Positions 1-64,000 of a stretch of DNA of 64,000 bases are shown here, piece by piece. Location of the stretch: positions 1 to 64,000 of the forward strand of contig NZ_CACZDK010000001.1 in assembly GCF_902779965.1 (NCBI RefSeq), given 5' to 3'. The DNA is from Fibrobacter succinogenes. Lineage in GTDB: Bacteria > Fibrobacterota > Fibrobacteria > Fibrobacterales > Fibrobacteraceae. Under the pieces are notes generated by a model. The model was given only the letters and a program-made list of their open reading frames with translations. It made no database searches and was not told the DNA's origin. Position 1 is the stretch's first letter, and every line of letters begins with the position of its first letter. The translations under genes and the position numbers were made by a program.

Positions 1-74
1 CGGACAGCTTCTTTCATGACTTCGGGGCCGATACCGTCGCCCGGAAGCACTGCAATCTTGTAATTCTTGCTCAT
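1..74 (-). CDS. leuB: 3-isopropylmalate dehydrogenase, N-terminal fragment
   Basis: Only the first 24 codons lie in the window, reading off the left edge. The peptide begins [20 protein letters not shown], the N-terminus typical of 3-isopropylmalate dehydrogenase, which oxidises and decarboxylates 3-isopropylmalate in leucine synthesis. The PGDGIGPE motif is shared with isocitrate and tartrate dehydrogenases. The MSKNY start favours LeuB, but the fragment is too short to exclude those relatives. An AAGGA Shine-Dalgarno sequence precedes the ATG. Confidence 0.7.
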
Positions 75-105
75 TGTTAATCCTTGGTTTATAATTTGAA
101 CGGCT

Positions 106-113
106 CAAAAATA
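106..113 (-). promoter_or_regulatory. TAnnTTTG promoter box for leuB
   Basis: On the minus strand this reads TATTTTTG, matching the Bacteroidetes-type -7 consensus TAnnTTTG. It sits about 30 nt before the leuB ATG, leaving room for a short leader with its Shine-Dalgarno site. No clear -33 element was seen. The assignment is inferred from the recurrence of this octamer across the window. Confidence 0.4.
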
Positions 114-192
114 GCTTTTTTAGCTAGAGTGAAAGGTTTCTTCGGGGGAAAGATTCTATTTTAAATGAGTGTTTTGGAAGAATGGAGACCTT

Positions 193-2304
193 ATGCACAT
201 GTTGTTCCGTTTTTCGATGCTGCTTTTGCTTGCATTTGTCTTAGCCGGCGCGGCACCGCAGTACCCGTTCCCGCAAAACAAGCAGTACGCCTATGGGCAA
301 ATTTTCAACCCCGACCTGAAAAAAACGGAAACTGCCATTCAACAAAAGTTTGCAGACTGGCGCAAAAAATGGGTGACCGAGAACGTCGAGATAGACGGTG
401 TCAAAACCGCATACATCAAAATGTCGGATTCTAAGATACTCCGCATTTCATCTAGGGATATCGCTTTTGGTATGTTGCTCTCCGTGTATATGGCCGATGC
501 GTCCAACGACGCCCAAGCGCTATTCAACCAATTCATGAACTTCTACCGTTGCTTCGCTCTCGAGAACAAAGAACCGAAAACCTGCAAAAGTCAAAACTTC
601 AAAATTATGGCAGGCGAGGTTTCCGAAAATGATTCCAGTTTAGTTCGTTTTATGGGCGTGTCCAACCCCATTGCCGACATGGATGCCGCTCTTGCACTTC
701 TCTTGGCCGACAAGCAGTGGGGTTCCGAAGGTGCAGAAAAATACGCGACCTATGCAGAAACGCTATTGCAGGACATCTACAACAATGATGTAGATGCCAG
801 CGAAAAGACACATATCAAGGCTTATTCGGACAATGATCCCGCATTTAGCCCTAGTTATTCCGCCTTTGCCAACTTTAAAATTTTTGCTGAATCTAGAGCG
901 GCACTCAAGGATGCATGGAATACATTGGCAAATAATACCGCTGCAGAACTTTTCGCATGCCAAGATTCCTCGACGGGACTCGTTCCGCTCTGGTGTGATT
1001 ATAGCACGCATAAACCGGTGAAGGTTATGGATGATTATTCTTATGAAGAAGGCCCTGGTTTCATTTACGATGCTTTGTTGGTCCCATGGAGAATGGCTAC
1101 GGCGTATTATTGGTACGGCGACGAAAACGCCAAGAAAGTTAACGATAAACTTACCAAGTGGTTGTCATCTGCATCGTATGGACATGCTAGCTATATCAAA
1201 ACCTATTATAAATTGGATGGTTCAAACTCGATTTACGGCAAGAAGGACGTCGCAGAAGCTAGCGGCGTTGGCCTAGCGTTTAGTTCTACGGACAAGTACG
1301 ATCCCTATCTAGAAACGGTCTACGAATCACTGATGAACCTGAATACCAAAACGGCAAGAACGGAGACGGAACGTATTTTGGAACTGTTGCTCTTGACCGG
1401 AAACATGCCGGACTTGACACATATGGAAAATACGAAAAACATCGTAACCGCATCGGTTATGCGACAGCCTCAGATGCCTAAGGGTACGCAGGATTCTACG
1501 CTCAAGGTTTCCGGTTTCGGGAACTGGGTTACCAAATCGAACGGCTTTAACAAAATCACCATCTTCCCCGATTCCACCAAGAAACCGCTCTTTGCCGATA
1601 ACGGAAAGGCTTTTGTCAAAGCCGAAATGCGTGCGGAGTCTAGCGTAGGCAAGGATTGCTCAGGAGCAGATTGTTACGTCTTTAGCGGACTCGCTCTTTA
1701 TCTGGACGACAAGTACCAAGACCTGAGCGATGTAGATACCATCCGCATGACACTCAAGACGCAAGGCGTAATCGAAGTTTCTGCACTTTGCTACGGCAAA
1801 AACGAAGATGGGCTCGGGATTCCCTGTTGGAAAGGGGGCCCCATTAACCCCAGCGAAAATTTTACAACCTTAAGCTTCTGGATCGACAACCATGAAATAG
1901 AAAAAGAAACCATGGGCAAAGTCAAGGGCTTTGCTTTCGAACCCATGATGACTCCGGGTGGATACGCCTCTATCGAAATCCAGGATATCAAGTTCTTGAA
2001 TAAAGATGGCAAGCTCGCCAAGGTTTACGATGAACTTAAAATCGATACCACGGCGTCGGAAATCAAGACCGTCACCGTGAAGCCAGTCCCTTCAAATAGC
2101 TTGAAGGCAAAGGTCCATGTTGCAGGGCATTTCGTGAGCGTCTCGAACGTGCCCAACGCTTCCAGAGTGCAGTTGTTCGACCTGCAGGGGAAGGTTGTTC
2201 TCGAAAGGGTCGTGAACGCAAACGAGGCTATCGAGATACCCCGCGCCGGTTCTTACCTGCTGCGGGTTGACGGCCGTTTTTATCCGGTAAGGATTAACCG
2301 TTAG
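193..2304 (+). CDS. Secreted GH8-family-like protein with CBM11-like and C-terminal sorting domains
   Basis: A 703-residue protein. The start at 193 gives an N-terminal signal peptide (MHMLFRFSMLLLLAFVLAGA) behind a GGAGA site; an upstream GTG in frame would put charged residues before it. Residues of about 80-430 resemble glycoside hydrolase family 8: ADMDAALALLLADKQWGS, GLVPLWCDYST and a YDALLVPWR segment with the candidate catalytic base Asp293. The family's SEGMGYGML signature reads SRDIAFGML, so the usual general-acid Glu is Arg88. A beta-sandwich of about 150 residues resembling CBM11-type modules follows. The last 70 residues (QLFDLQGKVVLERV, then GSYLLRVDG) form a type-IX-like sorting domain. 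It may bind or cut beta-1,4-glucan; the missing Glu makes hydrolysis doubtful. Confidence 0.7.
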   Translation: MHMLFRFSMLLLLAFVLAGAAPQYPFPQNKQYAYGQIFNPDLKKTETAIQQKFADWRKKWVTENVEIDGVKTAYIKMSDSKILRISSRDIAFGMLLSVYMADASNDAQALFNQFMNFYRCFALENKEPKTCKSQNFKIMAGEVSENDSSLVRFMGVSNPIADMDAALALLLADKQWGSEGAEKYATYAETLLQDIYNNDVDASEKTHIKAYSDNDPAFSPSYSAFANFKIFAESRAALKDAWNTLANNTAAELFACQDSSTGLVPLWCDYSTHKPVKVMDDYSYEEGPGFIYDALLVPWRMATAYYWYGDENAKKVNDKLTKWLSSASYGHASYIKTYYKLDGSNSIYGKKDVAEASGVGLAFSSTDKYDPYLETVYESLMNLNTKTARTETERILELLLLTGNMPDLTHMENTKNIVTASVMRQPQMPKGTQDSTLKVSGFGNWVTKSNGFNKITIFPDSTKKPLFADNGKAFVKAEMRAESSVGKDCSGADCYVFSGLALYLDDKYQDLSDVDTIRMTLKTQGVIEVSALCYGKNEDGLGIPCWKGGPINPSENFTTLSFWIDNHEIEKETMGKVKGFAFEPMMTPGGYASIEIQDIKFLNKDGKLAKVYDELKIDTTASEIKTVTVKPVPSNSLKAKVHVAGHFVSVSNVPNASRVQLFDLQGKVVLERVVNANEAIEIPRAGSYLLRVDGRFYPVRINR

Positions 2305-2340
2305 CGCCGCGGCCCGAGTGTGCGGGCCCAATCTCCCTAT

Positions 2341-2490
2341 TTATTTAGCCTGTGCAATCCGCACTTGCTTTACGGTGCCGTTCCTAGCGGAGCATGTAGA
2401 TGCCCTGGACTTTGATATCACTTATCATGCTTATCCTAAACGCGGATATGTGCAACGGAAGTCCAGTCTTGTCGTAAGTGTCCCGAAATC
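2341..2490 (-). pseudogene. Decayed sorting-domain relic
   Basis: The minus strand encodes YDKTGLPLHISAFRI, then GIYMLR, a stop and a one-base frame shift, then NGTVKQVRIAQAK and a stop at 2341. This is the layout of the C-terminal sorting domain carried by secreted proteins of this genome (compare GIYMVRVNGK at the end of the 62621-63634 protein). Upstream the frame is lost. It looks like the tail of a deleted secreted-protein gene. The similarity is short, so chance cannot be fully excluded. Confidence 0.5.
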
Positions 2491-2532
2491 GGAGAGAATT
2501 TCGCCTTCTATTTCAAAAAAGAATGTTTAATA

Positions 2533-2560
2533 TTGACAAAAAACAATAATGATGTATCAT
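2533..2560 (+). promoter_or_regulatory. Candidate sigma-70-like promoter for the CE4 gene
   Basis: TTGACA at 2533-2538 and TATCAT at 2555-2560 are separated by 16 nt. They lie about 90 nt before the likely start of the polysaccharide deacetylase gene. The -35 hexamer is a perfect match and the -10 matches 5 of 6. Confidence 0.4.
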
Positions 2561-2648
2561 CTTGATGTAAAATTAGGCAATTGGGATACATTTAATTCAA
2601 AAAATGATAGACTTAACTATTTTTTATTGCAGTTGTTGGATTAGGATC

Positions 2649-3950
2649 ATGAAGATATTTTTTATGAAAAGAAACATGCATGCTATGGTTGTGGCATGCG
2701 GTATCACCCTTGGTTTGGCTGGGTTTTGTATGGCAGAAACTCCTCTTAAAACAATTCCCTGGAATGGTCATGTTGGGGCTGTAAGTTTTACCTTTGACGA
2801 CGCTTACGCAAACCAGGTGCAGAACCTTAAACCGATATTGGAGGCGTTGCCGGATGTCCACGTGACATTTTTCCTCACGAGTATGGGGAATGGCTTGAAA
2901 CAAAACGCTGCTGGGTTTGCCGCACTTGCAAAAGCCGGAAACGAAATGGGGAACCATACGCAGTCGCATCCGCACTTGACCGGAGTTGGTGATAGTCAAT
3001 TGGAACAGGAAATTGTCAAGTTCGCAGACGAAATTGAAAGCGTTCTTTCGGAGCAGGGCGCAGATGTGAAGGTGGTTTCGCTGGCGACACCGTTTTGCGA
3101 GAACAACGACAAAATTAAAAGCGTGATTGCCACAAGACATTTCATCAATCGCGATTGCGGATGGCATGGACGCAACGATTGGGATACGGAACCGGACTGG
3201 ATGAGCCTTCAGGCAAAAATCTGGACGCGCTCGGGGGCGACTGTTTCCGAAATGCTTTCGTCGTTGGACACGGCTGCGTTTATCGGCAATTTTGGGGGTG
3301 CGCAGCCTTGGGAAGTCCAAGTGAAGGGCGGTTCATGGCTTGTCGTGCTGAATCATGGTGTTACGGATGATGCGGGGGATGACTACGCCATCAATCCGTC
3401 GGACATCAAGAAAATTTTTGAACATGCTATTGAAAATAAATTATGGATTGCACCGTTCGGGACCGTTGGGGCTTATCACCGGGCTCATTTTGTGATCGAT
3501 GCTGCAACTTCGATTGCAACGGAAGACGGCTTTACTGTGAATTGGAAAATTCCGAACGAACATATGCCGAAAAGTGTCCCGTTGCGTGTGAAAATTGATA
3601 CGAAGAGCGTTGGTGAGAATGCCGTTGTGGTGCAAGCTGGTAAAAAGTTGATTCCTGAAAGCGATGGTTCCTATATCATCGAGTTCATGGCGAAAGAGCT
3701 CAAGGTGAGTAAATCTAATACGATTGACATTCCTCGCGATTCTTCAGCCGTGGGCGATTCGACGAATTCTCTTCCGAAATCAACCTCTGCAAATCGCGCT
3801 TACTCGAAATATACCGTATTCGACATGAACGGAAATTTCCTCGGCGAGACGACAGGTTGGAACATCCCTGCTAGTATTCCAAAGGGCGCCTACATTGTCC
3901 GTGCTGAAGCCGCGGGGCATAAAGCGGTAACGAAAAAACTGGTAAAGTAG
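2649..3950 (+). CDS. Secreted polysaccharide deacetylase (CE4/NodB-like) with sorting domain
   Basis: A 433-residue protein of the NodB-homology deacetylase family, which removes acetyl groups from xylan, chitin or peptidoglycan sugars using a divalent metal. The FTFDDAY motif carries the Asp pair (Asp50, Asp51). The metal-binding H-x3-H occurs as His103 and His107 in NHTQSHPHL. A signal peptide (VVACGITLGLAGFCMA) follows the start; translation could begin at 2649 or at the ATG at 2664. The C-terminal 55 residues (YTVFDMNGNFLGET, then GAYIVRAEA) resemble the type-IX-like sorting domain. Together with the GH8 neighbour this suggests a role in plant cell-wall deconstruction, with acetyl-xylan the likely substrate (inference). 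Confidence 0.75.
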   Translation: MKIFFMKRNMHAMVVACGITLGLAGFCMAETPLKTIPWNGHVGAVSFTFDDAYANQVQNLKPILEALPDVHVTFFLTSMGNGLKQNAAGFAALAKAGNEMGNHTQSHPHLTGVGDSQLEQEIVKFADEIESVLSEQGADVKVVSLATPFCENNDKIKSVIATRHFINRDCGWHGRNDWDTEPDWMSLQAKIWTRSGATVSEMLSSLDTAAFIGNFGGAQPWEVQVKGGSWLVVLNHGVTDDAGDDYAINPSDIKKIFEHAIENKLWIAPFGTVGAYHRAHFVIDAATSIATEDGFTVNWKIPNEHMPKSVPLRVKIDTKSVGENAVVVQAGKKLIPESDGSYIIEFMAKELKVSKSNTIDIPRDSSAVGDSTNSLPKSTSANRAYSKYTVFDMNGNFLGETTGWNIPASIPKGAYIVRAEAAGHKAVTKKLVK

Positions 3951-3955
3951 TTTTG

Positions 3956-4993
3956 CTATAGCTCCAATTCCGTTTGCTCGTTCAGTAGCGCTTTGGGGAT
4001 AGGCTTGTGAAGCATCCTGTAGGCGTTATGCGTTGCTACGCGGCCACGTGGGGTGCGAGAAATCAAACCTTTTTGGATGAGGTACGGTTCATAGACTTCT
4101 TCGAGCGTATCCGGTTCTTCGCCCATGGCTGCACTGATGGTGCCGAGCCCCACAGGGCCACCGCCAAACTTGTCAATCATCATGGCTAAAATCTTGCGGT
4201 CGGTGGGGTCGAGGCCTTCGCTATCGATGCCGAGCATTTCGAGCGTTTTGATGGCGGCGCGTTCGTCGATGATTCCTGTGCCGCGTACTTGCGCCACGTC
4301 TCTGCAACGTCTGAGAACTCGGTTTGCTACACGAGGTGTTCCGCGGCAGCGCCCACCGAGAATCTTGGCTGCATCTTCTGAAAGCTCAACGCCTAAAATT
4401 CGTGCGCTTCGCATGAGAATCTTGACGATATCTTTTTCGTTATAAAGTTCTAAGCGGTATTGCAAGCCAAAGCGATCGCGGAGCGGTCCGGTTAAAAGCC
4501 CGCTGCGTGTTGTGGCGCCAACGAGTGTGAAATGCTTGAGCGGAAGGTTTACGCTTCGTGCTGCCGGGCCTGAATCGAGCATGATATCAAGCCTAAAATC
4601 TTCCATAGCAGGGTAGAGGTATTCTTCGACAACGCGGTTTAAACGGTGGATTTCGTCAATGAATAAAATATCGTTTTCTTGTAAACTTGTAAGGAGCCCC
4701 GCAAGATCGCTCGCCTTTTCGAGCACGGGACCGCTTGTGATGTGGATGTTCACGCCCATCTCTTTTGCAATAATGCCCGAAAGCGTTGTTTTCCCGAGTC
4801 CCGGAGGGCCTGCGAATAAGCAATGATCAAGTGCGTCGCCGCGTTGTCTAGCTGCTTCAATGGCGATAGATAGGCTTTCTTTGATGTCGTCTTGGCCTGT
4901 AAATTCGCTCAAGCTAGGCGGTCGTAAGTTGCGGTCGGAATCGCCTTCGTCAAAAGAACATTTTTGCGGAGAAATTATACGTTGATCATCCAT
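3956..4993 (-). CDS. ruvB: Holliday junction branch migration helicase RuvB
   Basis: A 345-residue AAA+ ATPase of normal length. Walker A is GPPGLGKTT, Walker B is LFIDEIHR, and the sensor segment GATTRSG and arginine-finger region GPLRDRFG are present, followed by the winged-helix domain. It drives branch migration of Holliday junctions with RuvA, whose gene lies about 50 bp upstream on the same strand. The short spacer between the two contains a TAGT-rich low-complexity stretch. ruvC is not in the window. Confidence 0.97.
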
Positions 4994-5040
4994 GGGGGAG
5001 TAGTTAGTGAGTAGTGGTTAATGATTCGTCTAGTTGCTAA

Positions 5041-5649
5041 TTACAAATACTTGAGAGCTTCTGGGATAAGTGCTGCGGCATCTGCCGCATCTCCAAGAAC
5101 CTCTACTGCCTTGACAACCGCCTTTTCCGCCATCGGGTCCTTCACGCCAAGCGTATGCAGAGCCAAAACAGCTTCCATCTTTGCTCCGGTGAGTGCGCCC
5201 ATGCTGGTGATGCCTGACCCTTCGACGTTTCCGAGAGCCTGTAACATGGTTCCTGCTTTTTCTTTGAGCGTGAGCGTCATCTGTTCGCAAGTCTTTTTGC
5301 CTAGTCCCTTGATTTTGCCTAGCGCCGCCTTGTTGTCACTAGCAATCATGTTCAGTAGATCAGCTGGAGTGCTTCCGCTCAAAATTCGTTGTGCTAATTT
5401 TGGGCCCACGCCATTGACGTCGAGCAGCATGATGAACGTATCTTTTTCAGTCTTGTCGGCAAAACCGAAAAGCGTCATGGAATCTTCGCGCACTACAAGG
5501 TTCGTGTGCAAAATGACCTCAGTGCCCTCTTCGGGCAGCTTGCCTGCGGTGTACGCTGAAATGTTGATTCCGTAACCGACTCCTGCACATTCTACAACGA
5601 TAAACGTGGGGGATTTCTGTACCAGAATGCCACGGATCCGCTCTATCAT
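5041..5649 (-). CDS. ruvA: Holliday junction DNA-binding protein RuvA
   Basis: A 202-residue protein starting MIERIRGILVQK; the ATG at 5649 is preceded by GGAG with 5-nt spacing. An in-frame upstream ATG would add 12 atypical residues. The N-terminal OB fold (VGYGINIS), the helix-hairpin-helix segment (VNGVGPKLAQRILSG, then IKGLGKKTCEQM) and the C-terminal domain that contacts RuvB are all recognisable. It forms the tetramer that binds four-way junctions and recruits RuvB, encoded directly downstream. Confidence 0.95.
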   Translation of the reverse strand: MIERIRGILVQKSPTFIVVECAGVGYGINISAYTAGKLPEEGTEVILHTNLVVREDSMTLFGFADKTEKDTFIMLLDVNGVGPKLAQRILSGSTPADLLNMIASDNKAALGKIKGLGKKTCEQMTLTLKEKAGTMLQALGNVEGSGITSMGALTGAKMEAVLALHTLGVKDPMAEKAVVKAVEVLGDAADAAALIPEALKYL

Positions 5650-5682
5650 AATTTCTCCAAATTGCTCTTTTGTGCTACTGCT

Positions 5683-5690
5683 CAAATATA
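5683..5690 (-). promoter_or_regulatory. TAnnTTTG promoter box for ruvAB
   Basis: TATATTTG on the minus strand, 33 nt before the ruvA ATG, with GGAG between. It fits the octamer seen at several other genes here and predicts a leader of about 30 nt. Confidence 0.5.
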
Positions 5691-5691
5691 C

Positions 5692-6009
5692 ACTCTTTAA
5701 ATAGCTCTGTCAAGTCAAATTGTATTTTTTCTCGAAAATTACGGTTCCGCTGCATTCTAACTGCGTTCTCGCTGCAAAAATAGCCTCGGCTCTGTCAAGT
5801 TTGGTCGTATGTTTGCGAACCTGCTACGGTTATGCTGCGGCGGTCAAATTGCCCTTTTTAGCCAAATTTCTGCAATTCTGCAGTAAAAAATAATTTCCGA
5901 TGGGCTTACAAAATGGCTTTTTTGGCTATGGCGCCGAGACCGTATAAAATGGCCCGACAGAGCCCTTTAAATAGTTCTGTCAAGCGAATTTGTTTTTTAC
6001 GAAAAATGC
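5692..6009. repeat. Spacer with a diverged direct repeat
   Basis: No gene is visible between 5700 and 6560 apart from weak candidates. Two copies of a sequence built on TTTAAATAGYTCTGTCAAG occur at 5692-5738 and 5963-6009, each followed by an AATTTG and T-rich stretch and a CGAAAA block. A partial third copy (GGCTCTGTCAAGTTTGG) lies near 5790. The function is unknown; they may be relics of an insertion or part of an untranslated RNA. Confidence 0.45.
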
Positions 6010-6343
6010 GTTTCCTTTTTATTTTTATTATTGCTTTGAGCAGACTTCGTTGTTTTATAGTGGACTGAATTTTTTTCACAAATAGATTTTTTTGTGAAAT
6101 TTCGCAAAAGTTTTTAATTGCTATATGTGAGTATTTGCAAACGATTTTTTGAAAATTTGATAGTGTGATTTTTGTGATACTGTTTTTTCGGGATGATGTA
6201 TTATATTTCGAAAAGTCCTGAATTTATATTGGGTGTGGTAAGCAAAAGTGGAATTGTTAGGGTGAAAATATGCTGATTATACGAATAAAGTTGTTTATGC
6301 AGCGTATTTCACGCCTGTATCGGAAATTATTTTTCTAAACAAA

Positions 6344-6379
6344 AATGTGCAAGTAAAAATACTTGCACATTCAATTTTT
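6344..6379. terminator. Bidirectional intrinsic terminator
   Basis: AATGTGCAAGTA, AAAA loop, TACTTGCACATT: a perfect 12-bp stem (6344-6355 with 6360-6371). A T run follows on the plus strand, and on the minus strand the stem runs into TTTTTG. It can end the GH116 transcript coming from the right, about 190 nt past its stop codon, as well as any plus-strand RNA from the spacer. Confidence 0.75.
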
Positions 6380-6450
6380 TTGTGAGCTTGCTGCTCAAAC
6401 TCTGCGTTAGCAATTACTTATAAAATAAAGCGAACCCGCCAAAACGGAGC

Positions 6451-6572
6451 TTATAAGTAGTAGAACTTTTATGGCGAAAGAGAATAAGTCGCAAAGCGAA
6501 CAATTCCGCACCGAAGGGAGGACCTGTGAGCGTGCGAGCTTATTCTCTGAAGCCTAGCAGTACTACTTATAA
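6451..6572. repeat. Long two-tier inverted repeat overlapping the GH116 3' end
   Basis: Outer arms TTATAAGTAGTA (6451-6462) and TACTACTTATAA (6561-6572) are perfect 12-bp complements. Inner arms AGAGAATAAG (6479-6488) and CTTATTCTCT (6539-6548) are perfect 10-bp complements. The central 50 nt include GAAGGGAGG, reminiscent of the dispersed elements of this genome. The right outer arm contains the TAG stop and last codons of the GH116 gene, so the mRNA end can fold into a long hairpin. Confidence 0.6.
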
Positions 6573-9500
6573 AGCAGTGCGAAAACCATGCCCGGGCGGA
6601 AGTACTTACCTGCGGTGTACTTCAAAGCCGTGCTGTGGAGCAGCGTGAAGAGCTCGTTCACATCGACCTTGTTGCTCTTGGCAATGGCGCCGAATGCCTT
6701 AGTGAAGGCGGCGAGATTGCGCGGGAGCTTCGGGCTGATGCGGGAGTCGGCGAGGAGTGCGCCCTTCTTCAGAAGTTCCTTGTGCATCTTGTCTGCGGCA
6801 GTTGCGCTGAGGCCGAACTTTGCAACGAGAGCTTCCGGGTGGAGGCGGCAAGAACCGTTGAATCCTTCCGGAGCAGCAAACGGCACGCGTGCTTCGTCAT
6901 AGAGGTTTCCGATCATGGAGTTGGCGAGCACGGAGGCTTCCTTTTCCAAACCGTGGAACATCATGGCGGTCATGATGCTGTACTGAATGCCGATCCAAAC
7001 GTCGTGAGCCTGGAAGTTGAATTCATCCAGCGGAGATCCGTCTTTATGGACAAGGTTTGCGGCACCGATGAGCGGGCTGTTGGCCTTATAGTTCGTATTG
7101 AAAATTCTGAGCAAGTTAGACTTTGCCTTTGCGCTGTCGGTAATCGGTTCGAGGTCGAGCAAGCGGAGGTAAGTGTCGGCAAGCATCGTATCGGCGAACA
7201 CGTCGTCGCAGTCGTTGGCGATCTTTGCTTCCCAGCTCTTGGTGAAGGCTTCTTTGCACTGAGCTGTAATCCAAGCCTTCTTGAGGCCGCGGAGCTCGTT
7301 CTTGGAGAGGTCTTCGCCGTCCGGGATTTCGCCTGCGCAGAGCCATTCATTGATGGCCTTCACGCCAGCGTTCGGATCTTCCGGGAGTTCGAGCGATACC
7401 TTCACGGCTTCGCGGAGTTCAGCGTACTTTTCGACGTTCAAGTCTTTCATTTCCATCGGAGTGATGAAGAAGCGGAAGTAGCCTTCGTTTTCGTCCCAGA
7501 GCGATTCGGTGAATTCCTTGTTGGCGGCTTCGGACTTGGCGTTCCACTTGGTGGCCTGATCGTTATCGCCGAGGAGTTCTGCAATTTTTGCGGCTGCGCG
7601 GAGGCCTGCAATCCAGAGGGAACCGCAGTAAACGGAAATACCGTAGCTGCAGAGGTTGTCGAACGTGTCGTCCGTACCGTGGGTGAGCGGGAAGTTTTCG
7701 CCTGGGTTCACCATCTTTTCGAGGTATTCCATGGCAGCGTAAACAGCTTCCTTGCAGTCGGCGAGGCACTGCATGTCCTTCGTCTTGTGGTAGTGACGGT
7801 AGACCATGAGCACGTATTTCGGAGCGAGGTCCTTCCATTCCTTCACGTTGTGCCAGTCGTAGGCATCCGGTTCTGCGTCGAAGGGGCTACCGAGGTCGTG
7901 GATCACGGCGCCACGTACTGCGCGCGGGCCTTCGAGCTTCGGATCCGGGAGATCGGCGTAGGGGAGGTTCACAAATTCATGGTGGCGGCGACGGTTGTCG
8001 TTCACGGCGAGAATGGCATCGCCAAAGCTCTTCATCACGACGCCATCGAGACGCGGCATGAGGGCGAGCAAGCTAAAGCTGCCGTAGAAGTAAACGTCGA
8101 GAGAGTTGAAGAACGGATAGTCAGCGCATTCGCGAACCAAGAAGCGGTCTTCCTTGTCCCACACGGTGGCTTCGGCGAGGAAGCTGAGCGTGTTGATGGC
8201 GAGGCTCTTGAATTCAGTCTGCTTGGCGGCGGTCTTGTAGAGCTTTGCAACCGGCTTCTTCGGAACAAGGTTTTCAAATGCCTTGAGGCGATCGTCAAAA
8301 GTCTTGTCGGCGGCGAGAGCTTCCGTGAGGAGGGCGACCACGCGGCCATATGCTTCCGGGTAGAATGCTGTATATTTCTTGGCGGAGGTGAGCTTGTTCA
8401 GCTTGATTTCCGGGAAGTCGAGCACCATGTTGAACTGGAAACTGACCTTCTGCTTCGGCTTGAGCACGGCGGTAACGGCGATGGCGCCTGCAATTGTTTC
8501 ACGTCCGCTATAGACATTCTTGACCCAGGAATTGGCAACGCGACCGCTTTGGAGAGCTGCCTTCAAGACGGACTTTGCATCGTCCTGGTAGAACATCGGC
8601 TTCACGGAAACGTTGAGGTTGTCCTTCTTGTTCCAAGCCACGCTCACGCCCATGCAACCGTTGAAGTCACTTTCGGCGAGAGCCTTTTCGTTATAAAATT
8701 CGATACCGCGAACGGAGCGGCCATCTTCGAGTTCCTTGTCGAACTGCACACCCTTCGGGAAACGTGCGGCCGGAACGAGAACAAAGCTAGAGTCCTGAAC
8801 GCCCTGGCGGTCCTTCTTGGCCATGTAGCCCGTGATGCTGTCCTGAATCTGGACAATCGTCACTTCGCGGGTTTCCTTGGTGTTGTTTTCAAGTGTGAAG
8901 ACGGTAGCGTTCACTGGGAGGCTGGAGAGACGTTCGTCGCCCGGAGTCACGTAGCTGGACTGCGTTTTGGTGATGGCGACACCCTTGCCTTCGTAAACGG
9001 TTTCGCTAACCGGATAGAGGGCGGTGTACTTCATCTTGGCGGCGTCATAGCCCGGCTGGCCGAGGAATTCGCTGTCGTTTGTCCAAGCGGCGGTGAGAGC
9101 GCCTTCGCGGGCAGCCTTTTCGCCAACCATGCCGTCGAAGAAATCGATGAGCACGGCGCGGTTGAGGGCGGCAACGTCCTTGCCTGCGGCAATCAAAGCC
9201 TGGGTGCGGTCGCTGAACTGGATGTGCCAGCGTTCAAAAGCGGCCTTGTTCGTTTCGAAGAAAGTCTTGTCGGCGAGAACCTTGTTGAGCTTGGCTTCGG
9301 CCTTCTTCTGGTCCTTCATGTCGGCATCGCCGAACACGCGTGTGCCATTAGCGTCGAGGAGCGGGAAGTTGTTGTTGTAGATGCCGAATGCGGCGAAGTT
9401 GCCAATCACGAGCGCAGCCTTTGCGCTGAGCACAGCTTCCTTGAAGAAGAAGTTGTTGAAGCGGAGGTCAGATGCCTTTTCGGTGCGAACCTGGACGCCC

Positions 9501-9706
9501 GGCATCACGTTCATCACGGGAGTCGTGCCGGCAGGCGTTGCGGTAAACGTAGAACCGATACCGCCCACGGCAATACCAGTCGTAGAAGGCGTGGTAGAAA
9601 GCGGGGTGTACCACGGCTGAATGAATTCCACAGCGAGACCCGGGGTCATCAGCTTCTGGACGGAGCCGGACATTTTTGCACCGGCAAGATATTCTTTAAT
9701 GCTCAT
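6563..9706 (-). CDS. GH116 family beta-glucosidase/glucosylceramidase-like enzyme
   Basis: A 1047-residue protein with no signal peptide or membrane segment, so probably cytosolic. Family hallmarks are the N-terminal beta-rich region (VGGIGSTF, RFNNFFFKEAVL) and the alpha/alpha barrel with NSLDVYFYGSFSLLALMP, DLGSPFDAEPDAYDWHN and HGTDDTFDNLCSYGISVYCG. The last corresponds to the GH116 segment holding the acid/base Asp. Where human GBA2 reads EGQEYRMYNTYD, this protein reads ECADYPFFNSLD. Family members hydrolyse beta-glucosides, including glucosylceramide and cello-oligosaccharides. In this organism cello-oligosaccharide use is the likely role (inference). No strong Shine-Dalgarno sequence precedes the ATG; a TATCTTTC box lies about 45 nt upstream. 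Confidence 0.8.
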   Translation of the reverse strand: MSIKEYLAGAKMSGSVQKLMTPGLAVEFIQPWYTPLSTTPSTTGIAVGGIGSTFTATPAGTTPVMNVMPGVQVRTEKASDLRFNNFFFKEAVLSAKAALVIGNFAAFGIYNNNFPLLDANGTRVFGDADMKDQKKAEAKLNKVLADKTFFETNKAAFERWHIQFSDRTQALIAAGKDVAALNRAVLIDFFDGMVGEKAAREGALTAAWTNDSEFLGQPGYDAAKMKYTALYPVSETVYEGKGVAITKTQSSYVTPGDERLSSLPVNATVFTLENNTKETREVTIVQIQDSITGYMAKKDRQGVQDSSFVLVPAARFPKGVQFDKELEDGRSVRGIEFYNEKALAESDFNGCMGVSVAWNKKDNLNVSVKPMFYQDDAKSVLKAALQSGRVANSWVKNVYSGRETIAGAIAVTAVLKPKQKVSFQFNMVLDFPEIKLNKLTSAKKYTAFYPEAYGRVVALLTEALAADKTFDDRLKAFENLVPKKPVAKLYKTAAKQTEFKSLAINTLSFLAEATVWDKEDRFLVRECADYPFFNSLDVYFYGSFSLLALMPRLDGVVMKSFGDAILAVNDNRRRHHEFVNLPYADLPDPKLEGPRAVRGAVIHDLGSPFDAEPDAYDWHNVKEWKDLAPKYVLMVYRHYHKTKDMQCLADCKEAVYAAMEYLEKMVNPGENFPLTHGTDDTFDNLCSYGISVYCGSLWIAGLRAAAKIAELLGDNDQATKWNAKSEAANKEFTESLWDENEGYFRFFITPMEMKDLNVEKYAELREAVKVSLELPEDPNAGVKAINEWLCAGEIPDGEDLSKNELRGLKKAWITAQCKEAFTKSWEAKIANDCDDVFADTMLADTYLRLLDLEPITDSAKAKSNLLRIFNTNYKANSPLIGAANLVHKDGSPLDEFNFQAHDVWIGIQYSIMTAMMFHGLEKEASVLANSMIGNLYDEARVPFAAPEGFNGSCRLHPEALVAKFGLSATAADKMHKELLKKGALLADSRISPKLPRNLAAFTKAFGAIAKSNKVDVNELFTLLHSTALKYTAGKYFRPGMVFALLYK

Positions 9707-9756
9707 AATGAGGTCCGATATTTAAAGGTTTATACGGGGGGAAAGATAGTATTTTA

Positions 9757-9790
9757 GAGCTTAGAACTTAGAACTTAGAGCTTAGAAATT
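9757..9790. repeat. TTAGAAC-type low-complexity mosaic
   Basis: Tandem-like words GAGCTTAGAACTTAGAACTT and related units in the spacer between the GH116 promoter and the next element. The same words recur at 27420, 56670 and 59075. Confidence 0.6.
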
Positions 9791-9812
9791 GGTTGATAGT
9801 TAATGCTTCCCC

Positions 9813-9983
9813 GTCATTCTGAACGGAGAAGGCGGAAGACAACCTCGAAAGGCGAGTGTTGCAGCCATGCTTGCATGGATATAACCGAGCCGAAGAGGTT
9901 GGGGCTTGCCCCATCCAGTAAAGTCTAGTATTGAAAAAACGAGAAATAACTGGGTCCTTCGTCACGTAGTTCCTCAGGACGAC
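9813..9983. repeat. Dispersed palindromic element, long form
   Basis: Begins GTCATTCTGA and ends CTCAGGACGAC, its approximate inverse. It contains GGCGAGTGTTGC, the palindrome CCATGCTTGCATGG, GGGGCTTGCCCC, ATCCAGTAAAGTCT and ACTGGGTCCTTCG. The inner block of about 110 nt matches 17062-17170 and, strikingly, 13205-13311 inside rnhB. Confidence 0.8.
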
Positions 9984-10027
9984 GTAGAATTTTCAGTCTT
10001 TTTACATGAAATGTTTTTGATTTGAAT

Positions 10028-10035
10028 TATCTTTA
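10028..10035 (+). promoter_or_regulatory. TAnnTTTG-like box 4 nt before an ATG
   Basis: TATCTTTA (one mismatch to TAnnTTTG), then GGGT, then the ATG at 10040. The spacing of 4 nt is identical to that at four other genes and predicts a leaderless transcript. Confidence 0.45.
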
Positions 10036-10039
10036 GGGT

Positions 10040-10240
10040 ATGACTAAGTTGATTGCACATATGCTCCCCGGTGTTTTCCTCATCGTAGTGTTTTCCCTGT
10101 TGAAAGCCTACGTTATTCCTGCACACTTGACCTTTGAATCGTGGTTCGTCTACGTCAACTTTTTCGTTTGGGTCGTCTGCATAACAGTTCCGTGCGTCAT
10201 CTATTACCTCCGCACCCCACCTGGAATCGATCATAAGTAG
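10040..10240 (+). CDS. Small two-helix membrane protein, unknown function
   Basis: 66 residues with two hydrophobic segments (LIAHMLPGVFLIVVFSLLKA and FVYVNFFVWVVCITVPCVIY) and a basic, short tail ending GIDHK. No family recognised. It is supported as a gene by its promoter-like box immediately upstream and the short gap to the following lipoprotein gene in the same direction. Confidence 0.55.
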   Translation: MTKLIAHMLPGVFLIVVFSLLKAYVIPAHLTFESWFVYVNFFVWVVCITVPCVIYYLRTPPGIDHK

Positions 10241-10256
10241 GCTGTTTTTGGTAAAC

Positions 10257-10264
10257 TATATTTG
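10257..10264 (+). promoter_or_regulatory. TATATTTG box 4 nt before an ATG
   Basis: TATATTTG, GCGT, then ATG at 10269. No Shine-Dalgarno sequence fits between box and start, which supports a leaderless mRNA. The segment AAACTATATTTGG is shared with the purN promoter. Confidence 0.55.
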
Positions 10265-10268
10265 GCGT

Positions 10269-11102
10269 ATGTCTAAATCTTGCGCCATGGTTGTTGCCTG
10301 CATCTTTTTTTGTGCATGCAGTGATATGTCTATGTTAAAGGGCCGCTTTGATGTTCCGGTCCAGCATAATTTCATCGGTGTAGGGAAGGAACTCCCGCAA
10401 AAATCATCTGTTAGCAATGTGGCTGTTTCTGCAGTTTATGTTCAGGAAGATTCCCTGCGGATTCGCGATCTTTATAACGAAAAAGATGTAAAAGATGGTT
10501 ATTCAAACCCTACTAAAATTGATTTTGTATATAAATTAAATAACTTCCCAATTATGGTGTCTTATACGTACATTTATAAGGGCGAGTTGTGTGTTGCTGG
10601 TGTTAGTGCTAGTATCGGCAGGTACTTATTCGGTCGATTTATATTTGGTGTAAACGATAAAAACTATGAAGTCGGAATGTATGGAGACCTAGGCTATGGA
10701 TTTGATCAGGGCTCCTATGATTATCGTTACGATAGTGGTGGCTTATTTGGTGGTGGACCTTATGGTGACTCGACATATTCGGACAAGTATATCGGACATT
10801 ATGTGACTTCATTTGGTTTGTACGCGTCTTATTATTACGGACCTTTGGGCGTGACGTATTCTCCATCGGTTTATGCCCCATGGCAACGTAGAGATCTTCC
10901 TGTAAATGCTAAGGGTAATGTTGAATCTGAAGGCGCTTACGATATCAATTTTAAGTTTCCGCAAATCGTGAGCCAATATGTAGGTTTGTCGTTTTGGATT
11001 ACGGATCATTGGAAAATTTCTGGTGGCGTGACGTTCTTGACTCCCGTTGATTTTAATGATTTTGCTATGACTGGGAATACCTCGGTTGGTTTTTGGTTTT
11101 AG
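10269..11102 (+). CDS. Putative outer-membrane lipoprotein, beta-rich
   Basis: 277 residues. The start at 10269 yields a short lipoprotein-type signal (MVVACIFFCACSD) with Cys near residue 17; an upstream TTG would add seven residues. The rest is rich in aromatic and glycine residues with alternating strands (IGRYLFGRFIFGVND, LGYGFDQGSYDYRY, YVGLSFWITDHWKISGGV) and ends in Phe, as many beta-barrel proteins do. No family recognised. A second lipoprotein gene follows within 10 bp, so the two are probably co-transcribed. Confidence 0.65.
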   Translation: MSKSCAMVVACIFFCACSDMSMLKGRFDVPVQHNFIGVGKELPQKSSVSNVAVSAVYVQEDSLRIRDLYNEKDVKDGYSNPTKIDFVYKLNNFPIMVSYTYIYKGELCVAGVSASIGRYLFGRFIFGVNDKNYEVGMYGDLGYGFDQGSYDYRYDSGGLFGGGPYGDSTYSDKYIGHYVTSFGLYASYYYGPLGVTYSPSVYAPWQRRDLPVNAKGNVESEGAYDINFKFPQIVSQYVGLSFWITDHWKISGGVTFLTPVDFNDFAMTGNTSVGFWF

Positions 11103-11111
11103 GGGGTGTTT

Positions 11112-11826
11112 ATGGCTCGTTTGCTTACCTTGTTTGTTTTTCTTTGCTCGATGTTTTTTGTTGGATGTGCAAGTACGACGACTGGAATTCTCAATGTATC
11201 GACGTCATCTGATGACGATGAATTTGTGGTACAAGTCGATTCCGTTGTTAAAATTGTAAAGGGCTCTCGCAGCGAGGTAAAACTAGATACAGGTGACCAC
11301 TTTGTAACAGTTTCGTTTGCCGGAAAAACTGTGGTTGATACCCTGGTCCATGTGGAGGGACGTAGCCCGGGGGACTTGTTCCTGGCTTGGATGGGGGGGG
11401 GCTGCTGTTGGTGCGGGTATTATGACATTTGCCTGGAGTAAAATTTGGTTAGTTGTTGTTCCTGTAGCTGTGGGAATATCTACGTTATTTACAACATCGC
11501 CGGGAAAAGTTCAATTGCATGCCGTAAAACAGAACGATGAATCTCCTCAATTATATCAATCGGATCGGTTGTTTTTGCATATTTGGGACTTACATCCAAA
11601 TTTGGGCATTTCAGAAAAATTTGGGGTTTCAAACGTGTTGCGTCCTGATGGATTGTGCTACGATCGCAAAGTGAAAGTTGTGTGGGTACAAAGTGAGGTG
11701 AATTCTCGTATATATCCTCTGGATTTAGGGAAGGATATTGAAGTTTGTTTACTAGATGTTGATGGGGAACACCTGTCTTGTGAGTCTTCTGATAATACAA
11801 TGCTTGAAAAATATCCCTGTCGATAG
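11112..11826 (+). CDS. Putative lipoprotein interrupted by a frameshift in a G9 tract
   Basis: The first frame (from 11112) encodes a lipoprotein signal (FVFLCSMFFVGCAS) and about 80 further residues. It then runs through nine consecutive G at 11393-11401 and stops at 11441. One G fewer would join it to a second frame that continues GAAVGAGIMTFAWSKIWLVV and runs to 11826, giving about 237 residues with a hydrophobic glycine-rich hairpin and a C-terminal soluble domain. The two halves fit as one protein. Phase variation, a recent mutation and a sequencing error are all possible. No family recognised. Confidence 0.6.
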
Positions 11827-11836
11827 ATAATTAAAC

Positions 11837-11844
11837 TATATTTG
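11837..11844 (+). promoter_or_regulatory. TATATTTG box 4 nt before purN
   Basis: TATATTTG, GCCC, ATG at 11849. Its spacing is identical to that at 10257-10264, and the flank TAAACTATATTTGG is the same. No Shine-Dalgarno sequence is present. Confidence 0.55.
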
Positions 11845-11848
11845 GCCC

Positions 11849-12442
11849 ATGTTTAAAATTGGCGTCATGGCTTCCGGCGGTGGAAGCAACTTCAAAGCGA
11901 TTATTGATCACATTGGTTCGGGTGACCTCGAAGCTCAGTGTAAGTTCTTGATTACGAACAACGCGGGTTGTGGTGCTGTGCATCATGCCGAGGAATATGG
12001 AATCCCGGTTTACCACATCTCGGGCAAAACGCATCCGGATCAGGCGGCATTTGAAGCGGCCATGCTTGAAGTTCTCGACAAGTACGATGTGGATCTTTTG
12101 ATTTTGGCGGGTTACATGAAGGCGCTCCCGCTTTGCATGCTCAAGCGCATGCCGGACCGCATTTTGAACATTCATCCGTCGCTGTTGCCGAAGTTTGGCG
12201 GTAAGGGCTTTTTTGGACATCACGTTCATGAAGCTGTGCTTGCCGCGCACGAAACGGAATCTGGCCCGACGGTGCATCTCGTGAGCGAAGAAATCGACCG
12301 CGGTCGCATTTTGGCGCAAACTAAAGTTCCTGTGATGCCGGACGATACGCCCGACACGCTTGCCGCTCGTGTGCTGGTGCAAGAACACGCTCTGTACTGG
12401 AAGACTATTCGCGACTACGCCAAGTCGCTGGGTTTGCGTTAA
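11849..12442 (+). CDS. purN: Phosphoribosylglycinamide formyltransferase
   Basis: A 197-residue enzyme of normal length that transfers a formyl group from 10-formyl-THF to GAR in purine synthesis. Visible motifs are the N-terminal VMASGGGSNFKAI phosphate-binding loop, LAGYMKALP, and the catalytic NIHPSLLPKFGG (Asn and His). SGPTVHLVSEEIDRGRIL corresponds to the family's Asp-containing loop; Glu occupies that site, as I recall for other FCB-group enzymes. It is flanked downstream by palindromic repeats and read from its own box. Confidence 0.93.
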   Translation: MFKIGVMASGGGSNFKAIIDHIGSGDLEAQCKFLITNNAGCGAVHHAEEYGIPVYHISGKTHPDQAAFEAAMLEVLDKYDVDLLILAGYMKALPLCMLKRMPDRILNIHPSLLPKFGGKGFFGHHVHEAVLAAHETESGPTVHLVSEEIDRGRILAQTKVPVMPDDTPDTLAARVLVQEHALYWKTIRDYAKSLGLR

Positions 12443-12443
12443 T

Positions 12444-12588
12444 GTCATCCTGAGGGCTTCTTGAACCGCGTCATGTTGAGAGGCTTCGCCTGTAGCGTCA
12501 TCCTGAGGGGCTTGCCCTGAAGGATCCAGTAAAGTCTTGAAATTGCGAAACAAGAAATAACTGGATTTCTCACTACGTTCGAAATGAC
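12444..12588. repeat. Dispersed palindromic elements downstream of purN
   Basis: A partial copy (12444-12496) is followed by a complete short-form element (12497-12588): GTCATCCTGAGG, AGGATCCAGTAAAGTCTTG, ATAACTGGATTTCTC, ACGTTCGAAATGAC. The ends are inverted repeats, so the RNA would form a long hairpin that may also end the purN transcript. Confidence 0.75.
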
Positions 12589-12638
12589 GAATGCAAATCG
12601 CAGAAAATGACGATGAAGCGTTTCGTGTTGCCGCCCGC

Positions 12639-12672
12639 GTCATCCTGAGCAACGCGAAGGATCCAGTAAAGT
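12639..12672. repeat. Half element abutting the rnhB start
   Basis: GTCATCCTGAGC, then AAGGATCCAGTAAAGT, ending 6 nt before the rnhB ATG. It leaves no room for a native leader or Shine-Dalgarno site. Confidence 0.7.
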
Positions 12673-12678
12673 TTTAAA

Positions 12679-13605
12679 ATGAAATTTAAACTGCCCGCAT
12701 TTTTGGAAAACATTGAATCCCCGGTAGAAGGGGAGGTGGCGCTGCGCAAGTTTGCTGCAAATCCACTTGCGTTTGGCGGTGACTTGGACTTGTTTTCTGC
12801 GAGTGCGAATGGAGCGCTTTCTGGAAACGCGACGGAAAATTCTGCAATTGTTGTGGGCATTGACGAAGTAGGCCGAGGACCGCTTGCTGGCCCTGTTGTG
12901 GCATGCGCTGCCGTGCTTAAGTCCCCCGATGCGCTCTTGACGCTGAATGATTCCAAGAAGCTTTCTCGCCCCAAGCGCGAAGCGATGTTTGATGCGGTTA
13001 AGGATGCTTGTGCTTGCTATGCGATTGCTAGCGCGAGCGTCGAAGAAATCGACGAGATGAACATTCTCGAAGCGGATTTTTTGGCCATGCGCCGTGCGTT
13101 GCAAGCGCTCGGATTCCCGGGCCTCAACGAATCCGCCCCCGAAATCCCCATCGAAGTCAAAGGCTCTTTCGCCGAAGCCGCGGCTGCCGCTCGCAACGCC
13201 ATCCGCGTCATCCTGACGCCGAAGGCAGAAGACAACTCAGAAGGCGAGTGTTGCGACCATGCTTGCATGGGCATAACCGAGCCAAAGAGTTGGGGCGTAG
13301 CCCCATCCAGTGGCGGTTTACCAAAAATTCTCATTGCCGTTGACGGCAACCTCAAAATCGACAAGATGCCGCAAGACATCCAGATGCCCATCGTCAAAGG
13401 CGATGGCCGCATCGCAAGCATTTCGGCTGCCTCGATTCTTGCGAAAGTTTTTCGTGACCGCTATATGGATAAATTAGAAGAACTTTATCCGGGTTACGGC
13501 TTTGATAAGCATGCCGGTTACGGCACCAAGGCTCACCTCGATGCTATCCGCCGCCAAGGCTTTACGCCTGCACACCGCAAAAGCTTCCACCCCAAAAGCC
13601 TGTAA
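12679..13605 (+). CDS. rnhB: Ribonuclease HII with an N-terminal extension and a repeat-encoded insertion
   Basis: 308 residues against about 200-220 for typical RNase HII, which cleaves RNA in RNA/DNA hybrids. Core motifs are intact: GIDEVGRGPLAGPVV with the DE pair, LNDSKKLS, AVDGN, IVKGDGRIASISAASILAKVFRD, and GYGTKAHLDAI near the C-terminus. Two oddities enlarge it. An N-terminal extension of about 55 residues precedes GIDEVGRG. An insertion of about 70 residues lies between MRRALQAL and ILIAVDGN, about 36 residues of which (176-211) are translated from a dispersed repeat. No Shine-Dalgarno site precedes the ATG; another half repeat lies there instead. Confidence 0.92.
   Translation: MKFKLPAFLENIESPVEGEVALRKFAANPLAFGGDLDLFSASANGALSGNATENSAIVVGIDEVGRGPLAGPVVACAAVLKSPDALLTLNDSKKLSRPKREAMFDAVKDACACYAIASASVEEIDEMNILEADFLAMRRALQALGFPGLNESAPEIPIEVKGSFAEAAAAARNAIRVILTPKAEDNSEGECCDHACMGITEPKSWGVAPSSGGLPKILIAVDGNLKIDKMPQDIQMPIVKGDGRIASISAASILAKVFRDRYMDKLEELYPGYGFDKHAGYGTKAHLDAIRRQGFTPAHRKSFHPKSL
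13205..13311. repeat. Dispersed palindromic element in frame within rnhB
   Basis: GTCATCCTGACGCCGAAGGC, GGCGAGTGTTGC, CCATGCTTGCATGG, ATAACCGAGCC, GGGGCGTAGCCCCATCCAGT: the same order of blocks as the intergenic copies at 9813 and 17062. The gene stays open through it, encoding the segment from VILTPKAED to VAPSSGG. Confidence 0.85.
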
Positions 13606-13635
13606 CGCATTTGGCTGAGCGCTGTTGCTTATCGC

Positions 13636-13923
13636 GTCATCCAGAGGGGTATGCACCGAAGGATCCAGTAAAGTCTTGTATTGTGAATACGAAAAATGAC
13701 TGGATTCCTCACTTCGTTCGGAATGACGGGCGTGAGAGTTTCTCGTACAGTGTCATCCAGAGGGCTGAACGCCCGAAGGATCCAGTGAAGTCTTGTGTTA
13801 CGAAACAAAATATAACTGGTTCCTTCGCGTTGCTCAGGGTGGCGAGTGCGCGGAATGTCCAGAGTGACTGAGACGCAATCCGAGAAATGACTGGGTCCTT
13901 CGTCACTGCGTTCCTCAGGACGA
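13636..13923. repeat. Array of three dispersed palindromic elements
   Basis: Two near-complete short-form copies (13636-13727 and 13752-13843) and a truncated third ending CTCAGGACGAC. Each has GTCATCCAGAGG, GAAGGATCCAGTRAAGTCTTG and a returning arm of the type ACTGGATTCCTCAC...GAATGAC. They fill the gap between rnhB and the tRNA region. No gene seen. Confidence 0.75.
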
Positions 13924-13940
13924 CGATGATGATACAAAAG

Positions 13941-13972
13941 AAAAGAGACTCAGCTTTCGCCAAGTCTCTTTT
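13941..13972 (-). terminator. Terminator after the tRNA-like RNA
   Basis: AAAAGAGACT (13941-13950) pairs with AGTCTCTTTT (13963-13972). On the minus strand the stem runs into CTTTTGT. It directly follows the tRNA-like 3' end, as the terminator at 14129-14160 follows the true tRNA. Confidence 0.65.
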
Positions 13973-14108
13973 TCTGCGGGTGCCAGGACTCGAACCTGGA
14001 GCAGTATGAAGACCGGCCGAGCCAACATTGCGATAAGAAAGTCTTGGCTCGTCCTCTCGCCAACACGACCGGTTGATACCGGTCGCTTATGGCTCACGGC
14101 GGCTCCAG
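13973..14108 (-). ncRNA. Structured RNA candidate ending in a tRNA-Arg 3' half
   Basis: The 30 nt at 13973-14002 are identical to the T-arm and 3' acceptor of the adjacent tRNA-Arg gene, but no matching 5' acceptor or D-arm follows. Instead the minus strand offers CTGGAGC (14108-14102), able to pair with GCTCCAG (14002-13996), enclosing GACCGG/CCGGTC and CGAGCCAA/TTGGCTCG hairpins. It has its own terminator. It may be a tRNA pseudogene left by recombination or a small RNA with a tRNA-like end. Confidence 0.45.
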
Positions 14109-14128
14109 TTTCTCGTGAAAATAAAAAC

Positions 14129-14160
14129 AGAAAAGGCTAGTCTTTCGACTAACCTTTTCT
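14129..14160 (-). terminator. tRNA-Arg terminator
   Basis: AGAAAAGGYTAGTC stems close on a four-base loop (14129-14142 with 14147-14160). On the minus strand a GTTTTTATTTT run follows. It starts 3 nt after the tRNA 3' end. Confidence 0.7.
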
Positions 14161-14162
14161 TC

Positions 14163-14236
<74 letters not shown>

Positions 14237-14413
14237 GTTTTGTTTTGTTGTCTTCTCTCGTTGACGGGTCCAAATATAGAATAATCGAGAATAATGTCAA
14301 GGGTAAAAGGCAAAAAAAGTGAAAAAAATTAAAAAAAGTTTTTAGAGCGTGATTTAGACCCTGTTTTTGGTCCAATTTAACTCCATATAATTGAATTGAA
14401 ATTGTTCTTTAGC

Positions 14414-14421
14414 TATTTTTG
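14414..14421 (+). promoter_or_regulatory. TATTTTTG box before the PBP1A gene
   Basis: TATTTTTG matches TAnnTTTG and lies 22 nt before the ATG at 14444, predicting a very short leader. Confidence 0.4.
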
Positions 14422-14443
14422 TCCCCAAACTTTTTTAGTGTTG

Positions 14444-16840
14444 ATGAAAATGAATAAGTTCAAAGCATTCATGAAAACTTTTGGGTCGCTCGTCAAGAAG
14501 TATGGAGCTATCGTTTGGCTGAAAATTTGGAGCGTAATAAAGATTGCGTTCGCGAATAAGGTCTTCCGATGGTTCTTTATTTTTATGTGCCCGATTATCG
14601 TGGCGTTCATTGCGGCTTTTGTCGTCTATGTCCATTATTCGCCGCAATTGCCGTCGCTCTCGCAGCTCGAACAGATCAATCCGAGGCTGGTGACCAATAT
14701 TTTTGACAAGGATGGTCAAATTGCTCATGAGTATTTCGTGGAACGCCGCGAATGGACTTCGATTGACTCGATTCCTCTGGATGCAATTCATGCGGTGATG
14801 GCGACCGAAGACCGCGCTTTCTATAAGCACTGGGGTATGAACGTTTGGGCGATCCCGTCTGCTATCATCGAGAGTGCCATGTCTGGCAACAAGCTTCGTG
14901 GTGCATCAACGCTCACGCAGCAGCTCACCAAGCTCTTGTTCCTCACGCCGGAACGTTCTCTTTCCCGTAAGATCAAGGAAATGATGACGGCTATCCGCAT
15001 CGAACAGACGTACACGAAGGAAGAAATTCTTGAATTCTACATGAACGAAGTTTACCTCGCTGGTGGTAACTACGGTTTCCAGGCGGCTGGCAAGTTCTAT
15101 TTTGGCAAGCCTCTCGATAGCCTTTCTATCCCAGAATTTGCGGTGCTTGCTGGTATGTTGCAGCGTCCGGAAACGTACCGCCCTGACCGTCACCCAAAGA
15201 ATTCTCTCCGTCGTCGTAACACGGTGCTTTTTGCCATGTACGATGCTGGTTATATCACTCGCGATGAATACCACAAGTATGTTAGCACTCCGATTGAACT
15301 TGCCAAGAAGGAAGATGTCACCGGAACGGGTCTCTATTTCTTCGAAGAAATCCGCAAGTACATGGAAAAGAAGTATGGTGAAAATTCGCTTTATGCCGAT
15401 GGCGTGTCCGTCTATAGTACGATTGACCCGGATATCCAGGCCTTCCTTGATAGTGTAGCCTATGTTCAGGTCGAAAAGGTGCGTCGCCGTATCAAGTACC
15501 GTGCTACGCGTAGACTCCAGCTCACGAAAAAGTACGACATGCCCGAAGATAGCATCGTTGCTCACTTCGACAGCGTCTATACGCTTTTCAAGAAGGAATA
15601 TCTTTCTGCGGATACGGTGAAGAATAGGCGTGGTCAGTTTGCCCGTTTCCCGGACAGTATCCGTTATCACCATGCCGAAGTTGCTGCTATTATCATTGAA
15701 AACGAGACGGGTGCAATCCGTGCTATGGTAGGCGGTAGTGACTTTAACAAGTCCAAGTGGAACCGCGCTGTGCAGTCTTTGCGTCAGCCGGGGTCTTCGT
15801 TCAAGCCGATTGTCTATTCGACCGCAATGGACAATGGTGCAAGCCCTTGCGACTCCGTGAACGACCAGCCGGTGACAATCCCGGATCCGGATGACAAGAA
15901 CCCGAACAAGGTTTGGCGCCCGGGTAACTTCGAACACGATTTCGAAGGTATGATGACGCTCCGCCGTGCGCTCTACAAGTCCAAGAACTTGCCTGCAATT
16001 TTGACTGGCATGAAGTATGGCCTTAGCAACGTGGTGAACTATGCCCGCAAGTTTGGTATCAAACGAGCCCCGCTCCAGGCCGTGCCGAGCTTGGCTCTTG
16101 GCTCTGTGGGGGCGACTCTTATGGAAATGACTTCTGCTTACACGGTGTTCCCGAACGGCGGTAACCGCATCGAACCGTACATGATCGAATCGATTGTAGA
16201 CCGCAATGGTGAAATTCTCGAAAAGAATTCAAAGGTTGAACACGAAGTGTTGCGCCCGGCATCGGCTTACTTGATGGTCGATATGCTCAAGGATGTGAAC
16301 ATTCGCGGTACGGCGGCTCGCGTTTGGAATTCGGGCTTCCGCCATCCGAGCGGTGGTAAGACGGGTACGACGAACGACTACACGGATACGTGGTACATCG
16401 GCTTTACCAAGCAGTACACGATGGGTGTCTGGGTGGGTTCCGATACGCCGGGGACCATGGGTGCCGGTCATACGGGTACCGAAGATGCTCTCCCGATCTG
16501 GATGGCTACGATGTCCAAGCTGCATAAGGATTTGCCGAAGCTTCCGTTCCCGGTTCCGCCTGGCGTGATTAGCCGTGGTATTTGCAACCATACAGGCCTT
16601 GTTGCCGGTGAGTTCTGCTCCGAAAAGACCTATTGCCTTTACACGGCGGGGTATGGCCCGACGGAACGTTGCGATGGAAACCACTTTGGTTCTCAGACAA
16701 AGTCTGCGGATAACGCTACTTTGTTCAGCAACAAGGGCGTCGTAGAAAATAACCGCTACGAAGCTCCGCAGCCCAAGAAAAAGAAGGGCAAGAAGGATCC
16801 GGAACCGCAGCCTAAGCGCAATACGAGAAAGATGTTCTAG
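14444..16840 (+). CDS. mrcA: Penicillin-binding protein 1A (bifunctional transglycosylase/transpeptidase)
   Basis: About 798 residues; starts at 14444 or 14450 are equally plausible. One N-terminal transmembrane helix (residues of about 45-65) is followed by the GT51 glycosyltransferase domain (ATEDRAFYKHWGMN, GASTLTQQLTK) and the transpeptidase domain with the SxxK serine in PGSSFKPIVYS, SKN in YKSKNLPA and GGKTGTTND. The tail is rich in Lys and Pro (KKKKGKKDPEPQPKR). It polymerises and cross-links peptidoglycan on the outer face of the cytoplasmic membrane. It stands alone, followed by a strong hairpin. Confidence 0.95.
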   Translation: MKMNKFKAFMKTFGSLVKKYGAIVWLKIWSVIKIAFANKVFRWFFIFMCPIIVAFIAAFVVYVHYSPQLPSLSQLEQINPRLVTNIFDKDGQIAHEYFVERREWTSIDSIPLDAIHAVMATEDRAFYKHWGMNVWAIPSAIIESAMSGNKLRGASTLTQQLTKLLFLTPERSLSRKIKEMMTAIRIEQTYTKEEILEFYMNEVYLAGGNYGFQAAGKFYFGKPLDSLSIPEFAVLAGMLQRPETYRPDRHPKNSLRRRNTVLFAMYDAGYITRDEYHKYVSTPIELAKKEDVTGTGLYFFEEIRKYMEKKYGENSLYADGVSVYSTIDPDIQAFLDSVAYVQVEKVRRRIKYRATRRLQLTKKYDMPEDSIVAHFDSVYTLFKKEYLSADTVKNRRGQFARFPDSIRYHHAEVAAIIIENETGAIRAMVGGSDFNKSKWNRAVQSLRQPGSSFKPIVYSTAMDNGASPCDSVNDQPVTIPDPDDKNPNKVWRPGNFEHDFEGMMTLRRALYKSKNLPAILTGMKYGLSNVVNYARKFGIKRAPLQAVPSLALGSVGATLMEMTSAYTVFPNGGNRIEPYMIESIVDRNGEILEKNSKVEHEVLRPASAYLMVDMLKDVNIRGTAARVWNSGFRHPSGGKTGTTNDYTDTWYIGFTKQYTMGVWVGSDTPGTMGAGHTGTEDALPIWMATMSKLHKDLPKLPFPVPPGVISRGICNHTGLVAGEFCSEKTYCLYTAGYGPTERCDGNHFGSQTKSADNATLFSNKGVVENNRYEAPQPKKKKGKKDPEPQPKRNTRKMF

Positions 16841-16847
16841 AGGTGGT

Positions 16848-16915
16848 GAGGTCGCCGATTCACGGCTTTGAGGTGTGAGGTCGGCGCGTCGTGCCTTTGA
16901 GTCTAGGACTTAAGT
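16848..16915. repeat. GAGGTCGG/GTGAGG low-complexity stretch
   Basis: Degenerate words GGTGGTGAGGTCGCC, TTTGAGGTGTGAGGTCGG and TTTGAGTCTAGGACTTAAG. Related words occur at 55998-56140 near rlmH. Confidence 0.4.
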
Positions 16916-16931
16916 TTGAAATTTGTTAGTA

Positions 16932-16958
16932 CAAGAGCCCGCCTTTGGCGGGCTCTTG
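16932..16958 (+). terminator. Hairpin after mrcA
   Basis: CAAGAGCCCGCC, TTT, GGCGGGCTCTTG: a perfect 12-bp GC-rich stem about 90 nt past the mrcA stop. The T tract after it is poor, so it is a weaker intrinsic terminator than the others. Confidence 0.6.
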
Positions 16959-17061
16959 TCATGAAAAGCAGCGGCCTTGCGCCGCATTTTTTTTGTATGT
17001 CGTAACCCCGGTTTTATACTGAGGTCGTCTTTGTACATCGTCATTTTGATGCTCTCTGCTC

Positions 17062-17271
17062 GTCATTCTGAAGGGCGTAGCCCTGAAGAATCCCCCGAAA
17101 GGCGAGAGTCGCAGCCATGCTTGCATGGATATGACCGAGTCGAAGGGGGAGGGGCGTAGCACCATCCAGTTAAGTCTTGATTGTACAGTAACTAGATCCT
17201 TCACGTTGTTCAGGATGACGTCTAGTGGGTTCTGTGACTGGATCCTTCGTCACTGCGTTCCTCAGGATGAC
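17062..17271. repeat. Dispersed palindromic element, long form plus short form
   Basis: GTCATTCTGAAGG, GGCGAGAGTCGC, CCATGCTTGCATGG, ATGACCGAGTCG and CCATCCAGTTAAGTCTTG, then returning arms ending CAGGATGACG twice. It matches the 9813 element and the rnhB insertion in block order. It lies in the gap between mrcA and groL, which holds no gene. Confidence 0.8.
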
Positions 17272-17344
17272 GTTTGAAGGGGACTTCTGGATGCTGTCAT
17301 AAGGTGACCCCGCAACAAGTGCTGGGGGACAGTGAGAGTACAAA

Positions 17345-17376
17345 AAATCCCGACTCATTGTTGTGAGTCGGGATTT
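17345..17376 (-). terminator. groESL terminator
   Basis: AAATCCCGACTCA (17345-17357) pairs perfectly with TGAGTCGGGATTT (17364-17376); on the minus strand TTTTTTG follows. It lies about 80 nt past the groL stop. Confidence 0.85.
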
Positions 17377-17456
17377 CTGTGGAGTTAGAATATGAAATTC
17401 TAGTTATTAAATGCGCTATGTTCGCGCATTTAACATTCGCACCTAGCGGTCGTAGA

Positions 17457-19106
<1,650 letters not shown>

Positions 19107-19117
19107 TTAAAATTTTT

Positions 19118-19233
19118 GATTTAGTTAGAAGTTGGAAGTAGGAAGTTAGAAGTGAATTTTTCGCGGCTTCGCCGCCCGTTTTAGATGTGCCTACGGCACC
19201 ATTTTTTATCCTGTCTACTGCCTACTGTCTACT
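19118..19233. repeat. GTAGGAAGT-type mosaic between groS and groL
   Basis: TTAGTTAGAAGTTGGAAGTA at the groL side and CTGTCTACTGCCTACTGTCT near the groS stop, with a GC-rich CGGCTTCGCCGCC hairpin between. The words match those at 26705, 38796 and 56606. Confidence 0.6.
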
Positions 19234-19513
19234 ACAAAGTAGCGATAACGTCGGATTCCTTGACGATGAGGTAGTTTTCGCCATCGACGGTAACTTCGGT
19301 ACCACTGTACTTGCCGTAAAGCACCACGTCGCCAACCTTGACTTCCATAGCGACGAGTTCACCCTTGTCGTTCTTGCGACCCGGACCTACGGCCACGACC
19401 TTACCTTGCATCGGCTTTTCCTTTGCATTATCCGGAATGAAGAGACCGGAAGAGGTCTTCTGTTCGGCTTCTGCCGGCTTGACAACGATTCGATCTGCTA
19501 AAGGCTTGATCAT
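19232..19513 (-). CDS. groS: Co-chaperonin GroES
   Basis: A 93-residue protein with the family layout: [20 protein letters not shown], the mobile-loop region [14 protein letters not shown], then [27 protein letters not shown] and a C-terminal ESDVIATL. It caps GroEL. An AGAGGA site precedes the ATG. It is the first gene of the groESL unit. No CIRCE inverted repeat (TTAGCACTC-N9-GAGTGCTAA) occurs upstream, so HrcA control is not indicated. Confidence 0.97.
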
Positions 19514-19614
19514 TATTTTTATCCTCTTTTGGGCTTTGCCCTTTGTTAAATTGCTTGGTCCTATTGAATTTGGTTATGTTCCAATTTGGACCGTTTTTGT
19601 TTTCGACCCTTTTA

Positions 19615-19632
19615 GAGCAATTTCCGTGCCAA
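19615..19632 (-). promoter_or_regulatory. Sigma-54 (-24/-12) promoter of groESL
   Basis: The minus strand reads TTGGCACGGAAATTGCTC, an exact match to the sigma-54 consensus YTGGCACGnnnnTTGCW. The GG (19630-19629) and GC (19618-19617) dinucleotides are separated by exactly 10 nt. It predicts a start near 19605 and a leader of about 90 nt before groS. Sigma-54 promoters need an AAA+ activator; none is encoded nearby. Confidence 0.75.
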
Positions 19633-19858
19633 AGTTCCAATTCTATAGAATATGTGTGAAGAATGGTGCGCGACAATTAAAAACGTTTTGTTTTGAAACT
19701 GGAACATGCGACACTTTTTTTTGATGTGTTTAAAAATGAAACTTTATCATTTTCCCCGTGAGGGAAAAAATTGAGGTGTAAGGGGCCTAATTGGAGTTGT
19801 TTTCTGATTTCAAATGATTATAAATGTGTTTTTTTGTGTATGATTTTTTTATCTTTCA

Positions 19859-19870
19859 CCTTACGTAAGG
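19859..19870 (+). promoter_or_regulatory. 12-bp palindrome before the nucleotidyltransferase gene
   Basis: CCTTACGTAAGG, directly after a TATCTTTC box (19850-19857), so it would overlap the transcription start. It may be an operator or a chance palindrome. Confidence 0.3.
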
Positions 19871-19906
19871 GTGTTTGAAAGCACTAAAATGTAAAAGGGT
19901 TTTTGA

Positions 19907-20827
19907 ATGAAAATTGTTCTTCCTGTTGCTGGAAATGGCGTTCGCCTTCGTCCGTACACGGAAAATCTTCCAAAATGTTTGCTTCCTGTTGCTGGAAAGA
20001 CAATCATAGATTGGATTGTCGATGATGCTCTTTTTTTGAAACCTTCCGAGACTATTTTTATAACGGGATATAAAGCTCCAGTTGTTGATGAATTCTTGAA
20101 GCAGAAACCTGAATGGGGTGCCGTTCGTACTGTTGTTCAGTCCAATCCGCAAGGTTTAGGAGAGGCTATAAGTCTTTCTCTTCCGTATGTTAACGATGAC
20201 GAACCGCTTTTAATTATTCTTGGCGATACGCTGTTCGAAGCTGACTTGTCAATTCTTAGTAAGGCTTCTGAAAATATTCTCTATACGTTCAAGGTCGAAG
20301 ATCCCAAGCGTTTTGGCGTTGCCGTGACGGATGCTGATGGCCGTATTGAACGCCTTGTGGAAAAGCCGCAAGAATTCGTTTCGGACGAAGCTATAGTTGG
20401 AATTTATTACATCAAGGATGTCAAGGCCCTTAAGGAAGCCTTGAATTACCTGATGCAGAACGATATCCGCACGAAGGGCGAGTTCCAGTTGACGGATGCG
20501 CTTGAACGTATGATTCAGGGCGGTTGCAAGTTCCGTACGGCTCCGGTTCAAAAGTGGTTGGACTGCGGCCTCGTTGAAACTTTGCTTTCGACGAATGCGC
20601 ATATCCTTAAACGTAATGCTGAATCGGTTCCGCAGTTCGAGGGGTCCGAAATTATAGAACCCTGCCATATCGGAAAAAATGCGGTTATCAAGAATTCCAA
20701 GGTCGGTCCTAATGTGTCGGTTGGGGATAATTGTGTGATTGAAAATGCTGAAATCAGCAACGCAATCCTTTGGGATGGTGTTAAGGTTGCTAATCAGAAG
20801 CTTGCGGGCACGGTGGTTCACGAATAA
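19907..20827 (+). CDS. Sugar-phosphate nucleotidyltransferase (RfbA/GlmU-like)
   Basis: 306 residues. The N-terminal Rossmann-like domain has the NDP-sugar pyrophosphorylase signature GNGVRLRPYTENLPKCLLPV, with LGDTLFEAD for metal binding and VEKPQE for sugar contact. The C-terminal 60 residues (IGKNAVIKNSKVGPNVSVGD) form hexapeptide-repeat turns of a left-handed beta-helix. It would couple a sugar-1-phosphate to an NTP to make an activated sugar for envelope glycans. The substrate cannot be read from sequence alone. Single gene with its own terminator. Confidence 0.85.
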   Translation: MKIVLPVAGNGVRLRPYTENLPKCLLPVAGKTIIDWIVDDALFLKPSETIFITGYKAPVVDEFLKQKPEWGAVRTVVQSNPQGLGEAISLSLPYVNDDEPLLIILGDTLFEADLSILSKASENILYTFKVEDPKRFGVAVTDADGRIERLVEKPQEFVSDEAIVGIYYIKDVKALKEALNYLMQNDIRTKGEFQLTDALERMIQGGCKFRTAPVQKWLDCGLVETLLSTNAHILKRNAESVPQFEGSEIIEPCHIGKNAVIKNSKVGPNVSVGDNCVIENAEISNAILWDGVKVANQKLAGTVVHE

Positions 20828-20876
20828 TTTTTGAAAGGCCTTTGCACAAACTGTGCGACCCGTACGAATCGCATTT

Positions 20877-20907
20877 AAAAAGGACATCGCAGCGCGATGT
20901 CCTTTTT
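20877..20907 (+). terminator. Intrinsic terminator after the nucleotidyltransferase gene
   Basis: AAAAAGGACATCGC, then GCGATGTCCTTTTT after a 3-nt loop: perfect stem plus T run. It can also stop minus-strand transcription. Confidence 0.85.
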
Positions 20908-20916
20908 GCATTCCTC

Positions 20917-20961
20917 TAGTAACTATTAACTAATAACTATTAACTAGTTACTAGTAACTGC
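20917..20961. repeat. TAACTATTAACTAG mosaic
   Basis: Words CTAGTAACTATTAACTAATA and CTATTAACTAGTTACTAG. The sequence is nearly self-complementary and lies between two convergent genes. Confidence 0.55.
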
Positions 20962-20971
20962 GCCTCCGGCG

Positions 20972-23377
20972 CTACTGCACGTCTACAGTGACTTTGTACA
21001 TCGACTTGTCCTTGAAATTGCGGAGGGCGTCTCTCGGAGCCGTGATGACCTTGAGGTTCTTCTTGGTGATGCCCGGCTGTGCGCGTAACACCTTGAGCAA
21101 ATCGGCGTTTCGCTTTGCCGCCATTTGCGGAAGAACCTTCATCATGTAGTTCTTGTCGATTTCGGCGGAATGTTCCTTGACGTAAGCCTTGAATTCCGAA
21201 TCCTTGTCCTTGATTTCTTCGATGGCTCTGTAGTCGAGTTCGTTCAGTTCGGTCTTGTTGTTTTTTTGTTTGTAGAAGTCAATCTTGAGCTGCTTGACTT
21301 TGTATTCCTTAGCCGTCTTTCTCGGGTTGTAATACTGCGTGAAAATCAACATGAGGTTTTGATCTTTCTGGATCATTTCCGTCATCTTGATGGCCTTGGC
21401 GTACTGCTCGCTTGTGAACGATTCTGTGTTTGCATCAATTAGCACTTCGTCGTTCTTGCCGAGGTCAAAGCCAAGGGCGCTTGCTCCTGCCATGGCGAGG
21501 TTTCCAACGAGTCTAAACGGAGACACGGCGACCTTCACGAGCAGGTTCACGACGGTCTTCCAAATAATCTTGCCGTAGGAAAATTCTGGGTCATCGAGGT
21601 TGCCTTTAACCGGCACGTCGAATTGAATCTTGTCATCCTTATCCTTCAAAATGTAAAGGCCTATCTTCATTGGAACGGTGTATTCCGGATCGATGTCATC
21701 GACCTTGTTGCCGACGGTGATATTGTAAATGTCGATAGTGTTCTTGCTATTGAGATTGCGTTCGACAATCTTGTTATCGCTAGCGAAGGCGAGTGTTCCG
21801 GCCTTAATGGGGTAGGCCGTGTAGTGTAGCGAGTAGTTCGAGAAATGCTTGAGCGCAAGGTTCTTGACGCTGATGTAAATGTCCATCGTGTTGAGGTTGC
21901 TGAGTGCGCCGTGGTACTTGAGCGCGAGGCTTCCGCCTTCGGGGAACGAGGCTGCGACATTCACGTTGCAAGGAGTATCGTAATTGATGTTTTGGCCGGT
22001 TACGGTAATGGCGCTCACTTTATAGTTAAACGGACGGATAATGGTGTGGTCGGTTGCTGTAATGTATGTGTTTTTGACCAAAAGCTTGTTGATTTTTGCC
22101 TTGAGTTTTTTGGCCTTGGCGGGCTTTTCGTTAGCGGCTTTGGCGACTTTCGTTGTGTCACTTGCGGCTTCATTTGCAGCTTCTGCAGGTGGTTCGGCGC
22201 TGGGTTCTGCTTTGGGTTCGGCCTTGGGCGTTGCTGCAAGGTTTGCGGTTTTATCAGCCGGAGTTTCGTCCTGGGTGATGGTTGAATCCGATGCCGCGGA
22301 ATCGGCACTTGTCTTGCTCTTGCTCATCGGGGTAAGGAGTATGTCAAAATTTGTCTTACTATCCTTGTACAAGTCGATGTGGGCAAATGCGCCGTCTACG
22401 ATGACAGAATCGATGAGGTAAGCGTTTTCGGTCAAGTTGGCCTTGTTGATGCCTACGATAACGTTTTCGGCGCCGAGTTTGCTTCCGCTCTTTTCGGTGA
22501 GGTCAATTTTATCGAGTGTAACTTTACCCTTGACATTCGAGGAGAGAATGCTGTTGATGTTTCCGGTGATGGTGATGTTTGCTGAAAGGTAACCCGAAAA
22601 GTCTTTGTATGTGATAAAATCGTTCAGGTACGGCTTGATGCAAGCGAGTGCGAATCGATGGAGGTTCAAGTAAATGTCGAAATTGTACGTGGCCATGTTG
22701 GCATCGACTTTTACGCTCAGGTCACCACCGTCTGCGAATTTGAGGCTTACATCGACGCCAGTGGCGTTATCTTCGAGGTAGACTGCCGGAATGTTGATCG
22801 AGAAATCCTTGAGGTGGAACTTGGAGCCAATCTTTGTGTCTTGGTAAATGATGTTGCCTTTTTCGAAGATGATGTTGCGGAGGCTGAGTTTGACTGGGAG
22901 GCCGGCTGCGATTTCTGCGGCACTTTTGCCTTCGCTATCCTGAACTTTCTTTTCTTCGGGGTGCTCGGCATAATAGATGCTATCTTTCTGAGCAAGAAAA
23001 TCCAGAATGTCGCTGAAGTTGAATCGTGCGCCGTGCTGTGTGGTGCGCACATAAAGCGCTTTCATGTAGATGTCGCTAATATCTAGTGTTCCCGTGATAA
23101 GTTTCAGCGGATTGATGTTTATGCTGAACTTGTCGAATGCGACAAATTTTGTCTTGTCGTCGGCTTCCATGACTGCGAGTGTATCGACATCGAGAACATA
23201 GGTGAACGGGTTCAGGCTGATATCCTTGATGGTGATGCTTCGACCAATCATTTCTTTGGAATGTTCTTCGATGTAGCTGCGGGCGATTTTTGGCCCAATG
23301 AGGAGTGCTGCAAAGTAGAGGACGACGAGTGACCCCAAAACGATGAGGGTGATTTTGACGGGCTTTTTCAATTTCAT
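20972..23377 (-). CDS. DUF748/AsmA-like envelope protein
   Basis: About 801 residues from the ATG at 23377, which has AAGGGG upstream; an earlier in-frame start would precede the membrane helix with 30 unusual residues. One N-terminal transmembrane helix (VKITLIVLGSLVVLYFAALL) anchors a long periplasmic beta-rich region. SIEEH-type and ISLNPFTYVLDVDTLAV, FDKFSINI and LDISDIYMKALYV segments are typical of DUF748, a relative of AsmA/TamB proteins linked to lipid transport and envelope assembly. A 60-residue Ala/Glu/Lys/Pro-rich linker (PKAEPKAEPSAEPPAEAA) splits the two halves. It is convergent with the nucleotidyltransferase gene. Confidence 0.8.
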   Translation of the reverse strand: MKLKKPVKITLIVLGSLVVLYFAALLIGPKIARSYIEEHSKEMIGRSITIKDISLNPFTYVLDVDTLAVMEADDKTKFVAFDKFSININPLKLITGTLDISDIYMKALYVRTTQHGARFNFSDILDFLAQKDSIYYAEHPEEKKVQDSEGKSAAEIAAGLPVKLSLRNIIFEKGNIIYQDTKIGSKFHLKDFSINIPAVYLEDNATGVDVSLKFADGGDLSVKVDANMATYNFDIYLNLHRFALACIKPYLNDFITYKDFSGYLSANITITGNINSILSSNVKGKVTLDKIDLTEKSGSKLGAENVIVGINKANLTENAYLIDSVIVDGAFAHIDLYKDSKTNFDILLTPMSKSKTSADSAASDSTITQDETPADKTANLAATPKAEPKAEPSAEPPAEAANEAASDTTKVAKAANEKPAKAKKLKAKINKLLVKNTYITATDHTIIRPFNYKVSAITVTGQNINYDTPCNVNVAASFPEGGSLALKYHGALSNLNTMDIYISVKNLALKHFSNYSLHYTAYPIKAGTLAFASDNKIVERNLNSKNTIDIYNITVGNKVDDIDPEYTVPMKIGLYILKDKDDKIQFDVPVKGNLDDPEFSYGKIIWKTVVNLLVKVAVSPFRLVGNLAMAGASALGFDLGKNDEVLIDANTESFTSEQYAKAIKMTEMIQKDQNLMLIFTQYYNPRKTAKEYKVKQLKIDFYKQKNNKTELNELDYRAIEEIKDKDSEFKAYVKEHSAEIDKNYMMKVLPQMAAKRNADLLKVLRAQPGITKKNLKVITAPRDALRNFKDKSMYKVTVDVQ

Positions 23378-23550
23378 AGTTGTAATCCCCTTGGCGTCCA
23401 AAGCCATGGTTAAAATTTCAACATAAAATAAAATAGCAAAATCGTATCTTTTGGCATCTTGTTGCAAAATATTGTATGTTGTTTACCGTAATAAACAATA
23501 AGGTTGCTTTTTTTAAGATTGTCCTAGACTAAAAAAGTTATTCTTAGGTT

Positions 23551-25266
23551 ATGGACGCGAGAATACATTATTGCCAGCCGGGTTACGCCCTTTCATCACC
23601 CAAGACTTTTTTGATAGCTTTGGGAGAGAACGCCTCTTTTGCAGAGGTGAAATTCAAAATTTTGGACGCTTCGTCAAAGTGCGTTTTTGAAGGTGCTGCT
23701 GAAAAATTTTGCCAATGCAATTATACGGGTGAATTTTTGTACAAGGGTGATTTTTCTGCGGTTCGTGCTCCGGGGCAATACCGGATTGTTCTCGAAGATT
23801 TTAATGTTACTTCGCATGTCTTTGATATTTCGAATGAATGGCTTGCGCGTGAGACGAAGGCTAATATCAAGTCGTTCTATTATCAGCGGAGTGGCGTGGA
23901 ATTGCCTGCAAAATTTGCAGGGGCTTGGGCACGCCCGGCGGCGCATTTGGACGACAAATTGGAATTCCACCCGACGATGAATCGTTCCGGAATTTGGAAT
24001 GCTCACGGTGGCTGGTACGATGCTGGCGATTATGGCAAGTACATTGTGAATGGTGGCGTGAGTGTTGCTACGTTGATGCTTGCTTGCGAACTGCGAAAAA
24101 ATTCTGATTTTGTTGGTGGCGCCTCGTTCAAGGAATCGTTTGAACAGCCTGTGAGTTTGCTCGACGAAATCCGTTTTGAACTCGATTTTTTCTTGCGTAT
24201 GCAAGATGATGATGGTGGTGTTTTTTTCAAGGTGACTCCGTATCGTTGGGATGGCTTTGTGAGCCCAACGGAATCTGATGCATCGCAAAAACGCTACATT
24301 CTCGGAAAATCGACTTCATCGACTTTGAATTTTGCGGGCGCGCTTGCGCAGGCGCATCGCGTATATGCGAATGTCGATGCTGAATTTGCAACAAAGTGCT
24401 TGAAGGCGAGTGTTCGTGCATACTTGTGGGCCGAACAAAATCCCGAAGTGGATTGGCCGCACAACACGGAAGGTAGCGGCGGCTATGGCGATCCCGATTT
24501 AGGCGATGACTTTTTCTGGGCACGTGCAATGTTGTACCGCGCACTTGTTGATCGTAATGCTGCGGGGAATGCCGTTGCAGGTGATGATGCCGCTGGTTTT
24601 GCAGTTGATAATGCCGCGGATGGAAATGCTGCGGATCTGCTCAAGCGGATTGAATCGCAAATTCCAGCGGATATGGAAGCGTATTTGCCAACATATGGAT
24701 TGCAATGGCGTTCAATGCAGAATTTGGCTTGGTTTGCGCTTGCAACAATGGATTGCAAGTGGACGGAAAAAGCGCGTATGGCGTTTAAGTACACGGCCGA
24801 AGAAATCCTCAAGTTGCAAAACGAAGATCCGTATAGCCTTTCGATCCGCAAGTTTATCTGGGGTAGCAATGGCGATATTGCAAACCATGCATTGACTTTG
24901 TATTTAGCGTATGAATGGTTTGGTGATGCAAAGTATCGCATTGCCGCCATGGAGCAAATTGAATTTGTTTATGGCAAGAATCCTGTGGATGTCTGCTTTG
25001 TGACGGGCTCTGCGTGGAATTCTCCGAAGTTCCCGCACCACCGCATTAGCCATTCCGATGGGGTAGTGGAACCTGTGCCTGGGCTTGTTGTAGGTGGCAT
25101 CAATATAGATCGTCAGGATGCACATCGCAATCCGCATTATCTCGGGGATGCTCCGGGAATGTCTTATGCAGATGAACAATGCTCTTTTGCCAGTAACGAA
25201 GTCGCTATTAACTGGAGTGCGCCTTTGACGGCAGCCTTGTTGTTGTCTATTTCTTCTTTGCCTTAG
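23551..25266 (+). CDS. GH9 endoglucanase/cellodextrinase without a signal peptide
   Basis: 571 residues. An N-terminal Ig-like domain (residues of about 1-105, FSAVRAPGQYRIVLED) precedes the GH9 alpha/alpha barrel. Catalytic motifs are intact: GGWYDAGDYGKY with nucleophile-activating Asp157/Asp160, PHHRISHSDG, and NEVAINWSAP with general-acid Glu550. No signal peptide and no sorting domain are present, so the enzyme is predicted to be cytosolic and to act on imported cellodextrins, like known intracellular GH9 cellodextrinases. An Ala/Gly/Asp-rich insert (about residues 333-352) of near-repeated Asn-Ala-Ala units is unusual. It overlaps the convergent DUF218 gene by 20 bp. Confidence 0.9.
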   Translation: MDARIHYCQPGYALSSPKTFLIALGENASFAEVKFKILDASSKCVFEGAAEKFCQCNYTGEFLYKGDFSAVRAPGQYRIVLEDFNVTSHVFDISNEWLARETKANIKSFYYQRSGVELPAKFAGAWARPAAHLDDKLEFHPTMNRSGIWNAHGGWYDAGDYGKYIVNGGVSVATLMLACELRKNSDFVGGASFKESFEQPVSLLDEIRFELDFFLRMQDDDGGVFFKVTPYRWDGFVSPTESDASQKRYILGKSTSSTLNFAGALAQAHRVYANVDAEFATKCLKASVRAYLWAEQNPEVDWPHNTEGSGGYGDPDLGDDFFWARAMLYRALVDRNAAGNAVAGDDAAGFAVDNAADGNAADLLKRIESQIPADMEAYLPTYGLQWRSMQNLAWFALATMDCKWTEKARMAFKYTAEEILKLQNEDPYSLSIRKFIWGSNGDIANHALTLYLAYEWFGDAKYRIAAMEQIEFVYGKNPVDVCFVTGSAWNSPKFPHHRISHSDGVVEPVPGLVVGGINIDRQDAHRNPHYLGDAPGMSYADEQCSFASNEVAINWSAPLTAALLLSISSLP

Positions 25267-26098
25267 CGTCTTTTCCTTGAGACTTTTCTAAGGCCTTGAT
25301 AGAATCTCTAACAGCTTCTTTTTCTGATTCTGTCTTTATCTTGTCTTCAATTTTCGGAAGCAATTTTTGGAAATTGACGTTTGAGCGCATTTCACGCTTG
25401 TATTCTGCGTAAGATTTGATCGGCTTGTAATAAGAGGAATCGACGGCTTCGAGCGTGTCGACGTTGAACAAGTCGATATACGACATGAATAACGCTGCCC
25501 AACTGCGGAGCCAATCCTTGCGCGATTCTCTGTTGCTGTACCAGCAAGAGGCGTTATAAGTGACATGCTTGATATCTTTGGTCAAATAAATGGGGCTGTT
25601 CCCGGAAAGCTTTTGGAAAATTCTCTTGACGCGGTATGTGGAGGCGGCATCGGTCAAAAGAAGTACCGTGTCGGCCTTGTGTTTTTTTAGCCACGGGACG
25701 ATTGAATAAGCTTCGCTAATTGTTGAAGGATCGTTATGCGGAACGAGGAATACGGCTTTTTCGCTAAACGAACCCAGCTTCATAAAATCTTCGGCGTAGA
25801 ATTCGGAATTGCTTCTATCGCGGTAAACGCGGCGGCCAAGGAGTAGAACGGAATCGGCTTTGCCTTCTTTTAAAAGGTTGGCTGCAAAGTCGCTGCGTTC
25901 GAGGTCTGCGGTTTGCCCGTCAAGTACAGCAACCCATTTGACGTGTTCGAACGTGTCATCTTCGACAAGCCAATGGCCGCTCTTTTCGAAGATGGTGTAC
26001 GTGATGATGGCGATTGCAAGTAAAACTAGCAGCGCAATTCCTACGCTGAAATTCTTTTTCTTTCGATCGTTCTTATCGGATTTTAGAATGTTTGACAA
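25247..26098 (-). CDS. Membrane-anchored DUF218 (YdcF/SanA-like) protein
   Basis: 283 residues beginning at a TTG with AGG 8 nt upstream; no ATG is available before the membrane helix. An N-terminal helix (FSVGIALLVLLAIAIITYTI) is followed by a DUF218-like Rossmann domain (VAVLDGQTADLERSDFAANL, ADSVLLLGRRVYRD, HNDPSTISEAY) and a Lys-rich C-terminus (KALEKSQGKDAKAKKK). Relatives act in envelope integrity and vancomycin tolerance, but their chemistry is unsettled. Its 3' end overlaps the end of the GH9 gene. Confidence 0.65.
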   Translation of the reverse strand: MSNILKSDKNDRKKKNFSVGIALLVLLAIAIITYTIFEKSGHWLVEDDTFEHVKWVAVLDGQTADLERSDFAANLLKEGKADSVLLLGRRVYRDRSNSEFYAEDFMKLGSFSEKAVFLVPHNDPSTISEAYSIVPWLKKHKADTVLLLTDAASTYRVKRIFQKLSGNSPIYLTKDIKHVTYNASCWYSNRESRKDWLRSWAALFMSYIDLFNVDTLEAVDSSYYKPIKSYAEYKREMRSNVNFQKLLPKIEDKIKTESEKEAVRDSIKALEKSQGKDAKAKKK

Positions 26099-26225
26099 AT
26101 TTTTACCTGCTTTTTCGTTACTATTATAGAAAATAATCGTTGTTGAAAATTTAATTTACTTGATATTTGCTAGTAACTTTGAACTCTTGAAGTGTTTTCC
26201 TAACTAGCAACTTCGAACACGTAAC

Positions 26226-26696
26226 TTACCTCTTTAATTTAACCGAATACTTGTATAAAGCGGCGTCTTCGCCATCGGAATAATATTTTTTGCGGGAATT
26301 GTATAACACAAAACCGTGCTTCTCGTAAAAGGCGCGAGCTTTGGTGTTCCCAACACGGACTTCTAAGAAACATTGATCGCCGTCCTCTGTTAGCTTGTCC
26401 AAACCCGCCTGTAATAGCTGAGTGCCAATGCCCTTGCGCTGTTCGGATTCTTTCGTGGCAATGCTCAACAGTTCGGAATCAGAACCAAGCAAGTGGAAAA
26501 TCGCGTAACCCAGGAGTTCGCCATGGGAATCGACTTTGCCGCATTCGCCGTCTCCATCTTCGCAGACAACGCAGTAGGCATAATTTGCTCGAATTTCAGA
26601 AAGGAACTGCTTTTCATCCCAATCCTGAAATGCAAGTTCTCCTTGCAATTCGAGAACTTGTGGCAAGTCGGATTCTGTCATCTCGCGAATTCGCAT
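26226..26696 (-). CDS. rimI: Ribosomal protein alanine N-acetyltransferase (GNAT family)
   Basis: 156 residues from the ATG at 26696. The GNAT acetyl-CoA motif appears as EQRKGIGTQLLQ, with ARAFYEKHGFVLYNSRKKYY near the end, both typical of RimI. A short acidic insert (VCEDGDGECGKVDSHG) precedes LLGYAIFHLLG. RimI acetylates the N-terminus of ribosomal protein S18. Its position next to tsaB is the common bacterial tsaB-rimI pairing, which supports the call. Confidence 0.85.
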   Translation of the reverse strand: MRIREMTESDLPQVLELQGELAFQDWDEKQFLSEIRANYAYCVVCEDGDGECGKVDSHGELLGYAIFHLLGSDSELLSIATKESEQRKGIGTQLLQAGLDKLTEDGDQCFLEVRVGNTKARAFYEKHGFVLYNSRKKYYSDGEDAALYKYSVKLKR

Positions 26697-26704
26697 AGTT
26701 TTTC

Positions 26705-26770
26705 CCTGTTTACTAACCACCAATCACTAACCACTTCCTACTTCCTACTGACTACCGTCTACTGTCTACT
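26705..26770. repeat. CTACTTCCTACTG mosaic between rimI and tsaB
   Basis: Words ACTAACCACCAATCACTAAC, CACTTCCTACTTCCTACTGA and CTACCGTCTACTGTCTACTA run up to the tsaB stop. Confidence 0.6.
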
Positions 26771-27398
26771 AAACCTTCAACTTCTCGAAGTACGAGGGCT
26801 GGATGTAGTTTGCTTCTTGAATAAGCGAAGGCTTCACGGTTTCGAAAAGCGGAGACCACATGCTAAGCGGCTTATCGGTATCGAGTGTTGTCGCGATGTT
26901 TTTCTCTGCGAATGTTGCAGAAAGAAGTTCGTCGGCGAGGGCGGCTGCATCAACAACGGCGGTCTTCACAGAACTTTCTTTGAGTCGTGCGACGACTTCT
27001 GCGGTTTCGATAAAGCTTTCTTCGTTGTTCAGACGCAAATACCAGAATCCATTGCGCGCGCGAATGACCACCGCAACAGAATCGTCGGCAGAACCAGCAA
27101 AGCAGGCGAGGGCCTGTAATGTTGTCACGCCGTAAAGGTCGCGCTTTCCGCTAAAGCAAAGCCCTTGGCAGAACGCAACACCAGTACGCAGTCCGCTGAA
27201 CGAACCGGGCCCGACTGTTACCATCACGCGCTTTACGTCGTCCAGTGTTGCACCGACTTTAGCGAGCAGAGAATCCAAGCTTGCGCTCAAGACTTCGCCT
27301 TTGCCAGACGGGTCCACGATTTCCTCGTAAACCGAGTCCGCACAAAGCGCCATTGAAATTCCCTTGCGGGAGGTGTCTACTATTAAGTTATAGTTCAT
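26769..27398 (-). CDS. tsaB: tRNA threonylcarbamoyladenosine synthesis protein TsaB
   Basis: A 209-residue ASKHA-fold protein. LIVDTSRKGISMALC at the N-terminus and VGPGSFSGLRTGVAFCQGL are the characteristic TsaB/YeaZ motifs. It is the dimeric partner of TsaD in making t6A37 on ANN-decoding tRNAs. No catalytic metal site is expected in TsaB, and none is seen. It is upstream of rimI on the same strand, separated from it by low-complexity repeat. Confidence 0.93.
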   Translation of the reverse strand: MNYNLIVDTSRKGISMALCADSVYEEIVDPSGKGEVLSASLDSLLAKVGATLDDVKRVMVTVGPGSFSGLRTGVAFCQGLCFSGKRDLYGVTTLQALACFAGSADDSVAVVIRARNGFWYLRLNNEESFIETAEVVARLKESSVKTAVVDAAALADELLSATFAEKNIATTLDTDKPLSMWSPLFETVKPSLIQEANYIQPSYFEKLKV

Positions 27399-27600
27399 AG
27401 TTACTAGTTCGTAGTTACTAGAACTTAGAGCTTGGAACTTAGAGCTTAGAAGAATGGTATTAGATAACAGGTATTAGGTGCTAGTTTCTTTATAATCGCG
27501 CCGTAAGTGCCTAACTAACCTGAACCCTAAAGCCTACAACCTATAACCTATCTAAGTTCTAAGAGCGAAGCGGTCTAAGTTCTGCCAACTGCGGCAACGC
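27399..27600. repeat. Long low-complexity mosaic between tsaB and ddl
   Basis: About 200 nt built of words TAGTTACTAGTTCGTAGTTA, GAACTTAGAGCTTGG, GGTATTAGATAACAGG, CCTACAACCTATAACC and TAAGTTCTAAGAGCGAAGCG. No open frame or known element seen. Confidence 0.6.
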
Positions 27601-27602
27601 CG

Positions 27603-28637
27603 CTAACGTTTAATCTCCAAACTCTTGTCGATAATCAAATCAATGAGCTGGCTGTATGTGATGCCAACGCAGGCGGCCTGTTGCGGCAAAAGCGACGTCG
27701 GAGTCATGCCCGGGAGTGTGTTCGTTTCAATCGCAAAGAGTTCGCCGTCCTTCGTGATGCGAACGTCTGTGCGGCTGTAGCCTGCGCCACCCAAAGCGTA
27801 GTGGGCATTTTTCACGAGTTCCTGGATGCGGGCGGTGAGTTCTGGTGCAAATTCTGCCGGCGTGACTTCCTGGCATTCGCCGTTGTACTTCGCTTCGAAG
27901 TCGAAGTATTCGCGAGTGGTCATGCGCATTTCGGTCGGCGGCAACGGCTTTTCGCCTTCGATGTAGCCGCAGCTTGCTTCGCCACCTGCAATGAATTTTT
28001 CGCAGAGCAAACGGTTTGAATCTTTGAACAAATCCTGGGCAATCTTGCCGGCTTCGTCAATGTTCTTTGCAATACCGATGCCGATAGAAGAACCGCCCAG
28101 CGGGTCCTTGATGACAAGCGGGAATCCGAGTTCGTCTGCAACATTCACGAGCGTATCGCCAGTAAAGTCGTGCTTCCAGATGACGCGGTAAGGCGGTGTG
28201 GGAATTCCGTTTGCGCGGTAAATTTCTTTCGACTTGATTTTGTCCATTGCAAGAGCAGATGCCAAAAGACCGCAACCCGTGTACGGGATGTTCCAGTTTT
28301 CGAGCATGGCTTGGATGTGGCCGTCTTCGCCCCATTTGCCGTGCAGCGCAAGGAATGCGATATCGGCAGACGGAAGTTCCGAAAGCGCCGGGGACTTCTT
28401 CTTGTTTGCGGCAGTTCCTTCAAGGCTATGGAAATAGTTCGCAGAAAAATTTGCTTTCTGGTACGGGGAAAGTTCGCGGGAAGACCAGTGCCAGGTGCCG
28501 TCCTTGTCGATGAGGACCGGGTGGATGTTATACTTTTCCGGATCCATGGCGCGGACAACGCCGGTGCCGCTAACCACTGAAACATCATGTTCTGTAGATG
28601 GACCGCCCATCAAAACCAAAACGCGTAAACGGGACAT
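27603..28637 (-). CDS. ddl: D-alanine--D-alanine ligase
   Basis: A 344-residue ATP-grasp enzyme. Motifs are MGGPSTEHDVSVVSG (substrate-binding Glu), ALHGKWGEDGHIQAMLE, PYTGCG, FPLVIKDPLGGSSIGIG, and the metal-site segment AIETNTLPGMTPTSLLPQ. It joins two D-Ala for peptidoglycan precursors. An AGAGG site lies 8 nt before the ATG. It stands alone between repeat-filled spacers. Confidence 0.96.
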   Translation of the reverse strand: MSRLRVLVLMGGPSTEHDVSVVSGTGVVRAMDPEKYNIHPVLIDKDGTWHWSSRELSPYQKANFSANYFHSLEGTAANKKKSPALSELPSADIAFLALHGKWGEDGHIQAMLENWNIPYTGCGLLASALAMDKIKSKEIYRANGIPTPPYRVIWKHDFTGDTLVNVADELGFPLVIKDPLGGSSIGIGIAKNIDEAGKIAQDLFKDSNRLLCEKFIAGGEASCGYIEGEKPLPPTEMRMTTREYFDFEAKYNGECQEVTPAEFAPELTARIQELVKNAHYALGGAGYSRTDVRITKDGELFAIETNTLPGMTPTSLLPQQAACVGITYSQLIDLIIDKSLEIKR

Positions 28638-28837
28638 AAAAACCTCTTTAAAATCTTTGCGTTTTAATCTAGTAAATTAGTTGTTGGTTATAGGTTATTG
28701 TGTTTTTACCATGAAAGATTTCTCTATCGAGTAATCTCAAAATGGAACTAAAAAATGATAAATAAAAGATTATTTTCCTTGCCGAAATGAACTAGCAAAA
28801 TCTATATTGGAAAAAATACGTGTTTAAAGGAGGACTT

Positions 28838-29758
28838 ATGAGAGTCTTTGTTACGGGTGGTACGGGATTTATTGGTCATTACGTAGTGAAAGCTCTTTTG
28901 GAAAAGGGGCATGAGGTTGTTGTTGCCACACGCCATCCGAACAAGGTGCCTACATTGAGGGCAAATGCAAATGTTTCGTTTGTCGAAGCGGCATTGACGG
29001 ATTTTGAAAAAATGGGCGAGGGCCTGGTTGGCTGTGATGCTTGCATTCATGTAGCTTTGGGTTGGGGCGATACCCCGAGTGCCATGCTCATGAACGATAC
29101 ACGTGCTACGGTTATTCTTTTGGAAATGTCTGCTCGTGCTGGTTGTGAAAAGTTTATCATGACAAGTAGTACGTCTGCGATGGGGCGCGTTCGTTCTGAA
29201 ATGCGCGAAACGACAAGCAACATGCCGATAGATTTGTATGGTGCAACGAAGGCAGCCGGCGAAGCTTATGTGCTTGGCTTTAGTCATGGTTACGGCAGCC
29301 AGTTCCCTGAAGTCAAGATGAAGCGTAATATCATTCGTCCGGGTTATACGTTTGGCAACCCGGCGTTCCCCGATGGCTGTTCGCAGCCGGATCGCCGCTT
29401 CTTCGAAATGGCTTACGCAGTCAAGGAAAATCGTGACATCCATATCATCAAGAATGACGGAACGCAGTTTATTCATGCTTCGCAGCAGGCTCAAATTTAT
29501 ATGAAATTGCTGGAGTCCGATTACAATGAAGAAATTTTCCTCGGCCTCGGTTCAGAATGGATTAGCTGGAAAGAAATTGCACAGAAGATGATTGCCCTCA
29601 AGCCGGGCTGTACGTCCAAAATTGTGGAAACCGATATGGGTTGGGGCGAAGAACCGATGCTTTACGATGTCCAGAAAATCAAGGATAGCTTTGGACTTGT
29701 GTTTGATGCCCATGACTATTTGGACGATCACATCCGCTGGACATTCGAAAATGTATAA
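28838..29758 (+). CDS. NAD-dependent epimerase/dehydratase (extended SDR)
   Basis: 306 residues. GGAGG lies 5 nt before the ATG at 28838. The nucleotide-binding VTGGTGFIGHYVV (GxxGxxG) is at residues 5-17, the catalytic Ser/Thr in MTSSTSAMG, and the YxxxK pair in DLYGATKAAGEAY. It is an extended short-chain dehydrogenase acting on a nucleotide-sugar or similar substrate that cannot be named from sequence. A TATATTGG box about 30 nt upstream could be its promoter. It has its own terminator. Confidence 0.82.
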   Translation: MRVFVTGGTGFIGHYVVKALLEKGHEVVVATRHPNKVPTLRANANVSFVEAALTDFEKMGEGLVGCDACIHVALGWGDTPSAMLMNDTRATVILLEMSARAGCEKFIMTSSTSAMGRVRSEMRETTSNMPIDLYGATKAAGEAYVLGFSHGYGSQFPEVKMKRNIIRPGYTFGNPAFPDGCSQPDRRFFEMAYAVKENRDIHIIKNDGTQFIHASQQAQIYMKLLESDYNEEIFLGLGSEWISWKEIAQKMIALKPGCTSKIVETDMGWGEEPMLYDVQKIKDSFGLVFDAHDYLDDHIRWTFENV

Positions 29759-29784
29759 TTGAATCCACGGGACATATTGCATAT

Positions 29785-29817
29785 AAAAAAGCGTCGCTTT
29801 TGAGAGCGGCGCTTTTT
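29785..29817. terminator. Bidirectional terminator between convergent genes
   Basis: AAAAAGCGTCGCT and AGCGGCGCTTTTT form a 13-bp stem with one mismatch. The T and A runs on both sides serve the epimerase gene and the UbiA gene, which converge here. Confidence 0.8.
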
Positions 29818-29835
29818 GCTTATCTGTAAAATCTT

Positions 29836-30792
29836 TTAGCGGCAAGCAATTAAGGCTATTAATCCCAAGACCATTGCAACTTTTATAATAGACTGTGCAC
29901 GATGGTAATTCTTACGGTGGGCGCTAATGATTGCTATGGCAAAACATGGAGTGAGTGTGATACCCGTGATAATGAGGAATAAAGGCGGGTAATTGAATTG
30001 GTAAATCTGGTCCATGAAATAAACGGGAATCGGAAGTGCAAGCCAGGAGAGGATTATAAGGACTCCTGCAAGTCGGCGAGATTTCTTGCCGCCGGCGATA
30101 AGCGGGAACGTCATGATGCCAGCCTTGCGGTCGCCAGTCTTGTCTTCGAGATCCTTATATATTTCGCGAGCAGTTGTGAGTAGGAAAGCAAACGGAATTG
30201 CCGGGACGATGGCCCACATGTGTTCATCTGGATAAGCGCGTCCGGAGAAGTTGAAGTAATATTGTACTGCAAAGAGTAGCGGAGTGGCGCAGAGAAAACC
30301 GACAGTCATGTTTTTGACGAGTGGAGTGCGCTTGAGCTTGCGGTTGTAGGTGATGAGCAATGCGCAGAGCCCTGCGAAGAACCACAGCGGGAATGTTAAG
30401 ATGACGGCACCCATCCAGCCGAATGTGAGGGCGTGGTCCCAATCTTTGACAATCCCCATAAATTTGACGCATTCAATAATGGTATTGGTAAGACCGCAAA
30501 GAAGCGTGAATATCGCAAGAGCTTTCCATGCCCTTCTGGCGTCTCTAATTTTTATTTCGCCAGTGACAAGCGGTCGCTCAGGGCGGTTTATCTTGTCGCT
30601 TGGTAAATCAAGAACGTCGTTCTCGATGTTGGCGAAACCGATTGCTGCTGCAAATCCCAATGCTTGTATAATAAGAATGGGGATGGAGGGGATATCGTGA
30701 AGCAAAATGTAGCCCACGATGAGTGTTGTGATAGCTATCACAATGTTGATGGGACGAACCATCTTGAATAGAGTATGTAGTGTAGATCGCAT
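29836..30792 (-). CDS. UbiA-family prenyltransferase
   Basis: A 318-residue polytopic membrane protein with 8-9 hydrophobic segments. The two Asp-rich prenyl-diphosphate/Mg sites are visible: NIENDVLDLPSDKINRPERP and REIYKDLEDKTGDRKAG. The family attaches polyprenyl chains to aromatic or glycerophosphate acceptors. The pattern with RPERPLVTGEI resembles geranylgeranylglycerol-phosphate or homogentisate-type enzymes more than UbiA itself. The acceptor is not determined. Confidence 0.85.
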   Translation of the reverse strand: MRSTLHTLFKMVRPINIVIAITTLIVGYILLHDIPSIPILIIQALGFAAAIGFANIENDVLDLPSDKINRPERPLVTGEIKIRDARRAWKALAIFTLLCGLTNTIIECVKFMGIVKDWDHALTFGWMGAVILTFPLWFFAGLCALLITYNRKLKRTPLVKNMTVGFLCATPLLFAVQYYFNFSGRAYPDEHMWAIVPAIPFAFLLTTAREIYKDLEDKTGDRKAGIMTFPLIAGGKKSRRLAGVLIILSWLALPIPVYFMDQIYQFNYPPLFLIITGITLTPCFAIAIISAHRKNYHRAQSIIKVAMVLGLIALIACR

Positions 30793-30888
30793 AGAGCTAA
30801 TATATATAAATCGTGTTAGGAAGTAAAATTTTAAAGCATATAATTATTCTAAATACATCTATAAAAAACATAACTGTGATCTAATATC

Positions 30889-30896
30889 TATCTTTG
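30889..30896 (+). promoter_or_regulatory. TATCTTTG box 4 nt before an ATG
   Basis: TATCTTTG, GGGT, ATG at 30901: the same geometry as at 10257 and 11837. It is likely the promoter of the rsgA operon, with a leaderless first gene. Confidence 0.55.
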
Positions 30897-30900
30897 GGGT

Positions 30901-31188
30901 ATGCCTTTTTTCACTAAAAGTAATTTAGAAGATCTGAGAAAGGAAGCGGACCAGCTTTCTATTTGCGTTGAGCATTTTCTGTATGCGGCAGAACACATTC
31001 CCGAAAGCGACTGGAAAACGAAAGGTTTTTACGACAATTGCATCGAAAAATGCAATGGAAGACTCAAGGCTATCCATTTTTTAATGGAATCTATTCGCCG
31101 AGGCCGTCCGGTAACTGAAGAGGAACTGGAAGAATCTAGGGAACTCGAAGACGAAAAACTTTCTAAATTGACAAAAAATGCGAAGTAA
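30901..31188 (+). CDS. Small charged helical protein, first gene of the rsgA operon
   Basis: 95 residues, predicted mostly helical and highly charged (LEDLRKEADQLSICVEHFLY, then EEELEESRELEDEKLSKLTK). No family recognised. The ATG lies 4 nt after a promoter-like octamer. Its 3' end overlaps the start of rsgA by 11 bp, so translation is probably coupled. A role near the ribosome is possible by association only. Confidence 0.7.
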   Translation: MPFFTKSNLEDLRKEADQLSICVEHFLYAAEHIPESDWKTKGFYDNCIEKCNGRLKAIHFLMESIRRGRPVTEEELEESRELEDEKLSKLTKNAK

Positions 31189-32458
31189 CGATTTTGATTC
31201 TCTCGAAAATGAAGATGCTCCGTTGAAGAGCGTTCGTACGTCGCGGCGCGAACACAGAAGCCGCCGTATTGACGTGATGCGGGAATTGGAATCGGGGGTG
31301 GTGGATGAACGCCCGATTAAGGAACGTTTCAGCCGCGAATTCAAAAAGGCAAAAATCAAGCGCATCAAGAATCCGGTCGAAAATATCGGTGAAGAAAATT
31401 GCGTGGAAGGCCTCGTGCTCGAAGTGCACCGCCGCACCTGCGAAGTGCGGTTAGACGAGAGAACGGAGCTTCGCTCCTACAGACTAGAGATGAAAGATTA
31501 TAATCAGAATGAAAACTCTCTCTCGTCTCTCGTCTTTCCACCCCAAATCGAAGCAACCTCACTTCCTATTTCCGACTTCCTACCGTCTACTGTAACAGCC
31601 ATGTACCGTGCGACGACGTCCAAGACGCTTGGGGAATTCCCTGCGGTGGGCGACCGTGTTTTGCTTGGACTTGTGAACGATGGCGATGATGAAGGCGACG
31701 GTGTCGGTTCGCAGAAGTATTGCGTTGTGCGTGTGCTCCCGCGAAAGAGCGAACTCAAGCGCCCGGGACCGCGCGATAGCTTTTACAAGCAGCAGACGCT
31801 TGCGGCCAACATCGACCAAGTTGTGATTGTCGCCAGCGTGACTCAGCCGGATTTCAACTACGGCTTCATGGACCGCTTTTTGCTTGCCGCCAACTTGAAC
31901 GACTTGCCATTTGTGCTGGTGCTTACCAAAATGGACTTGCTCCCGAATGGCGAAGCTGACCTTTCAAGCGACATCCGCGACTTTATGAAAATCGTCGACA
32001 AGGTGATTCCCGTGAGCGTTAAAAGTGGCGATGGTCTTGAAGTCTTGCGCAATGAACTGGTCGGGAAGTCTTCAGTGTTTAGCGGAATGAGTGGTGTAGG
32101 CAAATCGACGCTCATTAACGAACTTGTTCCCGATGCCGAACTGCGTACGGGGGATGTCCGTGAACGCGACGGCAAAGGTCGCCATACGACGACGTCTTCG
32201 AGCTTGTTTGATTTTCCCGGTGGCGGTTACGTCATTGACACTCCGGGCATCCGAAGCATAGGCCTCATGGATTTGGAACCGGAAACGCTTGCCAAAATTT
32301 TTCCGGGATTTTTTGATGACGACCACTTTACATGCAAGTTTAGCAACTGCAAACATCTCAAGGAACCGGGTTGCGCGGTGCGTGCTGCCGTGGAATCGGG
32401 TAAAATTTCTGAAGCGCGTTATGCAAGTTACGTACGAATCTTAAATTCAGGAAAATAG
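31178..32458 (+). CDS. rsgA: Ribosome biogenesis GTPase RsgA, with repeat-derived insertion
   Basis: 426 residues against about 300-350 usually. It is a circularly permuted GTPase acting in 30S maturation. The order is: a charged N-terminal extension (residues 1-75), OB fold, GTPase (G4 LTKMDLL, G1 GMSGVGKSTLIN, G3 DTPGIRS) and the zinc-binding C-terminus CKFSNCKHLKEPGCAV. The OB fold is split between VHRRTCEVRLD and AMYRATTSKTLGEFPAVGD by about 47 residues (94-141) encoded by low-complexity repeat. All GTPase motifs are intact. It overlaps the upstream gene and is followed within 5 bp by a membrane protein gene. Confidence 0.93.
   Translation: MRSNDFDSLENEDAPLKSVRTSRREHRSRRIDVMRELESGVVDERPIKERFSREFKKAKIKRIKNPVENIGEENCVEGLVLEVHRRTCEVRLDERTELRSYRLEMKDYNQNENSLSSLVFPPQIEATSLPISDFLPSTVTAMYRATTSKTLGEFPAVGDRVLLGLVNDGDDEGDGVGSQKYCVVRVLPRKSELKRPGPRDSFYKQQTLAANIDQVVIVASVTQPDFNYGFMDRFLLAANLNDLPFVLVLTKMDLLPNGEADLSSDIRDFMKIVDKVIPVSVKSGDGLEVLRNELVGKSSVFSGMSGVGKSTLINELVPDAELRTGDVRERDGKGRHTTTSSSLFDFPGGGYVIDTPGIRSIGLMDLEPETLAKIFPGFFDDDHFTCKFSNCKHLKEPGCAVRAAVESGKISEARYASYVRILNSGK
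31458..31599. repeat. Low-complexity mosaic in frame within rsgA
   Basis: GAACGGAGCTTCGCTCCTAC, GACTAGAGATGAAAG, CTCTCTCGTCTCTCGTCTTT and ACTTCCTATTTCCGACTTCC: the same words as the intergenic mosaics, open in the rsgA frame. Confidence 0.75.
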
Positions 32459-32462
32459 TTTT

Positions 32463-32873
32463 ATGTCAGAAAGTGTGGTGAAAATAACGCTCATCGCTTC
32501 GATCATTTTGATGGGCTATAATATTTCTGAGTTTGCGACCAGCTTTAAAACGGTCAGTGAAAAGATTAGCGAGTTCTTGAGCTTGGCTAAGGAAAATGCA
32601 GCTTCGGATAAGGATTTGCGCTTGACCAATATCGTCTCGTCTTGCTTGTTGTCTATTGGCTATGTGACTCTTGTTTATTTCTCGGATATAGTGATTTGGA
32701 TTGTCGCTTTGGTAGTTCTCAAGCTGTTTTTTACACTGCTTCTTTCCGATAAGCTTTTGATTCAGGTCTTGCGCGAAGGGACTCTTTCTAAAAAGAGCTA
32801 TCTCGTCTCGAAATTCGATGCACTTTTTAATGCCGTTATGGGCTTTGCTTTTGCTGTAATATTGGTACTCTAA
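32463..32873 (+). CDS. Small integral membrane protein, unknown function
   Basis: 136 residues with about four hydrophobic segments (KITLIASIILMGYNI, IVSSCLLSIGYVTLVYF, IVIWIVALVVLKLFFTLLL, VMGFAFAVILVL). No family recognised. It starts 4 bp after rsgA and is followed 9 bp later by a secreted protein gene, so it belongs to the same operon. Confidence 0.7.
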   Translation: MSESVVKITLIASIILMGYNISEFATSFKTVSEKISEFLSLAKENAASDKDLRLTNIVSSCLLSIGYVTLVYFSDIVIWIVALVVLKLFFTLLLSDKLLIQVLREGTLSKKSYLVSKFDALFNAVMGFAFAVILVL

Positions 32874-32882
32874 GGTAAAAAA

Positions 32883-33527
32883 ATGAACGTTATTTCCTCG
32901 AAATTGTTTATGCGCGTAATGGCCATCATTGCGTTTGCGCTTGTGGCTGCTACATCGTCGTTTGCTCAAGGGCTTCCCATGGGTTCGGCCAACTCTTCGA
33001 CGGGGGCGTTTAATCCGCTTGGGCAACCGTCTGGCGGAAGTGCCATGAGTATGCGACTTCCTTTGATTTTGGGCGGTTCCTTTGGTATCGGTTCTGGTGC
33101 CGGAGTGGGCGATGGTCATGATGTTGGAATTTGCCAAATCAAGCCGATGATCGGGGCTTGGATTCCGGGAATTGCGTTCTTGCGTTTAGGCTATGGATTC
33201 TCGGGTTACGAAGAAACGGATAGCGAAAACCATAAGAACGAAGTTGAAACATCGGACTTTAGCGTTGATTTGGGCGCTCATCTTTTTAGCGAATTTTATG
33301 TGATGGGTTCTTATTCCAGAGTCAGTGCACTTAGTGAAAATGGTGACATCGCTTGGAATGAATGGAGTGTTGGCTTTGGCACATTCTGGATTGTTTTTTC
33401 AAGAACGTTCTTAACGCTTGATATTGGCTACCATTGGGTTCGTGAACATTATGATCCGTTCATCGATAAAAGTGTAAAGGGTGGGCGTTTCCAGATGAAT
33501 CTTGGATTTGCTGTTTTTGTGTATTAG
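32883..33527 (+). CDS. Putative outer-membrane protein, unknown function
   Basis: 214 residues. A signal peptide (MAIIAFALVAATSSFAQ) precedes a Gly/Ser-rich segment. Amphipathic strands follow (FLRLGYGFSGYEE, FSVDLGAHLFSEFYVMGSYS, WSVGFGTFWIVFSRTFLTLD), ending in an aromatic-rich NLGFAVFVY. This fits a small beta-barrel. No family recognised. It sits in the rsgA operon. Confidence 0.65.
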   Translation: MNVISSKLFMRVMAIIAFALVAATSSFAQGLPMGSANSSTGAFNPLGQPSGGSAMSMRLPLILGGSFGIGSGAGVGDGHDVGICQIKPMIGAWIPGIAFLRLGYGFSGYEETDSENHKNEVETSDFSVDLGAHLFSEFYVMGSYSRVSALSENGDIAWNEWSVGFGTFWIVFSRTFLTLDIGYHWVREHYDPFIDKSVKGGRFQMNLGFAVFVY

Positions 33528-33554
33528 TTTGTTAAAAATATTAACGAGTTTGTG

Positions 33555-34184
33555 ATGAAGAATGTTGCTGTTTTAGGTGGTGCTTTTGACCCAGTCCATA
33601 AAGACCACATGCGTGTGGCTAGAACTTGTCTGGATCGTGGATTTTGTGATGAAGTTTGGTTTATGCCGAGCCCCGATCGTTGGGATAAGACGCTGAATGC
33701 AAGCCCCGAAGACCGCTTTGCCATGCTCGAACTTGCATTTTCGGGGGACAAGCGATTGGTGCTTTCGGACTTGGAAATTCAGCAAGGCGATTACCGCGGT
33801 TCTTACGTTTTCTTGATGAGCCTCAAGGAAAAATTTCCGGATATCAATTTCCGCTTGCTGACCGGAGCCGACACTTACGAAGGCATTCCGCATTGGCGCG
33901 ACCCGCTTAATTTTTACGGAACGAACTACAATGGTCATTTGTTGCTCCGCGATATTGAATTGATCGTGTTTGCCCGTAACGGCTACCCGCAACCGGATGT
34001 AGAACAACATAATCGTAAAGGGTATGCTCCGCTTTATTGGCTTGGGCCCGAACAGGGCTTTAACGGCGTTTATTCGAGCACGGCTATTCGCAGGGAACTT
34101 TTGCTGAATCGTAGCGTTTGTCCGCAAGGACTGGAACCCTCGGTCTATGATTATATCATCAAGCACGATTTGTACAGGGAATAA
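33555..34184 (+). CDS. nadD: Nicotinate-nucleotide adenylyltransferase-like protein
   Basis: 209 residues of the nucleotidylyltransferase superfamily. The GGAFDPVHKDHMRVA motif carries the HxxH-type ATP site, and YSSTAIRREL is the ISSTxIR signature near the C-terminus. MPSPDRWDKTLNASPEDRFAML fits the NadD substrate region. NadD adenylates nicotinate mononucleotide in NAD synthesis. The family assignment is firm; the exact substrate is likely but not proven. Adjacent GTG and ATG starts are present; the ATG at 33555 is chosen. Confidence 0.8.
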   Translation: MKNVAVLGGAFDPVHKDHMRVARTCLDRGFCDEVWFMPSPDRWDKTLNASPEDRFAMLELAFSGDKRLVLSDLEIQQGDYRGSYVFLMSLKEKFPDINFRLLTGADTYEGIPHWRDPLNFYGTNYNGHLLLRDIELIVFARNGYPQPDVEQHNRKGYAPLYWLGPEQGFNGVYSSTAIRRELLLNRSVCPQGLEPSVYDYIIKHDLYRE

Positions 34185-34186
34185 AA

Positions 34187-35152
34187 ATGGGCAAGGCTCC
34201 ATCGGACATGTTCTTTGAAAGCGAGGTGCGTCCGGAATACGAAGGGCGCCTTTTGCTTGATTCCCTCAGCGACCGCTTCACGTATCACAGCCGCGAAGAC
34301 TGGATTGACCGCTTGTCGCGCGGGCTCGTGACGATTAATGGGGTTGTAGCGAATGTGGAAACGATTGCGCATCGCGGCGACAAGGTTGTGTATCACGTCG
34401 AAAATTACAGCGAGCCCGAAGTCCCGACGGATTTCGAAACCGTTTTTGAAGACGATGAATTTATTCTAGTTGCAAAGCCTGCGGGTGTTCCTGTGCACCA
34501 TACGGGCCGCATTTTCTACAATACGTTTGCTGCAATTATCCGCCGTGAATTTGATTCTGAAACGGCAACTCCTATGCATCGCCTGGACCGCGATACGGGT
34601 GGACTTATCTTGTTTGCAAGGTATGGCGAAACGGCTGCTCGATTCCAGAAAAATCTCGACCGCATTTTGCTCCGCAAGTTCTACCTTGCTGTGGTGCGCG
34701 GAAAATTTCCAGAAGGTGAAGTTGAATGCCATATGCCATTGCGCGAAGATCCGGAAGACCCAATCCGCTTACGCATGCACCACCGTGAAGGTGGCAAGGA
34801 ATGTTTTACGCGCTTTAAGCTCGTGCGTCATTTGGATTGCCCGGAAATTGCCCCCGAACTTTCTCTTGTCGAAGCGGAACTCATTACGGGCCGTAAGCAC
34901 CAGATTCGCGCCCACCTCGCTGAGATGGGTTACCCGATTGTGGGCGACCGCTTGTACTATCGTGATGGTGAATTTTATCAGAAGCTCGCGCAGGGTGGAG
35001 AACTCACTGACGAAGACTTGAAGGTGTTGGGTGCACGAAACCAAATGCTTTTTGCATACAAGGTCGAACTCCAGCTCCCGTATTGGAACGAACCGCGCAC
35101 CTTCGAAAGCCACGCGTTCCCTGCTGATATGGCTAAAGTGCTTGCGGAATAA
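34187..35152 (+). CDS. RluA-family pseudouridine synthase
   Basis: 321 residues. An N-terminal S4-like RNA-binding segment (SREDWIDRLSRGLVTINGVV) precedes the catalytic domain with HRLDRDTGGLILFA, which holds the catalytic Asp. ELITGRKHQIRAHLAEMGYPIVGD is also typical. It isomerises uridine in rRNA or tRNA; the target is not determinable. It starts 2 bp after the nadD-like gene and ends the operon before a repeat-bearing spacer. Confidence 0.9.
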   Translation: MGKAPSDMFFESEVRPEYEGRLLLDSLSDRFTYHSREDWIDRLSRGLVTINGVVANVETIAHRGDKVVYHVENYSEPEVPTDFETVFEDDEFILVAKPAGVPVHHTGRIFYNTFAAIIRREFDSETATPMHRLDRDTGGLILFARYGETAARFQKNLDRILLRKFYLAVVRGKFPEGEVECHMPLREDPEDPIRLRMHHREGGKECFTRFKLVRHLDCPEIAPELSLVEAELITGRKHQIRAHLAEMGYPIVGDRLYYRDGEFYQKLAQGGELTDEDLKVLGARNQMLFAYKVELQLPYWNEPRTFESHAFPADMAKVLAE

Positions 35153-35163
35153 CGCGCTCTACG

Positions 35164-35193
35164 TGTCATCCTCCGTTAGGAGGATCCATACAG
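35164..35193. repeat. Short GTCATCCTCC...GGAGGATCCATACAG element
   Basis: A compact member of the palindromic family downstream of the RluA gene. A similar copy lies at 59031-59064. The rest of the spacer to 35371 shows no gene; a GGGCCCCGCCCGC patch near 35240 recurs inverted inside the TPR gene. Confidence 0.55.
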
Positions 35194-35371
35194 TTCTGTT
35201 TACGCTTGTATATTCTTTGAACCGAGTCAATGAGCTTGGGCCCCGCCCGCAAGAATTTTTCTTTGCTTTTTAAAGCTTTAAATATTGATTTTAAGCTAAA
35301 AATCTCGATTTTACGTTATTTTTATCAAAATTCTAAATTTTTTAGTCCAACTTCTTTGTATCTTATTGCAC

Positions 35372-36163
35372 ATGAATTTTTCATTCCTTCCTAAAGTATT
35401 GTTGTGTCTAGGGCTATCGGGCGTTTTTGCCGTGGCTCAAGAAACGGTCGAAAGCGTTCGCCGCCAAATCAAGGCGGTTGAAGCCGAAACGGCCCGCGAA
35501 AAATCAATGCACGACGCCGAAAAAAAGCGCCATGCCGAATTCGTCGAAGTCGGTCGCAAAAAAGTGCAGAACCTCTCGGCGCAGAATAAGACCTTGAAGG
35601 CCGAAATTGATTCGCTCAAGGTCGAACTCAAGAAGATTTCGAATGCGCGCGCCAAAACAAATGGCTCGATCCGTTATTTTGAAGGTCGCAAGACGAAGTA
35701 CGCAGACTCGCTTGCTACCGTTATCGATTCGCTTGTGCCGTTCTTCGAATCGGATTTCCCGTACCGCACGGATGAGGCTGTCAAGAACATTCAAGAAATC
35801 GCAAGCATGCTGCACAAGGGCGTTATCGAAACGGATGATGCTTTGAACCGTACGATGGAAGTCTTTTACGACCGCATCCGCCTGGGTTACACCACCGAAG
35901 TTTGGAAGGGCTTTTTGCAGGTGGATACACGCAACGTGGCAGGAACGTATTTGCGTTACGGCGCAGTCGCTTCGATTTTCGTGAGCAACGACGGTAACGA
36001 TGTCTTGTTCCTTACAAGAAATGGAGCTGGCTACGCATGGAAGAACGTTTCCGAAGACCTCACAATGCGCACCATCCTCAAGGATGTGATGAAAGTCGCC
36101 GAAGGCAAAACCGCCCCGAGACTTGTAACCATCCCAGTCTCTTTCCCGAAGGAGGCTAACTAA
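35372..36163 (+). CDS. DUF3450-like periplasmic coiled-coil protein of the TonB2-type operon
   Basis: 263 residues. A signal peptide (LPKVLLCLGLSGVFAVAQ) is followed by a long coiled coil (residues of about 25-110, ETVESVRRQIKAVEAETARE) and a C-terminal domain (IRLGYTTEVWKGFLQVDTRN). DUF3450 proteins accompany the TtpC-ExbB2-ExbD2-TonB2 genes in gammaproteobacteria, and the order here is the same, which supports the assignment. Its stop codon overlaps the start of the TtpC-like gene (TAATG). Confidence 0.75.
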   Translation: MNFSFLPKVLLCLGLSGVFAVAQETVESVRRQIKAVEAETAREKSMHDAEKKRHAEFVEVGRKKVQNLSAQNKTLKAEIDSLKVELKKISNARAKTNGSIRYFEGRKTKYADSLATVIDSLVPFFESDFPYRTDEAVKNIQEIASMLHKGVIETDDALNRTMEVFYDRIRLGYTTEVWKGFLQVDTRNVAGTYLRYGAVASIFVSNDGNDVLFLTRNGAGYAWKNVSEDLTMRTILKDVMKVAEGKTAPRLVTIPVSFPKEAN

Positions 36164-37761
36164 TGATTTTTAGACGAAAGACGAAAGACGAAAGAATGTC
36201 ATTTAGTAGCCCGTCATTCTCGACCGAAGGGAGGGAATCCATTATTTCTCGTAATACACTTGTGACGGGGTCCAGTGCACGTCTCCTTTTACCTCTTGTA
36301 GTAGCTGCATTTGCAATTTTTGCTCCGGCTTCTTACGCTCAGCAGAACATGACTGTCGATGCCGTCAAGAAGCGCGCCGAACTCAACAGTGCCAAGGCCG
36401 ACCTCGAAGAAGCTCGCCGCAAGCGCGATATGGCAGTGGCTGCCCGCTGGAAAGACCGCGAAACGTTCAACAAGGAACGCGAACTCTTTAACGACAAGTA
36501 TCAGCTCGGCAAGGAACGCGTGGACGCCTTGATGTCCGAACGCACCCGCTTGCTCGAAGACGTACGTGTGGCTCGTGAAGATTTGGCTCAGGTCAAATTG
36601 CAGGCCGAAAAGGCTCGTGCTGAATACCTCTCGCTTGCTGCTGGCCCGGAACGTTTGGAAATGCTTGCCAAGTTCCAGGAACAGGGCGTGCCGTTCAAGG
36701 TGGCTGAACGCGTCGAAGCGCAGAACAAGGTCAAGAAGGAAATGGGCCTTTACAGGGATAATCCGCTCCGCATTGCCCGTGCGATGCTCGATGTTGCTAA
36801 AAAAGAAATGAAGTTTACGCGTGAAGTTCGCACCGAAAAGGCGGATCTCATGTTCGGTAGTTCCGTTGCCGAAGGCGACCGCATGCGTTTGGGCGGCCTC
36901 TTTGCCATGCAGATGGCGAAAGTTACCGATGTGAATGGTTTCCATCCGTCGGCTTTGATGCTCCCGGTTGCAGGTGAAAAGAAGCGCGTTTATAGCTGGC
37001 AAGAAAATCTCACGCCCGAAATGCGCAAGGATGTGGCCAAGGCTTTTGCTGGCGCAAACGATTCTGCTTTCGTGATGGTGCCGGTTGATGTGCTCCTCAG
37101 TACGGAACTTTCGAGCGAACTTGCAAACCATCAGGAAACCACGTGGAAAGAAGACTTTGCCGAATTCTTCCACAACGGCGGCATCTTGATGTACCCGATT
37201 GCAACGCTCTTTATCCTCGGTATTATCATATTCCTCGTGCGCTTTGTATGGCTTATTGTGCTTGGCTTTGGTGGCCGTAGCGCTCGTGCTGCAACAAAGG
37301 CGCTCGCTGCTGGCGACGTGAAGCTTGCGACTGCAGAATCCGTGAAGGCCCGCGGCGAAGTGGGCAAGGTGCTGCGTTCCGTTTTGGGCAAGAATTTCAA
37401 GGACCGCGCAAGTGCTGAAAAGTCCCTCGAAGTCCTGTTCGCAGGTGAAGTGCCGAAGCTTGAAATGGGCCTCAGCTGGATTTCCGTGTTTGCGGCAACG
37501 GCTCCGCTCCTTGGTCTCTTGGGTACCGTTATGGGTATGATCGAACTCTTTAACGTGATTACCATGCATGGTACTAGCGACCCGAAACTTTTGGCTGGCG
37601 GTATTTCCATTGCCCTCGTGACGACGGAAGCGGGCCTTATCGTCGCTATCCCGCTGCAACTTTTGCACACGCTCCTCGTGAACATTTCGGATATGGTTCG
37701 TACCCGCATGGAAAAGACGGGCCTTGCTGTGCTCAACGCAATCTGGATTAAGGAAAAGTAA
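36163..37761 (+). CDS. ttpC: TtpC-like MotA/TolQ/ExbB protein with coiled-coil periplasmic domain
   Basis: 532 residues. AAGGAGG 7 nt before the ATG fixes the start. Residues 1-40 are an unusual charged leader encoded by repeats. A signal segment (LLLPLVVAAFAIFAPASYA, 41-59), a long coiled-coil periplasmic domain (60-340), and a MotA/TolQ/ExbB proton-channel domain (ATAPLLGLLGTVMGMIELFN) follow. TtpC is the extra component of Vibrio TonB2 complexes that help energise outer-membrane transporters. Starts overlap up- and downstream, so the whole set is translationally coupled. Confidence 0.82.
   Translation: MIFRRKTKDERMSFSSPSFSTEGRESIISRNTLVTGSSARLLLPLVVAAFAIFAPASYAQQNMTVDAVKKRAELNSAKADLEEARRKRDMAVAARWKDRETFNKERELFNDKYQLGKERVDALMSERTRLLEDVRVAREDLAQVKLQAEKARAEYLSLAAGPERLEMLAKFQEQGVPFKVAERVEAQNKVKKEMGLYRDNPLRIARAMLDVAKKEMKFTREVRTEKADLMFGSSVAEGDRMRLGGLFAMQMAKVTDVNGFHPSALMLPVAGEKKRVYSWQENLTPEMRKDVAKAFAGANDSAFVMVPVDVLLSTELSSELANHQETTWKEDFAEFFHNGGILMYPIATLFILGIIIFLVRFVWLIVLGFGGRSARAATKALAAGDVKLATAESVKARGEVGKVLRSVLGKNFKDRASAEKSLEVLFAGEVPKLEMGLSWISVFAATAPLLGLLGTVMGMIELFNVITMHGTSDPKLLAGGISIALVTTEAGLIVAIPLQLLHTLLVNISDMVRTRMEKTGLAVLNAIWIKEK
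36172..36275. repeat. Repeat block in frame at the start of the TtpC-like gene
   Basis: AGACGAAAGACGAAAGACGA (trinucleotide-like words), then GTCATTCTCGACCGAAGGGA, GGGAATCC and GTGACGGGGTCC, a member of the palindromic family. It encodes residues 4-38, between the start codon and the signal peptide. Confidence 0.75.
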
Positions 37762-38393
37762 TGGACGAATATTCCGTCATCGAAGCGACCATGAGCATCC
37801 TGCTGCGCGGCGGCTGGGTGTTGCTTCCGTTGTTCCTCATCGGGTGGCTTGGTTGGTTTTTGATGTTTGAACGTTACGGCTATTACTTGATGCTCAAGGG
37901 GCGTTCGACTTCGACGTTCTTCAAGGACTTGGATGCGTTTGGCGAAGAAGCTGCGTTTGCGCGATTGAAAAAGCGCCGCTTTGGGTATTTCCTTGCGTTG
38001 GTGGAAAATATTCGTGAGTACCGCAAAGACGGGCCTGTGGCGGTGCGTAATGCTATGCTTGCAACGCGCCATAATTTGGATGTAAGCCTTTCGAAATCGC
38101 TCAAGACTATTGCAACTTGTGCTTCAATTGCTCCCTTGCTTGGCCTCTTGGGAACCGTATCGGGCATGGTGCATACGTTCGAAACGATTCAAAAGTTCGG
38201 TTTTGGTAACCCGGTTTTGCTTGCGGATGGCATCTCCGAAGCTCTCCTCACGACGCAGGCGGGGCTTTTGGTGGCGTTCCCGCTGATGCTTGTTTATAAC
38301 TATCTCGAAAGTCGAGTAGATTCTATTGGTGATTATGCCTGGGGCGAAGCGCTCAAGTACGAAGAACGCTGCTTTGCCAAGGAGGTTGAATGA
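37761..38393 (+). CDS. exbB: ExbB-like proton channel subunit
   Basis: 210 residues with three transmembrane helices: GGWVLLPLFLIGWLGWFLMF, SIAPLLGLLGTVSGMVHTF and TTQAGLLVAFPLMLVYNYL. The conserved MotA/TolQ/ExbB segment is intact. It works with ExbD as the proton-motive-force motor for TonB. The ATG overlaps the stop of the preceding gene, and its own end overlaps exbD by 4 bp. Confidence 0.92.
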   Translation: MDEYSVIEATMSILLRGGWVLLPLFLIGWLGWFLMFERYGYYLMLKGRSTSTFFKDLDAFGEEAAFARLKKRRFGYFLALVENIREYRKDGPVAVRNAMLATRHNLDVSLSKSLKTIATCASIAPLLGLLGTVSGMVHTFETIQKFGFGNPVLLADGISEALLTTQAGLLVAFPLMLVYNYLESRVDSIGDYAWGEALKYEERCFAKEVE

Positions 38394-38794
38394 GTTTTAT
38401 TCGTAAACGCACTCGTGGCTCTGGCGGCATTGATGTTTCGCCGATGCTCGACATGGTGTTCATCCTTTTGATCTTCTTTATCGTGACCTCTACGTTTACC
38501 CGCGAAACGGGCGTGGATGTGACAAAGCCGAAGGCTAGTTCTGCAAAGGAACTCGCTAAGGAAAGCATTTTGATTGGCGTGACCCGCCAAGGAACGATCC
38601 ACATCAACGAAACCCAGGTGAATCTCTCGACGCTCCAGACCGTGCTCCGCCAGATGATGGCCGAAGCGCCGGACCGTCCGGTGATTATCGTAAGCGATCG
38701 CGATGCCCCCAACGGCGTTGTCGTTGACATCCTCGACGAATGCAACCTCGCCAAAGTCCGCAAAGTTTCCATCTCCGCGAATAAGGAGGAGTGA
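38390..38794 (+). CDS. exbD: ExbD-like energy transduction protein
   Basis: 134 residues. The N-terminal transmembrane helix has the functional Asp in ISV-type DVSPMLDMVFILLIFFIVTS. A periplasmic domain (IHINETQVNLSTLQTVLRQM) follows. It is the ExbB partner. An AAGGAG site lies before the start inside exbB. Its stop is followed by 75 nt of low-complexity mosaic before tonB. Confidence 0.92.
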   Translation: MSFIRKRTRGSGGIDVSPMLDMVFILLIFFIVTSTFTRETGVDVTKPKASSAKELAKESILIGVTRQGTIHINETQVNLSTLQTVLRQMMAEAPDRPVIIVSDRDAPNGVVVDILDECNLAKVRKVSISANKEE

Positions 38795-38795
38795 A

Positions 38796-38869
38796 TTTAG
38801 TAGACAGTAGACGGTAGGCAGTAGACAGTGAGTCTAACTTCCTACTTCCGACTTCTAACTTCCTACTGC
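38796..38869. repeat. AGTAGACAGTAGACGG / CTTCCTACTTCCGACTTC mosaic before tonB
   Basis: The left half (TTAGTAGACAGTAGACGGTA) and right half (CTAACTTCCTACTTCCGACT) are imperfect inverses, so the mRNA could fold here. It ends 2 nt before the tonB ATG and replaces any Shine-Dalgarno site. Confidence 0.7.
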
Positions 38870-38871
38870 TT

Positions 38872-39513
38872 ATGCTTGATTTTTGTGCTAAATATTTCCG
38901 TTTTCCGGTGGCGTTCGTGCTCTCGTTTGTCGTGGGCGCGGTATTCTTCCTTGCAATTCCGGTCATCAATGTGTTGTTTTTTGACAAGGGCGTCAAGACG
39001 GAAAAGCCTTTGGAAACGGTAACCGAAGTCGAAGTGTTGGTGAGCGAAAAGAAGCAAGAAGTCAAGCAGAAGGTTATCCGCACGGTGACGAACCCGAATC
39101 CGTTCAAGGTCTCGGCGCACATGGGTGTTTCCCGTAGCCAGAATTTCCAAATGGACTTGTCACTGGCTCGCGGTGCCGCTGGCGATGGCGTTGCCGTAGA
39201 TGCAGGCTCGATGGAAAACGTAATTTACGAAGCTGGCGAAGTGGATGAACAGGCTCAAGTGCTCCGTGAAATCCAGCCGAAATTCCCGGAACGTGCCAAG
39301 AAAATGGGCGTCTCGGGTTACGTGAAAGTATTTATTGTGATTGATGTGAACGGCGATGTGGCTCAGGCTCAGGTGCTGACGCAGGACCCGGCTGGCTATG
39401 GCTTTGATATCGAAGCGCTCAAGGCTATTCGCCAGTGGAAGTTCTCACCGGCGCAGTTACGCGGCTTCCCAGTAGCGCAGAAAGCTACAAAGGAGTTCCG
39501 TTTTGTTAAGTAA
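38872..39513 (+). CDS. tonB: TonB-family energy transducer
   Basis: 213 residues. An N-terminal membrane anchor (VAFVLSFVVGAVFFLAIPVI) is followed by a short linker and the TonB C-terminal domain (QPKFPERAKKMGVSGYVKVF, then YGFDIEALKAIRQWKFSPA). The typical Pro-rich spacer is nearly absent, as in TonB2-type proteins. It spans to outer-membrane TonB-dependent receptors, powered by ExbB/ExbD. No Shine-Dalgarno site is visible, because a repeat abuts the ATG; coupling to exbD is one possible solution. Confidence 0.88.
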   Translation: MLDFCAKYFRFPVAFVLSFVVGAVFFLAIPVINVLFFDKGVKTEKPLETVTEVEVLVSEKKQEVKQKVIRTVTNPNPFKVSAHMGVSRSQNFQMDLSLARGAAGDGVAVDAGSMENVIYEAGEVDEQAQVLREIQPKFPERAKKMGVSGYVKVFIVIDVNGDVAQAQVLTQDPAGYGFDIEALKAIRQWKFSPAQLRGFPVAQKATKEFRFVK

Positions 39514-40720
39514 TTTTAATTACAAATTTGGATCTTTTTTTAGAACGCTGTTGGTTCTGCTTAAATGCGGGCGGGGCCCCAGCTCGGAGTTGCGAAGGCC
39601 GCACGGGCCCCTCCCTGCACCCTCCCCATCCTTGGCCGACGCGAATGCGGTGATGAAATGTTTATCTCAGAAAGGAACGTCTTTAAGAGACTGTCATTCC
39701 CGACTTGATCGGGAATCTCCTGTTCCTTTTGCAAAGAAACGCTTCCGACTTCCTACAGTCTACTTCCTACTGCTCTTTTTTCTTGCACTCCCGTTGCATG
39801 CTGCTGACGATTTCTTCTTCAAGGCGAACGAACTTTACGACCAAGGGCGTTACAAGGAATCGGTGAAGTATTATCGAGCCGCAATTGACGATGGACGCTA
39901 TGAACCGTTTGCGTGGTTCAACTTGGGCAATGCCCTTGTGCAGCTTGGCAAAAAAGAAGTCGCGATGGTGGCGTACAAGCGTACTGTCGAACTGCTCCCG
40001 GATTTCGTGAAGGCTTGGATGCTTCTCGGCGACCTCTATTATCTTGCTGAATCTCCGGGTGATGCCATTGCTGCCTACAACCGTGCTATTGAACTCGGGA
40101 CGGAAACGGACCACATCCATTTTGCCCTTGCGGAATGTTATATGAAGGGAAGCGACTGGACGCTTGCGCAAAAGCATTTTGAACGTGCGCTGGCGCTAAA
40201 CCCGGACCGCATGGATGCTTGGTACGGCCTTGCCGAAGTCTATGAAAAGCTTGGCGATTACGAATATGCGGTGAAGACGCTCAAGAATGCGCTCCAGATG
40301 ACAGCGACTGCTGGCGCCGATGTGCATTACACGCTTTCGTATTACTACCGCAGCATGGATTCCACGCGACTTGCCTTGAACGAAATGGAAAACGGCATCA
40401 TGATGGATCCCGAAAATGTCTCGGCTCGCCGCTATCTTGCACAGATGTACGTCAAGAATGAATCCCCGTGGATGGCGATTTTCACGCTGGAAGAAGGACT
40501 CCGCCACAAGAAAGGCATCGCTGATTTGAACCTTGATTTAGGACAAATTTACTTTACGCAAAAACGCTACGACGAAGCTTTCGAATGCTACATGAAGGCA
40601 TGGCGTGCCGGTAATTCTCAAGGCCGCATCGGTGCTGAAAACGTCGGCCACATATTCTCGAACGCCGGCGATACCGAAAAAGCCGAAGCCCTCTACGCCC
40701 GCATCCGCGATAAGAAGTAA
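39503..40720 (+). CDS. Secreted TPR protein of the TonB2-type operon, repeat-derived leader
   Basis: 405 residues from a TTG start overlapping the tonB stop, with AAGGAG 7 nt upstream; an internal ATG at 39653 is the alternative. Residues 1-80 are non-conserved and partly repeat-encoded. The hydrophobic signal FRLPTVYFLLLFFLALPLHA (81-100) is itself translated from low-complexity repeat. About eight tetratricopeptide repeats follow (YDQGRYKESVKYYRAAIDDG, FVKAWMLLGDLYYLAESPGD). A TPR protein is the usual last member of TtpC-TonB2 operons, probably a periplasmic scaffold. Confidence 0.8.
   Translation: MLSNFNYKFGSFFRTLLVLLKCGRGPSSELRRPHGPLPAPSPSLADANAVMKCLSQKGTSLRDCHSRLDRESPVPFAKKRFRLPTVYFLLLFFLALPLHAADDFFFKANELYDQGRYKESVKYYRAAIDDGRYEPFAWFNLGNALVQLGKKEVAMVAYKRTVELLPDFVKAWMLLGDLYYLAESPGDAIAAYNRAIELGTETDHIHFALAECYMKGSDWTLAQKHFERALALNPDRMDAWYGLAEVYEKLGDYEYAVKTLKNALQMTATAGADVHYTLSYYYRSMDSTRLALNEMENGIMMDPENVSARRYLAQMYVKNESPWMAIFTLEEGLRHKKGIADLNLDLGQIYFTQKRYDEAFECYMKAWRAGNSQGRIGAENVGHIFSNAGDTEKAEALYARIRDKK
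39693..39775. repeat. Repeat block in frame in the TPR gene leader
   Basis: GTCATTCCCGA, CTTGA, TCGGGAATCTCC (a palindromic element like those at 62483 and 62582), then CTTCCGACTTCCTACAGTCT and ACTTCCTACTG mosaic words. They encode the segment before and including the signal peptide. A GC-rich patch (GCGGGCGGGGCCCC) lies further upstream. Confidence 0.75.
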
Positions 40721-40774
40721 CTCCAACATTGTCTTCCCGGCCTTGTGCCGTGATCACCATATTTCTCTCGCATT

Positions 40775-40809
40775 GTCGTCCTGACCCTGTAAGGGGAAGG
40801 ATCCAGAGA
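40775..40809. repeat. Half palindromic element
   Basis: GTCGTCCTGACCC, then GGAAGGATCCAGAGAC, between the TPR gene and the convergent ATPase gene. Confidence 0.5.
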
Positions 40810-40871
40810 CATTTTTTTTGATACGATAAATTTCACATTTTGCGAAATTTGATTGGATTGTATCTAAGTCC

Positions 40872-42047
40872 TCAGTAATTCAACCCAAATGCCCATAGCG
40901 GAATGGTGTTGAGGAATCCGTGTTCGATATCATCCTTTACAACATAGCCTTTCTCAACAGATTCAATCTGCTTGCGCTTCTTGTTCTTGCCACCAACCTC
41001 AAAGGTCATGCCGTCTATTAAAAAATCCGATATAGGCGAAGATGCCACCCTATTGTTCACTCGCATCAACGAATAGAAAGCCGTTTCACGCAAATTACCG
41101 ACATCGGGCCTCTCTCCCGATTGAGCAAAACAAAGTGTCGGGTTTGATAAATAAATCTTGTCCACCTTTTCCAAAAGAACCATTTTGTCATTGGCATGGC
41201 GCAATCTAGAAATCAGCCCCGCCTTTTCCATATAAACAAAATAATCTGCTACAGTACCACGATCGGTGTCAATGGCCCGGCCGATTTCTGAAAAATTCGG
41301 TTTAAATGGGACGCTGCGGGCTATGATGAAAAGAAGCCTTTTCAACTTTACAGAAGTCGCTACGTTCATGTTTGCGTATGTGGGAATATCGACTTCCAGA
41401 GTTTGATTCACTACATTATCCAAACGCGTATAGAAATCGTCTTCTCTAAAAAATGGATAATAGCCCATCTTGAGATAATTCATCCACAACGGAATCGGAT
41501 GCGAGATGTCGGCGGGCAGGGCATACGAATTGGAAACAATTTTTGACAACGGAACAGGCTTTATGTTTGTTCCAAGCGTAAAGTTCAGATACTCACGAAA
41601 AGACATCCCTTCCAAGTTATAAATAAGGGCACGCCGGCTTAAGTCGGCCTCTGTCCCCTTCGTGATATCTAGAACAGATGAACCAGTCACAACAATATGC
41701 AAATCGGGCAAGTTGTCGTACATCATCTTGACTTCTGTGGACCAGTTCTTGTACTTGTGGACCTCGTCTATATAAAGGTACTTTCCATTCAGCTTGTGGA
41801 ATTTAGAAGCAACATCGTACAGCGTGTTGTTCGTAAAGTAAATACTGTCGGCACTCAAATAGAGCGAATCTGATTCCGTTTTTGTCAACTTGATATGCTG
41901 AAGCAACAAAGTTGTCTTGCCGACTCCCCTTGATCCCGTAATGACAATCAACCTGGAACTCCACTTGATTTTATCGTGAAGATAGCGGACGAATCTCGTG
42001 TCAACTCTCGCTAGGCGGTTCGTGTATATTTCGAAAAGTGCTTCCAT
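40872..42047 (-). CDS. AAA ATPase with C-terminal DUF4143
   Basis: 391 residues. The N-terminal AAA_14-type ATPase has Walker A GSRGVGKTTLLL, Walker B KYLYIDEVHK and sensor VVTGSSVLD. The C-terminal DUF4143 half (LISRLRHANDKMVLLEKVDK, then VGGKNKKRKQIESVEKGYVV) has the E-x-K-like residues seen in nuclease-related folds. These proteins are widespread and of unknown function, often scattered as accessory genes. It marks the left edge of the accessory island. No Shine-Dalgarno site stands out. Confidence 0.85.
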   Translation of the reverse strand: MEALFEIYTNRLARVDTRFVRYLHDKIKWSSRLIVITGSRGVGKTTLLLQHIKLTKTESDSLYLSADSIYFTNNTLYDVASKFHKLNGKYLYIDEVHKYKNWSTEVKMMYDNLPDLHIVVTGSSVLDITKGTEADLSRRALIYNLEGMSFREYLNFTLGTNIKPVPLSKIVSNSYALPADISHPIPLWMNYLKMGYYPFFREDDFYTRLDNVVNQTLEVDIPTYANMNVATSVKLKRLLFIIARSVPFKPNFSEIGRAIDTDRGTVADYFVYMEKAGLISRLRHANDKMVLLEKVDKIYLSNPTLCFAQSGERPDVGNLRETAFYSLMRVNNRVASSPISDFLIDGMTFEVGGKNKKRKQIESVEKGYVVKDDIEHGFLNTIPLWAFGLNY

Positions 42048-42158
42048 ATTGCGGGCTCCTTTCCCCTAAAAATAAGAAAAATGCGGAATAAAAACAACAC
42101 TTTTTGTAAAAAATGCGGAATGGAAACCGCGTTTTGACTGAAACTGTATATTTTTTCG

Positions 42159-42281
42159 TCATAAACAGATTTCAAGAATTTTCCTGTTCGCTGCTTTAGG
42201 GCTGTTGAGTTCGGATTCAATATAAGCCATGATTTCGTCCAAATCCTCGGAAGCCTTTGGCGAAAATACAACCGAAGGCTT
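42159..42281 (-). pseudogene. Truncated RelE/ParE-family toxin relic
   Basis: Directly in frame after the antitoxin stop, the minus strand reads VVFSPKASEDLDEIMAYIES, then ELNSPKAANRKILEICL and a stop. This is the N-terminal third of a RelE/ParE toxin (usual length about 90-100); it lacks a start codon and the catalytic C-terminal half. The remainder has been lost. Confidence 0.65.
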
Positions 42282-42470
42282 TTAAACCTCGTATTTCTTC
42301 CGCACGTCGGCTGCGGAAAGCCAGCCTCCCTGCTCGGCGGAGCGCTCGCCATCGGCGAGAGCCTTCTGGAGTTTGAGTGCCGCAACCATACGCTCGTATT
42401 CCTTGATGTCGATAACGACATAGCGTCCCCGACCGTTCTTGGTCAGGAATACAGGGCATAAGGAACCTCC
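42282..42470 (-). pseudogene. Phd/YefM-family antitoxin relic, N-terminus lost
   Basis: The sequence CPVFLTKNGRGRYVVIDIKE followed by YERMVAALKLQKALADGERS is the C-terminal two-thirds of a Phd/YefM antitoxin. Upstream the DNA-binding N-terminus is missing. The nearby AAAGGAGG and ATG (42459) lead into the wrong frame. With the toxin fragment downstream it is a dead toxin-antitoxin operon. Confidence 0.65.
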
Positions 42471-42595
42471 TTTCTCAAAATGCAAAATTTTAAGTAAAAT
42501 TTCTAGAATGATTTTAAGAAAATGTTTTGAAAGCGGTTTTTCCGCGGAATAGGTTATATTTATGAACAAGGTTTATTGAACAAGGACAACTCCAA

Positions 42596-42724
42596 ATGAA
42601 AAACGCTGAATATAAAACGTTCTCCAAAAAAAATGTAATAGTCTTTGTCATAGTTTTTATGGTTGCCTTGATGCTTGGCTTTCTTTTGGGCCAACTGACA
42701 AACCTCGATTCTTCAAAAAAATAA
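42596..42724 (+). CDS. 42-residue single-helix membrane protein
   Basis: ATG at 42596 with AAGGA 9 nt upstream. The peptide is a basic start (MKNAEYKTFSKKN), one transmembrane helix (VIVFVIVFMVALMLGFLLG) and a short tail ending SSKK. A TATATTTA box lies about 35 nt upstream. No family recognised. It is the first gene of a run of small, mostly membrane proteins. Confidence 0.6.
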   Translation: MKNAEYKTFSKKNVIVFVIVFMVALMLGFLLGQLTNLDSSKK

Positions 42725-42737
42725 AATACAGACGCCT

Positions 42738-42753
42738 TCGATAAATTTATCGA
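42738..42753 (+). promoter_or_regulatory. Perfect 16-bp palindrome
   Basis: TCGATAAATTTATCGA, ending 2 nt before the GTG start of the next gene. It is suited to a dimeric repressor or to a small hairpin occluding the start. Confidence 0.35.
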
Positions 42754-42755
42754 GT

Positions 42756-43259
42756 GTGGCGGAAAATAAGATCGATTCTCTTCAAGTTCAAAAAACGGAT
42801 ATCCAGTGCTTTGTCGAAGCATTAATTATTTCGATTTATCCGAATACGGCTCTCCGCTTAAATAATTGTAAATCGGCACATGTTTATGTTATGGAAAATG
42901 GATTCAAAAAATTGATGGCTAAGGACAATGGCAAGGATGTTTTAGATGCTTTGACTAATTATCTGGATTCCAATGTGAATTTAGGCGATTTTGAGTTTTA
43001 CATCAACATACTATTATATCAGTTGTCTCTTGAAAATGGAATAATAGGAGGTGGTTCAAAAAATTGGATCCTGTTTCCGCAAAATTTATTGATTCCTTAT
43101 GAATCCATATATCCAGAAGCATATTATTATTTGGCTTTAGGTTATCTTCAGACATATTCTTCAAAAAATAATTGTAAAATTGCATTAGATTTTTACAGTG
43201 AATATCGTAGGTTGGGTGGAAATATTGAAATTAAACTTGAGGATTTTTGCAAGAATTAG
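42756..43259 (+). CDS. Hypothetical protein of the accessory island
   Basis: 167 residues from a GTG (MAENKIDSLQVQKTDIQCFV). No signal peptide or membrane helix; mixed alpha/beta with many Asn, Lys and Tyr and a helical C-terminal half (YYYLALGYLQTYSSKNNCKI) that could be a TPR-like pair. No family recognised. It is more AT-rich than the flanking housekeeping genes. Confidence 0.6.
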   Translation: MAENKIDSLQVQKTDIQCFVEALIISIYPNTALRLNNCKSAHVYVMENGFKKLMAKDNGKDVLDALTNYLDSNVNLGDFEFYINILLYQLSLENGIIGGGSKNWILFPQNLLIPYESIYPEAYYYLALGYLQTYSSKNNCKIALDFYSEYRRLGGNIEIKLEDFCKN

Positions 43260-43329
43260 AATTTTGTGGAGTAATCCATCACGAATATGGCGGTTTTTAT
43301 TGAAACTGGTCTAAACAGGAAATGAACAG

Positions 43330-43800
43330 ATGAATTTGAAAGTCCTTAAACGAACGTTCGCAGAAATAACAAAAAGCATAGGGCTCGAAACGAAATTTGG
43401 GGGCTTTGTAAAAGAGACTGAAGAAGTCATTATCGTTCTTTCATTCCAAAAATCAAATTATTCTTCTCAGGTATATTTAAACATCAAGCTATATATTCAA
43501 GGCGTCTTTGGAAAGAATTACCAGCTTTCTCGAGAAATGGTTGTCAACGATGTGGGGGATGTCTTTCGACGCGCGCCCAAAGATTACGATCAAATTTTTG
43601 ATTTGGGCTCCGATTTACCTGATAATGAACGAATCGAATATTTGAAAAAGTTTATTGATGAATTTTTAAGCGGATTTATTCAACAGGCTTCAACTGTAAA
43701 AGGTATTATGTTATTGGCGGAACAGGGAGAACTGTTTTTGTTTCCTGCGGTAAAAAGTGAACTTGAAAAAATTTCCGAGCGGAATAGGTTATATTTCTAA
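43330..43800 (+). CDS. DUF4304 (immunity-like) protein
   Basis: 156 residues with AGGAA before the start. KRTFAEITKSIGLETKFGGF, then VLSFQKSNYSSQVYLNIKLY resembles DUF4304, a family often found as immunity proteins beside polymorphic toxins. No cognate toxin is recognisable next to it. The last codons (ERNRLYF) fall in an 18-nt sequence also present at 42544-42561. The assignment is by pattern and moderately sure. Confidence 0.6.
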   Translation: MNLKVLKRTFAEITKSIGLETKFGGFVKETEEVIIVLSFQKSNYSSQVYLNIKLYIQGVFGKNYQLSREMVVNDVGDVFRRAPKDYDQIFDLGSDLPDNERIEYLKKFIDEFLSGFIQQASTVKGIMLLAEQGELFLFPAVKSELEKISERNRLYF

Positions 43801-43831
43801 ATACGGAATTTTTTGATGAAGGTCTAAACTT

Positions 43832-44353
43832 ATGGATTATGTGATTATGAGACCTCGCCTTGTGTGGCGACTGCTGGGCCTTGGTGGCTTGTACTGGATT
43901 ATATTTAGCGATGGCTTTGCATATTTGCAAACGGAAAATGGAATTTTTCCTTATCTGGCAATTCTTGCATTTATTGCGCTTTTCTTATTTTTGGCATGTC
44001 AATATTTTGTTGTTACAAAGGAAGGGCTTCAGCGAGGTTTAACTTTTGGATACATGATAAATTTTCTTCCCAAAAAACGTATTATTCCATGGGAAGATTA
44101 CGCATATATTAATGTTTGGTTCGTTTTCCCCTTTTATGAAATTGACGCTTTTAAGGGTCAACCAACGTATCGCAATTGGTGTTCTTTTTTGTTCATATCA
44201 AATTTTCTAGACCTTATAATATTCATCAACAAAGAAATTCCGCATAATAAAATGGATCCCGAATACAGAGAAAGATTTAGACAACTCGCCAAAAAGTATC
44301 GAAAACTGAAAAAAAAACACAGAATATTATATTGGATTTTGAATAATGTTTAA
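43832..44353 (+). CDS. Membrane protein of the accessory island
   Basis: 173 residues. Two N-terminal hydrophobic segments (LLGLGGLYWIIFSDGFAYL and YLAILAFIALFLFLACQYFV) precede a cytosolic beta-rich part with IIPWEDYAYINVW, resembling small bacterial PH-like domains, and a very basic helix (RQLAKKYRKLKKKHRI). No family firmly recognised. AAGG precedes the start. Confidence 0.6.
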   Translation: MDYVIMRPRLVWRLLGLGGLYWIIFSDGFAYLQTENGIFPYLAILAFIALFLFLACQYFVVTKEGLQRGLTFGYMINFLPKKRIIPWEDYAYINVWFVFPFYEIDAFKGQPTYRNWCSFLFISNFLDLIIFINKEIPHNKMDPEYRERFRQLAKKYRKLKKKHRILYWILNNV

Positions 44354-44367
44354 TTCTTAAGGTCTAC

Positions 44368-45060
44368 ATGCTAAAATCTGCTCCCATAAGAATAATTCTC
44401 GGGTTTCTCTCGGCGGTAGCTTTTTTCGGCCTGTTTTATCCGTTTTTCGTTTATCTTGTGTTCGGAATATCTAGTGGCAATTTTTATTACCATTGGGATC
44501 GGTCAAAACATGTAAAATTCGATCGCGAAAATCGAGATGATATTTTTGAGGGAGGGCCGGCTAAATTAAGGGTCTGCTTTGTTGAAGGAAAGCAATGTTC
44601 TTTTTCATATGAAACGGATGAGGGGCGCGATGTGTTGGCTTTTTGCCCGGAAAATGATAAATGCTATATATCTTTATTCAAGGGTGCTTTTTCTTTTTTC
44701 CCTGAGAAAAACTATGAAGTCGGAAATAGGAATGTTACAGAAATAGATTCGTTTCGTGTAAAACTTCACGGATTTGCGACGCCTTTTTTAGAGAATCCAG
44801 GATTTTACTTTTTTGCCATGGCTTTTTTTGCTATCGCCATGGGCCTTTGTTTTCTTGGAATTAAGAACGGAATAAAAAAAGTGGACTACAGGGCGTCTCT
44901 ATTTTTCTTCGTGGGGTTGGGGTTATTGATTTGGTGGGTTGTTTGTTATGCCGATTCGAAAATTCTTTTCTTGCACTTTTTTGTTCTAACAGGAATAGAT
45001 GCTGCGGTAGGGGGTGTTCTTTATAGGCTGTTCAGAAAGAGGGTGTTAACAAATGATTAA
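44368..45060 (+). CDS. Membrane protein of the accessory island
   Basis: 230 residues. An N-terminal helix (IILGFLSAVAFFGLFYPFFV) is followed by an extracytoplasmic domain of about 100 residues (VCFVEGKQCSFSYETDEGRD) and three more hydrophobic segments ending in a basic tail. AAGG lies 6 nt before the ATG. It overlaps the next small gene by 8 bp. No family recognised. Confidence 0.6.
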   Translation: MLKSAPIRIILGFLSAVAFFGLFYPFFVYLVFGISSGNFYYHWDRSKHVKFDRENRDDIFEGGPAKLRVCFVEGKQCSFSYETDEGRDVLAFCPENDKCYISLFKGAFSFFPEKNYEVGNRNVTEIDSFRVKLHGFATPFLENPGFYFFAMAFFAIAMGLCFLGIKNGIKKVDYRASLFFFVGLGLLIWWVVCYADSKILFLHFFVLTGIDAAVGGVLYRLFRKRVLTND

Positions 45061-45205
45061 CCTGTTTAAAACAGCCAATTTGTCGAATGTTATTTTTTCA
45101 ATCGTTTCGATAACGATGTGCTTTTTGCTGTTCCTGTTCTTGAAATCGAATGGCTTTGTTGCGGCGGATGTTTTTGATATGCAAAATGGGGAAGGGGAAT
45201 CCTGA
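45053..45205 (+). CDS. 50-residue single-helix membrane protein
   Basis: The ATG lies inside the end of the previous gene, and the TGA stop overlaps the next ATG (TGATG). The peptide has one hydrophobic helix (VIFSIVSITMCFLLFLFLKS) and an acidic tail ending NGEGES. The double overlap argues for a real, translationally coupled gene. No family recognised. Confidence 0.65.
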   Translation: MINLFKTANLSNVIFSIVSITMCFLLFLFLKSNGFVAADVFDMQNGEGES

Positions 45206-45969
45206 TGAAGAAAAAAGCAAAGAAGGAAGCAAATAAAAACCCCTTTAGAATCATCATTGGGGTAATCTTGTTGATAAAATGGATTTGCTTTGATTGGATT
45301 ATCGAACGGTTGTTCAGTAAAAGAAGCAAATATCTAATATTGAAAAATTTTGACAAGTCCTTTGAAATTTCAATTGATTTATTTAATGAGATTTGTTCAT
45401 ATCCAACAATTGCGTTAAAACCTCATCGATATCACTGCCATACCAAGATATACTATGGATATAAAAGATTTGCTGCAAAATCTATTTCGAAAGCCAATTT
45501 AAAATCAATGGTCGGTGCTTGGATAGAAAATCCTAATGATCCATGGAATCCACTGATAGACATCTTCAACGGGGCCCCTTCTACTTACAATCGTTTAACT
45601 ATTCGCTTTGAAGACTCTGAAATTCCAAAATTCGTCAATTATTTGAAGAATACGTTTATTGCTGATTACGGTTATGTTTGTGAAGCCAGAAGTTATCAGA
45701 GCAAATGTATCTGGAATACATCGCGAGGAAGCTCTGCTTGGCAAACCGGCGACTCTAAAAAAGTTTGTGAAGGTTTCTTGAAGGATGTCTATACAGTCAA
45801 TATTTTGAATTCCGCCCATGTCCAAGACTCTCTGATTAATAAAATCAAAGAAGATGAACGGATGGGTAAAATAGATTCATCCGTTGATGGATATATTATA
45901 TGGAACGTTGACCCTTCGAACATTCGCTACGCCCGCCGTGTCTGCAAGAAAATGGGATTGTTGATATGA
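45205..45969 (+). CDS. Hypothetical protein with N-terminal membrane helix
   Basis: 254 residues. A Lys-rich start (MKKKAKKEANKNPF), a helix (IIIGVILLIKWICFDWII), then a soluble domain with six Cys (CSYPTIALKPHRYHCHTKIY, YGYVCEARSYQSKCIWNTSR). AAGGGG precedes the ATG. No family recognised. It is the last of the coupled trio 44368-45969. Confidence 0.6.
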   Translation: MKKKAKKEANKNPFRIIIGVILLIKWICFDWIIERLFSKRSKYLILKNFDKSFEISIDLFNEICSYPTIALKPHRYHCHTKIYYGYKRFAAKSISKANLKSMVGAWIENPNDPWNPLIDIFNGAPSTYNRLTIRFEDSEIPKFVNYLKNTFIADYGYVCEARSYQSKCIWNTSRGSSAWQTGDSKKVCEGFLKDVYTVNILNSAHVQDSLINKIKEDERMGKIDSSVDGYIIWNVDPSNIRYARRVCKKMGLLI

Positions 45970-46014
45970 ACGAGTGATATATGTTATTAATCAAAAAGAT
46001 AAGCGGAGGATGGT

Positions 46015-46200
46015 ATGATTGAAAAATATAAAGGTATGACGGTAAATGAACGACTGTATCTAAGCGGTTTAATGTGCGAATTCGATGAATTTGTCCGGAC
46101 AAAAAATGTTGATGGATTGAAAAATATTCTTGATAAAGTCGAAATTACAGACGAAACTTTAAAACGTTCGATTATTGAAGGACTTGGATTAAAATATTAA
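46015..46200 (+). CDS. Small helical hypothetical protein
   Basis: 61 residues, GGAGG 5 nt before the ATG. The sequence (MTVNERLYLSGLMCEFDEFV, then ILDKVEITDETLKRSIIEGL) is a compact helical protein of a type I recall as a recurrent small accompaniment of toxin-immunity loci. No function known. Confidence 0.65.
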   Translation: MIEKYKGMTVNERLYLSGLMCEFDEFVRTKNVDGLKNILDKVEITDETLKRSIIEGLGLKY

Positions 46201-46241
46201 ATTTAGGATTAACGGATTGATTGTAATTGTGTGATAAAAAA

Positions 46242-46580
46242 ATGAATAAGTCGGCAGTCATAAAGATTTTTCTCGGCGCCCCTGCTGTGGTCTCCTTTTT
46301 GGGTTCCTTTGTTCTCACGTTTCTTGCGCTGCTTATTCCACTGCGCCCGTATGATTGGGGTCCTCCTGATGGTCTCTCGTTGCAGCCTGATGACGATTGT
46401 GCCTGCTTTATTTTTGTGTCGTGTTTTTTAAGTACAATTCTATTGGGAATCTCTTTGATAAGTTTGAAATTCGCGAAAATTGGCATCTCCAAGAAAATGG
46501 CGACTAAAATCGTGTATATGTTTTGGATTGTAGTCACGCTGGCAAGAATGTTTTACGTACTCCCATATTATCATGGTTGA
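46242..46580 (+). CDS. Small membrane protein of the accessory island
   Basis: 112 residues from the ATG at 46242. It has three hydrophobic segments (VVSFLGSFVLTFLALLIPL, FIFVSCFLSTILLGISLISL, IVYMFWIVVTLARMFYVL) and a Pro/Asp-rich loop between the first two. No Shine-Dalgarno site stands out. No family recognised. Confidence 0.55.
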   Translation: MNKSAVIKIFLGAPAVVSFLGSFVLTFLALLIPLRPYDWGPPDGLSLQPDDDCACFIFVSCFLSTILLGISLISLKFAKIGISKKMATKIVYMFWIVVTLARMFYVLPYYHG

Positions 46581-46582
46581 TT

Positions 46583-47587
46583 ATGAATGAAAAAGAAACT
46601 TACCCAACCCAACGGAAGTGGATCAGAATCCTTTTTCTGCTTGTGCCGTTGTGTCTTGTCGTGCTGTTGATGGCCTTCTCGAATGCTCTTTTAAACTGTT
46701 GGATGCTCTTGATTGAGCCTAATTACATCATTCCAAAAGAATCGAATATCTTCCAATTTGATGTGAACCAGATGAACGAGGGCTCCGGTGACTGGTGGAT
46801 ATATGGTCAAGACAATAAAAACTACTATTACTATATCGGCCACGACTCATTGCCGTATATTACTTTTTCGAATGGTGCCGCTCAAATATGTAGTGGCTTC
46901 GATAAATTGAACGTTAATACATGGTGTGGTAAAATTACCGAAGCATTCAAAAGCAGGGACACGACCGTCACCTACGCAGAACTTTTCGACGATGGGTATC
47001 ACGCTCTCCTGTATCGTTCAAATTATCCTGAATTGCTGTTTTTTGTCAAGATGTCGGATTCTAGTTTGTATGAGCTGGATAGCATTGTAGATTTCTATAA
47101 TGACTTTGCCGTTTACCGGACGGAAAAGGATTATATAGAAAAAGAAGGCGATGTATTTAAACAGTTGAGTGACAAAAATAGAACTAAAAAAATGATGGAA
47201 TACGGAGTGATTATAAATCCTGTCATGGGTAGTTTTGCGGGGGAACTGTTTATTGTTGGAGACAACGATGTTTTTGAGCTATCGTTGTCTAGACGGTCAT
47301 TCAAAAAAATAATTCGTTATCACATGGCCTTGGATATATTTGAAAAATGTAGTGACAATATGATTATGAGACTTCCGCACCGTCAAACAAGCATTTCCTC
47401 ATCAGCTATTAGAGTATCTTTCCAAGATAGCAGCTTCTTTGAACTTGCTTCAAATGGCTCGTTGAACATACAAGTTGTTGACAGCAAAAGTTGCCTTAGG
47501 GTGAATGGCGAGTACAACCAGGTCCGCTACGATTACGCGGAAGGCAAAAAATGCAATGTGGGTGTTCCTTTGTGCGAACCATTCTAA
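46583..47587 (+). CDS. Hypothetical protein with one membrane helix
   Basis: 334 residues starting 2 nt after the previous stop. One N-terminal helix (ILFLLVPLCLVVLLMAFSNA) anchors a large extracytoplasmic domain rich in Tyr, Asp and Ser (YGQDNKNYYYYIGHDSLPYI). No family recognised. It closes the island and converges with the U32 peptidase gene. Confidence 0.6.
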   Translation: MNEKETYPTQRKWIRILFLLVPLCLVVLLMAFSNALLNCWMLLIEPNYIIPKESNIFQFDVNQMNEGSGDWWIYGQDNKNYYYYIGHDSLPYITFSNGAAQICSGFDKLNVNTWCGKITEAFKSRDTTVTYAELFDDGYHALLYRSNYPELLFFVKMSDSSLYELDSIVDFYNDFAVYRTEKDYIEKEGDVFKQLSDKNRTKKMMEYGVIINPVMGSFAGELFIVGDNDVFELSLSRRSFKKIIRYHMALDIFEKCSDNMIMRLPHRQTSISSSAIRVSFQDSSFFELASNGSLNIQVVDSKSCLRVNGEYNQVRYDYAEGKKCNVGVPLCEPF

Positions 47588-47603
47588 TAGGGCGTAACCA
47601 TAA

Positions 47604-50318
47604 TTAATCACACCCTTTTTTGCGGTCTTGCCAGACGCTTTGGTTGAACAGCTGGCCTTCGGAGAGTCCGTACTTTTCTTCGACGCCGGCCTTTGAAATG
47701 GCTGTGTCGATGTCGAGCTTGCCACGGATGGCTTGCGTGTAAATGTCGATTTTGCGGCGGACAGATTCGGGTTCTTCGTCCAAGAGTTCCAGACGGTAGC
47801 TGCTTACGTTTTGGGCGATGAGCCTTGGCAATAGCTTGAGGGCGGATTGCGGCTTGCCAACGAAAAGCGTGTTGCGGCATTCGGCATCGGATTGCAAGAA
47901 GTGGCGTTCGCCTTTGTGGTCGAGAATTTCGACTTTATGTTGTGTACAAATCTTTTTGCATTCGGGGAAGCGACGACCAGTCGTGAGGGCACGTGCGAAG
48001 GCACAGTATTCTGAATGGAACGCTGGCATGTACTGGTGCAGCGCAAGTTCGAGCTTGCTTCCATCGATGTCCTTGAGCAAATCGAAAAGTTGAGTGCTGT
48101 TGAGGTCCCACGACGGATGCAATTTTTCGAGGCCTTGAGCCAAAAGCCAATCGTATGTGGCACTGTTGGTGGCGTTCAGGCTATAGTCGCCGACCATCGG
48201 GATTCCGGAATCCTTGAGGAGCGCGAGCGAACCGAGGTTACGCACGAGTGCAAATTCCGGCATGAGCGTGAGAATTTGTTTGATGTAATGGTTCTCGCCG
48301 GGCTTGTGGATGCGGAGTGTGGCGATGCCGGCTTCGAATCCGAGCTTGTGGATGCGTTCGAGCGGTTCATCGTATTTAACGCCCCAGTCAAAATCCATGA
48401 CGACCTTGTCGATGTCGAGGCCTTGCAAAGCGTTGATTTGTTCGGGACGGCGAACGAGAACAGTGATGTTCATGCGGCGGGGTGTCGCGCGGTTTTCTGT
48501 TGCGATTGCGGCGTTGTCGCTGTTGGATTTGCTCGCGATTTTAACGGTGCTGTGTAGAAATGCGCGGCCGTTTTCTGCAGAAGGTGCAAGCTCTTTCCAC
48601 TGCAAGCGTTTTTCGTCAAATGCTTGTACGGCTTCTTGGCGGAGCGTACGCAAAACTTTGCCGGGGAGGAATGCGTTTGCAGGCAACTTGATTTCGAGCT
48701 TGTCGAGAACATACGCTGTTGCTGAAAGCGCGGAAAGTTCTTTCTTGGCGATGGCTTGGAGTGCGTCGGGAGCGACTTCGTTGCGTGAGGCTTCGAGAAT
48801 GGCGCCTTCGACGGTGACCGCGCTATTGTCGCTTGGAGATTGCTTCGCTTCGCTCGCAATGACGTTGCTTGATGTTGCTTGTGCTGTAATCGTGAGCTTG
48901 AGCGGTTCGCCGATTTTCCCTTCGAGTGTCATGCACACGGGAATGTGCTTGGCGAAACTCTTGTCGGTAAAAGTCTTGTGGAGTTCTTTTTCGAGAGCGG
49001 GGGAGTCGTTGCGGTACGCCTTCATGCCGTAGGTGACTTTGCGCAAGTTGAATTCTCGACCGAATTCCAGACGGACTTGCCATTTTGCGGACGTCTCGGA
49101 GCGCATGTTGTTTCCGCGCGCATTTTCCCTTGCGTTCCCGGCGCATCTCGAATTATGCGAAAACATTTCCGATTTTGCGGAATGTCTCGAATTTTGCATC
49201 GCGGCACTCTCGCTGTACGAATTTCGGGCGAATGTTGACTTGTACAGTCGGCTTCCCGTTTGACGCGGCTCGGGCTCTGCCTTATATTCCTCAAATAAAA
49301 TCCCGTCGCCCGGCAATAAAGTGCATGGAACAGGCTTGTCTTCAAGTTCTACAATCACGCCGTTGCGGTCTACTTGAACGACGGTTCCGATAAATTCACC
49401 GTGGTGGTTCGAGAACGATCCATCGACGAGTTCCTGGTGGTTCACGCCATCGAGCCAGCCTGTGTTGAGTCCGCGCGAGAACAAAACTTCAAGCGGTTCC
49501 AAGTCCTGCGCAGTTAGGCGATTTTTTTCCAGCGCCTTGCGGTAGGCGTGCGAAACGGCGGCCACGTATTCCGGGCTTTTTAAACGTCCTTCGACCTTGA
49601 GCGATTCCACGCCGATTTCCCTGAGTTCTTCAAGCTTTGGGAGCGCACACAGGTCTCGCGTGCTGAACAAGTAACGCGCCTTCGGGTCTTTCCATTCCTT
49701 GCCGTCCACAAAAATGCGGTAGGGGAGGCGGCAGCTTTGGGCGCACTGCCCGCGGTTTGCCGAGCGCCCGCCAAAGTTTTCGCTGGTGAGGCACTGGCCC
49801 GAATACGAAACGCAAAGCGCCCCGTGGATGAAAACTTCCAGTTCCAGGTCGGTGAGGCTCTTGATTTGCGCAATCTGCTTTGCGGAAAGTTCGCGAGCCA
49901 AGACCGCTCTTGAAAATCCGATGTCCTTGACCAAGTTCACGGCTTCGGAACTCGCGAGCGTCATTTGCGTACTCGCATGGATTTCCTGTTCTGGACTGAT
50001 GGCCTTGATGAGCCTTGCAAGCCCGATGTCCTGGATGATGAACGCGTCCGGCTTTAATGCAATTAGGCGTTCCAAAAATTCCGGCAACTCCTGAATTTCA
50101 CGCTCGAAGATGAGGATGTTCATTGCAAGGTACGTCTTTACGCCGCGAAGCCTTGCGTAGCGGATCATTTCTTCGACATCTTCAAATGAAAAATCTTCGG
50201 TTCGACCGCGAGCGTTCCAGTGGGGCACACCATAGTAAACCGCGTCCGCCCCGTTGTTGATGGCGGATTCCAGCATGTCGCGCGTACCGACAGGCAAAAG
50301 AAGTTCAGGATTGTTCAT
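47604..50318 (-). CDS. U32-family peptidase/RNA hydroxylation protein, enlarged by insertions
   Basis: 904 residues against about 650 for E. coli RlhA/YdcP. The U32 core is clear: LLPVGTRDMLESAINNGADA, HASTQMTLASSEA, FIHGALCVSYSGQC and the Cys cluster GQCAQSCRLPYR. The DUF3656-like C-terminal half includes LHQYMPAFHSEYCAFA. U32 proteins of this type are needed for hydroxylation of 23S rRNA C2501 or tRNA U34, using prephenate. Two insertions stand out: residues 354-413 (Ser/Asn/Arg-rich) and residues 486-495 (VIASEAKQSP), the latter encoded by a dispersed repeat. A TATTTTTG box lies 5 nt before the ATG. Confidence 0.88.
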   Translation of the reverse strand: MNNPELLLPVGTRDMLESAINNGADAVYYGVPHWNARGRTEDFSFEDVEEMIRYARLRGVKTYLAMNILIFEREIQELPEFLERLIALKPDAFIIQDIGLARLIKAISPEQEIHASTQMTLASSEAVNLVKDIGFSRAVLARELSAKQIAQIKSLTDLELEVFIHGALCVSYSGQCLTSENFGGRSANRGQCAQSCRLPYRIFVDGKEWKDPKARYLFSTRDLCALPKLEELREIGVESLKVEGRLKSPEYVAAVSHAYRKALEKNRLTAQDLEPLEVLFSRGLNTGWLDGVNHQELVDGSFSNHHGEFIGTVVQVDRNGVIVELEDKPVPCTLLPGDGILFEEYKAEPEPRQTGSRLYKSTFARNSYSESAAMQNSRHSAKSEMFSHNSRCAGNARENARGNNMRSETSAKWQVRLEFGREFNLRKVTYGMKAYRNDSPALEKELHKTFTDKSFAKHIPVCMTLEGKIGEPLKLTITAQATSSNVIASEAKQSPSDNSAVTVEGAILEASRNEVAPDALQAIAKKELSALSATAYVLDKLEIKLPANAFLPGKVLRTLRQEAVQAFDEKRLQWKELAPSAENGRAFLHSTVKIASKSNSDNAAIATENRATPRRMNITVLVRRPEQINALQGLDIDKVVMDFDWGVKYDEPLERIHKLGFEAGIATLRIHKPGENHYIKQILTLMPEFALVRNLGSLALLKDSGIPMVGDYSLNATNSATYDWLLAQGLEKLHPSWDLNSTQLFDLLKDIDGSKLELALHQYMPAFHSEYCAFARALTTGRRFPECKKICTQHKVEILDHKGERHFLQSDAECRNTLFVGKPQSALKLLPRLIAQNVSSYRLELLDEEPESVRRKIDIYTQAIRGKLDIDTAISKAGVEEKYGLSEGQLFNQSVWQDRKKGCD
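48835..48863. repeat. GTCATTGCGAGCGAAGCG element in frame within the U32 gene
   Basis: On the minus strand GTCATTGCGAGCGAAGCGAA and then GCAATCTCC, a dispersed bacterial repeat type, read in frame as VIASEAKQSP. It lies in a low-conservation linker of the DUF3656-like half. Confidence 0.75.
49080..49260. repeat. Degenerate TTTTGCG/CTCGAATT block in frame within the U32 gene
   Basis: Words CATTTTGCGGACGTCTCGGA, GATTTTGCGGAATGTCTCGA and TCTCGAATTATGCG recur within 180 nt and encode the insertion RNSYSESAAMQNSRHSAKSE. They look like a local expansion of a short unit. Confidence 0.55.
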
Positions 50319-50323
50319 GTGCC

Positions 50324-50331
50324 CAAAAATA
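50324..50331 (-). promoter_or_regulatory. TATTTTTG box 5 nt before the U32 gene
   Basis: TATTTTTG, GGCAC, ATG on the minus strand. No Shine-Dalgarno site; consistent with a leaderless mRNA. Confidence 0.5.
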
Positions 50332-50396
50332 GAATTTATTGGGTGACTTTAAAAAAGTACGTCATGCCGACGCTTTTATTCATTAAGAAATGTTTA

Positions 50397-50747
50397 TTAC
50401 ACTTCTTCTAAATTGTAGCCGAATTGCACGATGGCGCCGGAATTAGCTTCACGGAAAATACGCTGGTGGGCGAGCCCTTCTAAAATGGCGTTGTCGAGCG
50501 TGTCTTGATTTTGCGCCGCATCGCTTCCGAGCGCAATGGAGGCAACGGACTTTAAAGCCCCCTTGAACCCCTCGTGGATAACTTTGACGTAGGTATATTC
50601 TGGATCCATTTCAAGAACGGCATCGTGGATATGTTTGTCGTTGTATTCAGGATCGCTATCGAATTTAATTCCCGAAGAGGTTCGAATCGAAACGGAACCG
50701 CAATAGCCGTCTTTTTTGAATTTCAACCATTTCTGTCCGTGTTGCAT
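50397..50747 (-). CDS. Hypothetical small cytosolic protein
   Basis: 116 residues from the ATG at 50747, which has GAGG 5 nt upstream; an in-frame upstream start would add eight residues. The N-terminus (MQHGQKWLKFKKDGYCGSVS) is basic and the rest mixed alpha/beta (AVLEMDPEYTYVKVIHEGFK). No signal peptide, membrane helix or recognised family. It is divergent from the small lipoprotein gene. Confidence 0.6.
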   Translation of the reverse strand: MQHGQKWLKFKKDGYCGSVSIRTSSGIKFDSDPEYNDKHIHDAVLEMDPEYTYVKVIHEGFKGALKSVASIALGSDAAQNQDTLDNAILEGLAHQRIFREANSGAIVQFGYNLEEV

Positions 50748-50781
50748 AAAAACCTCGATAAGTCTTTGCAAAAAATAATTC

Positions 50782-50789
50782 TAATTTTG
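50782..50789 (+). promoter_or_regulatory. TAATTTTG box 4 nt before an ATG
   Basis: TAATTTTG, GGAT, ATG at 50794: again the 4-nt geometry predicting a leaderless transcript. Confidence 0.55.
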
Positions 50790-50793
50790 GGAT

Positions 50794-51012
50794 ATGTTCA
50801 AGAAAATCGTTGTTTTGTCGTCTTTAGTTTGCATTTCCATGTTGGGTTTTGCTGGTTGCTCTAACCAAGATGCTGAGTATAAAATTGCAACACTTACCGA
50901 AGAAAACTCCCGTCTGGCACGCCAAGTCCAAGTTCTCAAGGCTACTTTGGATTCATTGAACGCCCACAACAAGGCTGTGGATCATTCCCTCAAGTCACTT
51001 GACATGAAATAA
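50794..51012 (+). CDS. Small Lpp-like lipoprotein
   Basis: 72 residues. A lipoprotein signal (VVLSSLVCISMLGFAGC) with Cys at residue 22 is followed by a short coiled coil (IATLTEENSRLARQVQVLKA, TLDSLNAHNKAVDHSLKSLD). Its size and heptads recall Braun's lipoprotein and other small envelope lipoproteins. It lacks an obvious C-terminal Lys-Arg attachment signal but ends DMK. Probably envelope-associated. Confidence 0.75.
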   Translation: MFKKIVVLSSLVCISMLGFAGCSNQDAEYKIATLTEENSRLARQVQVLKATLDSLNAHNKAVDHSLKSLDMK

Positions 51013-51095
51013 GTGCAAAATTCTTTCAATTTTGACACATTTATGTCAATTTTGTGCTCTTGAACATTGAATTTTTTTCTAAATTTGCGTCCGTG

Positions 51096-51255
51096 ATTGG
51101 CCCCGGTTTGTCGCCAAGGCGAAAACCAATTCTGCTTCCGACGTGAAGCCCCCGCGACCGTCAAGTCTCCGAGGAGGCGCTAGTAAGATGGTCTTTAGTT
51201 AACCCAAAATTCCAATCACCCCGCATGCAGGTTATTTTCCAGCCTGCACGTGTGG
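51096..51255 (+). ncRNA. Structured 5' leader RNA candidate
   Basis: In the 270-nt gap before the 51284 gene, several helices can form: ATTGG...CCAAT enclosing GGTTT/AAACC and TCGCC/GGCGA (51096-51130); GCTTC/GAAGC (51134-51149); GACC/GGTC with an inner TCTCC/GGAGG (51156-51193); and a TGCAGG/CCTGCA hairpin (about 51225-51252). This density of stems ending 30 nt before the ATG suggests a cis-regulatory RNA. No known riboswitch core was recognised. Confidence 0.45.
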
Positions 51256-51283
51256 TTCAACCCTTACTTTATGAGGTGCCCGA

Positions 51284-51913
51284 ATGGAATACATCGCTCT
51301 CGCACTTTCACTTGTTGCAGTGATTTTGTGCATTGTTATCCTGACTAAGGTGAACAAACTCCTTACCATGCTTCGTACCCCGATTTTCAAGAAGCTCACC
51401 CCGGACATGAACTTGAAGCCGTCCGCTCGTCGCCCGATCAGCGCACAGGAAATGGCTCAACGCGGTGAACGCAACAACAAGGAAAATCGTCAGAACAAGG
51501 AACGTCCGGCTAACAACAATAAGGACAATCGCAACCAGCAGGCTGCTGCTCAGGCTCCTGCAAATCGCGAACGCAACGAACAACATCAGCGTCCGGAACG
51601 TGGCCCGCGCCGCGAACGCCGTCCGGAACGCCCGCATCGTGAAGCTAACGTTGAAGCTACTGCTGCTGTCGAACAGGCTGCAGCTCCGGCCGCACCGGCT
51701 GCTGAAGCCCCGGTCGCCGAAGCTCGTCGCCCGCTCGCTCCGCGTATTCCGGTTGAAACTCCGGCTGCTCCGGCTGTCGAAGCTGCCCCGGTCGCTCCGG
51801 TTGCTGAAGCCCCGGCTGAAGCTGCCGCCGAAACCGTTTTTGATCCGTCCAAGGTCCGCTATGGCCGCCGCAACGTGATCAAGAAGGCTCCGGAACTTTC
51901 CGAAGAAGCTTAA
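51284..51913 (+). CDS. Membrane-anchored protein with Arg/Asn- and Ala/Pro-rich tail
   Basis: 209 residues. An N-terminal helix (YIALALSLVAVILCIVILTK) is followed by a basic linker, an Asn/Arg/Gln-rich stretch (RNNKENRQNKERPANNNKDN), an Arg/Pro stretch, and a long Ala/Pro/Glu-rich region (APVAEAPAEAAAE) before a short conserved-looking end (VRYGRRNVIKKAPELSEEA). The low-complexity middle may be disordered and could bind RNA or polyanions. No family recognised. GAGG lies about 8 nt before the ATG. Confidence 0.7.
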   Translation: MEYIALALSLVAVILCIVILTKVNKLLTMLRTPIFKKLTPDMNLKPSARRPISAQEMAQRGERNNKENRQNKERPANNNKDNRNQQAAAQAPANRERNEQHQRPERGPRRERRPERPHREANVEATAAVEQAAAPAAPAAEAPVAEARRPLAPRIPVETPAAPAVEAAPVAPVAEAPAEAAAETVFDPSKVRYGRRNVIKKAPELSEEA

Positions 51914-51937
51914 TTCTCACGAATATTGCTTTTGCAA

Positions 51938-51973
51938 AAAATTCCCAGTCCAAATGGATTGGGAATTTTTTTT
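51938..51973 (+). terminator. Intrinsic terminator
   Basis: AAATTCCCAGTCC, AAAT, GGATTGGGAATTT followed by a T run, 25 nt past the stop of the 51284 gene. It now also abuts the broken end of the yoeB relic. Confidence 0.8.
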
Positions 51974-51975
51974 GT

Positions 51976-52108
51976 GAGTTTTCGTAATGGCCATTGCAAG
52001 AAAGAATGTCGATAAATTCGCCATTGATTCTTTTGAGCGTTTTTTTTTGTCCTGGGTTTGCCAGTAGAGGTAGTCTTCCCAAGCTTTATCGGACCAAATT
52101 TTCTTCAT
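51976..52108 (-). pseudogene. yoeB: YoeB-family toxin relic
   Basis: From the ATG at 52108 the minus strand reads KKIWSDKAWEDYLYWQTQDK, the signature N-terminus of YoeB mRNA interferases. An A9 tract (52040-52048) shifts the frame; the other frame continues KTLKRINGEFIDILSCNGHY, then ends. The catalytic C-terminal half is gone. It is both frameshifted and truncated. Confidence 0.8.
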
Positions 52109-52149
52109 TAGTCGTCAACCTCAATGAGTTCATGTTCGATTGTTATCAT
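52108..52149 (-). pseudogene. YefM-family antitoxin tail relic
   Basis: MITIEHELIEVDD and a stop overlapping the yoeB ATG (TAATG), the usual YefM-YoeB junction. EHELIEVDD resembles the C-terminus of YefM/Axe antitoxins. Nothing of the DNA-binding domain is recognisable upstream. Confidence 0.6.
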
Positions 52150-52363
52150 TTTTCTTTCTCGTTTGGGGTCTTCTGTTTCTTATTCATTTGTGATTTCCTT
52201 GATTTATTGTTAAAACGTTTTTGAATACAAAAGTTTCTTTCATCTTTTAAAAAAAATAAAATGTAATGTCATATTATGTCATTGTGAAAATGAAAAAATA
52301 GAATGTCATAATATGTCAGTCTGTGAATCTATATTTGAAAAAGTCCTAAACGAGGTGCTCTTT

Positions 52364-53119
52364 ATGCAGAAAACATTTTCACAATTTCAACTCAAGCAGA
52401 TTCTCTCCTCGTCCAATCCAAATGCCGAAATCGAATTGCATAAGGACGAATTTTTTGACTTTATTGATCGTTACATGGTGGGTTGCGAGCATAAGAATTT
52501 CCATTGCGAAGGCGATGTCTGGGAACATACGAAACTTGTAATCCAAAATGTCGTTGCAGAAGAACACGATTGGATAGATGTGTTGGCAGCGTTGCTTCAC
52601 GATGTGGGGAAGAAAAATGCTCTAGAACGCAACGATGGCAAGAATATGCAGGGGCATGAAATTGAAGGGGCCCGCATTGCTTTTGACTGGCTTGTGAAAA
52701 TGGGCTTTGACCGAGAAGCCCGAGAGCAGGTTCTTTGGATTATTCGCAATCACATGAAAGCTTTGGATTTAAAGGTCATGCATTCCAAATACAATATTTG
52801 GCAGTTGGTGAAACATCCTCTGTTTTGGCGGTTGCAACGCTTGGCTCGTGCCGATTGTAAATCGACTTTGAACGTAGATGGCAAACCGAGGGATTGTTTT
52901 GATGATTTTTTGAAACGCCCGATTGTTGCGGAGTGTCTTGAAAAAGAAATGCCTGCCGCAATTGTTGAGGCTGAGGTTTTTGCTTCGCAAAAATGGGATG
53001 ATTTTCGCTTGGAAAAGGCTCTTGCATTTTGCCATAAGATGCAAATCAATGGGGGAGTTGTCTCCAAAGAAAGTTTAATTCGTGCCGCCATCAACTCTAT
53101 AGGAGGTAACAATGGTTGA
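52364..53119 (+). CDS. HD-domain phosphohydrolase
   Basis: 251 residues from the ATG at 52364 (GAGG upstream). The HD-domain metal ligands are complete: VWEHTK, LLHDVGKK, MQGHEIEGA and IIRNHMKAL. The layout resembles the HD domain of CCA-adding enzymes and other stand-alone nucleotide or RNA phosphohydrolases, without the nucleotidyltransferase part. The substrate is unknown. It overlaps the next gene by 8 bp, so the two are probably translated together. Confidence 0.75.
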   Translation: MQKTFSQFQLKQILSSSNPNAEIELHKDEFFDFIDRYMVGCEHKNFHCEGDVWEHTKLVIQNVVAEEHDWIDVLAALLHDVGKKNALERNDGKNMQGHEIEGARIAFDWLVKMGFDREAREQVLWIIRNHMKALDLKVMHSKYNIWQLVKHPLFWRLQRLARADCKSTLNVDGKPRDCFDDFLKRPIVAECLEKEMPAAIVEAEVFASQKWDDFRLEKALAFCHKMQINGGVVSKESLIRAAINSIGGNNG

Positions 53120-53765
53120 TAACTTTAAGATTATTCGATCGATGCTCAAGTTCGAGAATCCTGGCGATTGCTATTACGTTCAGCTGCTCCGCAGGCAAAG
53201 TGACGATCCGAAAATTGGGGGCGTTTCAGACCCTGCGTATCACGGTAATATGCATAGTCGCTCTATCAAAGATTACTTTATTTCATCGCTGGAGCATTTT
53301 GACGATGTTGAAAAAGAAATCAAGACGATTTGCGAAGTATTTAATGTGCGGGCTTACATTCGCTTGAACAAGCGGACGTTCAAGGATATTTCGATGGTCA
53401 TCTTCAAGCATATCACCGAAGAAATTTGTTCCGGTGAAACGTTTGCTCCGCCGCTTCATTTGGTGGCACGAGCCGCAGGCCGTGCAAATGGCGCTGGCAA
53501 ATCGAAAACTTGGATTGTCGATGTGGATGCGGAGTTCGTTCCGTATAAGCAGGCGATTCGTGAAATGATCGAAAAGTGTGAGCCGTTCCAGTCGGCAAAT
53601 GATATTGTAGAAATCCAGACGAAAAACGGATTTCACCTGATTGCGAAGCCTTTCAATACTTTAAGAATGGATGAGCTTTGGCAATTGTTCTGCTCTGAAA
53701 ATAAAATTGATTTGCCGCGTTTCGACATCCACAAGGACAATCCGACAATTCTGTATGTGAAGTAG
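53112..53765 (+). CDS. Hypothetical protein with DxD and GFH motifs, coupled to the HD gene
   Basis: 217 residues with AGGAGG before the ATG. No family firmly recognised. Residues 134-139 read WIVDVD and residues 172-176 NGFHL, followed by hydrophobic strands and FDIHKD at 204-209. This spacing recalls the hhhDhD and sxH motifs of archaeo-eukaryotic primase/PrimPol folds, but the rest is unplaced and the resemblance could be chance. Coupling to an HD phosphohydrolase suggests a nucleic-acid or nucleotide role (inference). Confidence 0.6.
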   Translation: MVDNFKIIRSMLKFENPGDCYYVQLLRRQSDDPKIGGVSDPAYHGNMHSRSIKDYFISSLEHFDDVEKEIKTICEVFNVRAYIRLNKRTFKDISMVIFKHITEEICSGETFAPPLHLVARAAGRANGAGKSKTWIVDVDAEFVPYKQAIREMIEKCEPFQSANDIVEIQTKNGFHLIAKPFNTLRMDELWQLFCSENKIDLPRFDIHKDNPTILYVK

Positions 53766-53789
53766 TTCATTACCAATATCAAAAAAACA

Positions 53790-53812
53790 AACCCCACCAG
53801 AGGAGGGGCTTT
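53790..53812. terminator. Bidirectional hairpin between convergent genes
   Basis: ACCCCACC, AGA, GGAGGGGCT form a short GC-rich stem with one mismatch. On the minus strand it runs into GTTTGTTTTTTTG, suited to ending rpiA. Confidence 0.6.
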
Positions 53813-53880
53813 GCTTTGCGCGGTTTCGAATTGCGGTGCAGTTCCTATCGCGGCTTTTCAACCAGCGGTGTGCCGCATTT

Positions 53881-54570
53881 TTAGAACTCGATGAGTCCCT
53901 TGGCTTCGTCGGCGAGGATGACCTTTGTTGCCATGCCGACGAAAAGTCCGTGGCCGACAATACCGACAATGTGTTCCAGGTCGCGGGCGAGCTTGTCTGC
54001 ATCGGCGATGGGCGGGAACTTTGCATCGGCGATGAGGTTACCGCTGTCGCTGATTACCGGACCGTCCTTGCCAGGAGCGCCCATGCGAACTTTGACTTCG
54101 CCACCGAGCTTTTTCACGCGTTCGGTCACGACGGCGATTGCACCCGGAATGATTTCGAGAGGTACGGCGAACTTGGTGCCGAGCTGCTGCACGGCCTTGC
54201 CGGAGTCTGCGATAATCACGTAGTTGTCCGTCATGGAAGCGACAATCTTTTCGAGGAGGTGTGCTGCACCGCGGCCCTTGATGAGGTTGCGGTTCGGGTC
54301 GATTTCGTCGGCGCCGTCGATAACCATGTCGAGGTGGCTGACTTCGCCCATTTCCTTGAGCGGGATGCCGAGGCTACGGCATTGGAGCGTTGTGCTCCAG
54401 CTGGTGGAGACGCCTGTCACGTGGATGCCTTCGGTCTTGATGCGTTCTGCAAGGCGGTTCACCATGTGTGCCGCCGTACTGCCAGTGCCGAGACCGACTG
54501 TCATTCCGTCCTTAATCATGTCCGCAGCACGAACGCCTGCAGCCTTCTTGAGTTCATCCATCGATGCCAT
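53881..54570 (-). CDS. rpiA: Ribose-5-phosphate isomerase A
   Basis: 229 residues. The ATG at 54570 overlaps the stop of the slyD-like gene (TAATG) and has GGAG 8 nt upstream, so it is preferred over an ATG nine bases earlier. Motifs: VGLGTGSTAAHMV, VIDGADEIDPNRNLIKGRGA and DSGNLIADAKFP, as in RpiA. It interconverts ribose-5-phosphate and ribulose-5-phosphate in the pentose phosphate pathway. Confidence 0.95.
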   Translation of the reverse strand: MASMDELKKAAGVRAADMIKDGMTVGLGTGSTAAHMVNRLAERIKTEGIHVTGVSTSWSTTLQCRSLGIPLKEMGEVSHLDMVIDGADEIDPNRNLIKGRGAAHLLEKIVASMTDNYVIIADSGKAVQQLGTKFAVPLEIIPGAIAVVTERVKKLGGEVKVRMGAPGKDGPVISDSGNLIADAKFPPIADADKLARDLEHIVGIVGHGLFVGMATKVILADEAKGLIEF

Positions 54571-55199
54571 TAGCGCCATCTCCTTTCGTTTGAATCAAAA
54601 TTGTCGTCGCCCATGCGATTGTCGTAACTGTCGTAGTTATCGTAGCCGTCGTAATCGTCTTCGTCCGGGAATCCGGATTCCTGTTCGGTAAAGCTTGCGT
54701 CTACGATGTCTATGACTTCGACGTTAAATGTCAAATCCTTGCCCGCAAACGGGTGGTTCCCGTCCACAATCACGGTGTCTTCGAGAATTTCCTTGATGGT
54801 GTAAATGCCGTCGCACTGGTCATCATCGCCATCCAGGTTCAAGTCGTCTACAAATTCTTCAGCGGTGTCCGGCAGCTGGAATTCGCGCATGTCGTTGTCC
54901 TGGAACATTTCGAGTTCCATGCCGAGCCAAAGCTCGCCAACTTCGCGCAGTTCTTCCTTGGGCACTGTGAGGATGAGGTCCTTGCGGTATTCTCCATAAC
55001 CCAAATTAGCGGGTATGTTTACGGTGAACTTTTCTCCCAAGCGGCGTCCGTTCAATGCGTCTTCGAGCCCGGGAATGATGTTGTTGTATCCGTGGATGTA
55101 CACGAACGGCTGTGAGGCGGGGACTTCTTCAAGAATCCTTTTGCCTTCTCTGAGGGTGTAGGCGATGCTCACCTTCATTTTGTCTTGGATGACTACCAT
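54570..55199 (-). CDS. SlyD-like FKBP peptidyl-prolyl isomerase
   Basis: 209 residues. The FKBP halves (KVSIAYTLREGKRILEEVPA, FVYIHGYNNIIPGLEDALNG and IVDGNHPFAGKDLTFNVEVI) surround an enlarged insert-in-flap domain (residues of about 70-145). The C-terminus is Asp/Tyr/Asn-rich (DYDGYDNYDSYDN) rather than the His-rich tail of E. coli SlyD. It catalyses proline isomerisation and acts as a chaperone. It is coupled to rpiA downstream. A TAAATTTG box lies 7 nt before the ATG. Confidence 0.85.
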   Translation of the reverse strand: MVVIQDKMKVSIAYTLREGKRILEEVPASQPFVYIHGYNNIIPGLEDALNGRRLGEKFTVNIPANLGYGEYRKDLILTVPKEELREVGELWLGMELEMFQDNDMREFQLPDTAEEFVDDLNLDGDDDQCDGIYTIKEILEDTVIVDGNHPFAGKDLTFNVEVIDIVDASFTEQESGFPDEDDYDGYDNYDSYDNRMGDDNFDSNERRWR

Positions 55200-55206
55200 A
55201 CGTGCC

Positions 55207-55214
55207 CAAATTTA
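55207..55214 (-). promoter_or_regulatory. TAAATTTG box before the slyD-like gene
   Basis: TAAATTTG, seven nucleotides, then ATG at 55199 on the minus strand. No Shine-Dalgarno site; a near-leaderless transcript is predicted. Confidence 0.5.
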
Positions 55215-55268
55215 GTAACTTTTACCAATTTCGCCACTTATATATTTTTGTTTTTCTAAATTGCAAGT

Positions 55269-55997
55269 ATGCTTTACGGTATTTGTTCTGATATCCATTC
55301 CAATGCCACCGCATTTAAGGCTGTTTTGGAGTCAATGCGGGATAACGGCGTGGAACGGAAGGTGTGCCTTGGGGATATTGTGGGTTATGGTGTCGATACA
55401 GATGAATGTGTCGACTTAGTTCGTGAAAACATGGATTTTTGCTTGATCGGGAACCACGATAGCGTGGCGGTCAAGAATGAATCGAGCGAGGGGTTCAATC
55501 CTTATGCAAAACAGGCGATTGAATGGACGCAAAAGCATCTGTCCAAGGAGTCTGTTGCGTATATCCGTTCGCTCCCGTACATTCACGAAGAGAATGATAT
55601 TTGTTTTGTGCATGCGTCGCCGTTGTCTCCGGCGGATTGGGTCTACGTGACCGACCTCGAAGATGCGCTGAACGCCTTTGACCATTTCTCGGAGCGTTAT
55701 TGCTTTGTGGGCCATACGCATAGCCCGGTCATCATTGCGAGCCGTCCTTTGGCAATTCCGAAGATTCTCGACGAGTACGAGTACGTGATTGCAAATACGG
55801 AGCGCTTGCTAGTGAATGTCGGCAGTGTGGGGCAACCTCGTGACCGCGACCCGCGTGCCTGCTGGTGCCTGCTCGATACCGAGACCAAGTGCGTGCGACT
55901 CATCCGCGTGGAATACGATATCCGCGAGACGCAAAGCCGCATGAAAAAGCAAGGATTGCCCTCGTTCCTCATCGACCGACTATCGGTAGGGAGATAG
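55269..55997 (+). CDS. Calcineurin-like metallophosphoesterase
   Basis: 242 residues. Metal-site motifs in order: CSDIHSN (residues 6-12), GDIVGYG, GNHDSVAV, FVHASP and GHTHSPVI. This matches the small YfcE/MJ0936-type phosphodiesterases. The substrate is unknown. The start has no Shine-Dalgarno site and a TAAATTGC box 4 nt upstream, close to the leaderless pattern. Confidence 0.85.
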   Translation: MLYGICSDIHSNATAFKAVLESMRDNGVERKVCLGDIVGYGVDTDECVDLVRENMDFCLIGNHDSVAVKNESSEGFNPYAKQAIEWTQKHLSKESVAYIRSLPYIHEENDICFVHASPLSPADWVYVTDLEDALNAFDHFSERYCFVGHTHSPVIIASRPLAIPKILDEYEYVIANTERLLVNVGSVGQPRDRDPRACWCLLDTETKCVRLIRVEYDIRETQSRMKKQGLPSFLIDRLSVGR

Positions 55998-56140
55998 CTA
56001 TGGGGTATGAGCACGGGCTCTCTTTGAGGAATGGGATCGCTCATAAAAGTTTGCTTTGAAAATTTAAGTAGGGATTAGATGTTTAATTTACGTTTGCTCA
56101 TAGCTCATACCTCAAAGGGCCGTAGGCCCGACCTCATAGC
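55998..56140. repeat. CTCATAGCTCATACCTC mosaic before rlmH
   Basis: GGGGTATGAGCACGGGCTC near the left end and TAGCTCATACCTCAAAGG, GACCTCATAGCTC near the right end form loose inverted copies. The right copy ends at the rlmH ATG. Confidence 0.5.
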
Positions 56141-56143
56141 TCT

Positions 56144-56605
56144 ATGAAATGGATTCTAGCTGTTTTTGGTCGTGCGGGCTCTCCGTTAATTGCGGAAGAG
56201 GTTGATAAGTATGTGAAGCGTTTGCGCGGTTCTGCTATGCCGCTCGAAGTGGTGGAGCTAAAGGAATCCAAGCTCGACGACCATGCCCAGGCGCTCGCTC
56301 AAGAAGCCGCTCTGTTCGAGAAAAAATTCCCGCGCAACGAATTTAAGCGCGTGATTCTCTCCGAAGAAGGCAAACTCATGGATACGGTCAAGCTTGCCGA
56401 TACACTCTCGGCACGTTTCCCCGGAAATATTGTGTTCTTGATTGGCTCGGCTTACGGCATCGATGAGAACTTGAAAAAGTCCGCCGACTTGCTTTTGAGC
56501 CTTTCTCCGTTGACTTTCACTCACGACCATGCTAGGATGATTACGGCCGAGCAACTCTACCGCGTCCAGATGGTCATGCAAAACCACCCGTATCATCATA
56601 GGTAG
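56144..56605 (+). CDS. rlmH: 23S rRNA pseudouridine-1915 N3-methyltransferase
   Basis: A 153-residue SPOUT methyltransferase of normal length. VFLIGSAYGIDENLKKSADL (SAM-binding knot) and the C-terminal MITAEQLYRVQMVMQNHPYH are diagnostic. It methylates pseudouridine 1915 in helix 69. The mosaic repeat runs right up to the ATG and no Shine-Dalgarno site is visible. Confidence 0.95.
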   Translation: MKWILAVFGRAGSPLIAEEVDKYVKRLRGSAMPLEVVELKESKLDDHAQALAQEAALFEKKFPRNEFKRVILSEEGKLMDTVKLADTLSARFPGNIVFLIGSAYGIDENLKKSADLLLSLSPLTFTHDHARMITAEQLYRVQMVMQNHPYHHR

Positions 56606-56768
<163 letters not shown>

Positions 56769-56771
56769 AAT

Positions 56772-57263
56772 ATGCTCATATCCGCGATTGTAGCTGTATC
56801 TGAAAACAATGTTATCGGGCGCGACGGGCACTTGCCGTGGCACCTTTCTCAGGACCTTAAGCGCTTCAAGGCGATTACCACGGGGCATGCGGTTGTTCTC
56901 GGTCGCAAGAATTACGAAGATATCGGCCGTCCGCTCCCGAACCGTACGAACTACGTGCTGACCCGTAACAAGGACTTTCAGGCACCGGGCTGCGTTGTCT
57001 GCTCGTCGCTCGACGGGGCTATTGAGTCCGCTCGTGCTGCCGGCGAAACGGAATGCTTTATCATCGGCGGGGCGGCGGTTTACCGCGAGGCGATGCCGCT
57101 TGTCGAAAAGCTTTATTTGACGAGAGTCTTGTCGCATGTGGATGGCGATGTTTATTTCCCGGAGTGGGGGGGATCCTTTCAAAAAGTGAGCGAAGAAGCG
57201 TTTCCGGCTGATGAAAAGAATGATTTTGCAACGATTTTCGAAGTATGGATACGAAAAAAATAA
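56772..57263 (+). CDS. folA: Dihydrofolate reductase
   Basis: 163 residues. VAVSENNVIGRDGHLPWHLS with the active-site Asp in LSQDLKRFK, VVLGRKNYEDIGRPLPNRTN and FIIGGAAVYREAM are the DHFR signatures. It reduces dihydrofolate with NADPH. The ATG follows directly on repeat sequence (AACTAATAACTAAT) with no Shine-Dalgarno site. Confidence 0.96.
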   Translation: MLISAIVAVSENNVIGRDGHLPWHLSQDLKRFKAITTGHAVVLGRKNYEDIGRPLPNRTNYVLTRNKDFQAPGCVVCSSLDGAIESARAAGETECFIIGGAAVYREAMPLVEKLYLTRVLSHVDGDVYFPEWGGSFQKVSEEAFPADEKNDFATIFEVWIRKK

Positions 57264-57298
57264 GATTCTATCGTCTTTAGAATTACTTATTATTAAGA

Positions 57299-58999
57299 AT
57301 GATGTTATTGAGGAATGGTAAGAGACTTTTAAAACTGTTGATTGCAGTGTTTGCCACTGTAATCGTAGCTTTATTTGTCATTAGTTTTAATGGCGCCTGC
57401 CGTCATAGCTTGTCTGACAACGTCATCAAGCTTAACGACGGTTGGTCTATATCTTTTTCTGATGTTCATCTCTCGGCTTTAGAGCATGTATCGGATTTCC
57501 GAGTCCCGTCGAATATAAAACCGGGTGATACCATTATCTACGAGCGCGACATGAAGAATGATTCCATTCCTTTGCCGACGACGCTTCGTTTTCATGCTTA
57601 TCATGTTGCTGTGGCTGTCTATGTCGATAGTGTTTGCTATTATCGTTATGGCTTCGAGCGTTTTAAAGAGGGAAAGCTTGTCGGTAGCGGCATCCATCTT
57701 GTGAACATGCCGGAGTTCATTGATAATCATAAAATCCGTGTGGTGACTGTTGTTACCGAAAGTGCAGCCGCAAAGTCGGTCACGTCTATTGAACTTTTAC
57801 GCTCTAATAGCATGACGGATTATTTTGCCAAGAATTTCGATTCCCTTACCATTGGTATTTTCCTGATTTTCTTTGGGATGATTGCCTTTATAACAGGCTG
57901 CTGTGCCGTTGGTTTTGAAAGGGCTTATTATCGTCTTATTTTGATAGGTCTTTTTGCGAGCTTGATGGGGCTTTGGACGCTTAATTACGCAAAGTGTATT
58001 CAGGTCTTCTCCGTCAATTATGCAATGGATACGACGTTGGAATATGTTTCGCTTTATCTGGCGGCAATTCCGTTTGGACTTCTTGTTATCAACATGCGTT
58101 CCGGAAAGATCGCTAAGTGGAAGCTGAATGTTCTAAAAGGTATTGTCGTCTTTGGAGTGTTGTTCTTTGTCGTGACCACCATTTTGCATGTGACTAATGT
58201 TGCGCATTATCCGGCATTCCTGTTAGTTTATCATCTCTATATTTTGCTCTCCTTCTTGTTCATGGTATTTTTCCGTGTATTCTATGAGCGTGGAGCGGGG
58301 TTGCAAGAAAAAATTCTTACGTCTGGAACTGTTGTTTTCGTCTTGTTTGGTATTGCGGATCTGTTCCGTTATAATGTGCAGAACTTGTTCGGTTTGGAAA
58401 AGTCGTTCCTGGATGCAACGTGCTTGCCTGTGGGAACGCTCCTGTTCATTGTGCTATTGATGGTGGGCTACCTCGTTTACATGTACGGAGAATTGATGGA
58501 CAAGACCGAAAAGGAAGTTCTCCGCCAGATTGCGTATAGGGATGCTTTGACAGGCATTTACAACCGTGCTAAGTGCGAACGCATTTTCGAAATCTTGAAT
58601 CATGATGATAGCGATTATGCTATCGTGAGTATCGATGTGAATGGACTTAAGTATGTGAACGACACATTTGGACATTCTGCTGGCGATAAGCTCTTGTGCT
58701 CTTTTGCCGAAGTGTTCAAGGAAGCGTTCGATGGTGTTGGTACGACTATCCGTATGGGTGGTGATGAATTTGTGGCGATTATTCGCACCGAACATCTCTC
58801 GGATCTGAATAACGCGCTAAAGAAAATGGTGGCTTTGGAGAAAGATGCCAAGTTGCCGATTCCTGTTACGCTGAATGTGGCTTACGGTTACTCGGTTCGC
58901 CGTTGTGGTGATGCGGTCACGGCTATGGATGTTTACCGCATGGCCGATGCAAATATGTACGCCATGAAACTCGCCTCCAAGCAGCAGCGAATGGCGTAG
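57299..58999 (+). CDS. Membrane diguanylate cyclase (7TM-type sensor plus GGDEF)
   Basis: 566 residues. An N-terminal helix, an extracytoplasmic domain (residues of about 30-175), seven hydrophobic segments (FGMIAFITGCCAVGF onward), and a C-terminal GGDEF domain starting RDALTGIYNRAKCERIFE. The active-site loop is intact (RMGGDEFVAI). No RxxD inhibitory site is seen five residues upstream. The layout matches 7TMR-DISM receptors coupled to cyclic-di-GMP synthesis. It begins 35 bp after folA. Confidence 0.9.
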   Translation: MMLLRNGKRLLKLLIAVFATVIVALFVISFNGACRHSLSDNVIKLNDGWSISFSDVHLSALEHVSDFRVPSNIKPGDTIIYERDMKNDSIPLPTTLRFHAYHVAVAVYVDSVCYYRYGFERFKEGKLVGSGIHLVNMPEFIDNHKIRVVTVVTESAAAKSVTSIELLRSNSMTDYFAKNFDSLTIGIFLIFFGMIAFITGCCAVGFERAYYRLILIGLFASLMGLWTLNYAKCIQVFSVNYAMDTTLEYVSLYLAAIPFGLLVINMRSGKIAKWKLNVLKGIVVFGVLFFVVTTILHVTNVAHYPAFLLVYHLYILLSFLFMVFFRVFYERGAGLQEKILTSGTVVFVLFGIADLFRYNVQNLFGLEKSFLDATCLPVGTLLFIVLLMVGYLVYMYGELMDKTEKEVLRQIAYRDALTGIYNRAKCERIFEILNHDDSDYAIVSIDVNGLKYVNDTFGHSAGDKLLCSFAEVFKEAFDGVGTTIRMGGDEFVAIIRTEHLSDLNNALKKMVALEKDAKLPIPVTLNVAYGYSVRRCGDAVTAMDVYRMADANMYAMKLASKQQRMA

Positions 59000-59212
59000 G
59001 GGAAGTTACTAGTTACTAGAAAATGGCGTAGTCATCCTCGAACAAAGTGTGGGGATCCATACAGTTTTAATTTAGAACTTAGACCGCTTCGCTCTTAGAA
59101 CTTAGATCTTTGGTTCGACAGGCTCACCAACCTTTAAGGTCCCTGAGCTTGCCGAAGGGCCAACTAAGTTCTACAAAAAGTTCTGCCAACTAAGTTCTAC
59201 AAAACTTTTCTT
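58999..59212. repeat. Mosaic and short palindromic element
   Basis: AAGTTACTAGTTACTAG, GTCATCCTCG...GGGGATCCATACAG (59031-59064), TTTAGAACTTAGACCGCTTC, GGTTCGACAGGCTCACC and CCAACTAAGTTCTACAAAA. No gene seen. Confidence 0.6.
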
Positions 59213-59242
59213 TCGCACATTTTTTTGATTAGATTTTGGACT

Positions 59243-60526
59243 ATGATTGAGTTCAATATCTTTTATAAGTTGGCGGCGGCGCTGGGTATCGGCTTTATTA
59301 TCGGTATGCAGCGTGAAAATTCTTATTCCCGTAATAATTCTCGGCATCCAGCGGGTCTTTGTTCGTTTTCGATTGTGAGCCTTTGTGGCGCCTTGTCGTG
59401 CTATTTGGGCGAATTTATGGATTCGATTGTTCCCTTTGTAACGGGGCTTGTAGTAGTTGGGCTTTTGCTTGTGGCAAGCCATGTGGCGTACGGACTTTCG
59501 AATCGCGAAAATGGCGGGCCTGCGGGTGTTACGACGAGTACGGCTCTCATCATGATTTATTTCCTTGGCGCGCTTTGCTGGTTCAATCGCCTTTTGGAAG
59601 CGTGCATTCTCATGATTGTTCTGCTGTGGTTGTTGGCGGTCAAGCGGCAACTCCATGAATTTGCAAAAAAGCTTTCGTCCGAAGATATCATGGCAACGGT
59701 CAAGTTTGCGGTGATTTCTTTATTGATTTTGCCGTTCTTGCCGAATCACGCTTTTGGCCCCCCTGGGCTAGAAGTGCTGAACCCGCATACGATTTGGCTT
59801 TTTGTGGTTTTTATTTCGGGTATAGGCTTTGTGGGCTATGTGCTTATTAAGGTTGTTGGGCCGGGCAAGGGCATTTGGCTTACGGGCCTTTTAGGCGGGC
59901 TTGCTAGCAGCACCGCACTGACGCTGAATCTTGTGGGGCGCAGTCGCGATAATGAGCAGTATGCGGCCGATTTTACGCTCGGCATTGTGCTTAGCTGGTC
60001 TGTGATGTATGTGCGACTCTATTTGATTTGCGTGTTCTTGGTGCCTTCGCTTGCGATGCCCCTTTTGGCGCCATTGATTGTTCCCGTTGTGCCCGGGCTT
60101 GGGTATGCCCTGTATCTGAAAATTCGCGAGTCCAAAAATCATCTGCAAAAAACGACTGATTTTAACAATCCGTTTAAGCTCTTGCCGGCGGTCAAGTTCG
60201 GCTTGGTATTCACGGTCGTGATGTTTTTGGCGAATGCGGCTCGCGTGTATTTAGGTTCGGGCGCTCTTATCGCGTGTAGCTTTTTGGGCGGTGCTGCTGA
60301 AATGGATGCCGTGGCGTTCTCGCTTATTGATATGTGCCGAAAGGCCGCTCTTGAAAATCAAAGCTTGATTTTGGCGCTCCTGTTTGCGAGCCTTGCAAAT
60401 ACAATAACTAAGGGCGGAATCGTTTATTTTCTTGGGGCTAAAGCGATGCGACGCCCGATTATTCCGGCGGTTGCGCTCATTAGCGGCGTGACTGTAGTCA
60501 TGATTGGGTTTTATTCGGTGGTGTAG
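59243..60526 (+). CDS. MgtC/SapB-type membrane protein with DUF4010
   Basis: 427 residues from the ATG at 59243. It has about 11-12 hydrophobic segments. The N-terminal third resembles MgtC/SapB (LAAALGIGFIIGMQREN, GVTTSTALIMIYFLGAL). The rest matches DUF4010 (FVVFISGIGFVGYVLIKVVG, GLLGGLASSTALTLNLVGRS, FLGGAAEMDAVAFSLIDM). Such proteins are linked to magnesium or stress physiology but their transport role is unsettled. An AGATTTTG box lies 4 nt before the ATG. Confidence 0.82.
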   Translation: MIEFNIFYKLAAALGIGFIIGMQRENSYSRNNSRHPAGLCSFSIVSLCGALSCYLGEFMDSIVPFVTGLVVVGLLLVASHVAYGLSNRENGGPAGVTTSTALIMIYFLGALCWFNRLLEACILMIVLLWLLAVKRQLHEFAKKLSSEDIMATVKFAVISLLILPFLPNHAFGPPGLEVLNPHTIWLFVVFISGIGFVGYVLIKVVGPGKGIWLTGLLGGLASSTALTLNLVGRSRDNEQYAADFTLGIVLSWSVMYVRLYLICVFLVPSLAMPLLAPLIVPVVPGLGYALYLKIRESKNHLQKTTDFNNPFKLLPAVKFGLVFTVVMFLANAARVYLGSGALIACSFLGGAAEMDAVAFSLIDMCRKAALENQSLILALLFASLANTITKGGIVYFLGAKAMRRPIIPAVALISGVTVVMIGFYSVV

Positions 60527-60555
60527 GCTTGTTTCAGTCATATTTTTTTGTGACG

Positions 60556-60600
60556 ATTATCCCTCTTTGTTCCCGTTTATATAATTTGAAATGGGATAAT
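60556..60600 (+). promoter_or_regulatory. Inverted repeat before thiD
   Basis: ATTATCCC (60556-60563) and GGGATAAT (60593-60600), 8-bp perfect arms around an AT-rich TTATATAATTTGA core that could hold the promoter. It may be an operator; no TPP-riboswitch core is present. Confidence 0.35.
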
Positions 60601-60617
60601 TTTTTAATGGGTGTATC

Positions 60618-61370
60618 ATGTTGGAAAAGATGAATTTTGCATTGACGGTTGCGGGATTCGACGGCTCTGCAGGTGCTGGAATTTTGGCCGATGTCAAGGC
60701 GATGGCTCATTTTGGCGTTTATTGCGAATCCGTCTGCACGGCGCTTACGCAACAGAACGAAGATGAATTTGTGGCTCCCGGTTGGGTTATATGGGACCGT
60801 ATCGAAGCTCAACTGGAAACATTGTTCAAAAAACGCACTTTCAAGTATGTAAAGATTGGGCTTGTCGAAAAAGCAAAAGTCCTTAAACGAATTGTAGAAT
60901 TTATTCGTGAAAAATCTCCGGACGCGTATATCGTTTGGGATCCGATTGCAAGTGCCTCGGCGGGTTTCCATTTTTTACGCGCCGCTGAACAGAATAAGTT
61001 TATGCCTGTGATGAAGCAGATTGATTTGGTGACGCCAAATCAAGATGAATTCGGATTCTTGGGGCTCGGACTTGCGGCGTCCCGTGGAACGTTTGAACTC
61101 GGGAAAGATTTTGCCTTGCTTTTGAAGGGTGGACATTCCAAGGGCCCGGAAGCCGTTGATTTGCTTTGGGATAGGGATGGAATACAGTACAAGTTTGCAA
61201 GCCCGCGTTTGTCGGGGGGCGGAAAACACGGCACAGGTTGCCACCTGTCGTCTGCGATTTTGGCGAACCTTGCGCTTGGGCATACGCTGCCGGAATCATG
61301 CCAAATCGCGAAGGATTACCTCACTGAACTTTTGCAAAGTGGGGAAGGGCGCCTTGCCAATGATTTGTAG
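60618..61370 (+). CDS. thiD: Hydroxymethylpyrimidine/phosphomethylpyrimidine kinase
   Basis: A 250-residue ribokinase-like enzyme. LTVAGFDGSAGAGILADVKA, KIGLVEKAKV, VWDPIASASAG, LVTPNQDEF and the anion-hole segment GGKHGTGCHLSSAI are all typical of ThiD, though some residues differ from the E. coli enzyme (TPNQDE for TPNLPE). It phosphorylates HMP and HMP-P for thiamine synthesis or salvage. Single gene. Confidence 0.88.
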   Translation: MLEKMNFALTVAGFDGSAGAGILADVKAMAHFGVYCESVCTALTQQNEDEFVAPGWVIWDRIEAQLETLFKKRTFKYVKIGLVEKAKVLKRIVEFIREKSPDAYIVWDPIASASAGFHFLRAAEQNKFMPVMKQIDLVTPNQDEFGFLGLGLAASRGTFELGKDFALLLKGGHSKGPEAVDLLWDRDGIQYKFASPRLSGGGKHGTGCHLSSAILANLALGHTLPESCQIAKDYLTELLQSGEGRLANDL

Positions 61371-61457
61371 CGATTAAAATTAGTTTTCCCGTTTGGCTAA
61401 TTAAATGAGAAGGTTGAACCTTGCTTATTTTTTGCGTTTTTCGCTTTTATGGGGTAA

Positions 61458-62477
<1,020 letters not shown>

Positions 62478-62482
62478 GAATT

Positions 62483-62510
62483 GTCATTCCCGGCTAGACC
62501 GGGAATCACC
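62483..62510. repeat. GTCATTCCCGG...CCGGGAATCACC element
   Basis: A perfect short palindromic element just after the mdh stop. A sister copy lies at 62582-62610 and one is inside the TPR gene leader (39693). Confidence 0.65.
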
Positions 62511-62524
62511 TTCTTAACAAAACA

Positions 62525-62555
62525 GCCCGCGGGTAGTAAACCCGTGGGCGTTTTT
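62525..62555 (+). terminator. mdh terminator
   Basis: GCCCGCGGGT and ACCCGTGGGC (one G-T type mismatch) followed by GTTTTTG, about 50 nt after the mdh stop. Confidence 0.8.
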
Positions 62556-62581
62556 GTTATGCTTTTGTTGAGCCCGTTACT

Positions 62582-62610
62582 GTCATGCCCGGCTTGACCG
62601 GGCATCTCCA
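62582..62610. repeat. GTCATGCCCGG...CCGGGCATCTCC element
   Basis: A second palindromic copy; it ends 11 nt past the stop of the convergent secreted-protein gene. Confidence 0.65.
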
Positions 62611-62620
62611 TTCTATTGCT

Positions 62621-63634
62621 TTACCTCAGCACGATTTTCTTCGCAAAATTCACGTTTTTCCCGTTCACTCGCACCATGTAAATTCCGGCTTTGAGTGCTG
62701 CAAGGTTAAGCGTTGTAGCGTTGTTAATGGCGCCTTTCATCACGACTTGCCCAAGAGAATTCATCACTTCGACGGTTGCGGAGGTTTTGATTCCTGAGAA
62801 TCCGAGCATGCGCCCGTTCAAAATGGCCTTGACCGCAGAAGTCCCGCGAGCAACCTTGATTCCTGCACTGGAAATGCCGCATTTTTCTGGGCATGAGCCG
62901 TCTTTCGGCCCAACGGCGCAAATGTTGAATTCGTAATCGCCGGGTTCTGCCTGAATTTTGAAATGCACTCCGACAAGTTGCTTTGCTGCTGTTTCTCCGT
63001 CAAATTTAACGGCGCCATCGTACCATGAAGGCTGTTTAAAGTCAGACCATGAAACAACGACCTTGTTGCCGTCTTTTCCGTTTGGCGATAGAATGTTCGA
63101 AGCTTTTGCGGCAGGAAGTGTTACCGCGGGGAGCGCGTAATTCATTGTGGTATCGATGGCATCGCCAAGCCCGAGTTCGAGTTGTATGTCCACGTTGGAA
63201 ATGTAGGTCACGCAGAGCCCGCCCCAAGCAGACGCATCGCCTGCGGCTGGTGTCGTGTTTGTTGTCGAAGTTTCGCCGACCACATTGAAACCGACTCCTG
63301 CGAATGGGGTGATTGTTGCGCTTCCTCTGTTTAAAGAGGCTGTCCCGCAATAACCTTTGCAGTAGTTGAAAAGTTCGTCGTAAAATTCTGAATAGCAATA
63401 GGGGTAATCAAGACAGGGATCTAAAGGATAGACGACTTTGGATTCACCATGATAATACCAATCATCGCCGAAAGAATACCAATAACCTTCTGTTTGTGTT
63501 GTATTGCCAAGTCCTGTTTGAATGTGTTGTTCCGCGTTTTCATCGGCCCCATTCCAAGTTTCGAAAGTTCCTGCGGCAAATGCCGTTGATGATGCTGTAC
63601 AAAGAGCGATGGATAAAACGATTTGCTTGTTCAT
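62621..63634 (-). CDS. Secreted protein with type-IX-like sorting domain
   Basis: 337 residues. A signal peptide (IVLSIALCTASSTAFA) and a beta-rich, Cys-containing domain (YCKGYCGTASLNRG, LCVTYISNVDIQLELGLG, VVSWSDFKQPSWYDGAVKFD) suggest a CBM-like fold. The C-terminal 65 residues (VEVMNSLGQVVMKGAINNAT, then AGIYMVRVNGKNVNFAKKIV) are a clear sorting domain. It probably binds polysaccharide at the cell surface (inference). It lies 4 bp downstream of a paralogous gene on the same strand. Confidence 0.72.
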   Translation of the reverse strand: MNKQIVLSIALCTASSTAFAAGTFETWNGADENAEQHIQTGLGNTTQTEGYWYSFGDDWYYHGESKVVYPLDPCLDYPYCYSEFYDELFNYCKGYCGTASLNRGSATITPFAGVGFNVVGETSTTNTTPAAGDASAWGGLCVTYISNVDIQLELGLGDAIDTTMNYALPAVTLPAAKASNILSPNGKDGNKVVVSWSDFKQPSWYDGAVKFDGETAAKQLVGVHFKIQAEPGDYEFNICAVGPKDGSCPEKCGISSAGIKVARGTSAVKAILNGRMLGFSGIKTSATVEVMNSLGQVVMKGAINNATTLNLAALKAGIYMVRVNGKNVNFAKKIVLR

Positions 63635-63638
63635 GAGA

Positions 63639-64000
63639 TTACCTCACCACAATTCTGTTTGAGAAATTAACGGCCTTTCCTGTAACGCGGACCAGATAAA
63701 TTCCAGCGTCGAGGTGGGCGAGATTGAGCGTCGAGGTCGCGCTTTCGATTGCTCCTCGTGCGATGACTTGTCCGAGGCTGTTCATGACTTCGGCAGTGGC
63801 GGTTGACTTGACGCCCGTAAAACTGAGTGTGCGACCGTTCAGAATAGCTTTAGTTGCAACATTTTCGTTTGTTCTGTGAGCAAATTTGATTCCAACTTCG
63901 GAACTTGGGATTCCGCATTTTTCTGGGCAGCTTCCGTCTTTCGGACCGATTGCACAGATGTTGAAATTGTAGCTGCCCGGCTCGGATTGTAGTTTAAATA
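63639..64000 (-). CDS. Paralogue of the downstream secreted protein, C-terminal part
   Basis: The last 120 codons, entering from the right edge. SYNFNICAIGPKDGSCPEKC, RTLSFTGVKSTATAEVMNSL and AGIYLVRVTGKAVNFSNRIV align closely with the last 120 residues of the 62621-63634 protein, showing a tandem duplication. The stop lies 4 bp before the next ATG, with GAGG for its ribosome binding, so the pair is one operon. Confidence 0.75.
   Translation of the reverse strand, partial: FKLQSEPGSYNFNICAIGPKDGSCPEKCGIPSSEVGIKFAHRTNENVATKAILNGRTLSFTGVKSTATAEVMNSLGQVIARGAIESATSTLNLAHLDAGIYLVRVTGKAVNFSNRIVVR

Follow-up and report, generated by a model that had tools for sequence, protein, structure and literature searches.

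Core heat-shock genes of bacteria are usually under the control of sigma-32 or of HrcA/CIRCE-type repressors, and sigma-54 is usually associated with nitrogen, motility and the cell exterior. The groESL operon of Fibrobacter succinogenes raises the question of whether the main chaperonin genes can be driven by sigma-54 and, if so, what activates them. It was approached through the whole 64,000-nt stretch of DNA that carries the operon (the window), the rest of the same genome (the study genome) and relatives from the whole phylum. The organism groups with Fibrobacter, since for one of its proteins the closest relatives that carry a name come from Fibrobacter MAGs.

The promoter before groES

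Paired TGG and GC elements at −24/−12 with fixed spacing are the criterion for a sigma-54 promoter, and it is met at groESL. Only one match to TTGGCACGGAAATTGCTC with three or fewer mismatches exists in the window (0.06 expected); it lies at 19632–19615 on the minus strand, and is exact, as a preliminary description had held. The features of the locus are:

19615–19632, minus strand: sigma-54 −24/−12 promoter of groESL, TTGGCACGGAAATTGCTC, with TGG at 19631 and GC at 19618–19617; rests on the exact match and on conservation in the family
19603–19607, minus strand: predicted groESL transcription start, inferred from spacing (about 12 nt downstream of the −12 GC) and unmapped
19578–19592, minus strand: leader palindrome, GGTCCAAATTGGAAC, conserved in the genus
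19232–19513, minus strand: groES (93 aa), ATG at 19513
17457–19091, minus strand: groEL (544 aa)

The groES ATG is 118 nt downstream of the beginning of the TGG, and from a start near 19605 the leader would be about 92 nt long, in agreement with the distance of some 90 nt given earlier. This groESL is the single copy found in the study genome.

A consensus match of this kind can arise by chance, groESL then being under some unrecognised promoter. The pattern TGGCAC-N5-TTGC occurs 24 times in the study genome and the reversed control pattern 6 times (genome-wide counts that rest on pattern searches only), so one match alone is no proof; conservation is. The groES upstream DNA was therefore compared across the phylum, in which Fibrobacteraceae is family f1, with genera g1 to g11. 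Of 93 Fibrobacteraceae genomes, 91 have a strict TGGCAY-N5-TTGC match in the 200 nt upstream of groES, at a distance of 54–123 nt from the start codon, and the remaining two have the one-mismatch versions GGGCACGCATTTTGC and TGGCACGGTTTTAGC. In Markov-shuffled copies the pattern turns up at a rate of 0.0003 per sequence. With this, and with the recurrence of the site before other chaperone genes, chance is effectively refuted, and the retention in other Fibrobacter genomes that had been put forward as a check extends to the family. The region upstream of the site is weakly conserved (mean column identity 0.40). The TGGCA and TTGC columns of the site alignment were not used as evidence, since they are invariant by construction, only strict sites having been taken into it. 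Judged from these features, a putative sigma-54 promoter for groESL is strongly supported.

Between 19500 and 19910 the groES strand has no sigma-70-type site, and a sigma-70 promoter was rejected as the alternative; the one sigma-70-like match near groES lies on the other strand and is no better than expected by chance. The leader has a palindrome of its own. GGTCCA or AGTCCA-N3-TGGACT, about 39 nt after the TGG, recurs in 34 of 69 dereplicated groES leaders, in g1 genomes, and the copy at 19578–19592 could be a third, weaker activator site, an operator or an mRNA hairpin.

Other chaperone genes with sigma-54 sites

Beyond what had been described before, reading of the neighbouring genes places strict sites of the study genome not only before groES, but also before grpE, dnaK, clpB, htpG and secA. 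Strict sites are also found before a PII gene, a gltB-like gene and the lptC-lptA pair upstream of rpoN, targets which are expected for sigma-54. The dnaK site is strict in 13 of 18 Fibrobacteraceae genomes, and in the other five dnaK directly follows the apparent end of grpE. For clpB it is strict in 12 of the 17 genomes that could be read, the rest having near matches (mostly TGGCAA); sigma-54-like sites before clpB are also present in genomes of families f4 and f7.

Three of these loci deserve mention in their own right. The site before lptC-lptA (L056, G000:C22:7680) makes autoregulation of rpoN possible. Another strict site is directly before the gene for a 270-aa sigma-70-family factor (L060, G000:C26:79325), hinting at a sigma cascade. 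The secA gene (L054, G000:C19:18111) has both a sigma-54 site and the palindrome considered below, as chaperone genes do, linking protein export to chaperone control.

Absence of HrcA, CIRCE and an RpoH above cut-off

The preliminary description had noted the lack of a CIRCE element, and none is present with three or fewer mismatches anywhere in the window. HrcA was not found in the study genome, nor in any of 111 Fibrobacteraceae genomes or the two of family f2, many of them 99–100% complete; in the sister families f3 to f5, 12 of 13 genomes have it. With neither CIRCE nor an hrcA gene, HrcA/CIRCE control of groESL was rejected. Direct reading of groES upstreams in f3 and f4, other families of the class, reveals CIRCE-like repeats behind sigma-70-like hexamers, so that the sigma-54 sites of Fibrobacteraceae stand where sister families use HrcA/CIRCE, a point also absent from the earlier account. 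RpoH was likewise rejected (best score 150 bits, the curated cut-off being 323): the study genome has three sigma-70-family factors, none with RpoH status. A genome without rpoN was to have refuted the preliminary reading; since rpoN is present, that refutation does not apply.

It is nevertheless conceivable that the sigma-54 promoters serve ordinary or nutrient-linked expression, with heat induction provided by a sigma-70-family factor or post-transcriptionally through a structured leader. One of the three sigma-70-family factors is itself behind a strict sigma-54 site, and the groES leader does have its conserved palindrome. Yet the sigma-54 sites are common to a functionally coherent set of folding genes, the groES strand lacks a sigma-70-like site and the sites occupy the HrcA/CIRCE place of sister families, all of which makes this explanation quite improbable.

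An enhancer-like palindrome

A palindrome, GTTTCA-N3-TGAAAC, common to groES upstreams was first noticed by eye. Because cherry-picking was to be avoided, all palindromic dyads with 5-mer halves and spacers of 0–12 were ranked against shuffles in 69 dereplicated regions upstream of −24. The top dyad, GTTTC-N5-GAAAC, is present in 64 of the 69 groES promoters where 0.9 would be expected, and those ranked next are mostly shifted versions of it. The window has two copies:

19685–19699, minus strand: enhancer-like palindrome, proximal copy, GTTTCAAAACAAAAC, matching at 10 of 12 positions
19728–19742, minus strand: enhancer-like palindrome, distal copy, GTTTCATTTTTAAAC, matching at 11 of 12 positions, 43 nt from the proximal copy

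Such pairs occur in 49 of 91 groES promoters, and in the dereplicated set their spacing clusters near multiples of 10.5 nt, the helical repeat (R 0.52, Rayleigh p ~3e-5). At dnaK the palindrome starts 64–67 nt upstream of the TGG in 8 genomes from 5 genera (g5, g6, g7, g9, g11), and in most g1 genomes there are palindromes about 36 and 85 nt upstream of it. The study genome has only ten places that match with at most one mismatch, and five of them lie no more than 150 nt from strict sigma-54 sites, those of groES, grpE, dnaK, htpG and secA (binomial P ~4e-12). There are irregularities: at htpG the palindrome follows the promoter instead of preceding it, and only a half-site is present at clpB of the study genome. 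The upstream activator sites that had been suggested as something to look for thus have a candidate. The criterion of an upstream enhancer for a sigma-54 promoter is met as far as position and recurrence go, and function as an enhancer remains putative, without experimental data.

Outside Fibrobacteraceae the picture is mixed. In f4 genomes, groES promoters that have CIRCE but no recognisable sigma-54 site have the palindrome upstream of them, so its original role may have been a different one. The groES upstreams of f14 showed no palindrome, though there the activator gene discussed below sits in the chaperone cluster. In f7, a family of another class, HrcA was not found in genome G025, where groES and dnaK each have a strict site preceded by a palindrome. 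Sigma-54-like groES promoters are also seen at f7 loci L137, L142 and L133, that is, in another class of the phylum; some f7 genomes with such promoters have two groES genes and have kept HrcA.

The candidate activator

Alongside rpoN, the study genome encodes eight clear enhancer-binding activators (EBPs), so that the need of sigma-54 for an activator can be met. When they were compared with those of eleven other genomes, group A was the only orthologous group present in all nine Fibrobacteraceae genomes compared, the study genome included. Its gene there (EBP A) is at contig C4:24014-25567 (= L269:8015-9568). A full-length EBP A is encoded by 105 of 111 Fibrobacteraceae genomes, the six exceptions being MAGs of 74–88% completeness, and the group is also present in f3 and f4. 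In at least 11 genomes where both genes could be read, from f3, f4, f13, f14, g8 and g3, it comes after dnaJ:

Families outside Fibrobacteraceae: f3 (L276); f4 (six: L272, L275, L297–L300); f13 (L295); f14 (L294)
Genus g8 of Fibrobacteraceae: L296, in the order groES-groEL-grpE-dnaK-dnaJ-EBP, with no hrcA
Genus g3 of Fibrobacteraceae: L267, with one short ORF between dnaJ and EBP A

The search of the genome for a sigma-54 activator that had been advised before has in this way yielded a candidate with a chaperone neighbourhood. In g1, g5, g6, g10 and g11 the gene is instead preceded by a large histidine-kinase-like ORF and a receiver, and in the study genome by a histidine kinase and a stand-alone receiver; with such a partnership, the signal could be something other than misfolded protein.

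The protein meets the criterion for its class, having a sigma-54 interaction AAA+ domain, a GAFTGA-type loop and a Fis-type HTH. In the study-genome protein the loop is a variant, GSYTGS; several orthologues have GAFTGA or GSFTGA. All ten aligned EBP A proteins share the recognition helix LGISRxTLWRK, which varies only at x. Nine of the ten have another residue in place of the receiver aspartate. In the study-genome protein this residue is glutamate, and without a phosphorylatable aspartate the protein does not qualify as an NtrC-family response regulator proper. This mostly degenerate receiver, together with the dnaJ neighbourhood, suggests, without proving, that EBP A is gated by protein contact, in the form of titration by chaperones, and not by phosphorylation only. 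Such titration is known for HrcA with GroEL and for sigma-32 with DnaK.

That EBP A is the activator of the chaperone promoters is likely but inferred, and its presumed binding to the palindrome is deduced from co-occurrence and neighbourhood only. Signs of autoregulation were sought, and no palindrome or strict sigma-54 site was found before the EBP genes of the study genome, EBP A included. Outside Fibrobacterota, no EBP A-like gene beside chaperones was found among the named matches listed, neighbours having been recognised by short sequence signatures.

Sigma-54 might, however, drive the chaperones through a different activator, either the PspF-like group B, which has no sensor domain (contig C5), or an EBP with a GAF or receiver domain, with nitrogen, energy or envelope stress as the possible signal. 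Group B is present in 8 of the 9 Fibrobacteraceae genomes compared, and in one genus its gene is convergent with groEL and adjoins it (L203, G043:C1); the same sigma-54 also serves the PII gene and gltB in the study genome. Against this, group B was not found in G055 despite the promoter and two good palindromes there, groups C and D are absent from more genomes than group B, and among the matches listed none of the other EBPs is in a dnaJ operon. A different activator is accordingly considered unlikely, though not to be dismissed. Group C (L005), group D (L002, with a GAF domain and next to a protein-kinase-like ORF), the NifA-like EBPs (L004, L006, L008) and an RtcR-like one (L009) were each rejected as the activator, every one of them not being found in at least one Fibrobacteraceae genome with palindrome and sigma-54 site. 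In one of the NifA-like proteins (L008, G000:C3:179644) GALVGV stands in place of GAFTGA, and sigma-54 activation may have been lost.

A model for chaperone control

The preferred reading, which is probably though not securely correct, is that in Fibrobacteraceae the core chaperones and secA are under sigma-54 with a palindrome-binding EBP A, HrcA/CIRCE having been replaced. Sigma-54 promoters would drive groESL and most core chaperones (grpE, dnaK, clpB, htpG), and also secA. A dedicated NtrC-family activator, EBP A, would bind the GTTTCA-N3-TGAAAC palindromes, often paired, and remodel the closed complex of sigma-54 whenever folding capacity runs low. Elsewhere in the phylum, other families have EBP A as the last gene of a groESL-hrcA-grpE-dnaK-dnaJ cluster, beside HrcA; in sister families the two coexist in one cluster, with CIRCE at groES and clpB apparently sigma-54-dependent. 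Loss of HrcA and CIRCE in the ancestor of Fibrobacteraceae would have left activation by EBP A as the main control. What the model takes directly from the DNA is the predicted promoter and its conservation, the pattern shared by chaperone genes, the palindrome, the absence of HrcA and the synteny. Binding of EBP A to the palindrome, joint induction of the genes and protein-folding stress as the signal are inferences, there being no transcription data. The initial proposal that groESL is under sigma-54 has gained from the presence of rpoN, the lack of HrcA and of an RpoH over its cut-off, the conserved site, the palindrome and the candidate activator, in the absence of data on the start site or on rpoN dependence.

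A bolder possibility, offered tentatively and as one that may well not hold, is that the complete cytosolic heat-shock response is on sigma-54, with a pseudo-receiver activator that senses folding capacity directly, activates all core chaperones and has replaced HrcA repression family-wide. The activator might, for example, be held inactive by DnaK/DnaJ or GroEL, and would anciently have been the last gene of an hrcA-grpE-dnaK-dnaJ operon.

For the preferred reading, the significance is that a family to which rumen Fibrobacter belongs has apparently shifted its main chaperones to sigma-54 with loss of HrcA, an example of a stress regulon rewired from repression to enhancer-dependent activation. 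It also provides a candidate role for an otherwise unnamed activator family of Fibrobacterota.

Comparison with known systems

HrcA/CIRCE acts on the same operons (groESL and hrcA-grpE-dnaK-dnaJ) in sister families, where the EBP A gene is in the same cluster, but it exerts negative control on sigma-70-type promoters, and both HrcA and CIRCE are absent from the Fibrobacteraceae study genome. The sigma-32 (RpoH) regulon of Proteobacteria is similar in that all core chaperones are under a single, positively acting transcription system; it differs in that the study genome has no RpoH over the cut-off and that sigma-54 depends on an enhancer-binding activator driven by ATP.

There are already precedents for sigma-54 acting on individual chaperone or protease genes. 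The groESL3 operon of Bradyrhizobium japonicum is under NifA/sigma-54. Its co-regulation with nitrogen-fixation genes is cited in PMC6604987; it is one of several groESL copies and tied to nitrogen fixation, whereas in the study genome a single groESL was found and other chaperones share its control. Chlamydia has a sigma-54 promoter before the hrcA-grpE operon, though there HrcA/CIRCE and a housekeeping promoter are still in charge and rpoN is down-regulated by heat (PMC8762339). No paper linking Fibrobacter succinogenes with the term sigma-54 was found in a literature search. The HsfBA-lonD system of Myxococcus xanthus is not known to have a dnaJ linkage. In that system an NtrC-like activator, HsfA, works with a histidine kinase on a heat-shock gene (cited in PMC9109919); it acts on one protease gene, and the Fibrobacter case concerns the core chaperone set. 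The nearest precedent is a 2025 in-silico survey with position matrices (PLoS One, PMC12316311), which predicted groEL, groES, grpE, dnaK and dnaJ to be under sigma-54 in Bacteroidota and Planctomycetota; Fibrobacter is absent from its main text, and its accessible passages give the chaperones neither an activator nor an operator or a substitute for HrcA. Given these precedents and predictions, what would be new in Fibrobacteraceae is not sigma-54 control of chaperones itself, but a dedicated, dnaJ-linked activator in the place of HrcA.
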